Shown here: positions 1 through 34,022 of the stretch, one piece after another
Position numbering within the stretch: position 1 is the first letter of the stretch
Layout: every line of letters starts with the position of its first letter
From: Sphingobacteriales bacterium
GTDB lineage: Bacteria > Bacteroidota > Bacteroidia > AKYH767-A > OLB10
NCBI GenBank assembly: GCA_021299095.1
Contig: JAJTFW010000002.1
Coordinates: 202,133-236,154 of the forward strand
Direction: 5' to 3'
Length of the DNA: 34,022 bases
Program-made: the position numbers and the translations under genes
The notes under the pieces: generated by a model
What the model saw: only the letters and a program-made list of their open reading frames with translations
Databases searched by the model: none
What the model was told of the DNA's origin: nothing

Positions 1-12
1 TCTCATTGCACT

Positions 13-585
13 ATGGAATACACTGCTCATCCCACTGCCGTCGTTGACGAAGGTTGCACCATTGGAAAGGGCACACGCATATGGCACTTTAGCCATATCA
101 TGCCTGGCTGCGACATTGGCGAAAGTTGCAACATCGGCCAAAACGTGGTGATCTCCCCGGGTGTTGTATTGGGTAATAATGTCAAAATACAGAATAACGT
201 GAGCATTTACACGGGTGTAGTTTGCGAAGATGACGTGTTTCTGGGGCCTAGCATGGTATTCACCAACGTAACGAACCCCCGTAGCGCCGTTAACCGCCGG
301 GACCAATATGCACGCACCGTCGTCAAAAAAGGAGCATCCATCGGAGCCAATGCGACTATCGTATGCGGTCATGATATCGGAGAATTCGCATTCATCGGAG
401 CAGGCGCGGTTGTCACCAAGAATGTTCCAGCCTATGCGCTGGTTGTCGGAAACCCGGCCAGGCAAACTGGATGGATGAGCGAATACGGACACAAACTGAG
501 GTTTGATGCCCAGGGAATTGCTACTTGCCCCGAAAGCGGACAAACCTATCAACTCAAGAACAACACCGTTAACCGCGTCAGCTGA
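13..585 (+). CDS. wbpD: WbpD/WlbB-type hexapeptide N-acetyltransferase
   Basis: This 190-residue protein is a left-handed beta-helix acyltransferase. Hexapeptide repeats with I/V/L-G-x-x spacing run through about residues 9-75 and 105-150, and the sheet ends in the GNPAR motif (146-150) usual for this fold. WbpD/WlbB enzymes transfer acetyl from acetyl-CoA to the 3-amino group of UDP-2-acetamido-3-amino-glucuronate in the cytoplasm, and the length fits that family. The gene is followed, with a one-base TGATG overlap at 585, by a WbpB/WlbA-type oxidase that acts two steps earlier in the same pathway, which supports the assignment over other sugar acetyltransferases. The 3-aminotransferase (WbpE/WlbC) that should act between them is not in the window. 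Only 12 bases precede the ATG here, so the promoter is outside. The exact sugar substrate is inferred from context. Confidence 0.82.
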
Positions 586-1652
586 TGCCAGACTCATCAA
601 CCCAAACGATTCGATTTGCAGTAATTGGCTGCGGGCACATCGGCATGCGTCATGCTGAAATGATCCGTAGGAATCCCGAAGCGGAACTCATTGCCATCTG
701 CGACATCCGCGACAAATCGGCACTCAACCTTGGCGAAGCCGCGGATGTGCCTTTTTACAACGATGCGGAAGAAATGTTCGAACGCCATCCGGAAATCGAT
801 GTAGTGAATGTGTGCACACCAAACGGCTTGCATGCTACGCATTCGAAACTCGCCCTCTCCTACCGCAAACACGTTGTTTGTGAAAAGCCTATGGCTATTT
901 CCAAGGCCGACTGCGAACAGGTCATCCATCAGGCCCTGCAGGTATCCAGAACCGTTTTCGGTGTGATGCAGAACCGATATTCCCCACCATCCGCATGGCT
1001 GAAACAGGTCATTGATGAAAAACTGCTCGGCGAAATTTATATGGTCCAGTTGAATTGCTTCTGGAACCGCGACGACCGTTATTACAAGCCCGGATCGTGG
1101 AAAGGAAGTGCGGATCTGGACGGTGGAACGCTTTTCACACAGTTCTCGCATTTCATCGACATCATGTATTGGGTGTTTGGTGACATTACAGATATCAATG
1201 GCGTATTCGCCGACTTCAATCACGCACATTCAACGGCCTTTGAAGATACCGGGATTGTGAACTTTCGTTTCCTGAACGGCGGAATGGGCTGTTTGAATTA
1301 CACTACGGCTGTTTATGACACCAACCTGGAAAGCAGCATCACCGTCATCGGAAAGAATGGCAGCTTGAAAATCGGCGGACAGTATATGAACGAGGTTGAA
1401 TACTGCCACATCAAAGGATACGAAATGCCGGAACTTCCACCTGCAAGCCCGGCAAACGACTATGGTGCGTACAAAGGTTCAGCCGCGAACCATCACTTCA
1501 TCATTGAAAATGTAATCGACACCCTGAAAGGACGTACAACTATGACGACGAACGCCCTAGAAGGACTTAAAGTCGTAGATATTATTGAACGCATTTACGC
1601 TCTGCGTAAGCTCAACAAGACGGCACAGAAGCCGGAACAGTATGTACAGTGA
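585..1652 (+). CDS. wbpB: Gfo/Idh/MocA oxidoreductase, WbpB/WlbA-type UDP-GlcNAcA 3-oxidase
   Basis: The 355-residue protein has an N-terminal Rossmann fold starting with VIGCGHIG (about residues 13-20), the EKP motif at 100-102 whose lysine is catalytic in this superfamily, and a GGTLFTQFSHFID segment near 180-192 supplying the conserved histidine and aspartate. The WNRDDRYY segment (160-167) resembles the WlbA/WbpB branch, which oxidises C3 of UDP-N-acetylglucosaminuronate with NAD as a bound cofactor. The start ATG overlaps the previous stop by one base (TGATG), which suggests translational coupling. The end overlaps the next gene by 11 bases, so the three genes are surely cotranscribed. 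Superfamily membership is clear. The substrate is inferred from the neighbouring acetyltransferase and 6-dehydrogenase. Confidence 0.85.
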   Translation: MPDSSTQTIRFAVIGCGHIGMRHAEMIRRNPEAELIAICDIRDKSALNLGEAADVPFYNDAEEMFERHPEIDVVNVCTPNGLHATHSKLALSYRKHVVCEKPMAISKADCEQVIHQALQVSRTVFGVMQNRYSPPSAWLKQVIDEKLLGEIYMVQLNCFWNRDDRYYKPGSWKGSADLDGGTLFTQFSHFIDIMYWVFGDITDINGVFADFNHAHSTAFEDTGIVNFRFLNGGMGCLNYTTAVYDTNLESSITVIGKNGSLKIGGQYMNEVEYCHIKGYEMPELPPASPANDYGAYKGSAANHHFIIENVIDTLKGRTTMTTNALEGLKVVDIIERIYALRKLNKTAQKPEQYVQ

Positions 1653-2931
1653 ACTGCTAAACAAAGAAAGTAAGCTCGCCGTAATCGGCCTGGGCTATGT
1701 AGGATTACCTATTGCGCTGGAATTCGCACGCAAAGTCAGTGTGATTGGCTTCGATATCAATGCGAGCCGAATCGCCATGATGCAGCGAAACGAAGACCCA
1801 AGTGGAGAACTTCCATCCTCGGCATTTGAGGGCTGTGATATCGTATTTACGGATTCGCTGGACGTATTGCGTGAGGCCCGTTTTTTCATCGTGGCTGTTC
1901 CGACACCCATCGATGAACACAAACTTCCCGACCTGCGCCCCTTGCTTGGAGCTACCCGATCCATCGGACAAGTACTCAAAAAAGGCGACTACGTTGTGTT
2001 TGAGTCGACGGTATACCCAGGATGCACCGAAGAAGATTGCCTTCCTGTATTGGAAGAATTGAGTGGTCTTAAATGCGGTGTGGATTTCAAAATCGGATAC
2101 TCCCCCGAAAGGATCAATCCCGGCGACAAGGAACACACGTTATCGAAAATCACCAAAGTGGTTAGTGGCTGTGATGCCGAATCGCTCGAGGAGATTGCAC
2201 GTGTTTACGAAATCGTGGTAAAGGCTGGCGTTCATCGTGCAAGCACCATTAAGGTGGCTGAAGCGGCCAAGATCATCGAAAACACACAACGCGATGTGAA
2301 CATTGCCCTGATGAATGAGCTTTCAATCATTTTCAACAAGATGGGCATCAACACCTATGAAGTACTCGAAGCCGCCGGGACCAAATGGAACTTCCTTCGT
2401 TTCATGCCCGGACTTGTTGGTGGGCATTGCATCGGTGTTGACCCTTACTATCTGACCTACAAGGCACAGGCATCCGGCTACCACGCACAGGTTATCAATT
2501 CGGGTCGCTATGTGAACGATTCGATGGGTTTCTACGTCGCAAAACAGACCGTAAAAAAACTCATCAGCATGGGCAAGGATATGAGCAAATGCAAAGTGCT
2601 GGTAATGGGTGCGACCTTCAAGGAAGATGTAGAGGACATCCGCAATTCCAAGGTGGCCGATGTCATCAATGAATTCAAATCATACGGCGTTGCAGTTGAC
2701 GTAATCGACCCACGGGCCGATAGTGAAGAACTTCAGCATGAGTATGGATTTTCACTCACCACTCAACCCGGTAATGACTATGATGCAGTTGTTGTGGCTG
2801 TAAACCACAAAGAATACAAAGACCTAAACGAACAGGATCTGCTCAAGTTCACCGGCGAGGATGCACTTATCGTGGACCTGAAAGGAATCCTACGCGGAAA
2901 AATTACGCAACTCCGATACTGGAGCCTATAA
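1642..2931 (+). CDS. UDP-N-acetylhexosamine 6-dehydrogenase, TviB/WbpO type
   Basis: This enzyme oxidises C6 of a UDP-N-acetylhexosamine to the uronic acid with two NAD. From the ATG at 1642 the protein has 429 residues, normal for the family. It shows the NAD-binding GLGYVG (16-21), ESTVYPG (121-127), the hinge region with AEAAKIIEN (206-214) and RDVNIALMNE, and GGHCIGVDPYY (260-270) carrying the catalytic Cys263. The wording around GTKWNFLRFMPGLVGGHC matches the TviB/WbpO branch more than WecC or Ugd. An in-frame upstream ATG at 1585 would overlap the previous gene by 68 bases and add residues that look like frame noise, so 1642 is preferred. It probably feeds UDP-GlcNAcA or UDP-GalNAcA to its neighbours. 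Whether it accepts the gluco or galacto sugar cannot be read from sequence alone. Confidence 0.9.
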   Translation: MYSELLNKESKLAVIGLGYVGLPIALEFARKVSVIGFDINASRIAMMQRNEDPSGELPSSAFEGCDIVFTDSLDVLREARFFIVAVPTPIDEHKLPDLRPLLGATRSIGQVLKKGDYVVFESTVYPGCTEEDCLPVLEELSGLKCGVDFKIGYSPERINPGDKEHTLSKITKVVSGCDAESLEEIARVYEIVVKAGVHRASTIKVAEAAKIIENTQRDVNIALMNELSIIFNKMGINTYEVLEAAGTKWNFLRFMPGLVGGHCIGVDPYYLTYKAQASGYHAQVINSGRYVNDSMGFYVAKQTVKKLISMGKDMSKCKVLVMGATFKEDVEDIRNSKVADVINEFKSYGVAVDVIDPRADSEELQHEYGFSLTTQPGNDYDAVVVAVNHKEYKDLNEQDLLKFTGEDALIVDLKGILRGKITQLRYWSL

Positions 2932-2947
2932 GAAAAACGTGGCTGAC

Positions 2948-3991
2948 ATGGGAAGCAAGAGTAAAATCATCGTTACGGGAGGAACCGGATACATCGGATC
3001 CCATACCGCCGTTGAGCTCCAACTTGCCGGCCACTCTGTTGTGCTGATTGATAATTTCTGCAACTCAAGGCCCGAAGTAGCTGATGCCATCGAACGAACT
3101 ACTGGTATCCGACCAGAGCTGGTTCAACTTGACTTATGCGATGCAGCAGAAACTACAGAACTCTTCCAAGCCGTCAAGCCCGACGCGGTGATTCATTTTG
3201 CTGCACTGAAGGCGGTAGGCGAGAGTGTGGAGCAGCCGCTTGCTTACTACCGAAACAACATCGGAAGCACCCTTAGTGTCGCAGAAGCCTGCATCGCCAG
3301 TGGTACCCGCAACATGGTGTTCTCGTCGTCTTGTGCCGTTTACGGCGACCCAGACACATTACCGATTGCCGAAAATTCGCCAGACCATCGCGCCAAAAGT
3401 CCCTATGCCCGTACCAAGCAGATCTGTGAAGCGATTTTAAAAGACCTGAGCTGTACTGGTGCGCTGAGTTGTATTTCGTTACGTTACTTCAATCCGGTAG
3501 GAGCACATTCCGGAGGACATATCGGTGAGCAGGCTACAGGCAGCGTAAATAACCTCTTCCCGCTCATCACCCAAACTGCGATTGGTAAACGTGGAGGGTT
3601 AACCCTATTCGGAACCGACTACGATACGCCTGACGGAACATGCATCCGGGATTATATCCACGTTGTAGACGTGGCACAAGCCCATGTCAAGGCAATGGAC
3701 CATCTCTTTGCATCAAAATCGTGCTTATACGATGTATTCAACATCGGTACAGGACAAGGCTTTTCCGTGTTGGAAATTCTGAACGCATTCCACGCTACGA
3801 CTGGAATTGAGGTCACTTCTGTGATCGGACCACGACGGCCCGGTGATACCGTAGCCGTTTATGCAGACAACAGCAAGGCGCTGCATGAACTTGGATGGTC
3901 GCCGAAATACGGATTAACTGAAATGATCCGCTCGGCCTGGGCCTGGGAACAAATTCTCCAGCAACGCGAACAAACAGCTCAAACCACCTGA
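2948..3991 (+). CDS. galE: UDP-glucose 4-epimerase GalE
   Basis: This extended short-chain dehydrogenase has 347 residues from the ATG at 2948. It shows the NAD-binding TGGTGYIG (10-17), the substrate-side serines in SSSCAVYG (126-133), and the catalytic pair Tyr153/Lys157 in YARTK. Downstream the LRYFNPVGAHSGG and CIRDYIHVVD segments are typical of GalE. It interconverts UDP-glucose and UDP-galactose, and many GalE enzymes also take the N-acetyl forms. An in-frame GTG at 2939 would add three residues (MAD). I prefer the ATG, but the difference cannot be settled here. It lies 16 bases after the dehydrogenase and 10 bases before rfbB, inside the same operon. Here it probably supplies galacto-configured precursors for the polysaccharide. 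Confidence 0.93.
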   Translation: MGSKSKIIVTGGTGYIGSHTAVELQLAGHSVVLIDNFCNSRPEVADAIERTTGIRPELVQLDLCDAAETTELFQAVKPDAVIHFAALKAVGESVEQPLAYYRNNIGSTLSVAEACIASGTRNMVFSSSCAVYGDPDTLPIAENSPDHRAKSPYARTKQICEAILKDLSCTGALSCISLRYFNPVGAHSGGHIGEQATGSVNNLFPLITQTAIGKRGGLTLFGTDYDTPDGTCIRDYIHVVDVAQAHVKAMDHLFASKSCLYDVFNIGTGQGFSVLEILNAFHATTGIEVTSVIGPRRPGDTVAVYADNSKALHELGWSPKYGLTEMIRSAWAWEQILQQREQTAQTT

Positions 3992-4001
3992 TTTCGTATA
4001 C

Positions 4002-5078
4002 ATGTCAGGGCAAAACATGAACAACAAGGTTTCCATTCTCATTACCGGAGGTGCTGGATTCATCGGCTCACATGTTGTTCGCCGATTTGTGCAGAAATAC
4101 GCCCAGTACACAATCATCAACCTGGACAAACTCACCTATGCCGGAAATCTGGAGAACCTATCGGATTTGCAGGGCTCACCGAATTACCGCTTCGTGAAGG
4201 GCGACATTTGCGACGAAGCTTTAGTAGAAAACCTATTTCACACACATGATATCCACAAGGTGATTCACCTTGCTGCCGAGTCGCACGTCGACAGGAGCAT
4301 CAGTAACCCTATGGAGTTTATTCGCACCAATATTGTTGGAACGGTCGTCTTGCTCAATGCTGCACGAAACGCTTGGAAGAACAGCTTCGCAGATCGACTA
4401 TTCTATCATATCAGCACCGACGAAGTGTATGGCAGTCTGGGAGAAACCGGATTATTTACCGAAGACACGTCCTACGATCCGCATTCCCCTTACTCAGCTT
4501 CCAAAGCCAGTTCCGACCACTTGGTTCGTGCTTACCACGATACATATGGCATTCCGGTGGTTGTCAGTAATTGCTCCAACAACTACGGACCGAACCAATT
4601 TCCCGAAAAGCTCATTCCGCTGGCCATTCACAACATCCTGAACAATCGCCCTGTTCCCGTTTACGGGAGTGGAGAAAATGTACGGGACTGGCTGTATGTG
4701 GAAGATCATGCAGCAGCTATCGACCTGGTGTTTCATGCTGGCAAAGTGGCTGAAACCTACAATATCGGCGGGCACAATGAATGGAAGAACATCGATTTGA
4801 TTCGCATGCTTTGCTCAGTGATGGACCGGAAATTAAATCGCCAGGAGGGTGAATCGGCCAAACTGATCACCTTCGTGAAAGACAGGGCAGGTCATGATTT
4901 ACGCTATGCAATCGATGCCGGAAAGATTGAACGTGAGCTAGGATGGACACCCTCTTTGCAATTTGAAGAAGGGCTGGAACGAACCGTTGACTGGTACCTC
5001 AATAACAGTGAGTGGATCCGCTCCGTGACTTCTGGAGAATATACCGAATATTACAGCAAACAATACGAGCATCGCTGA
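4002..5078 (+). CDS. rfbB: dTDP-glucose 4,6-dehydratase RfbB
   Basis: The 358-residue protein carries TGGAGFIG (15-22), the HLAAESHVDRSI segment (89-100) characteristic of nucleotide-sugar dehydratases, the catalytic Thr139-Asp140-Glu141 in HISTDEVYGSLG, and Tyr164/Lys168 in YSASK. Further on, SNCSNNYGPNQFPEKLIPL and RDWLYVEDH are near-diagnostic for RmlB/RfbB. It converts dTDP-glucose to dTDP-4-keto-6-deoxyglucose, the branch point to rhamnose, fucosamine-type and other 6-deoxy sugars. An alternative in-frame ATG lies at 4017. The next gene begins three bases after its stop. RfbA, RfbC and RfbD, which usually accompany it, are absent from the window, so the final 6-deoxy sugar is unknown. 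Confidence 0.94.
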   Translation: MSGQNMNNKVSILITGGAGFIGSHVVRRFVQKYAQYTIINLDKLTYAGNLENLSDLQGSPNYRFVKGDICDEALVENLFHTHDIHKVIHLAAESHVDRSISNPMEFIRTNIVGTVVLLNAARNAWKNSFADRLFYHISTDEVYGSLGETGLFTEDTSYDPHSPYSASKASSDHLVRAYHDTYGIPVVVSNCSNNYGPNQFPEKLIPLAIHNILNNRPVPVYGSGENVRDWLYVEDHAAAIDLVFHAGKVAETYNIGGHNEWKNIDLIRMLCSVMDRKLNRQEGESAKLITFVKDRAGHDLRYAIDAGKIERELGWTPSLQFEEGLERTVDWYLNNSEWIRSVTSGEYTEYYSKQYEHR

Positions 5079-5081
5079 ACC

Positions 5082-6092
5082 ATGCAGAACGCTGCGCTTT
5101 TTGAACATGCCTATCATATGGTCCCGTTGCATGAGGCCAGAATTCTGGTGACCGGAGGTGCGGGATTCATCGGGTCCAATATCACACAATACCTTCTTCA
5201 TCATGGGGCGGGTCGTGTGCGGGTTCTGGACAACCTCAGCAATGGCTTTCTACGAAACATTGATGAATTCAAAAACCATCCGGCTTTCGAATTCATGGAA
5301 GGTGATATAACACGACCGGAGGATTGTGCTCGCGCCTGTGATGGCATGACCCACCTGTGCCACCAAGCCGCGTTGGGTTCCGTGCCGCGCTCAATCAAAA
5401 ATCCGATTGCCACGCATGAAGCGAATACCACAGGTTTCCTGAACATCCTGCTGGCTGCCCGCGACGCAGGTATCCGACGAATTGTATATGCCAGCAGCAG
5501 CTCCGTGTACGGCGATAGCACACAGAGTCCCAAACAAGAAGCCAATACGGGCAATCCACTTTCGCCCTACGCGGTTTCTAAGCTTACCAATGAATTGTAT
5601 GCGGGTGTTTTTCACCGCAACTACGGGATGGACCTGATCGGCTTACGCTACTTCAACGTGTATGGACCAAATCAAGATCCCAGCGGACCCTATGCAGCGG
5701 CGATCCCCTTGTTTCTGAACGCGCTAATTAATCAGCAGGAAGCTGTCATCTATGGAGATGGGGAGCAGACCCGCGATTTCACCTTCGTGGAAAATGCGGT
5801 TCAGGCGAATGTACTCGCACTCTTTACAGAGAACCACCAGGCGCTCAACACAGTATATAACGTTGCCGTAGGTGAGAACATTACGGTCAACAGACTCTAT
5901 CAAACCCTTGCCTCAATTACGGGGGGAGAAGCGAAACCCAAGCATATTTCTGAACGTGCGGGAGACATCCGTAACTCTTTAGCCGATATTCAATTGGCCT
6001 CAAGCCTGCTGGGATATTCCCCACGTTTCAACCTGGAGGCTGGTCTTAGGATTACGGCAGATTGGTTCAGAAAAACATACAACCATGTTTAA
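5082..6092 (+). CDS. UDP-N-acetylhexosamine 4-epimerase, WbpP/TviC type
   Basis: A 336-residue extended SDR with TGGAGFIG (24-31), a serine cluster SSSSVYGD (138-145) and the catalytic Tyr163/Lys167. The segments CHQAALGSVPRSI (93-105), TGFLNILLAARDAGI, LRYFNVYGPNQDPSGPYAA and GDGEQTRDFTFVEN are hallmarks of the WbpP/TviC branch, which epimerises C4 of UDP-GlcNAc or UDP-GlcNAcA. It is distinct from the GalE two genes upstream. In Salmonella Vi antigen synthesis the TviB dehydrogenase and TviC epimerase act in series to make UDP-GalNAcA. The same pairing here suggests that product, as an inference. The gene starts three bases after rfbB and its last 8 bases overlap the phosphatase gene. A downstream ATG at 5118 would remove 12 residues and cannot be excluded. 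Confidence 0.88.
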   Translation: MQNAALFEHAYHMVPLHEARILVTGGAGFIGSNITQYLLHHGAGRVRVLDNLSNGFLRNIDEFKNHPAFEFMEGDITRPEDCARACDGMTHLCHQAALGSVPRSIKNPIATHEANTTGFLNILLAARDAGIRRIVYASSSSVYGDSTQSPKQEANTGNPLSPYAVSKLTNELYAGVFHRNYGMDLIGLRYFNVYGPNQDPSGPYAAAIPLFLNALINQQEAVIYGDGEQTRDFTFVENAVQANVLALFTENHQALNTVYNVAVGENITVNRLYQTLASITGGEAKPKHISERAGDIRNSLADIQLASSLLGYSPRFNLEAGLRITADWFRKTYNHV

Positions 6093-6831
6093 GGGGCTGA
6101 GCCGGCTATTCGGCCGGGAAAAGGAGATGCCTGCCGCCGACCTCAGCAGTATCGGCGCCGATATGCACTCACACCTCATCCCGGGAATTGATGATGGTGC
6201 CAAAACCATTGAGGATAGTCTCAACTTGATCCGTGCACTGCATGCTTCGGGATACCAGAAGCTTATCACCACACCACATGTGATGAGCGATTATTACCGA
6301 AATACACCAGAAACCATTTTGGGCGGGCTTGAACAGGTTAAAGCTGCGGTGCGGGAGGAAGGAATTCCGGTCAGTATTGAGGCTGCGGCGGAGTACTACG
6401 TTGACGATGGCTTCATGCGCAAACTGGAAGAGGAGCAACTGCTCACTTTTGGCGATCGCTATCTGTTGGTGGAAGTATCCTATATCAATCCGCCCGACAG
6501 TATCCATTCTGTATTGTTCCGTGCTCAAACCTTGGGATACCGACCGATACTGGCGCATCCTGAGCGCTATCCATATTGGTACCATGACCTTGACCAGTAC
6601 CTGGCCTTTTACGAGAAAGGAATCATCCTTCAACTGAACATCAATTCACTCTCTGGTTATTATGGACCAGATGCACGACGCATCGCAGAAAAGCTTATTG
6701 AAATGGATGTGATCGGTGCAGTGGGAACCGACATGCACCACGACCGGCATTTGGAAGCATTGCAGTTTGCGCGAAAAAGTTCGGCCTTGCACACCTTAAT
6801 GGAACGGCCACTGCTGAACCATGAATTGTAA
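6085..6831 (+). CDS. CpsB/YwqE-type PHP tyrosine-protein phosphatase
   Basis: The 248-residue protein belongs to the PHP metal-dependent phosphatases that dephosphorylate capsule tyrosine kinases (CpsB, YwqE). The metal-site motifs are in order: DMHSH (26-30), GIDDG (34-38), TPH (63-65), LAHPERYPYW in the middle, and GTDMHHDRH near the C-terminus. No signal peptide or membrane segment is seen, so it should be cytoplasmic. It overlaps the preceding epimerase gene by 8 bases and closes the cluster. In Bacteroidota such phosphatases usually sit with Wzc-type kinases and Wza exporters, so its presence points to a capsule or exopolysaccharide locus; no partner kinase is in the window. About 25 bases after its stop is a weak hairpin, then a 200-base non-coding gap. 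Confidence 0.88.
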   Translation: MFKGLSRLFGREKEMPAADLSSIGADMHSHLIPGIDDGAKTIEDSLNLIRALHASGYQKLITTPHVMSDYYRNTPETILGGLEQVKAAVREEGIPVSIEAAAEYYVDDGFMRKLEEEQLLTFGDRYLLVEVSYINPPDSIHSVLFRAQTLGYRPILAHPERYPYWYHDLDQYLAFYEKGIILQLNINSLSGYYGPDARRIAEKLIEMDVIGAVGTDMHHDRHLEALQFARKSSALHTLMERPLLNHEL

Positions 6832-6857
6832 GATTTCCGAATGATCAGTCAGGGTAA

Positions 6858-6880
6858 AGCACCCGGTGCTATTTCATTTA
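6858..6880 (+). terminator. Weak hairpin after the polysaccharide operon
   Basis: A five-base stem AGCAC/GTGCT with a CCG loop (6858-6870) is followed by a T-rich but interrupted stretch. It lies 27 bases after the phosphatase stop and could end the operon. The stem is short, so this is tentative. The rest of the 6832-7035 gap is AT-rich and I see no convincing gene in it. Confidence 0.3.
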
Positions 6881-7035
6881 ATTAGTTGATTTTCAATTTA
6901 ATAATATAAGTATTCAGGCACCCTGAGACCCTCAGATGAACGCGCACTATTACATGATTGTGTGTAAGGTCTGGGGTGTTTTTGATCCACCAAAGGATTG
7001 CTTCGGAGCTAGTTTGCATAAAAAGCAAAACGGCC

Positions 7036-7284
7036 ATGAGCACCAACGAAATCGAACTCCATTTGAACGTCACCGCTAAGTTCGAACTGATTAACGGGGC
7101 TATCAAGTACGGCATCATCGACAAGCAAATCGATAGTGACTACCTCCGCAGCGATTACTTTTTTGTGTCGATGCAAAACCTCAACATCTTCCGGAAGGCA
7201 GTAGCACAACGGAACTATGAGTACTGCAAGGCACTCATGGAGAAGATAAATGTGAAATACATCCGCAGGGTGACTCCCATCTGA
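7036..7284 (+). CDS. Small protein of unknown function (82 aa)
   Basis: From the ATG at 7036 this encodes 82 residues beginning MSTNEIELHLNVTAKFEL and ending RRVTPI. I do not recognise the family. The protein is charged and soluble-looking, with an N-terminal alternating pattern suggesting beta strands, a central helix-like stretch and no cysteines, signal peptide or membrane segment. An upstream in-frame ATG at 6958 would add 26 residues, which look unlike a natural protein start, so 7036 is preferred. It stands alone on the + strand between the polysaccharide operon and the convergent trpS gene, ending 8 bases from the trpS stop. Its codon use and regular amino-acid composition resemble its neighbours, which is why I consider it real. 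Confidence 0.6.
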   Translation: MSTNEIELHLNVTAKFELINGAIKYGIIDKQIDSDYLRSDYFFVSMQNLNIFRKAVAQRNYEYCKALMEKINVKYIRRVTPI

Positions 7285-7292
7285 TCATTGGA

Positions 7293-8285
7293 TCAGTAGC
7301 GCATACCGATAATCTCACGAACCTCAGCCACAGTCTTGTCGGCGGAAGTTCGTGCTTTTTCCCGACCGATAGCCATTGCTTTTTCCAGCAGGCTCTCATC
7401 CCTGAGGTTATCCTCGATTCGCTCCCGAATCGGAGTAATGAATCGGATCATGTCCTCGGCAAGTTGTTTTTTCATGTCACCGTAACGAATCGAACAGTCT
7501 TTGTACGCCTGATCGAAAAACCGGATGGTTTCGTCTGTAGAGACAAGGGCCATCAAGGCGAAAAGGTTCTCAACGGCCTCTGAACGGGGACTATCAGGCG
7601 CAGCAGGTCCTGAATCGGAAACCGCACGCATGACTTTCTTCCGGATTACATCATCAGAGTCGTACAGAAAAACTGCATTGCCTTCGCCTTCGGACTTTCC
7701 CATTTTACCAGCTCCGTCCAATCCGGGGACTTTCACAAGCGCACCGCCGAAATTGAAGGCGACCGGCTCGGGGAAATAATTGACTTCGTACATGCGGTTA
7801 AACCTATTCCCGAACTGCCTCGTCATTTCGAGGTGTTGCTCTTGGTCTTTTCCAACAGGAACTTTAGATGCCTTGTGGAGAAGGATATCCGCCGCCATAA
7901 GTACGGGATAGGTCAGCAGGCCTGCATTGATGTTATCGGGTTGCTTCCGGGCCTTCTCCTTGAATGTAGTTGCCCGTTCGAGCTCGCCCAGATAGGCGTT
8001 CATGTTGAGCAATAGGTATAACTCCGCTACTTCGGGTACATCACTCTGAACATACAGAGTTGACTTCGCAGGATCAAGTCCACAGGCCAGATACTCGGCC
8101 AAGACCTGACGTACATTCCTGCGCAGATCTGCCGGTTTTGGATGTGTAGTAAGTGAATGGTAATCGGCAATGAAGAAAAAACAATTGAACTCATTCTGCA
8201 TGCGAATGAAATTCAGCATGGCTCCGAAATAATTTCCAAGGTGCAGATTACCTGTGCTACGAATGCCGCTGACGACCGTTTCCAT
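7293..8285 (-). CDS. trpS: Tryptophanyl-tRNA synthetase
   Basis: The 330-residue class I aminoacyl-tRNA synthetase charges tRNA-Trp in the cytoplasm. The HIGH-type signature is TGNLHLGNYFG (11-21) and the KMSKS-type loop is GKMGKSEG (193-200). Between them AADILL (131-136) and VPVGKDQEQHLE (142-153) are typical of bacterial TrpRS, as is the length. The start ATG (8283-8285) lies six bases after a TATCTTCG box on the minus strand, which leaves no room for a Shine-Dalgarno site if that box is the promoter. It is transcribed away from the acyltransferase gene. Confidence 0.96.
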   Translation of the reverse strand: METVVSGIRSTGNLHLGNYFGAMLNFIRMQNEFNCFFFIADYHSLTTHPKPADLRRNVRQVLAEYLACGLDPAKSTLYVQSDVPEVAELYLLLNMNAYLGELERATTFKEKARKQPDNINAGLLTYPVLMAADILLHKASKVPVGKDQEQHLEMTRQFGNRFNRMYEVNYFPEPVAFNFGGALVKVPGLDGAGKMGKSEGEGNAVFLYDSDDVIRKKVMRAVSDSGPAAPDSPRSEAVENLFALMALVSTDETIRFFDQAYKDCSIRYGDMKKQLAEDMIRFITPIRERIEDNLRDESLLEKAMAIGREKARTSADKTVAEVREIIGMRY

Positions 8286-8291
8286 GGGTCA

Positions 8292-8299
8292 CGAAGATA
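8292..8299 (-). promoter_or_regulatory. Putative -7 box of trpS (TATCTTCG)
   Basis: TATCTTCG on the minus strand matches the Bacteroidota -7 consensus TAnnTTTG with one change. It ends six bases before the trpS ATG. No TTG is seen 19-21 bases upstream, so the call rests on the -7 box and its position. Confidence 0.45.
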
Positions 8300-8353
8300 A
8301 TCAAACGCGCCTTGGCAGATACCTTGCTTAAGCCCCCCAGCCCGGGCATTTGG

Positions 8354-8361
8354 TATATTCG
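8354..8361 (+). promoter_or_regulatory. Putative -7 box of the acyltransferase gene (TATATTCG)
   Basis: TATATTCG fits TAnnTTTG with one change and ends seven bases before the preferred ATG at 8369. It supports that start over the TTG at 8312. No good -33 TTG is seen at the usual distance. Confidence 0.42.
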
Positions 8362-8368
8362 TCTGCTC

Positions 8369-9151
8369 ATGCGAATCGGATTTGTTCTCAGGCGAATTTG
8401 GTGTACCTGGTTTTTCATCAGCGGATTCCTGTTTTTTCTGCCCCTGTATCCCATTTTTCTGATTTTGCTAAGCCGTGAGTCCTGGTTCGTTCATGCTTGG
8501 CGACTAAAGAAAGTATGGGCCCACTGGATCCTGCTCACTACTGGGATTGTTTACACCACTACGCGAAAGGCGAAACTTGACCCTAAACAAGCCTATGTCA
8601 TCACACCGAATCACACCTCCTACCTCGATATCCTACTGACAACAATCGCCTTTGGAAATTACTTCCATTTTATGGGCAAGGCTGAACTGAAGAAGATTCC
8701 GATGTTCGGAATCTTTTTTCGGAAGATGAATATCTCGGTCGACCGGGCTAGCAGAAAGGACTCACACAAGGCCTATAAACGGGCAAGAAAAGACCTGCAG
8801 CGCGGCATCAGCATCGCGATTTTTCCGGAGGGAACCATTCCTGATTGCTCACCCCAATTGGGCCCATTTAAAAGCGGCGCCTTCCGCCTGGCCATTGAAA
8901 TGCAGGTGCCAATTGTTCCAGTTACTTTTCTCGACAACCTAAGACTTTTCCCCGACAAGATGGGCGAACGCATGTTGCTTAGACCGGGCCGATCAAGAAT
9001 CGTTTTACACGAACCCATCATTACCACTGGCATGACCGAGGAGGATCTTCCTGAGCTCAGACAGAAGGTCCGTGACGTTATCGAAGGCGAACTCAGGTCG
9101 CATGGCTTAATCAATCACGAGATCACGATGCCGACAAGAGCTGGGGTTTAA
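8369..9151 (+). CDS. plsC: 1-acyl-glycerol-3-phosphate acyltransferase (PlsC family)
   Basis: From the ATG at 8369 the protein has 260 residues. It has the PlsC acyltransferase motifs NHTSYLD (His82, Asp87), MGKAELKKIPMFG (102-114), FPEGT (152-156) and a VPIVPV segment, in the expected order and spacing. A hydrophobic N-terminal stretch (about residues 16-36) should anchor it in the inner membrane. It probably transfers an acyl chain to lysophosphatidic acid in phospholipid synthesis; related enzymes acylate other lipids, so the exact acceptor is inferred. An in-frame TTG at 8312 would add 19 residues, but the ATG follows a TATATTCG promoter-like box by seven bases and is preferred. It is divergent from trpS and convergent with the bacilliredoxin gene. 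Confidence 0.88.
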   Translation: MRIGFVLRRIWCTWFFISGFLFFLPLYPIFLILLSRESWFVHAWRLKKVWAHWILLTTGIVYTTTRKAKLDPKQAYVITPNHTSYLDILLTTIAFGNYFHFMGKAELKKIPMFGIFFRKMNISVDRASRKDSHKAYKRARKDLQRGISIAIFPEGTIPDCSPQLGPFKSGAFRLAIEMQVPIVPVTFLDNLRLFPDKMGERMLLRPGRSRIVLHEPIITTGMTEEDLPELRQKVRDVIEGELRSHGLINHEITMPTRAGV

Positions 9152-9156
9152 ACGCA

Positions 9157-9182
9157 GAACGGTGGTCAATCGACCACCGTTC
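9157..9182. terminator. Perfect 11-bp hairpin between convergent genes
   Basis: GAACGGTGGTC (9157-9167) and GACCACCGTTC (9172-9182) pair perfectly around an AATC loop. The hairpin lies in the 52-base gap between the convergent acyltransferase and bacilliredoxin genes, so it could serve both strands. Neither side has a long T-run, so termination strength is uncertain. Confidence 0.55.
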
Positions 9183-9203
9183 GCATTAGCTTGTTCAGGC
9201 AAA

Positions 9204-9635
9204 TCAGGCCTTCACGGCGCAATAGGTATCGATGGCAGCAATGAGGTTCTCTGCAATCATGTCCGCAGAGTGACCTTCGATGTGATGACGCTCGAGCATA
9301 TGAACCACTTTTCCATCACGAAGTAACGCAATGCAGGGTGAAGAAGGCGGATACGGTGCCAGGTGTTTTCGGACTTGGGCAGTAGCTTCTACGTCTTGTC
9401 CGGCAAATACCGTGAGAAGATGTTCGGGGTTAGCCGATGATTTGGAAAGTGCAAGACGGACACCGGGGCGTGCAGCACCGGCAGCACAACCACAAACAGA
9501 GTTGACCACAAGCAGGGCTGTACCGGTTTGACCGGTGAAAACTTGTTCAACCTGCTGGGCATCTTTCAGTTCAGTAAATCCCACTGCGGTCAGTTCCTGA
9601 CGCATGGGTGCACACAATTGTTCTGGATACGGCAT
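9204..9635 (-). CDS. BrxA/BrxB-family bacilliredoxin
   Basis: The 143-residue protein starts MPYPEQL and has the thioredoxin-like bacilliredoxin features: the CGC active site at 48-50 in VNSVCGCAAGAARPG, and near the C-terminus LERHHIEGHSADMIAENL, close to the ERHxIEG motif of this family. Firmicute BrxA and BrxB remove bacillithiol from protein thiols. Many Bacteroidota have the family, but whether this organism makes bacillithiol cannot be judged here. An open frame extends upstream to 9770, but it would cross the promoter-like TACCTTTG box at 9656-9663 and overlap the divergent gene; the ATG at 9635 matches the family length. It is convergent with the acyltransferase and divergent from the PAS-like gene, so it is likely transcribed alone. 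Confidence 0.9.
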   Translation of the reverse strand: MPYPEQLCAPMRQELTAVGFTELKDAQQVEQVFTGQTGTALLVVNSVCGCAAGAARPGVRLALSKSSANPEHLLTVFAGQDVEATAQVRKHLAPYPPSSPCIALLRDGKVVHMLERHHIEGHSADMIAENLIAAIDTYCAVKA

Positions 9636-9655
9636 AGTAAAGATGTTTGGTGCCA

Positions 9656-9663
9656 CAAAGGTA
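9656..9663 (-). promoter_or_regulatory. Putative -7 box of the bacilliredoxin gene (TACCTTTG)
   Basis: TACCTTTG on the minus strand is an exact TAnnTTTG match and ends 20 bases before the ATG at 9635. There is no clear TTG at the -33 position. It supports the short start of the bacilliredoxin gene. Confidence 0.5.
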
Positions 9664-9733
9664 CGGCAGGGCGGGCGAAAATCGGCTGTAAGGAATACCC
9701 TGATTTTTCCCACATGCCGGTTCGAGGTGAGGG

Positions 9734-9741
9734 TAGCTTTG
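9734..9741 (+). promoter_or_regulatory. Putative -7 box of the PAS-like gene (TAGCTTTG)
   Basis: TAGCTTTG is an exact TAnnTTTG match, 27 bases before the ATG at 9769. Together with the minus-strand box at 9656-9663 it makes a divergent promoter pair. No TTG is seen 19-21 bases upstream. Confidence 0.42.
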
Positions 9742-9768
9742 TTCAGCAAGTCATTCGGAAAAGCAATC

Positions 9769-10110
9769 ATGAAAACGAAAAAAACACGCGATGAGCGTTA
9801 CCCAGTCATGCGATTCGACCTCCAGGGAAACCTGATCGACTCGAATTTAACTGCCCTACCCTTGCTCGCTAGCTGGTCATCCGGCACTGTTTCTCAGCTC
9901 AAGGGAGCACCACCGGAAGTTCACAATTTCATGATGCACTGCCTAGGTACATCCAGCTCAAAAACACTTGAGGTACGGTTTTCGGACCTGCAGATCAGCT
10001 TCGATGCCGTACCCTATCCCGAAGCTGGCTTCATTGGACTATACGGGTTCGATGTCCGTAATGCCCACGAAGTTGCCATCGGACGGCCCGACTGGAAGCG
10101 TACCCTGTAA
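9769..10110 (+). CDS. Small stand-alone PAS-like domain protein (113 aa)
   Basis: From the ATG at 9769 the protein has 113 residues. After a lysine-rich start, RFDLQGNLIDSN resembles the first strands of a PAS domain, and the end PYPEAGFIGLYGFDVRN resembles the last two strands of PAS domains found in sensor kinases (the common form is PEAGYVNLYGRDIT). No kinase, HTH or membrane segment follows, so it is a single-domain protein. It might sense a ligand or act as a partner for another regulator, but no function can be assigned. A strong terminator lies 32 bases after the stop and a single-domain response regulator follows on the same strand. The open frame extends upstream to 9604, antisense to the bacilliredoxin gene; that extension is rejected. 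Confidence 0.7.
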   Translation: MKTKKTRDERYPVMRFDLQGNLIDSNLTALPLLASWSSGTVSQLKGAPPEVHNFMMHCLGTSSSKTLEVRFSDLQISFDAVPYPEAGFIGLYGFDVRNAHEVAIGRPDWKRTL

Positions 10111-10141
10111 AAAAAGATTCGTTTGTTGGTTAGTTGATAAG

Positions 10142-10175
10142 CGACGGCCGGTCATGAACCGGCTGTCGTTTTTTT
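10142..10175 (+). terminator. Rho-independent terminator after the PAS-like gene
   Basis: CGACGGCCGGT (10142-10152) pairs with ACCGGCTGTCG (10158-10168), with one G-T pair, around a CATGA loop and is followed by seven T. This is a textbook intrinsic terminator on the + strand. It separates the PAS-like gene from the response regulator, which therefore needs its own promoter in 10176-10232; I see no clear box there. Confidence 0.88.
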
Positions 10176-10232
10176 CTGTAACCCCATTCCTTTTCCTGCG
10201 TTAAACCACCCACACTCTCAATACCAGCAGGC

Positions 10233-10679
10233 ATGGAACCGAAAACGACGACTCAAACAATAGGCGGAACAATTCAAACCGCCGAACACAGCGTTCCGAA
10301 ATACGAATCGGTCATGCTAATTGATGATAACACCATCGATACCTTCATCAACCGCAAGTTGATCGAGAACAACGCATTCTGCAGCCGAGTCACAAGCTAT
10401 AATGATGCACGCGAGGCGATTGATTTTCTCAAACAGGCCTCTGAACAGGAATGGCCGGAGCTGATTTTTCTAGATATCATGATGCCCGAAATGGACGGAT
10501 TCGCCTTTTTGGAAGCTTTCGAACGACTCGACAGAGGACAGAAAAACCGCATTAAAGTGGTTATGTTATCCACCTCAGATAGCTTTAAGGACTTGAACCG
10601 CGCCAATAAAAACGTGTTGGTACGCAAATTCCTGAACAAGCCACTCACTGCGGATATGCTGAAGGCAATCCACGTTTAA
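10233..10679 (+). CDS. Single-domain response regulator (CheY-like receiver)
   Basis: The 148-residue protein is one receiver domain with a 25-residue N-terminal tail. The acidic pocket is Asp31-Asp32 in MLIDDN, the phospho-acceptor is Asp81 in FLDIMMPEMDG, the Thr/Ser switch is in MLSTSD (111-116) and the conserved lysine is Lys136 in FLNKPLT. There is no output domain, so it probably works by protein contact, in the manner of CheY or of phosphorelay intermediates common in Bacteroidota. No histidine kinase is in the window. Its stop codon shares the TTAA at 10676-10679 with the stop of the convergent tadA gene. Confidence 0.92.
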   Translation: MEPKTTTQTIGGTIQTAEHSVPKYESVMLIDDNTIDTFINRKLIENNAFCSRVTSYNDAREAIDFLKQASEQEWPELIFLDIMMPEMDGFAFLEAFERLDRGQKNRIKVVMLSTSDSFKDLNRANKNVLVRKFLNKPLTADMLKAIHV

Positions 10680-11119
10680 CGCTTCAGCCTGAAGTACGAT
10701 CTAATCAATTCGGCGCAATCCTCTGCCAGCACCCCTCCTTCCACGATGGTCGAAGGGTGCAGGAAGGGGATTTCGGCATTAAAAAGGCCATAACCCCGCT
10801 TGGTGTCGCGGGCACCGAATACAATACGCCCGATCTGTGTCCAGTAGGCTGCTCCGGCGCACATGGGACAAGGCTCCAACGTCACATAGAGGCTACAATC
10901 CTGAAGGTACTTTCCTCCCAGACTGGCCGATGCCGAGGTGAACGCCATCAGTTCAGCATGGGCGGTTACATCCTTGAGCCGCTCCACCATGTTGTGGCCA
11001 CGTGCAATGATCCGGCCATTTGCAACAATCACCGCACCCACCGGAACCTCATCGGCATCGAATGCAGCCCGGGCCTCAGCAAGTGCAGCCCGCATGAAGT
11101 AGGCATCGTCGAGAACCAT
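10676..11119 (-). CDS. tadA: tRNA-specific adenosine deaminase TadA
   Basis: The 147-residue cytidine-deaminase-fold enzyme has the zinc and proton-shuttle motifs HAE (54-56, within VTAHAELMAF) and PCPMC (83-87, zinc ligands Cys84 and Cys87). VPVGAVIV (26-33) and GHNMVE (41-46) match TadA, which converts A34 to inosine in tRNA-Arg(ACG). A guanine or other nucleoside deaminase is possible but less likely given these motifs. The ATG lies four bases after a TACTTTCG box, suggesting a leaderless or nearly leaderless message. It is divergent from the IPExxxVDY gene. Confidence 0.88.
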   Translation of the reverse strand: MVLDDAYFMRAALAEARAAFDADEVPVGAVIVANGRIIARGHNMVERLKDVTAHAELMAFTSASASLGGKYLQDCSLYVTLEPCPMCAGAAYWTQIGRIVFGARDTKRGYGLFNAEIPFLHPSTIVEGGVLAEDCAELIRSYFRLKR

Positions 11120-11123
11120 GAAG

Positions 11124-11131
11124 CGAAAGTA
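11124..11131 (-). promoter_or_regulatory. Putative -7 box of tadA (TACTTTCG)
   Basis: TACTTTCG on the minus strand fits TAnnTTTG with one change and ends four bases before the tadA ATG. At that distance transcription would begin at or beside the start codon. No -33 TTG at 19-21 bases is seen. Confidence 0.45.
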
Positions 11132-11205
11132 AACACCAATTGCTTGCTAACAGGCTGCGGTTAATCCAGTATGAAGAAACCCCGCTAGGAGGTCTTGTCG
11201 CTCAC

Positions 11206-11213
11206 TACATTTG
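11206..11213 (+). promoter_or_regulatory. Putative -7 box of the IPExxxVDY-pyk unit (TACATTTG)
   Basis: TACATTTG is an exact match to TAnnTTTG, four bases before the GTG start at 11218. No TTG occurs at the usual -33 spacing. If used, the transcript would start at about the GTG. Confidence 0.48.
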
Positions 11214-11217
11214 ACCT

Positions 11218-11664
11218 GTGGCAAAAAAACTGTTGCTCAGCCTGGATTACGTTCCCGAGTTCGATTTCGAAGTCATCGGGATTTTCAGCTCATTGCGCGA
11301 CTACCGCCTTTGCTTTGAACTGAACCGTGCAATGGGTCTGAATTTCTGCAGGACACCAGACCTGCAGGTAATCCTTGACAAAAACGGAGTCTTGGGTGAG
11401 TTCACCACTTACTTCGTTCTCAGCGAAAACAGTGAAGAACTTTATCTGGTCGCCAACCGCTGTAGCAACGGACACTTCATTCCCGAAATGAAGCAAACCG
11501 ATTACTTCCTGGTCATTAAAAACCGAAGCCGATACACAACGATTCCAGATGTACTGGAAACACTAAAAAACATCCGTAACCTGAGCAGTGCGCAGCAGAT
11601 AGAACTTTCTGCGCTAAAGAGTGCAGAAAACTTTATCCTTCTTGAACCTGTTCAACAAAAGTGA
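11218..11664 (+). CDS. IPExxxVDY-family protein
   Basis: The 148-residue protein matches the Bacteroidota-specific IPExxxVDY family, for example in LDYVPEFDFEVIGI near the start, then DYRLCFELNRAMGL, and DYFLVIKNRS in the second half. The family has no assigned function. It lacks a signal peptide, membrane segment or obvious catalytic motif. It sits 31 bases upstream of pyruvate kinase, the arrangement known in many Flavobacteriia, and is likely cotranscribed with it. The start is a GTG at 11218; no ATG occurs in frame until about residue 39, beyond conserved-looking sequence, so GTG is the best choice. A TACATTTG box ends four bases before it. Confidence 0.82.
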   Translation: MAKKLLLSLDYVPEFDFEVIGIFSSLRDYRLCFELNRAMGLNFCRTPDLQVILDKNGVLGEFTTYFVLSENSEELYLVANRCSNGHFIPEMKQTDYFLVIKNRSRYTTIPDVLETLKNIRNLSSAQQIELSALKSAENFILLEPVQQK

Positions 11665-11695
11665 ACGGTTTTTTTAATCTGAATCCACTTGCCTT

Positions 11696-13129
11696 ATGAT
11701 CATTGAGCGATACAACCGGACAAAAATCGTGGCCACAGTCGGGCCCGCCAGCCATTCAGAATCCACTCTGGAGTCTCTCATTCTGGCAGGCATGGATGTA
11801 TGCCGCATCAACAGTTCACACGGCGACCATGCGATGATGGAGGAAACCATCCACCTCATCCGGAAGCTGAATGATAAACTTCAGACTCACGTCGCTATCC
11901 TGTTCGACCTGCAAGGCCCCAAAATCCGCATCGGCGATTTACAGGAGAAAGATGTCGTGCTTCGCGAGGGCGACGCATTGGTTCTGAGCCAGGAAGAAGT
12001 ACCTGGAACAGCCAGCGAGATATACATCAAATATCCGCACTTCCACAAGGATGTGAAAGAAGGCGACACCGTACTGGTAGATGACGGCAAGATCCAACTG
12101 CGTGTAACGGGCATTCGATCCGATGGAAAAGTTGATACGCTTGTTGTATACGGCGGTCCCCTATCCTCCAGAAAGGGAGTGAATCTACCGAACACATTGA
12201 TTTCGCTACCCAGCCTCACAGAAAAAGACCGGAACGATTTGGACTTCGCCTTGCGACACAATGTTGAGTGGATTGGACTTTCGTTTGTCCGAAAAGCCAA
12301 GGATGTTGAAGAGCTCAGGACAATCATTCGCAATGCAGGCAAATCAGCTCGTGTAGTTGCAAAAATTGAAAAGCCGGAGGCCATCCGGAACATCGATGCT
12401 ATCATTGATGTCAGCGACGGAATCATGGTTGCCCGCGGAGACCTCGGCGTAGAAATGCCCATGGAACAGGTTCCTGTTATCCAGAAACAGATTGTCCATA
12501 AATGCAACATCGCCTCGAAGCCTGTAATCATAGCCACACAGATGATGGAGAGCATGATTACGAACTACCGACCGACGCGCGCGGAGGCCAACGATGTGGG
12601 TAACGCCGTATTCGATGGCGCTGATGCACTCATGCTGAGCGCTGAGACTTCCGTAGGTGTTTATCCGGTCGAGACCGTTGCTGCCATGCAGAAGATCATT
12701 ACGGAAGTCGAGAAAGAAGATAGCATTTATTTCAGGGAACATACGCCGGCTCAGGATTCACGAAATTTCATCCCCGAGCAAATCTGTCAATTGAGCGTGG
12801 TGATGGCCAAACAAACGAATGCGGCAGCTATCGTGGCCATGACCCATTCAGGGATGACTGCCTTTAAGATTTCCAGTCATCGGCCGAAAGCGGGTATTTT
12901 CATTTTCACAGACAATCGCCCCATCCTGAATACGCTGAATCTTGTTTGGGGTATCCGCGGGTTCTATTACGACAAATACGAGAGCACTGATACAACCATA
13001 TCGGATATCCGAAAACACCTAGTAAAGGACGGCCTGGTCAAATCAGGGGATTACATCATCCACATTGCATCCACGCCCATTCACGAAAAGTCCACAGCCA
13101 ACACCATAAAATTGGCACGCGTAGAATAA
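11696..13129 (+). CDS. pyk: Pyruvate kinase
   Basis: The 477-residue enzyme transfers phosphate from phosphoenolpyruvate to ADP at the end of glycolysis. It shows TKIVATVGPAS (9-19), the substrate loop RINSSHG (37-43), where most relatives have NFSHG, VAKIEKPEAI with the catalytic lysine, the Mg-binding GIMVARGDLGVE, ATQMMESM, and PTRAEANDVGNAVFDGAD leading to LSAETSVG. The length is that of bacterial type II enzymes, with a complete C-terminal regulatory domain. The N-to-S change in the substrate loop (Asn39-Ser40-Ser41) keeps the asparagine itself. It follows the IPExxxVDY gene by 31 bases and precedes the M42 peptidase gene by 19, so the three probably form one transcript. Confidence 0.97.
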   Translation: MIIERYNRTKIVATVGPASHSESTLESLILAGMDVCRINSSHGDHAMMEETIHLIRKLNDKLQTHVAILFDLQGPKIRIGDLQEKDVVLREGDALVLSQEEVPGTASEIYIKYPHFHKDVKEGDTVLVDDGKIQLRVTGIRSDGKVDTLVVYGGPLSSRKGVNLPNTLISLPSLTEKDRNDLDFALRHNVEWIGLSFVRKAKDVEELRTIIRNAGKSARVVAKIEKPEAIRNIDAIIDVSDGIMVARGDLGVEMPMEQVPVIQKQIVHKCNIASKPVIIATQMMESMITNYRPTRAEANDVGNAVFDGADALMLSAETSVGVYPVETVAAMQKIITEVEKEDSIYFREHTPAQDSRNFIPEQICQLSVVMAKQTNAAAIVAMTHSGMTAFKISSHRPKAGIFIFTDNRPILNTLNLVWGIRGFYYDKYESTDTTISDIRKHLVKDGLVKSGDYIIHIASTPIHEKSTANTIKLARVE

Positions 13130-13148
13130 TACAAAAACGACCGAAACC

Positions 13149-14195
13149 ATGAATACAGCTCTGCTAAAGACCATTTGCGAAACGCCCGGAGCTCCCGGTT
13201 ATGAAGACCGGATCCGGGAACTTGTACTATCTGAAATCCGCGGACTTTGCGACGAAGTTCACATTGATAAGATGGGGAACGTAACTGCCATCCGCCGCGG
13301 GAAAGAACGCAAGAAAGTCATGTCAGCAGCACACATGGATGAAATCGGCTTCATCGTTACGCATATCGATGAAAAAGGCTTCCTGCGATTTCATACCCTG
13401 GGTGGATTCGACCCGAAGACCCTCACTGCCCAGCGTGTCATTGTACACGGCAAGCAGGACCTGATTGGAGTGATGGGATCAAAGCCCATTCACCTGATGA
13501 GCCCTGAAGAACGCAATAAAGCTCCTCAGCTGGGGGACTACTTCATTGACTTGGGACTTCCGAAATCCCGCGTGGAGAAACTCGTTTCGGTCGGAAATCC
13601 GGTTACGCGTCAACGTGAGCTCATCGAAATGGGAAATTGCGTGAATTGCAAATCGATCGACAACCGCGTTTCGGTTTTCATCCTGATCGAGTCCTTGCGC
13701 AAGCTCAAAGGGAATATCCCTTATGATTTCTATGCCTGCTTCACCGTACAGGAGGAGGTCGGACTGCGCGGAGCATCTGTTGCAGCACATCACATCGAAC
13801 CTGATTTTGGCATTAACCTCGATACAACCATCGCTTTCGACACGCCCGGAGCCCGGCCTTTTGAAATGGTGACTGAACTGGGTAAAGGCGCTGGAATTAA
13901 AATCATGGATTCCAGTACAATCTGCGACACACGGATGGTCAGCTTTCTGAAAAAAACCGCTGACAAGCATAAGATCAAATGGCAGAATGAAATCCTGCCT
14001 GCGGGCGGTACTGACACAGCGGGCTTACAGCGTAACGGCAAAACAGGATCGATTGCCGGAGCCATCAGCATTCCGACAAGACACATCCATCAGGCCATCG
14101 AAATGGCCGATAAGACGGACATCAGGAACTGCATTGACCTACTCAGCTTTGCGGTGAAGGAAATCCACACTCACGACTGGGCTCCCTGGAAGTAA
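13149..14195 (+). CDS. M42-family metallo-aminopeptidase
   Basis: The 348-residue protein is a TET/glutamyl-aminopeptidase-type M42 enzyme using two metal ions. Metal-site motifs appear in order: SAAHMDEIGFIV, KSIDNRV with the bridging aspartate, VQEEVGLRGA with the catalytic glutamate pair, NLDTTIAFDTPG, AGGTDTAGLQ, and the final IPTRHIHQAIE supplying the last histidine ligand. No signal peptide is seen, so it is cytoplasmic and probably trims peptides from the N-terminus as a dodecameric particle. It follows pyk by 19 bases. An endoglucanase label is sometimes given to this family, but the peptidase role is much better supported. Confidence 0.93.
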   Translation: MNTALLKTICETPGAPGYEDRIRELVLSEIRGLCDEVHIDKMGNVTAIRRGKERKKVMSAAHMDEIGFIVTHIDEKGFLRFHTLGGFDPKTLTAQRVIVHGKQDLIGVMGSKPIHLMSPEERNKAPQLGDYFIDLGLPKSRVEKLVSVGNPVTRQRELIEMGNCVNCKSIDNRVSVFILIESLRKLKGNIPYDFYACFTVQEEVGLRGASVAAHHIEPDFGINLDTTIAFDTPGARPFEMVTELGKGAGIKIMDSSTICDTRMVSFLKKTADKHKIKWQNEILPAGGTDTAGLQRNGKTGSIAGAISIPTRHIHQAIEMADKTDIRNCIDLLSFAVKEIHTHDWAPWK

Positions 14196-14256
14196 GATCC
14201 CATCGTGTAGAGGGGCGTTCTTGATTGCAAGCCTGGAGACTTTTGGTCAAATTCGC

Positions 14257-14286
14257 TTGCACATAGCCTTGTGTTTTGTATTTTTC
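14257..14286 (+). promoter_or_regulatory. Putative promoter of the cytochrome gene
   Basis: TTG (14257-14259), a 19-base spacer, and TATTTTTC (14279-14286) match the Bacteroidota layout TTG-N19-TAnnTTTG with the last base changed. The predicted start of transcription is close to 14293, just before the ATG at 14301. Confidence 0.45.
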
Positions 14287-14300
14287 GGATTAGGGTATCC

Positions 14301-16247
14301 ATGAAAAAGTCTATTTCGGTCCTTACCGTGCTCGTTGCCTGCGTGTTGTTGTTACGCAGTGGGGGCGTGCTTGTATCCAAAGAAGGGTATCATTCTCCCG
14401 AGGACCTGCGGTTTTTCCAGGCACATTTTCGTCCACCCCTCGACTCAGGCGAGTATTTCTCACTGCCACAGAACTGCAAAGGATGCCACGGCTACGACTC
14501 GCTGGGACTAGCGAACATTGATGGTTCGGGTATGGATGTGAACCTGTACGACGATTGGGAAACCTCCATGATGGGACTTTCGGCGTATGACCCACTCTGG
14601 AGAGCGAAAGTCAGTCACGAAATTCTGGTGAATCCGACCCACGCGGATGAACTACAAACCTTGTGCACTTCGTGTCATGCACCGCTTGGGCATTACGATG
14701 CATTCTACAAAGGACAGCCCCATTACACCCTGGCCGATCTTCAAACTGACTCGTTGGGCCAATCTGGAGTTTCCTGCCACAGTTGCCATGGCATCAAAGA
14801 TTCAAGCAGCCTGGGCAGCTTGTTCACAGGCCTGATTCCTTACGATACAAACCGTATGGTTTACGGGCCATTCCCGGCTCCGCTAACCGGTCCAATGCAA
14901 TTGTATGTGGGTCTCACTCCAGCGCTTGGTCTTCATTTGAGTGAAAGCAGAGCCTGCTCCCCATGCCACACATTAATCACGCAAACTGCGGACTTAAACG
15001 GAAATGCCACCGGCACTACTTACGTTGAACAAGCCACTTACCACGAATATCTCAATTCCGCCTACCCAAACATCCTGCAGCAGAGTTGCCAAAGCTGCCA
15101 CATGCCGGAGATTGAAGATGCCGTGAAAATCGCCAACGGTTATACGGCTATTCCCGGACGCACTCCTTTCAACCTGCACAGCTTTGCGGGAGCGAATCAA
15201 TTTATGGTGCAATTGATCAAACAAAACAAGAGTCGCTTGGGCGTTGATGCACCGGACCGCAATTTCGACTCGACGCTTGCGGCCATCACGCGCATGCTAA
15301 AGGAACAAACCCTTGATCTCTCAGCTCAATACGACACATCGGCCTCAACGGCTGATACCGCTTTCATTCGGGTCAAGCTAACCAACAAGGCAGGTCATAA
15401 GTTTCCAAGTGGATATCCGGCCCGTCGTGCCGTATTGCAACTGATCGCCATCAAACAAAACGGCGACACGCTCTTTTCATCCGGTCTCTTTGACAGCACC
15501 TTTGAAACCACCACTGCACCTCCCGGTTCGTTCGAACCCCATTACGAAATCATCAACAGCTCATCCCAAACCCAGATCTATGAGCAGATCATGGGGGACG
15601 TGAACGGTGACCGGACCACAGTCCTTGAGCGTGCTGCTAGTTCATTAAAAGACAACCGGCTGCCACCCCTGGGTTTCACGACCCTGCATCCTGTTTATGA
15701 CACCTGCGCCATTGCAGGTAACGCTGCGGTAGATCCGGACTTTAACCGCGACGGCTCGCTTGAAGGAACCGGTAGCGACCATGTCCAATATCACATCCCG
15801 CTCAATGGTTATCCCGGGGCGCTGCAAGTGATTGCAAGGGTTTATTACCAAGCGGTACCACCCTCGTGGCTTTCCGAAATGAGGGGATACAGCTCAGCCG
15901 AAATAGACACTTTTTTGAACATGTATGATCAGTCAGACCGGACACCCTTTCTGATTGCCAGTGATTCCGTTCAGACGCCAGCCATCACCACCGGAGTCGC
16001 TCAAAACCTGATATTGAGCGACTTACACGTATGGCCCAACCCCACATCAGATGGCCAGATAACCCTAACCGGACTATACCGCGAAGCCGGGATTGTAGTC
16101 TATGATGCCGGGGGACGACGCGTGTTTATAGAGGAGCGCCAGGCCGGCAGCCGCCGTGTCATTCTGCTACCCGAATCCAAAGGTATTTATTACCTTGTGG
16201 CCTCTCTTGGCAATCAGCGTATACTACGCAAGATTGTCAGATATTGA
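14301..16247 (+). CDS. Exported five-haem cytochrome c with T9SS type A sorting domain
   Basis: From the ATG at 14301 the protein has 648 residues. A signal peptide (MKKS, then a hydrophobic core to about residue 20) is followed by five haem-binding CxxCH motifs: CKGCH (59), CTSCH (122), CHSCH (159), CSPCH (219) and CQSCH (263). The region from about 345 to 540, with NKAGHKFPSGYPARRA, is a beta-rich domain often found after the haem domain in related cytochromes. The last 80 residues contain VWPNPTSDGQITLTG and end KGIYYLVASLGNQRILRKIV, a T9SS type A sorting signal, so the protein should cross the outer membrane and be released or anchored at the surface. It may carry electrons or be a haem enzyme; the substrate is unknown. 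It shares a 30-base junction with the next secreted gene. Confidence 0.88.
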   Translation: MKKSISVLTVLVACVLLLRSGGVLVSKEGYHSPEDLRFFQAHFRPPLDSGEYFSLPQNCKGCHGYDSLGLANIDGSGMDVNLYDDWETSMMGLSAYDPLWRAKVSHEILVNPTHADELQTLCTSCHAPLGHYDAFYKGQPHYTLADLQTDSLGQSGVSCHSCHGIKDSSSLGSLFTGLIPYDTNRMVYGPFPAPLTGPMQLYVGLTPALGLHLSESRACSPCHTLITQTADLNGNATGTTYVEQATYHEYLNSAYPNILQQSCQSCHMPEIEDAVKIANGYTAIPGRTPFNLHSFAGANQFMVQLIKQNKSRLGVDAPDRNFDSTLAAITRMLKEQTLDLSAQYDTSASTADTAFIRVKLTNKAGHKFPSGYPARRAVLQLIAIKQNGDTLFSSGLFDSTFETTTAPPGSFEPHYEIINSSSQTQIYEQIMGDVNGDRTTVLERAASSLKDNRLPPLGFTTLHPVYDTCAIAGNAAVDPDFNRDGSLEGTGSDHVQYHIPLNGYPGALQVIARVYYQAVPPSWLSEMRGYSSAEIDTFLNMYDQSDRTPFLIASDSVQTPAITTGVAQNLILSDLHVWPNPTSDGQITLTGLYREAGIVVYDAGGRRVFIEERQAGSRRVILLPESKGIYYLVASLGNQRILRKIVRY

Positions 16248-16277
16248 CCGACACAACCTCATCTAAACCATACTTGC

Positions 16278-19139
16278 ATGTTAACACCACGCCTCACAGT
16301 GGCCATGGGCTTCTTGCTGTTAATCGCCAGCACGACTCAGGCTCAGTTCCGTTTCACGAACACCAACTCAAAGCTCATCAATCCGGCTTTCCACAGCGGC
16401 TGCCCGATGACAGTTGCCGACTGGAACAACGATGGATTGGATGATATCATTCGTCTGGATCAAGGCCGGAATGCAAGTATCGAAGTCCAGCGAACGGATA
16501 ACACATTTCAAACCATCACCATCGGTAGTTTCTCGACCAGCAATGGATGGGCTTGGGGTATGGCTGTGGCAGACCTGGATAAAAACGGATTCCTCGACAT
16601 CATCGCTGGAGGCAGCAGCAGTGCGCTTCGCATCTTTATGACAGGACCGTCGGGTGTGTTGGGTACCATGGTCAGTATTCCAAACACGGGCTTTTTTGTT
16701 CAGAACCTAACGTGTGGAGACATCAACAACGATGGATGGATTGACCTTTTTGCCTGTGATGATAATGCCGAGAGTCATGTTTTTCTGAATAATGGTGCGG
16801 GCACGTTGGTGGAGTCAACCACAACAATCAATTTTGATGTCACAAGCACCGATGACTCTGGAAATTACGGGAGCACATGGACTGACTTCGATAACGATGG
16901 AGATCTTGATCTCCACATTGCAAAATGCCGGCAGGGTGTAAACAGCCCGACTGACGGTCGCAGAATCAACGTTATGTTTGTCAACAATGGCAACGGAACA
17001 TTTACCGAGAATGCAGCTGCCTACGGTTTGAATATCGGCTGGCAGTCCTGGACTGCTTCATTTGGTGATATCGACAATGACGGCGACCTCGACCTTTTGG
17101 TAACCAATCATGATTACCAAAGTCAAATCCTCGAAAACGATGGTACAGGCCACTATACGGATATCACTGCATCCACAGGATTCAACATCACTGACATCAC
17201 TCCAATTCAGAGCGTGATGGAAGACTTCGACAACGATGGATTCATTGATTTGTTGATTGCCGGTTCCGACCACCGAATCTACAGGAACAACGGAAACAAA
17301 ACCTTCACGCGTATCGAAGGAATGTTCAATTCAAACGAAATGGAATCATTTGCAATAGGTGATTTGAACCATGATGGGAAAATGGACATCTACGGCGGAT
17401 ATGCGAACATATACACCAACCCCTCCACTGTTGATGATGTGATCTGGATGAATACTGTGTCCAACAACAATCATTTTGTCAACCTTGACCTTGAAGGCAC
17501 AGTAAGCAACAAAGATGCTATTGGAGCACGCGCATTGGTTTATGGTGCATGGGGTGTACAAGTTCGCGAGGTCCGGTCCGGTGAAAGCTACGGAACCGTA
17601 AACAGCTTCATCCTGCACTTCGGTCTTGGTCAGAATAATTATATTGACTCAATCGTTGTACAATTCCCAAGCGGCATCACGCAAACGCTAGTAAGTCCTC
17701 CTGTCGACCAGTTCATCCGGATCATCGAGAGTGACTGCGTATCACCCAATGCCTTCATCAGTTACTCCAACTTGGCTCCTTACATCTGTACTGGCGCAAC
17801 AGAAACCCTAAGCGCACCAACTGGCTTAAACTACCTGTGGAATACAACAGAAACGACTGAATCGATTACCATTCAGGCTGGTGGAGAGTACAACGCCCTT
17901 GTTTCACAAACCGGCAACAATTGCAGCACACTCACGCCTACTGTTGTCGTTCAACAAGACCCTGATCAAACACCCAGTATTTCTACTGTGGGCGATCTTG
18001 AATTCTGCGACGGAGGTTCAGTTCAACTGAACGCAAGCGCGGATGGTAACGTTTCCTTCGCCTGGAGCAATGGAGCATCCGGAGCCAGCACCTCGATTGG
18101 CCTAAGCGGACAATATACCGTAACCGCCCTTGGCTATTGTAGCACATTTACATCTTCACCGGTGACTGTTACCAGCCATGTGATACCTGACCCAATCACA
18201 ACACCATTCGTTGTGCTTCAATCACCCGGATCGGCCACGCTTACTGCATCGGGAAGTATTTTAAACTGGTATGACGCCGCTACATCTACAACACCGCTGT
18301 ATACCGGATCATCCTTCACAACGCCCTTCATTGCATCTAGCGAGGATTTCTGGGTCGAAAACAGTGAAAACTACAACGGTGGGCTTTACGCAACCGGCCA
18401 ACCTTACCACGGTGGAAGCAGCCAGTACAGCGGAACCAACTCACTGAATGCCTATACGACGTTTAACGTTGCCAAGCCCTGCGTTTTACGCAGTGTTAAG
18501 GTGTACACAGACCGCGCAGGCACGCGCCGATTCACCTTGCGGGACAGCCAAGGTAATCTCCTGCAATTTGTCGATGTACTTGTAAGCCCTGACACCCAAG
18601 TTGTAAATCTCAATTTCACATTGAGCCCAGGTAACGGCTACCGCCTCGGGACATTGGACAGTATGAACCTGCTCATTGCCAATTGGAATAATGCCGGTCC
18701 ACGCTTCAGAAGGACATCCAACAACAACGTTCCCCTGCCCTATCCCTATGTGGTCAATAATGGACTTAGCATCACAGGAAACAGCAGTGGAACCTCATTC
18801 TATTTCTACTACTACGACTGGAATGTGGATGTTATCGGATTGAATTGCTACAGTCAGCGTCTGCAGGTAATTGCCAGTGTTGCCACAGGCGTGTCACAAG
18901 TAACAGAAAACCGACTGATCGTATATCCAAACCCTGCACACGACCAAGTGAATGTTCTCAATCCGTTCAACGATGATGCAATTGTCCGCGTAAGTGATGC
19001 CTCCGGCCGCGTTCTTGACCAGAAAAACATCGCCACGGGAGCAGGAACGATTGATGTTAGTCAATATTCAAAGGGGACGTATTTCATTGAAATCCGTCAG
19101 GGCGAAAACCTGATGCACAACAAAATCGTCGTTAACTAA
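16278..19139 (+). CDS. Secreted CRTAC1-like protein: VCBS/FG-GAP repeats, ASPIC/UnbV domain, T9SS type A
   Basis: The 953-residue protein begins with a signal peptide (MLTPRLTVAMGFLLLIAS, cleavage near AQA-QF). Seven repeats start with a calcium-loop motif of the D-x-D/N-x-D/N-G type at about residues 48, 99, 148, 203, 264, 316 and 362, for example DFDNDGDLDL, so the N-terminal half should fold as an integrin-type beta-propeller. An ASPIC/UnbV domain follows (about 395-485, GARALVYGAWGVQVREV). Residues 490-620 resemble two Ig-like or PKD-type modules, 620-870 is beta-rich without a family I know, and the end (about 878-953, YPNPAHDQVNV) is a T9SS type A sorting domain. It probably acts at the cell surface in adhesion or binding. 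It lies 30 bases after the cytochrome gene and is probably cotranscribed. Confidence 0.9.
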   Translation: MLTPRLTVAMGFLLLIASTTQAQFRFTNTNSKLINPAFHSGCPMTVADWNNDGLDDIIRLDQGRNASIEVQRTDNTFQTITIGSFSTSNGWAWGMAVADLDKNGFLDIIAGGSSSALRIFMTGPSGVLGTMVSIPNTGFFVQNLTCGDINNDGWIDLFACDDNAESHVFLNNGAGTLVESTTTINFDVTSTDDSGNYGSTWTDFDNDGDLDLHIAKCRQGVNSPTDGRRINVMFVNNGNGTFTENAAAYGLNIGWQSWTASFGDIDNDGDLDLLVTNHDYQSQILENDGTGHYTDITASTGFNITDITPIQSVMEDFDNDGFIDLLIAGSDHRIYRNNGNKTFTRIEGMFNSNEMESFAIGDLNHDGKMDIYGGYANIYTNPSTVDDVIWMNTVSNNNHFVNLDLEGTVSNKDAIGARALVYGAWGVQVREVRSGESYGTVNSFILHFGLGQNNYIDSIVVQFPSGITQTLVSPPVDQFIRIIESDCVSPNAFISYSNLAPYICTGATETLSAPTGLNYLWNTTETTESITIQAGGEYNALVSQTGNNCSTLTPTVVVQQDPDQTPSISTVGDLEFCDGGSVQLNASADGNVSFAWSNGASGASTSIGLSGQYTVTALGYCSTFTSSPVTVTSHVIPDPITTPFVVLQSPGSATLTASGSILNWYDAATSTTPLYTGSSFTTPFIASSEDFWVENSENYNGGLYATGQPYHGGSSQYSGTNSLNAYTTFNVAKPCVLRSVKVYTDRAGTRRFTLRDSQGNLLQFVDVLVSPDTQVVNLNFTLSPGNGYRLGTLDSMNLLIANWNNAGPRFRRTSNNNVPLPYPYVVNNGLSITGNSSGTSFYFYYYDWNVDVIGLNCYSQRLQVIASVATGVSQVTENRLIVYPNPAHDQVNVLNPFNDDAIVRVSDASGRVLDQKNIATGAGTIDVSQYSKGTYFIEIRQGENLMHNKIVVN

Positions 19140-19155
19140 TTTGCAACCGACACAT

Positions 19156-19187
19156 AAAAAAAGAGGGGCTTAGGCCCCTCTTTTTTT
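19156..19187. terminator. Bidirectional intrinsic terminator
   Basis: GAGGGGC (19163-19169) pairs with GCCCCTC (19174-19180) around a TTAG loop, with seven A before and seven T after, so both strands read stem then U-run. It ends the secreted-protein operon on + and the convergent permease gene on -; the T-run touches the permease stop codon. Confidence 0.92.
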
Positions 19188-20433
19188 ATCCCCCTGATCG
19201 AATCGCTTCGACGGGATCGAGTCGAGCAGCTGCAGCTGCTGGAAACAACCCGCTAACTAGGCCAATGCCTGCGGAGATCACCAATCCGGTGATAATATTC
19301 CCCGAACTCATATGCATCTCGAATTCGAACTGACCGGCAAGTAGTGTTGTAAGGTACACCAACAGAACACCGATTAATCCTCCGAGAAGACAAAGCATCA
19401 CTGACTCGGTGAGGTATTGAATTAGTATGAAATAATTCTTTGCGCCGAGTGATTTCTGAATGCCAATAATCGGTGTCCGTTCGCGCACAGATACGAACAT
19501 GATATTGGCGATACCGAATCCACCCACCAGAATGCTGAAACCACCGATTATAGCTCCAACCATGGAAACCACATTGAATAATTGCCCCACTTGCGCAGTG
19601 AGTAATTTGGTTTCATTCAAAGCGAAATCATCCTCTTCTAGCGGACGCAGTTTACGAATCGCACGCATGTGTCCACGCAGATCATCCATCAGCTGATCAT
19701 TACTGATGCCATTTCGGGCGCGGACAAGGATTCGGGGATTGGCTCTGTCCGTTTTAATATCAATGAACTTCCGACCGTAGTTAACCGGAATGACAACTTT
19801 ATCGTCGCGACTCGACCCGATGATGCTTTCACCTTCCTTCGCAAAGACCCCAATCACACGGGCTTTACGCCCTTTTCCACTGATGGTCTTTCCGATTGGA
19901 CTTGTTCCCGGATAGAGATTTTTGGCCACTTCATGGCCTACAAGTGCGACAGCATACCCTCCCTTGGACTCGGCTTCAGTGAAGTAGCGGCCATCCTCCA
20001 ATTCGAAATTGGTCACATCCTGGTAATCGTGCGAAACCACCTCGATCTCGCAATTCTCAACCGAATTGCCTTTCCACCGGAGAGATGCGGCTGTTATCTG
20101 AGCCATGAAGGCGACATCACCGGCCAATTGAGAACGCTCCGATAACAACTCCATTTCCTCGTAGCTGGTAACCGGACGTTGCCAATATTTCCACCACGGA
20201 TAATCCGAACCGAAAGCCCATGGCCACTTTTGAATACTGATCACATTACTTCCCAACTTATCGACGCTACCTTTAACACTGGATTCCATGCTGTCGACGG
20301 CAGTGAACACGGTAACGATTGCAAAGATTCCGATGGTAACCCCGAGCAACGATAGGAAGGTCCTAAGCTTGTTGGCCACAAGCGCCTGCACGGCCATTAT
20401 GGCACTTTCACGAATAAGGCGGATCAGTAGCAT
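19186..20433 (-). CDS. MacB/FtsX-family ABC transporter permease
   Basis: The 415-residue protein has the architecture of MacB-type permeases: one membrane helix near the N-terminus (about 25-47, LLGVTIGIFAIVTVF), a periplasmic MacB_PCD domain (about 48-280), then an FtsX core with three helices (about 288-312, 335-360 and 378-402). The closing PAAAAARLDPVEAIRSGG is characteristic. Such proteins transmit ATPase motion to the periplasm rather than moving substrate through the membrane, and act in efflux of peptides or in lipoprotein handling. No ATPase or membrane-fusion protein gene lies beside it, so its partners must be elsewhere. It is the last gene of a minus-strand run and has its own promoter-like box at 20462-20469. 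Confidence 0.9.
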   Translation of the reverse strand: MLLIRLIRESAIMAVQALVANKLRTFLSLLGVTIGIFAIVTVFTAVDSMESSVKGSVDKLGSNVISIQKWPWAFGSDYPWWKYWQRPVTSYEEMELLSERSQLAGDVAFMAQITAASLRWKGNSVENCEIEVVSHDYQDVTNFELEDGRYFTEAESKGGYAVALVGHEVAKNLYPGTSPIGKTISGKGRKARVIGVFAKEGESIIGSSRDDKVVIPVNYGRKFIDIKTDRANPRILVRARNGISNDQLMDDLRGHMRAIRKLRPLEEDDFALNETKLLTAQVGQLFNVVSMVGAIIGGFSILVGGFGIANIMFVSVRERTPIIGIQKSLGAKNYFILIQYLTESVMLCLLGGLIGVLLVYLTTLLAGQFEFEMHMSSGNIITGLVISAGIGLVSGLFPAAAAARLDPVEAIRSGG

Positions 20434-20461
20434 TGCCGTTCGGTTAAACGAGGTCTTTGTG

Positions 20462-20469
20462 CGAAGTTA
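20462..20469 (-). promoter_or_regulatory. Putative -7 box of the permease gene (TAACTTCG)
   Basis: TAACTTCG on the minus strand fits TAnnTTTG with one change and lies 28 bases before the permease ATG, within the 66-base gap after the thioredoxin-domain gene. No -33 TTG is evident. It may give the permease its own transcript. Confidence 0.35.
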
Positions 20470-20499
20470 CGTGAAATAAAAAGTGCAGATGCCTGGTTT

Positions 20500-22539
20500 C
20501 TAATCCTGAGGGAAACCTGTTGCCGCAAGGGCTTCCTGAGTATTTTGAAACGGAGCAGAACAGGTCTTTTGTCGGCACACGTAGACACGAACACCCGCTT
20601 CGGTGTGGCGGCCTGAGAAAACAGGAAGCTCCGAGCCGTAAACCGATCCGCAAATCAATGAAAGCGGACGATAAGTAGCGTGAATAGCCCTACTGCCGTT
20701 TGGAGCCAATGGGCCAGTCAAGACAATCTCTTCTTCATAGGCCAATTCAAGGTCAAGCCTGGCCCAACGACTATACCAAGACGCCTGATTACCATATTCC
20801 GTTCTCATTACATAAAGCATGCGCTCAGCTAGTCCGGCGAAGCGCGGCGAGCCGGTCATACGATGCAATCGTGAAAACTGATGCGCAATGACTGAATTGG
20901 AGGAAGGAATGACGTTATCGCTCACTTCCATCTTACGCATCAGGACCAACTCCTGCTTTATGCTGGTATAAAAACACAATCCGGATTGTTCATCATAAAA
21001 CTCATCTAAAACCGTTTGTGCCAGATTGATAGCAAGGGTCAAAGCCTCCATATCACACATGACACTATTCCATTGCAAAAGCGCCTCGATGGCGAATGCA
21101 TAATCATCGAGAAACCCAGAAACCGATTTGACGACTCTGTCATCCACTTCCTTCGCACAGTGCCACAGATGCTTCTTGTCCTCCGACAGGAAATGAGCTT
21201 TGAAAAAAGATAGATTGAGATTGGCCAATTCAAATGCACGCACACAGTTCGTTGATGTATACGCTTCTAGGCAGGCTGTGAGCATTAGTGCATTCCAATT
21301 GCATAACATCTTATCATCGGTACCGGGTCGAACGCGACCGGAACGAAAATTGAGCATGCTGCTCCGGATTCGGTCAATCCGCTCAACGAATGCATTAGCA
21401 TCCAATCCATGACGTTGCGCAACCATTGCATCCGAATCATGCCGCAAAGGAATATGCATGCCGTGCTCCCAATATCCACGCGAACCAATATTGAAATAAT
21501 CGCACGCAAGCACCCGGTCTTCTTCCGGCAGAAAATCCAATTCATTCGGACTCCAACAATAGTATTTACCCTCTACCCCCTCCGAATCCGCATCCAGGGC
21601 CGAATAGAATCCACCCTTGGGCGATAACATTTCCCGATAAATAAAATCAATTGACCGATGAATGACATCAGCATACAATGGATCGGGTGAATTACGGTAT
21701 GCATCTGCATACAGACTAATTAGCAAAGCATTGTCATAGAGCATTTTTTCGAAGTGCGGCACCTTCCAGGCGGCATCGGTACTGTACCGTGCAAATCCAC
21801 CTCCGATTTGATCATAGATTCCACCAAAAGCCATCATCCGCAGTGAATGGTGCACATGCTCCATCACTTCGGTATCCTTACAATACACTCCAGCTACCAG
21901 CAGATAACGATAACTGTCCGGCATCGGAAACTTCGGTACACGATCAGAACCGCCGAACTCCAAATCAAACTGGCGTTTCCATCGAACGAGTATTTCGTCA
22001 ACCGGAACTGATACCGAATTGGTAGTGGAAGGATTGACAAATCGGTCATTCAACCGTTGCATTCCTGCTGCTAATTCTTCTGCATAGGATTCACAGCGAG
22101 CGGGCTCATTGCGATACATCCGTTCGATCTGAAGCAAGACGTCCATCCATTGGTCACGTGGAAAGTACGTACCGCCATAAATCGGACGTCCATCGGGAAG
22201 TGCAATCACGTTGAGAGGCCAACCACCACGACCCGACATCAATTGCACTGCATCCATATACACCTGATCTATATCGGGTCTTTCTTCACGATCAATCTTG
22301 ATGCTGATGAAACCACGATTCATGATAGCAGCTACATCCTCGCTCTCGAAACTCTCGTGCTCCATTACATGACACCAGTGACATGCTGAATAGCCAATAC
22401 TGATGATTAGCGGCTTGTTTTCCCTCTTGGCACGCAACAAGACATCTTCGCTCCAGGGAAACCACTGCACTGGATTATAGGCATGTTGTAGCAAATACGG
22501 AGAAATAGAACCTGCGAGGGCGTTTGGGATGCGATTCAT
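20500..22539 (-). CDS. YyaL/SSP411-type thioredoxin-domain protein (DUF255)
   Basis: The 679-residue protein opens with the DUF255 thioredoxin-like domain: [17 protein letters not shown] (13-29), then the CHWC redox motif at 53-56 in [18 protein letters not shown], followed by [15 protein letters not shown] and GGWPLNV. The rest, from about 180, is a helical toroid like the glycosidase-type six-hairpin fold, with [11 protein letters not shown] and a [11 protein letters not shown] segment. The length equals that of bacterial YyaL. Its role is not firmly known in the family; it is thought to be a redox or carbohydrate-acting protein. No signal peptide is seen. It lies 32 bases after the small membrane-protein gene, and may be cotranscribed with tyrS. 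Confidence 0.93.
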
Positions 22540-22571
22540 CCTATTGTTATAACACGGTTAAAACAGACCGA

Positions 22572-22775
22572 TCAAAGATCTTTCTTCTTTCGCCAGATAA
22601 ACAGATAGCCAACCCCAAGGATGATTAGCAGGGAAAAGAACATGTTGGTCATTAAAAAGTGCGTATCCTGCGTGGTTAGTTCTCCTCCACGCCTAAAACG
22701 GAATAAAAAGTATGACAACACGGTTCCAAAAAGAACTGAAATCGTTATGATGATGACCCTGCGGCGTGGTGACAT
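22572..22775 (-). CDS. Small two-helix membrane protein (67 aa)
   Basis: The 67-residue protein has two predicted membrane helices, about 7-24 (VIIITISVLFGTVLSYFL) and 43-60 (MFFSLLIILGVGYLFIW), with arginine and lysine clusters at both ends (SPRRR and RKKKDL) that place both termini in the cytoplasm. I do not recognise a named family. Its position, 23 bases after tyrS and 32 before the thioredoxin-domain gene on the same strand, and the clean topology argue that it is real rather than chance. The + strand open frame over the same bases has no such features. Confidence 0.62.
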   Translation of the reverse strand: MSPRRRVIIITISVLFGTVLSYFLFRFRRGGELTTQDTHFLMTNMFFSLLIILGVGYLFIWRKKKDL

Positions 22776-22798
22776 GGCTAAATACGGGTTTAGGCGAT

Positions 22799-24100
22799 TC
22801 AGTCCGCTATGATGAGGTAATAATTCTTCTTCCCTTTCTGAACCAGCAAATAGCGACCCTGCAGAAGTCCGTCGGTTGTTTGTACGAACGCAGGATCGAC
22901 AACTTTTTGTTTATTGATACTCACGCCACCGGCCAGGACAAGTTTTCGCGCTTCACCCCGCGAGGGGAAAACCGAGGCGCGGTCGCACAACAATTCCACC
23001 AAGGGAATTCCGGACTCAAGATCTGATTTGGGAACTGTGAACTGGGGAACCCCTTCAAAAACCGCAAGAAGGGTTGGCTCGTCAATACGACTCAATGCAT
23101 CAACAGGTGCATTGCCGAACAAAATATCCGAAGCCTCAAGTGCTTTATCGTATTCGGCTCTTCCGTGAACGCGCTCTGTCACATCACGGGCGAGTTCTTT
23201 TTGAAGTGCACGTTGATGTGGTGCAGCAGCATGTTCGGCCTCCAGCGATTCAACTTCTTCGCGGGATTTGATTGTGAAAATGCGGATGAATGTTTTCGCA
23301 TCTTCATCCGATGCATTGAGCCAGAACTGATAGAATGCGTAAGGGGAAGTTTTGGAAGAATCAAGCCACACATTACCACTTTCGGTTTTCCCAAACTTTG
23401 TTCCGTCGGCTTTCTTGATCAGCGGCGTGGTCAATGCAAATGCCTCTCCACCTTCCATTCGACGGATCAGCTCGGTACCGGTGGTGATATTTCCCCATTG
23501 GTCAGAACCTCCCATTTGTAGCGAGATGCCGTGGTGCTTCCACAAGTGGTAAAAATCATAGCCCTGTACAAGCTGATAACTAAACTCGGTGAATGAGATG
23601 CCAGTCTCTAATCGCTTCTGAACACTATCCTTGGCCATCATGTAGTTCACCGTAATATGCTTGCCGACATCACGGATGAAATCGAGAAAACGAAATTCCT
23701 TGAACCAATCATAATTATTGACCAACAAAGCCTGGTTTGGACCTGGAGTGAAATCAAGGAGTTTTTCGAGTTGCTTACGTTGACCCTCCAGATTGGCACG
23801 GAGTTGCTCTTCACTCAGCAGATTCCGCTCTGCTGATTTACCGGAAGGATCACCCACCATACCGGTGGCACCTCCCATGAGGGCGACAGGCTGGTGTCCG
23901 CAACGCTGAAAATGCAACAGAATCATGACCTGTACCAGATTTCCGACTCCCAAAGAATCGGAAGTCGGATCAAAACCGATGTATCCTCTGACAGGTCCGC
24001 TGGCCAATAACTCGGATGTGCCAGGCATGATATCCTGAACCATACCCCTCCAGGTCAATTCCTCAATGAATGACAACGGCTTAGTTGATTGACCGGACAT
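22799..24100 (-). CDS. tyrS: Tyrosyl-tRNA synthetase
   Basis: The 433-residue class I enzyme charges tRNA-Tyr. It shows [18 protein letters not shown] (39-56), whose GVGN takes the place of the HIGH signature, then [14 protein letters not shown], the substrate segment [19 protein letters not shown], and the KMSKS-type loop KFGKTESG. The C-terminal 90 residues, with [17 protein letters not shown], form an S4-like RNA-binding domain, so this is the TyrRS of the usual bacterial length. A strong promoter, TTTG-N19-TAGATTTG, lies upstream. It starts a minus-strand group with the small membrane protein and the thioredoxin-domain gene. Confidence 0.96.
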
Positions 24101-24128
24101 GATTTTCGGAGCAAAGCAATTAGAAGTG

Positions 24129-24159
24129 CAAATCTACACATTGTGTGACGGGTGGCAAA
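24129..24159 (-). promoter_or_regulatory. Promoter of tyrS (TTTG-N19-TAGATTTG)
   Basis: On the minus strand, TTTG (24159-24156), exactly 19 bases, then TAGATTTG (24136-24129) reproduces the Bacteroidota promoter consensus without a mismatch. Transcription should start near 24122, giving a leader of about 20 bases before the tyrS ATG. It is the clearest promoter in the window. Confidence 0.75.
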
Positions 24160-24185
24160 CCATCAGGTAAAGGCACCGATTCCCC

Positions 24186-24193
24186 TACCTTCG
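24186..24193 (+). promoter_or_regulatory. Putative -7 box of the SDR gene (TACCTTCG)
   Basis: TACCTTCG fits TAnnTTTG with one change and ends four bases before the ATG at 24198. It faces away from the tyrS promoter. A -33 TTG is not seen at 19-21 bases. Confidence 0.42.
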
Positions 24194-24197
24194 CCGC

Positions 24198-25190
24198 ATG
24201 ATTTTGGTTACAGGAGCCAGTGGCATGACGGGTGCCAGGGTGGTGTTTGATTTAGCACGACTCGGTTACCATGTGCGCGGAATGGTCAGGTCCAGGGGAA
24301 ACATTTCCTTGTATGAAAAGTATTGCCTCAAAGAGGGCCCTCCCAAGGGCGTTGTTGAATGGATAGAAGGCGACCTGCTGGATATCCATTCTCTTGAAAA
24401 GGCCATAATCAACTGTGACACTGTTTTTCATTGTGCGGGCTTGGTATCCTTCCAACACCGAGATACCTCACTCCTGCACAAAATCAACACAAAGGGCACC
24501 GAGAACCTTGTGAACGCCTGTTTGATCGCCGCAAATATTCGGTACTTCATGCACGTTAGTTCCGTAGCAACGCTATCGAGAACACCCGACACCCGTTGCG
24601 ATGAGCATGCGCACTGGAATCCGGCCGAGCGGCATTCGGAATACGCGATTTCCAAATACGGAGCAGAGCGTGAGGTGTGGAGGGCAATGGCCGAAGGTTT
24701 GAATGTTTGTATCGTCAACCCGAGCATCATACTTGGACCGGGCTACACAAACGACGGAAGCAATGCCCTCATACGAAAGGCCCGCTCAGGATTCTCATTT
24801 TACACGCAAGGCGGGAGTGGATTCGTTGACCTTCGGGATGTAAGCGATGCGATGATTCATCTTTGGAAAAAGGGAATAACCGGTGAGCGATACGTACTGA
24901 ACGGATTTGAGCTTCCCTATCGTGATCTGCTTAGCAGTTTGGCTTCACGGTTCAATCAGGCAGGCCCCTGGATTCGGATCGGTGCTTTTTCGGCCGGTGT
25001 TTTTTGGAGAGTTGAGCGTCTCCGCAGCATACTGACAGGTAGCAAACCGCTGATTACACGTGAAACAGCACATACTGCGCTCGAATTCCTGCGTTACGAC
25101 AACGCAAAAGTCCATGGAGAGGGATTCGACTTCCGTCAACCGGAAGATACCTTTGATTGGGTTTGCGACTACTTCAAGGATCCGGCCTGA
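24198..25190 (+). CDS. NAD-dependent epimerase/dehydratase (extended SDR)
   Basis: The 330-residue protein is an extended short-chain dehydrogenase with TGASGMTG (5-12) for the dinucleotide, HCAGLVSF (78-85), VSSVATL with the serine at 121-122, and the catalytic Tyr149/Lys153 in YAISK. VNPSIILGPG and FVDLRDVSDA follow as in dihydroflavonol-reductase-like and sterol-dehydrogenase-like members. The substrate cannot be read from sequence; it may be a nucleotide sugar, a ketone or a lipid-linked compound. It stands alone, divergent from tyrS, and its last 22 bases overlap the tail of the DUF983 gene on the other strand. No intrinsic terminator is visible on + before 25611. Confidence 0.88.
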   Translation: MILVTGASGMTGARVVFDLARLGYHVRGMVRSRGNISLYEKYCLKEGPPKGVVEWIEGDLLDIHSLEKAIINCDTVFHCAGLVSFQHRDTSLLHKINTKGTENLVNACLIAANIRYFMHVSSVATLSRTPDTRCDEHAHWNPAERHSEYAISKYGAEREVWRAMAEGLNVCIVNPSIILGPGYTNDGSNALIRKARSGFSFYTQGGSGFVDLRDVSDAMIHLWKKGITGERYVLNGFELPYRDLLSSLASRFNQAGPWIRIGAFSAGVFWRVERLRSILTGSKPLITRETAHTALEFLRYDNAKVHGEGFDFRQPEDTFDWVCDYFKDPA

Positions 25191-25582
25191 TTTTGCGAAT
25201 CGCTTGATTCATGCTGTTGTGATGGCTGGTAACGGACAAAGAAGTTCAACCAGATTGCACGGGATGTCCTGAAGGTATACGGCGATAAAAGCGCAAGTAC
25301 GATGCTTAAAAGAACCAGAAAAGCCAATACACCTTGCTGCGGCATCAGTACGTAATAGAGAAGGAAAACCGCCACGCTGATCGCAACGGTAAATGCATAG
25401 CTAACATACATCGCGCCATAGAAATAACCGGGCTCCGGCTCATAGTTCAGTCCACACACCGGACAATGCGAATGCATTCTGGCAGTGTTACGCAGGTGAT
25501 ACGGATTACGGTCGGGAAACATGTCACCTTTCAGGCAACGCGGACATTTGTGAAGCAGCGAACTTTTGAACTTCGGTAACAT
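25169..25582 (-). CDS. DUF983 membrane protein with zinc-ribbon motif
   Basis: From the ATG at 25582 the protein has 137 residues. It has paired CPRC (13-16) and CPVC (40-43) motifs that should bind zinc, then PGYFYGAMYVSY, a signature of the DUF983 family, and two membrane helices (about 58-80 and 84-102). Related proteins occur in Bacteroidota and Alphaproteobacteria; their function is unknown. An in-frame ATG at 25651 would add 23 residues through a hairpin region and is less likely. The 3' end overlaps the convergent SDR gene by 22 bases, so both transcripts are complementary there. Confidence 0.85.
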   Translation of the reverse strand: MLPKFKSSLLHKCPRCLKGDMFPDRNPYHLRNTARMHSHCPVCGLNYEPEPGYFYGAMYVSYAFTVAISVAVFLLYYVLMPQQGVLAFLVLLSIVLALLSPYTFRTSRAIWLNFFVRYQPSQQHESSDSQNQAGSLK

Positions 25583-25610
25583 TTCAAAGGGTGAATATGA
25601 ATACAAATAT

Positions 25611-25633
25611 GGCACTGAAACAGTGCCTTTTTT
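25611..25633 (+). terminator. Intrinsic terminator facing + between two minus-strand genes
   Basis: GGCACTG (25611-25617) pairs with CAGTGCC (25621-25627) around an AAA loop and is followed by six T. Its strong direction is +, yet the genes on both sides are on the minus strand. On the minus strand it may act weakly for the HU-SPOR gene, since only ATATTTG follows. It could stop + transcripts running on from the SDR gene. Confidence 0.68.
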
Positions 25634-25661
25634 GTGACTTGTATCACACAAGAAATACGGG

Positions 25662-26714
25662 TTATTTTACCATCATCCAGGCGTTCGCCTCCATACTCTG
25701 GCGAACTTCCTGTAACTTCTGCTCAGCCGATCCTTCATCGGCCGAAGCGAAGACACTCACCACGTACAAGCCGCGGTCATTTTTACCGATTACAGAGGCG
25801 GAAAAACCGGCATCATTCGCCGTTTTAACTAGACGCATAGCGTTCTCTTCGACCCGGAAACAACCAGCAATGACATGATAGGTATGAGCAAGGCCAGCAG
25901 TGGATCCGACAGGTGCAGATAAGGATGCAGCATGAACCACAGGCGCAGAAGTCACCACATCAGTGGTGTCGGCAGGCGCAGGGAGCGTTTGCATTTCCGT
26001 AGTGGCGGGAAAATGGATGCTGTCGGGACTTGTTGCTACAGGGAACTCATTGGTGTCCTCCACAGGCATCTCTGCTGGAAGCGGATCAACCGGCTCGGTT
26101 TGGGGTTGAGTCACCGATGTCCAATCTCTCAAAGGCAACAATTCCGCAAGTCCGGTATTAACACGATCAATGACACGGGGATTGAACAGTAGAATAGCAA
26201 GGATGGCAGCAGCGGATAGAATCTCCACCACCTTGAGAGATCGCTTCCGGTCTTTACGCCCGAAGATGGATCTGACGCGGGCACCCTCTGTTTCCCTGCG
26301 GATGGCCGGAGATTGTATGGATGGTAACCCAAATGCGGCATCCAGGAAGTTCTGTTCTGCATCGGGCTCAAACACAACCGATCGGTCCTCGTTGAGCATA
26401 AGTTTACCGATCGGACCAAATGGGACAACGACCCCAAATGCAAGCTGCTCGCGGATGCGGGACACTTCGTCATCAATCCAGCGAACGGCGTTGCTGTAAG
26501 AAATGCCTTTTCGGCCAGCTACATACCGGATGAAATCGCCATCGAGCGTACGCAAGTTCGCATTGAACAACACACGCCTAGAGGGAGGGAAAAGGGTGTT
26601 TTTGGAAGGGTGCAAGGCTGCCGACTTGTGCTGGGCAACGAAGCCCCCCAATCCGGGAACAATCACGCAATCGCTGGTGAACAGCCTTTCTTTTACAAAC
26701 AGGTCAAGACCCAT
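25662..26714 (-). CDS. HU-CCDC81-SPOR protein
   Basis: From the ATG at 26714 the protein has 350 residues. The first half (about 1-120) matches the paired HU-like domains of the CCDC81 prokaryotic family: LFVKERLFTSDCVIVPGLGGFV, then YVAGRKGISYSNAVRWIDDEV and FGVVVPFGPIGKLML. A single membrane helix follows at about 165-180 (VVEILSAAAILAILLF), then a linker rich in Pro, Thr and Glu, then a SPOR domain (about 275-350, YHVIAGCFRVEENAMRLV). SPOR domains bind denuded peptidoglycan at division sites, so the N-terminus should face the cytoplasm and SPOR the periplasm. The family is nearly confined to Bacteroidota. A promoter, TTG-N20-TATCTTAG, ends eight bases before the ATG. Confidence 0.9.
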   Translation of the reverse strand: MGLDLFVKERLFTSDCVIVPGLGGFVAQHKSAALHPSKNTLFPPSRRVLFNANLRTLDGDFIRYVAGRKGISYSNAVRWIDDEVSRIREQLAFGVVVPFGPIGKLMLNEDRSVVFEPDAEQNFLDAAFGLPSIQSPAIRRETEGARVRSIFGRKDRKRSLKVVEILSAAAILAILLFNPRVIDRVNTGLAELLPLRDWTSVTQPQTEPVDPLPAEMPVEDTNEFPVATSPDSIHFPATTEMQTLPAPADTTDVVTSAPVVHAASLSAPVGSTAGLAHTYHVIAGCFRVEENAMRLVKTANDAGFSASVIGKNDRGLYVVSVFASADEGSAEQKLQEVRQSMEANAWMMVK

Positions 26715-26722
26715 ATCCGGGG

Positions 26723-26753
26723 CTAAGATAGGGACTCGGTGGGTTAAGCCCAA
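26723..26753 (-). promoter_or_regulatory. Putative promoter of the HU-SPOR gene
   Basis: On the minus strand TTG (26753-26751), a 20-base spacer and TATCTTAG (26730-26723) fit TTG-N19..21-TAnnTTTG with one change in the -7 box. The box ends eight bases before the ATG at 26714. It also supports that start rather than the longer open frame to 26753. Confidence 0.52.
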
Positions 26754-26785
26754 CCCAATAACTGACTTGACTATAAATCAATCAA

Positions 26786-27532
26786 TTAATGTCCGTTCAG
26801 TACGGCTTCGGCCCGCTCAATGTCGGCGGGCACATCCACAGAAACCGTCTCGAAATCAGTTATACGTGTCCCGATTCGATAACCATGCTCTAACCAACGC
26901 AATTGTTCCAGGCTTTCGGCCCTTTCCAGGATTCCTTGATTCAACATGGTCAATTGCGGCAAGACTTCGGCGGTATACCCATAAATACCAATATGCTTAA
27001 AGAATCGGTGGGTTTCCAACCACCGACTTTCGGGAATACCCCTAAGGTGCGGTATCGCCTGACGTGAAAAGTATAGTGCCGAACCATCCAAATCATACAC
27101 GACCTTGGGCACATTCGGGTTAAACAGCTCGTGTTCCTCACGAATAGCCTTAACAAGGGTTGCGATTGAGAACTGCCCTTCTTTTAGTACTTCGGCAACC
27201 AAATCGATCTGATGGGGAGAAATGAAGGGCTCATCGCCCTGGATATTTATGACGGCGTCGGCATCGATTTCAAACGACGCAAGGGCCTCAGCACAGCGAT
27301 CGGTCCCTGATGGATGATTCGGGTCCGTCATGACCACACGACCACCAAACGCCTTCACGGCGCTGCAAATCCGCTCGTCATCCGTGGCAACAATCACACC
27401 CACCAGACTACCTGCCTTCGAAGCCTGTTCGTACACACGCTGAATCATTGTCTTCCGCCCTATCAGTGCGAGGGGCTTACCCGGAAACCGCGTAGAGGCG
27501 AAACGTGCTGGAATGATGCCTAGAATGCGCAT
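26786..27532 (-). CDS. kdsB: 3-deoxy-manno-octulosonate cytidylyltransferase
   Basis: The 248-residue enzyme activates Kdo with CTP to give CMP-Kdo for the lipid A core. It has IIPARFASTRFPGKPL (6-21) for nucleotide binding, VATDDERI (48-55), the segment NHPSGTDRCAEA (71-82), and INIQGDEPFI (94-103), all characteristic of KdsB. KVVYDLDGSALYFSR also fits. The length is standard. The ATG is five bases after the stop of the CHU_C surface-protein gene, so it is probably cotranscribed with it and mqnC. It shows that the organism makes lipopolysaccharide or lipo-oligosaccharide with Kdo. Confidence 0.96.
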   Translation of the reverse strand: MRILGIIPARFASTRFPGKPLALIGRKTMIQRVYEQASKAGSLVGVIVATDDERICSAVKAFGGRVVMTDPNHPSGTDRCAEALASFEIDADAVINIQGDEPFISPHQIDLVAEVLKEGQFSIATLVKAIREEHELFNPNVPKVVYDLDGSALYFSRQAIPHLRGIPESRWLETHRFFKHIGIYGYTAEVLPQLTMLNQGILERAESLEQLRWLEHGYRIGTRITDFETVSVDVPADIERAEAVLNGH

Positions 27533-27537
27533 GGATC

Positions 27538-30180
27538 TTAGGGAGCGCTTGTGCGGGTCAGATGTACGAATCCGTTCAACACGCGTGGAGCCTGCTGTAC
27601 ACTTGGATTTGTTGGATCGGGTGTTTCAAACACCTCGCAGATATAGAAGTAAACACCTTCGGGACACTCCACCCCTGCGTTGTTTCGCGTCCCATCCCAA
27701 CCGATGAATGGATCTTCCGTTTTAAAAACCTGATCACCCCATCGGTTGAAGATGCGCATGTCCACTCTAACGATGTCGCGGTACGGAAGAAGCGGATGAT
27801 ACACATCGTTCACCTGGTTGTTGTCGGGAGTGAAAATATTGGGCAACTCGTCCTCGGGGCAAGGACCGGTGCAAAATGGCTGACCGAGTTCTCCTCTGTT
27901 TCCATTGGTATCGACCGCCAACACGGAATAACACCCTGCAATCGACCCCGTTCCGAGGTAGGTCACAGATGTTGCAGGAGCGTTTATCGTTGTCAGCAAG
28001 ACCGGCGAAGCGCCGCTTACAGGTGTAAAATACAACTCGACAATTCCGATATCCGCTCCACAAGAGTCATTGGAAAACCAGGAGAATTCGATTTGGAGTG
28101 CTTCGCAATTCGCCACACCTGAAAGCGCTGGAGGACATGGAGCCTCGTTGTCGACAGGAGTAGCACAAACCTGCTGAGATCGATTGAGGATCGGATTCAC
28201 CAGGCCGGTATCCTGATAGGCACCCACACTTTGGATATAATAGCAATACAGATTACCATTCACCAACGTATCGTCAGTATAGGTCAGGTCGGCCGTGCTA
28301 TCGATCAGCGTAAAAGGACCGGAGCCATTGTTTCGGTAAATACGGAAATAATCGTTGGTCCAAGGCACCTCGCTTGTCCATTGCAGGCGGTTCTTCCTGT
28401 CGCCGGGATTGATGTTTAAAAAAACCGTTGATCCGGCGCGGGTGTTTCCGGCAAGAAATACGTTTCCAGGTGTATCATTCCACAACTGAACGCGATACGC
28501 TTGATCACTTCCGGCGGTATTCAACCCGGTTTCGGTGTGGAGCGTGTCATTCAGGTCGGTGTAGGTAACAACATCCGTAAAATTCCCGGGGGAGGTTTCA
28601 CGTTGAAGAACGTAACGATACGGTCCAGGCGTTTGAACAGGATCAATCTGAGTCGGCTTCGACCAAGCGATATTGACAGCGCCATTCAAGGCATCCGTCA
28701 CCTCTACATCCGCATTGGTCAATACCGGTAAATCCCGAATCAACCGACCACAGAATTCAACAGATGCATAACTCTCCGCTCCATCGGGGTAGAATGCGGC
28801 AACCATGTAACAATACTCCACAGCGGGGGCTAATCCAGCGCCGTTATCGTTGTCGATGTATGAGGTCGAGGTCAAACCATTGAGCGTGGCAATTCGCACA
28901 TAGCCGGTATATGCAGGCACACCGGTTTCGCAATCACCGGGATTGAAACCAAAGACCGAAATACGACGGTAAATATGATATCCTACAGCCTCGGCACAAC
29001 TACTTTGATCCCAACTGAGCTGAAGCGCGTTTCCCGATGGATTCGCTTGTGGATTCAAAGGGGCTGGCCCAACGACAGTGATGGAAACAGACTCCAAATC
29101 GACTAATGGTATCTGTGCGTTATTGTCTTCGGCTTTAAACACCACGGTGTAGGGAGATCGGCGCACATGAGCACAAACTGTGCTCCACTGGAAATCGCCT
29201 GTAGCTGAACCCTGGGAGGGTACCGAGACGAAAACTGCTGGATTTTGCGAAAGCGTAAAGGGCCCTCCGGTGGCAGTTAGTGTAACGGTCTCCGATGCAT
29301 TGTTGTCGGATGCACTGACTGAAAATGCAAGCACGGAACCGGCCAACACACAGGTGTCCGAAACCGCAGTGATTACAGGCGGATCATTCAAGGGCGGATA
29401 GATGGTGATCTGCATATCGCGGGTCACGAAACCTATATTTAGCAGACCGACACCGGGTATGTTTCTCCACTCCCGAATAATCATAGCCACATTGTATTCG
29501 CCAACAAGCTGAGGAGAGTCCCAAACGAGATCACCTGTGACGGAATCGAGCGTAAACGAAACACTCGCTGATGGATATACGAAGCCCGGAACAGGCTGGC
29601 CACCGAACCCCTTGCATTCTGTCAATTCGTAGGATAGACTGTCGCCATCGGGATCAAAAGCATTCGGGTTGTGAATAAACAAGCGATTTACTGCACCATT
29701 ATCAATCGGAGGCTGCAAGAGCTGCGGAGAGGAATTGGTCAGAAATGCAGGGGAAATGATTAACTGGGTCTCTACATAAAACGGAATATTGACCGAACCC
29801 GGAATATTGATCACATTCGCGTTCCGGTTCTCATCGAGAAAATACATGGTAAAACTCCCCGGCCCTGGATATACATGGGTGGCCACGTACGTATTTTTCT
29901 GAACATCGGGACCAACGCCAAACACGATTCCTGATCTTGGAACTGTATCCCGTGTACCATCACCCCACCAAAATTCAAGTTCAGGCCGGTCGGCGGGGCT
30001 TGATGTTTTGGTGTACGTAACAATCGTAGCCCTGTAAGTATACGTGCCGAGTTTCTCATAGGTGATTTCACCGGCGCGGTTGTGGGTTGCAGCAACGAAC
30101 CCTGTCGAAAGCACCATCAAGGCCAGGACCGCGTAGCAGAACTTGGATAAAAAATCGCTGATAATACTGTTCGATTTCAT
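27538..30180 (-). CDS. Large secreted surface protein with T9SS type B (CHU_C) domain
   Basis: From the ATG at 30180 the protein has 880 residues. A signal peptide (KFCYAVLALMVLSTGFVAA, cleaved near residue 31) leads into THNRAGEITYEKLGTYTY, an opening common to many Bacteroidota surface proteins, with a following WGDGT segment. The middle holds cadherin/PKD-like modules (about 180-370) and fibronectin type III-like repeats (about 375-780; LQLSWDQSSCAEAVGYHIYR). The end, about 795-880, is a gliding-associated CHU_C domain: PNIFTPDNNQVNDVY, then FNRWGDQVF and GWDGT, a T9SS type B signal. It probably is exported to the surface, where it may act in adhesion. Its ATG overlaps the mqnC stop (TGATG), so the two are translationally coupled, and kdsB follows after five bases. 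Confidence 0.9.
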   Translation of the reverse strand: MKSNSIISDFLSKFCYAVLALMVLSTGFVAATHNRAGEITYEKLGTYTYRATIVTYTKTSSPADRPELEFWWGDGTRDTVPRSGIVFGVGPDVQKNTYVATHVYPGPGSFTMYFLDENRNANVINIPGSVNIPFYVETQLIISPAFLTNSSPQLLQPPIDNGAVNRLFIHNPNAFDPDGDSLSYELTECKGFGGQPVPGFVYPSASVSFTLDSVTGDLVWDSPQLVGEYNVAMIIREWRNIPGVGLLNIGFVTRDMQITIYPPLNDPPVITAVSDTCVLAGSVLAFSVSASDNNASETVTLTATGGPFTLSQNPAVFVSVPSQGSATGDFQWSTVCAHVRRSPYTVVFKAEDNNAQIPLVDLESVSITVVGPAPLNPQANPSGNALQLSWDQSSCAEAVGYHIYRRISVFGFNPGDCETGVPAYTGYVRIATLNGLTSTSYIDNDNGAGLAPAVEYCYMVAAFYPDGAESYASVEFCGRLIRDLPVLTNADVEVTDALNGAVNIAWSKPTQIDPVQTPGPYRYVLQRETSPGNFTDVVTYTDLNDTLHTETGLNTAGSDQAYRVQLWNDTPGNVFLAGNTRAGSTVFLNINPGDRKNRLQWTSEVPWTNDYFRIYRNNGSGPFTLIDSTADLTYTDDTLVNGNLYCYYIQSVGAYQDTGLVNPILNRSQQVCATPVDNEAPCPPALSGVANCEALQIEFSWFSNDSCGADIGIVELYFTPVSGASPVLLTTINAPATSVTYLGTGSIAGCYSVLAVDTNGNRGELGQPFCTGPCPEDELPNIFTPDNNQVNDVYHPLLPYRDIVRVDMRIFNRWGDQVFKTEDPFIGWDGTRNNAGVECPEGVYFYICEVFETPDPTNPSVQQAPRVLNGFVHLTRTSAP

Positions 30181-31304
30181 CAATAGGTGATTACCTGTTC
30201 TTCCATCTGGGCAGGTTGTTCCCTGTACTCGTATTGTTGATTCCGCAGACGCGGCTCAAAGCCGGCTTCCTGAATCGCTTCCTGGATACCACGACTGGTG
30301 AACCTGTGCGGAGCACCCGCAGCAGAAACCACATTTTCCTCAATCATAATCGATCCGAAATCATTCGCACCTGCGTGCAAACAAACCTGAGCAACCTGCT
30401 TTCCAACCGTCAGCCAGGAGGCCTGGATGTTTTCAATGTTTGGCAGCATGATCCTACTCAGTGCAATCATCCGGATGTATTCTTCGGAGGTGACCTCATT
30501 CCGGATCCCTTTCACCCTCCTGAGCAAGGTCCCTTCGTCCTGGAACGGCCAGGGAATGAAGGCGACGAAGCCTTTGACACCGTCCGGCTTTTCGGACTGC
30601 ACTGTTCGCAACCAAACCAAATGCTCAAACCGCTCTTGCAAGGTTTCGATATGACCGAACATCATGGTTGCAGAAGTTGTGATACCGAGTTGATGCGCAG
30701 CGCGCATAACATCCAGCCACTCTCCTCCGCTGCATTTACCTTTTGAAATCATTCGCCTAACGCGATCGTGCAAAATTTCGGCGCCTGCACCGGGCAGTGA
30801 ATCAAGGCCAGCAGCGACGAGCTCACGCAAGACCTCGGTATGGCTCAACTTCTCAAGCTTGGCGATGTGCGCGATTTCCGGAGGTCCGAGTGCGTGCAGC
30901 TTCAACCGGGGATACATTTCCTTCAGCCGGCTGAAAAGCTTGGTGTAGTATGCAAGTCCCAAGTCCGGATGATGGCCACCCTGAAGCAACAACTGCTCAC
31001 CTCCATACCGGAAGGTTTCATCGATCTTTTGCCTGTACTGCTCTTCAGAAGTGATATAGGCTTCGCCGTGACCGGGCACCCGGTAAAAATTGCAAAATTT
31101 ACAGTTGGCAATACAAACATTCGTGGTATTCACATTGCGATCGATGATCCAGGTGACCACCGGTTCGGGTTTCACCTCAAACCGCAGTCGATCGGCCACA
31201 TGCATCAGCGCCGAGGTAGGCGCATGACGAAAAAGCCAAACACCCTCTTCAGCGCTAAGGAATTCCCTGTTGAGGGCTCGTTCTAGTAGGGATTCGTTGT
31301 GCAT
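30180..31304 (-). CDS. mqnC: Cyclic dehypoxanthinyl futalosine synthase MqnC
   Basis: From the ATG at 31304 the protein has 374 residues. The radical SAM cluster motif is CIANCKFC (64-71, Cys64, Cys68 and Cys71), followed by NFYRVPG, LLLQGGHHPDLGL, LHALGPPEI and SLPGAGAEIL, and finally GANDFGSIMIEENVVSAAG, which together are diagnostic of MqnC. It cyclises dehypoxanthine futalosine in the alternative menaquinone pathway. An in-frame TTG at 31334 would add 10 residues; the ATG is preferred. A TAATTTTG box at 31410-31417 lies about 105 bases upstream. Its last base overlaps the next ATG (TGATG). The other futalosine genes (mqnA, B, D) are not in the window. Confidence 0.94.
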   Translation of the reverse strand: MHNESLLERALNREFLSAEEGVWLFRHAPTSALMHVADRLRFEVKPEPVVTWIIDRNVNTTNVCIANCKFCNFYRVPGHGEAYITSEEQYRQKIDETFRYGGEQLLLQGGHHPDLGLAYYTKLFSRLKEMYPRLKLHALGPPEIAHIAKLEKLSHTEVLRELVAAGLDSLPGAGAEILHDRVRRMISKGKCSGGEWLDVMRAAHQLGITTSATMMFGHIETLQERFEHLVWLRTVQSEKPDGVKGFVAFIPWPFQDEGTLLRRVKGIRNEVTSEEYIRMIALSRIMLPNIENIQASWLTVGKQVAQVCLHAGANDFGSIMIEENVVSAAGAPHRFTSRGIQEAIQEAGFEPRLRNQQYEYREQPAQMEEQVITY

Positions 31305-31409
31305 GAAGTCGGATTTGTCCGATGAAAACGGCAAAGGGTCGATGAAAGTTTTCCAGAACGAAGGCTATTTATTCCGGTGTCCCGCCCGCATTCAGTATTT
31401 TCATCCGCT

Positions 31410-31417
31410 CAAAATTA
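31410..31417 (-). promoter_or_regulatory. Possible -7 box upstream of mqnC (TAATTTTG)
   Basis: TAATTTTG on the minus strand is an exact TAnnTTTG match. It would give a leader of about 100 bases before the mqnC ATG and overlaps the region upstream of the divergent aminopeptidase. No -33 TTG is seen, so this is tentative. Confidence 0.3.
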
Positions 31418-31426
31418 CGTAAGTCC

Positions 31427-32866
31427 ATGCAGACGACCATTAAGCGGGTTCGCAGCCTACGCGCCAATTCTCCCCTGATTCTACTGTTTGGTGACAAGAA
31501 TCAGGTTCGCTGGAATCTGTTTTCGAACACCGAAGCGGCACATATCCGATCCGAACTCAAGCGCGAGGCTAAAACCATCGCCATCAATCAATACAAGCGT
31601 TTGGTTTTTCTGCAGAAACTGGAGATTATCGAATCGTCGGAGGCCAAAAGCCTAGAAAAAGCCCGGAAAGCAGGAGCGGCTCTCTTCAGCCGTTGCCAAA
31701 ACGCCGGAATCAAGGAAATCGGATTGAGCGGAGAGGTCAACCCAGAAATTGCCCTTGCATTCGCTGAAGGCTTTGTACTTGCCGGTTACCAGTTTTTGAA
31801 GTACCGTAGTAAGCGCGAGAAGGAAGCCCATAGTGTAAAGTCGTTGCTGACGGATATCAAGGGCGTTACAGAAAAAGCTGTTTCTGAGCTCAACACCCTG
31901 AACTCAGCCGTTTTCAAAGCCAGGGATCTGGTGAACGAACCACAAAACTTCCTGACCGCAACTGAGCTCGGAAAACAATTCGGCCTGATGGCGAAGGAAT
32001 CCGGTTTCAAGATCCAGGTCCTGAACAAGGCTCGGATCAAGCAATTGAGGATGGGAGGATTGCTTGCTGTGAACCAGGGAAGCCCTCAACCCCCGACCTT
32101 CAGCATCATGGAATGGAAGCCACGCAATGCGGTCAACAAAAAGCCATACGTACTCGTCGGGAAAGGTGTTGTTTATGATACAGGAGGGATGAGTCTGAAG
32201 CCTACCCCGAACTCCATGGACTACATGAAATGCGACATGGCCGGAAGCGCAACGGTTGCTGCAACCCTCTATGCACTTGCAAAAGCCAACGTTCCTGTGC
32301 ATGTGGTCGGACTCGTTCCCGCAACTGACAACCGCCCCGACGGAGATGCCTATGTACCCGGAGATGTGATTACCATGATGAGTGGCAAGACTGTCGAGGT
32401 GTTGAACACAGATGCAGAAGGGCGGCTTATCCTGGCAGATGCATTGCATTATGCCAAACGCTACAATCCAGAGTTGGTGTTGGAATTCTCGACCCTCACG
32501 GGAGCAGCTGCCGCAGCCATTGGCGCTCAGGGAATCGTTTGCATGGGCGAAGTGGATGAACCCACGCGCCAGGCGCTGCACGAAGCGGGACATACCGTTC
32601 ACGAGCGACTCGCCGAACTTCCGTTCTGGGAAGAGTACGACGACCTCATTAAAAGCGACATTGCCGACCTGAAAAACATCGGGGGACCCATTGCAGGTGC
32701 CATTACAGCGGGCCGTTTTCTGCAGCACTTCGCCGACTTTCCATACATGCATTTCGATATTGCAGCTCCTGCATTCCGTCAATCCAGCGATGGATATCGC
32801 CTCAAGAACGGAACCGGAGTTGGGGTCCGTCTCATGTTTGCTTTCTTCAAAGGCATTGCAGGCTAA
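31427..32866 (+). CDS. M17-family leucyl aminopeptidase
   Basis: The 479-residue protein has the M17 C-terminal catalytic domain: the metal and catalytic lysine in VGKGVVYDTGGMSLKP (Lys246), MDYMKCDMAGSA, PATDNRPDGDAYVPGDV and the signature NTDAEGRL (327-334), followed by STLTGAAAAAIG. The N-terminal domain (1-165) is divergent, as is usual. These enzymes form hexamers in the cytoplasm and release N-terminal residues using two metal ions. It is divergent from mqnC. The pdxA ATG lies 44 bases after its stop but seems to have its own promoter box. Confidence 0.94.
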   Translation: MQTTIKRVRSLRANSPLILLFGDKNQVRWNLFSNTEAAHIRSELKREAKTIAINQYKRLVFLQKLEIIESSEAKSLEKARKAGAALFSRCQNAGIKEIGLSGEVNPEIALAFAEGFVLAGYQFLKYRSKREKEAHSVKSLLTDIKGVTEKAVSELNTLNSAVFKARDLVNEPQNFLTATELGKQFGLMAKESGFKIQVLNKARIKQLRMGGLLAVNQGSPQPPTFSIMEWKPRNAVNKKPYVLVGKGVVYDTGGMSLKPTPNSMDYMKCDMAGSATVAATLYALAKANVPVHVVGLVPATDNRPDGDAYVPGDVITMMSGKTVEVLNTDAEGRLILADALHYAKRYNPELVLEFSTLTGAAAAAIGAQGIVCMGEVDEPTRQALHEAGHTVHERLAELPFWEEYDDLIKSDIADLKNIGGPIAGAITAGRFLQHFADFPYMHFDIAAPAFRQSSDGYRLKNGTGVGVRLMFAFFKGIAG

Positions 32867-32874
32867 ACTGCCCC

Positions 32875-32906
32875 TTGCACCCATAACCCACCTAATCCTA
32901 CCTGCG
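32875..32906 (+). promoter_or_regulatory. Putative promoter of pdxA
   Basis: TTG (32875-32877), a 21-base spacer and TACCTGCG (32899-32906) resemble TTG-N19..21-TAnnTTTG with two changes in the -7 box. The box ends four bases before the ATG at 32911, the same distance as at tadA, the IPExxxVDY gene and the SDR gene. Confidence 0.35.
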
Positions 32907-32910
32907 GAAC

Positions 32911-33972
32911 ATGAGCAACGAGAAAGATGAATTAATGCGGATTGGAATCACAATCGGAGATGTTCACGGCATCGGTCCGGAAGTGATTATCAAGGCGCTG
33001 GCCGATAACCGCATGAACCAGATGTTTACGCCGGTAATCTATGGCAATACAAAAGTGATTTCTCACTACCGCAAGTTGCTCCAGTTGCAGGATTTCAACT
33101 TCAACACTGTGCCCTCAGCCGAGGAGATTATTCCTAAGAAAATAAACCTGATCAATTGCTGGGATGAGGAAATCAAACTTGAACCCGGAACAGCCTCAAA
33201 GGAAAACGGCCCCTACGCCATGCAGGCCTTGCAAACGGCTACTACGGACCTAGCACTTGCCCGAATGGATGCGCTGGTGACAGCTCCAATTGACAAAAAC
33301 ACCATAGCACCAGGAACATCCTTCACCGGCCATACAGGTTTTTTAGCGAACGCCTTCAACACGAAGGATTACCTGATGTTCCTTGTTTCGGGTGATTTGC
33401 GAGTAGCTCTCGCCACTGAACACGTACCTGTTTCCCAAATCGCATCACTGATTACGCGTGAACGTTTGCATGCCAAAATCGCATCGATGATCCGCTCACT
33501 GCAGCGGGATTTCGGAATCGGCAAACCGCGCATCGCCGTATTGGGTCTTAACCCTCATGCAGGAGATGGAGGAGTAATCGGTCGCGAAGACGGAGAAGTA
33601 ATCGCCCCAGTTGTAAAAGAATGCTTCGAGAAAGGACAGATGGTTTTCGGACCTTACCCAAGTGACGGATTCTTCGGCAGTGGTCAGCATACCAAATTCG
33701 ATGCGGTACTGGCCATGTATCACGACCAGGGACTCATTCCATTTAAGACCCTCGCCTTTGAAAGTGGGGTGAATTTCACTGCAGGACTGCCTGTAGTGCG
33801 CACTTCACCGGACCATGGTACAGCCTACGACATCGCGGGTAAGGGTGTTGCATCAGAATCCAGCTTGCGCGAAGCGATTTACCTGGCCATCGATATCGTG
33901 AACCGACGTAAATCCTTTGACGCTGCCATCGCCAATCCCCTGAAGTTTTCTAAACTATCTGGAGAGCGGTAG
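32911..33972 (+). CDS. pdxA: 4-hydroxythreonine-4-phosphate dehydrogenase PdxA
   Basis: The 353-residue enzyme oxidises 4-phosphohydroxy-threonine in the DXP-independent-salvage-free (PdxA/PdxJ) route to pyridoxal phosphate. It shows GITIGDVHGIGPEV (12-25), VTAPIDKN, the metal histidine in FTGHTGFLA, LNPHAGDGGVIGREDGEVI, and AMYHDQGLIPFK with the third metal histidine, then VRTSPDHGTAYDIAGKG. The length is typical. An alternative ATG at 32935 would drop eight residues; the first is kept because it follows a promoter-like box by four bases. The stop lies two bases from a possible convergent gene at the right edge. Confidence 0.96.
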   Translation: MSNEKDELMRIGITIGDVHGIGPEVIIKALADNRMNQMFTPVIYGNTKVISHYRKLLQLQDFNFNTVPSAEEIIPKKINLINCWDEEIKLEPGTASKENGPYAMQALQTATTDLALARMDALVTAPIDKNTIAPGTSFTGHTGFLANAFNTKDYLMFLVSGDLRVALATEHVPVSQIASLITRERLHAKIASMIRSLQRDFGIGKPRIAVLGLNPHAGDGGVIGREDGEVIAPVVKECFEKGQMVFGPYPSDGFFGSGQHTKFDAVLAMYHDQGLIPFKTLAFESGVNFTAGLPVVRTSPDHGTAYDIAGKGVASESSLREAIYLAIDIVNRRKSFDAAIANPLKFSKLSGER

Positions 33973-33974
33973 AC

Positions 33975-34022
33975 TCAACGCATCAAATACATCTTACCCC
34001 AGCCTTTCCGGAAAAAGGGATC
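33975..34022 (-). CDS. Possible C-terminal end of a minus-strand gene (partial)
   Basis: Read on the minus strand from the window edge, the frame gives DPFFRKGWGKMYLMR and a TGA stop at 33975-33977. The residues look like a natural protein end, and a convergent gene directly after pdxA would fit the compact layout, but 15 residues are too few to identify a family or to be sure it is coding. Confidence 0.35.
   Translation of the reverse strand, partial: DPFFRKGWGKMYLMR

Follow-up and report, generated by a model that had tools for sequence, protein, structure and literature searches.

The window (the whole stretch of 34,022 nucleotides of DNA that was analysed) carries two adjacent genes that probably place a pentahaem cytochrome and a propeller-shaped partner protein on the exterior of the cell. 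The best explanation, to which we give a probability only a little above even, is that the two genes are transcribed as a single unit and produce a redox module that is exported by the T9SS, and that functions in electron transfer and not in catalysis. The location of the proteins and their pairing are well supported; extracellular electron transfer is inferred.

The two genes and their products

The features of the locus are itemized in Table 1. The two open reading frames lie where an earlier note on this DNA had put them, on the same strand and with 30 bases between them, a gap that suggests co-transcription of cytochrome and partner. The cytochrome gene has an alternative GTG start upstream, at 14271. 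The region has no more sigma-70 promoters or terminators than shuffled sequence does. The neighbours in the window are ordinary, with pyruvate kinase and M42 peptidase genes upstream and a gene for a MacB-like permease downstream on the opposite strand.

The cytochrome reading frame contains exactly five CxxCH motifs, as claimed previously. Signal peptides had been proposed for both proteins. By eye that of the partner is clear and that of the cytochrome is less clean, with good n and h regions and no obvious AxA. A lipoprotein anchor was considered for the cytochrome (LVAC, residues 11–14) and rejected; Cys14 is retained in just 29% of homologues, and thus the protein is probably not a lipoprotein.

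In the partner the profile matches to FG-GAP, UnbV_ASPIC, Ig_7 and Por_Secre_tail all exceed their cut-offs, the second of these bearing out the ASPIC/UnbV domain of the earlier note. The seven calcium-loop repeats that it described are also present, with exact D-x-[DN]-x-[DN]-G motifs at residues 48, 99, 148, 203, 264, 316 and 362, and the FG-GAP repeats presumably fold as a seven-bladed propeller. By sequence the nearest solved relative is CRTAC1 (cartilage acidic protein 1, PDB 9etn), which shares the arrangement of FG-GAP propeller followed by ASPIC/UnbV. The partner differs from CRTAC1 in its additional Ig-like and family-less beta modules, its T9SS tail and its linkage to one cytochrome. 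The beta modules had been called unfamiliar; they are at least partly Ig-like, and residues roughly 700–875 match no family in the profile search.

Table 1. Coordinates of the features of the cytochrome–partner locus, and of two features at loci of relatives. Positions are those of the window unless a locus is named.
Feature	Position	Strand	Basis or setting
Pentahaem cytochrome gene, 648 aa	14301..16247	+	sequence, family profiles, homologues
Putative signal peptide of cytochrome, residues 1–26, cleavage site indistinct	14301..14378	+	sequence, by eye
Haem motif 1 CKGCH, residues 59–63	14475..14489	+	homologue alignment
Haem motif 2 CTSCH, residues 122–126	14664..14678	+	homologue alignment
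Haem motif 3 CHSCH, residues 159–163	14775..14789	+	homologue alignment
Haem motif 4 CSPCH, residues 219–223	14955..14969	+	homologue alignment
Haem motif 5 CQSCH, residues 263–267	15087..15101	+	homologue alignment
Beta-sandwich (Ig-like) domain of cytochrome, residues ~338–560	15312..15980	+	predicted model, profile search
T9SS type A sorting domain of cytochrome, residues 577–646	16029..16238	+	TIGR04183, predicted model
CRTAC1-like partner gene, 953 aa	16278..19139	+	sequence, family profiles, PDB match
Signal peptide of partner, residues 1–22 (...TQA|QF)	16278..16343	+	sequence, by eye
Seven FG-GAP repeats with calcium-type loops, residues 48–372	16419..17393	+	profiles, motif search, PDB 9etn CRTAC1
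ASPIC/UnbV domain of partner, residues 414–480	17517..17717	+	family profile
Ig-like domain Ig_7 of partner, residues 651–698	18228..18371	+	family profile
T9SS type A sorting domain of partner, residues 882–953	18921..19136	+	family profiles
Monohaem cytochrome–barrel fusions	L096–L098, L100–L105, L111, e.g. L100:5069-6229		directly upstream of tail-less pentahaem cytochrome
Distant pentahaem relative (Nitratiruptor plasmid)	L141:4752-8246		between imelysin and FTR1 permease genes

Fold family and candidate haem ligands of the cytochrome

An AlphaFold model of the cytochrome was calculated from 26 sequences (mean pLDDT 70.8). The tail and most of the beta domain are predicted well, and parts of the haem region (residues 159–222 and 257–296) poorly, with pLDDT of 35–50. 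Among PDB entries Foldseek ranks c552, a pentahaem cytochrome from Thermochromatium tepidum, first (5ze8; E = 7.3e-12), and alignment with VIA-align gives Z = 18.6 over 334 residues with an rmsd of 3.5, the next entry scoring 7.7. Profile searches independently recover 5ze8 together with the selenoprotein cytochrome MccSep, with the common motif H-x-x-P-[ST]-G-x-P. In the window cytochrome this motif lies inside the beta-sandwich as AGHKFPSGYP (containing His366), and it is common to c552 and ExtKL/MccSep. The overall fold, in which a haem domain is followed by an Ig-like beta-sandwich, is that of 5ze8 (Chen et al. 2019, as cited in PMC11976967).

A paper on cable bacteria unites ExtKL, Gsu2801 and their relatives in a family of pentahaem cytochromes with an Ig-like domain, similar to c552 (PMC11976967). 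Taken with the fold and profile matches, this description places the window protein in the c552/ExtKL (PHC) fold family. It is a member of that family with no claim to be ExtKL itself, an identity that was rejected on a score of 37.3 bits, far under the cut-off of 250 for NCBIfam NF040886; 25 of 26 orthologues give a similarly weak match. Like c552 the cytochrome has five haems and, C-terminal to them, a beta-sandwich; unlike c552 it carries a T9SS tail, is paired with a partner and has Met91 in place of a histidine. Compared with MccSep, Tyr372 falls at about the position of the selenocysteine, and no cluster resembling extI or extMN is seen at the window locus. Kinship has been suggested between c552/PHC cytochromes and the archaeal nanowire AvECN (PMC11976967). 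AvECN is tetrahaem and polymerizes, whereas the window cytochrome is pentahaem; AvECN is not among the VIA-align matches listed for the model, which does not exclude a relation.

The five CxxCH motifs are invariant in 28 of 28 close sequences, and also occur in all complete deep homologues. Outside these motifs four further histidines are invariant in the close family; across all 58 sequences compared, His293 and His366 never vary, His414 is present in 52 and His212 is present in 51. Of the 52 sequences belonging to the closer groups, 51 retain Met91; histidine occupies its position in c552 and in half of the sequences of the most distant group, and by eye also in ExtKL/MccSep. On the alignment these residues could fill all five axial positions, so that every haem could be six-coordinate, four by bis-His and one by His/Met ligation. 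A set of haems that may all be six-coordinate favours electron transfer over catalysis.

Probable export and conservation of the pair

The earlier note had assigned T9SS type A domains to both proteins, and this is borne out by Por_Secre_tail in the partner and by TIGR04183 in the cytochrome. The cytochrome tail scores 31.1 bits against this NCBIfam profile (cut-off 23), and 21.4 bits against Pfam PF18962, under its cut-off of 27. TIGR04183 matches 26 of the 26 cytochrome orthologues scanned, most deeper homologues in other families are also T9SS-tailed, and the modelled tail matches the C-terminal domain of RgpB (5ag8/7pq4). The source genome (2.5 Mb in 93 contigs, 96% complete) contains an intact SprA (2632 bits) and the PorU sortase (1278 bits), with approximately 100 open reading frames matching Por_Secre_tail. 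T9SS export of the cytochrome is thus well supported at the level of sequence, by the tail in every orthologue scanned and by the machinery in the genome. Within the window, an 881-residue protein (27538-30183) with a CHU_C T9SS signal domain represents a second kind of T9SS cargo.

The genome also has a CcsA-type gene for cytochrome c haem attachment and assembly, and one haem-copper oxidase gene. A multihaem cytochrome with seven motifs, whose C-terminal part may be TPR-like, is encoded elsewhere in the genome (L129:3921-5732, contig C10), on the same contig as CcsA-type haem assembly genes.

It had been considered unusual that a folded, haem-loaded protein should cross the outer membrane. 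Since the T9SS moves folded proteins through the 36-strand barrel of SprA (PMC9251779), export of the holo-cytochrome is less odd than was claimed. Nevertheless, cytochromes go unmentioned in a review of T9SS effectors (PMC10202324). No combination of T9SS and multihaem cytochrome was found in the open-licence literature searched, which does not prove novelty.

The full-length cytochrome is present in 20 of 61 related genomes, and the partner, searched for independently, is found in all 20. Among the other 41 genomes one has just a weaker, partial partner paralogue (residues 14–502). The co-occurrence has a Fisher p of ~3e-15, uncorrected for kinship. The distribution is patchy among members of the same family, and in g5 even of the same genus, indicating that the two genes are gained or lost together. 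In one strongly supported clade 20 of 21 cytochromes have the partner directly downstream in the same order and strand, with gaps that are mostly 17–63 bases by the called starts; in the exception a collagen-like gene takes the position of the partner, and a partial partner lies on another contig. Many unrelated sets of genes flank the pair (M42 peptidase with MacB, YhdP-like, Crp/Fnr with hemerythrin, ClpB, ClpX, sulfotransferase, histidine kinase and others), and thus it has stayed joined while its surroundings changed. The earlier note had let its proposal depend on conservation of the two genes as neighbours in relatives, and they are so conserved; that the pairing is not due to chance is well supported. 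Comparison of the cytochrome and partner trees gives modest congruence (Mantel r = 0.38, with 103 of 2000 permutations as high, and 11 of 19 splits in common), and co-evolution by this measure was set aside as weak. In the deepest members (G049 and G050) both genes are present and not adjacent. The named carriers of close relatives are uncultured Bacteroidota MAGs, e.g. OLB10 and UBA6661, the relatives coming from MAGs of sludge, lakes and ponds. No spread on viral contigs was found.

Among deeper homologues of the cytochrome some are T9SS-tailed and have no adjoining partner, and others have as neighbour a collagen-like protein or a protein of the ScyD/ScyE family or of BNR/YCF48-like type, the last two being themselves T9SS-tailed. 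The ScyD/ScyE-family (L092:8866-10137) and BNR/YCF48-like (L091:4014-5321) proteins are likely beta-propellers, and may be alternative propeller partners. At another locus (L093:7410-10994) two pentahaem cytochromes are encoded in tandem, one T9SS-tailed and one tail-less, possibly as surface and periplasmic copies side by side. In one relative a gene for an MbnH/MauG-like di-haem enzyme directly follows the cytochrome–partner pair (L119:5378-6412).

The surroundings of the pair in two lineages fit a role in low-oxygen respiration. In one of these (L042, L044, L045 and L046) a Crp/Fnr-type regulator directly precedes the pair and a hemerythrin gene follows it; in L042 the hemerythrin gene is succeeded by one for a CcoI-like copper P-type ATPase, and L049 retains the Crp/Fnr regulator. 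In the other, an early branch (L084), the pair is divergent from genes for a radical SAM protein, a P-type ATPase and a CcoNO fusion. The locus in the window is without Crp/Fnr, hemerythrin, CcoI-like or CcoNO neighbours, and no Fnr-like boxes or Bacteroidota -7 motifs are shared upstream of the cytochrome gene across the homologues.

Proposed electron transfer at the cell surface and alternative functions

In the mechanism that we propose both proteins would be carried into the periplasm by Sec, where haem would be attached to the cytochrome. The folded proteins would then cross SprA by virtue of their C-terminal domains and become anchored at the surface. The propeller/ASPIC partner would bind or position the cytochrome, which would relay electrons between the envelope and something external to the cell, and would not act as a catalyst. 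A scaffolding role for the partner is a guess. Extracellular electron transfer gains weight from the membership of the cytochrome in the PHC/ExtKL/c552 family, in which ExtKL has been implicated in extracellular electron transfer by Geobacter (PMC11976967). The surface redox or electron-transfer module of the earlier note is therefore plausible on the family assignment; it is weakened in that the MtrB/PioB porin (PF11854) has no match in the source genome at its 96% completeness. A barrel-fused monohaem cytochrome was also sought there and is absent, so that neither offers electrons a route across the outer membrane. The haem-copper oxidase indicates that extracellular respiration is not obligatory.

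The proposed module resembles the Mtr/Pcc conduits in having a multihaem cytochrome at the surface, and the match of the window cytochrome to the MtrC domain falls just under the cut-off (29 compared with 30 bits). MtrC and OmcA are exported by the T2SS, an analogous export of folded protein. The window system differs in its probable export by T9SS and in that no MtrB/PioB porin was found.

A different arrangement is seen in one well-supported sister clade (SH-aLRT 100) of pentahaem cytochromes that have no T9SS tail. Of the 11 loci in this clade, 10 carry as the preceding gene a fusion of a monohaem cytochrome c with a probable outer-membrane barrel, and the remaining one (L099) carries a shorter reading frame corresponding to the C-terminal part alone. 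The barrel part comprises ~230 residues rich in long strands, with an aromatic end, DGG[FLI][FLA]EGW, and nine aligned copies of the fusion are 55–64% identical to the first. The predicted model has 11 long strands at low confidence (pLDDT 45.5). Almost all of the top Foldseek matches of the model are to outer-membrane barrels, none reaching E < 0.001, and the fusion matches none of the barrel families searched. It resembles a fused porin–cytochrome in the manner of Cyc2. None of the T9SS-tailed genomes tested had the full-length fusion. With a T9SS tail in one lineage and an upstream cytochrome–barrel in the tail-less other, there would be two ways of wiring one core: it appears that one lineage exports the pentahaem core, and the other pairs it with a cytochrome–barrel. 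A fuller proposal is of an extracellular electron-transfer system specific to Bacteroidota, in which T9SS in place of a porin conduit brings a pentahaem cytochrome of c552/ExtKL type to the surface, where a dedicated calcium-propeller ASPIC protein docks or aligns it, with the sister clade using the fused monohaem cytochrome–barrel with the same core. We advance this tentatively, and consider it a good deal less likely than not to be correct in all its parts.

The two proteins might instead be separate surface cargos, produced from one operon under the same condition without forming a complex, the cytochrome being a redox protein and the propeller an independent adhesin or binding protein. T9SS cargos are certainly abundant, with some 100 tails in the source genome, and the deeper tailed cytochromes that have other neighbours or no adjoining partner would be expected on this basis. 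Yet the two genes are present or absent together (20 of 20 genomes) and adjacent in many genomic locations, a tighter association than shared conditions usually give, and we consider such independence unlikely.

Two further alternatives retain a redox function of another kind. The cytochrome could be a ferric reductase (or ferrous oxidase) at the surface or in the periplasm, serving iron acquisition and not respiration. This draws on a distant relative on a Nitratiruptor plasmid, encoded in an iron-uptake cluster of non-haem ferritin, imelysin, cytochrome and FTR1 permease. That relative is remote, however (26% identity over 49% of the query), and in the Bacteroidota loci examined the pair has no iron-uptake gene as a neighbour, making this role quite improbable. 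The phylum of Nitratiruptor is also not known to have T9SS. Many multihaem cytochromes are enzymes, and the protein could act on a small molecule (a nitrogen or sulfur oxyanion, peroxide or NO) on either side of the outer membrane, induced at low oxygen. The Crp/Fnr regulator and hemerythrin flanking the pair in one lineage agree with this, as does the view that ExtKL-like members are potential catalytic cytochromes in cable bacteria (PMC11976967). Against it, the conserved candidates for axial ligands suffice for all five haems, and the window cytochrome has no match above cut-off to the nitrite-reductase or octahaem tetrathionate-reductase families. The probability of an enzymatic function is low, and if anything a shade lower than that of a role in iron acquisition.

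Returning to the surface electron-transfer module, the cytochrome belongs to a known family, and it is the T9SS tail and the dedicated partner that differ. Extracellular electron transfer is known mainly in Geobacter, Shewanella, archaea and certain Gram-positive bacteria, in which cytochromes reach the surface by other routes. The joint gain and loss of the two genes across relatives suggests an undescribed way of exchanging electrons at the cell surface in this group. The mutually exclusive T9SS tail and fused cytochrome–barrel offer a natural comparison of the ways in which a single cytochrome core is connected to the exterior, and carriage by T9SS of proteins covalently loaded with haem would become directly testable. 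If the proposal is true, a T9SS-exported cytochrome with its dedicated partner would be a candidate surface redox system for uncultured Bacteroidota.
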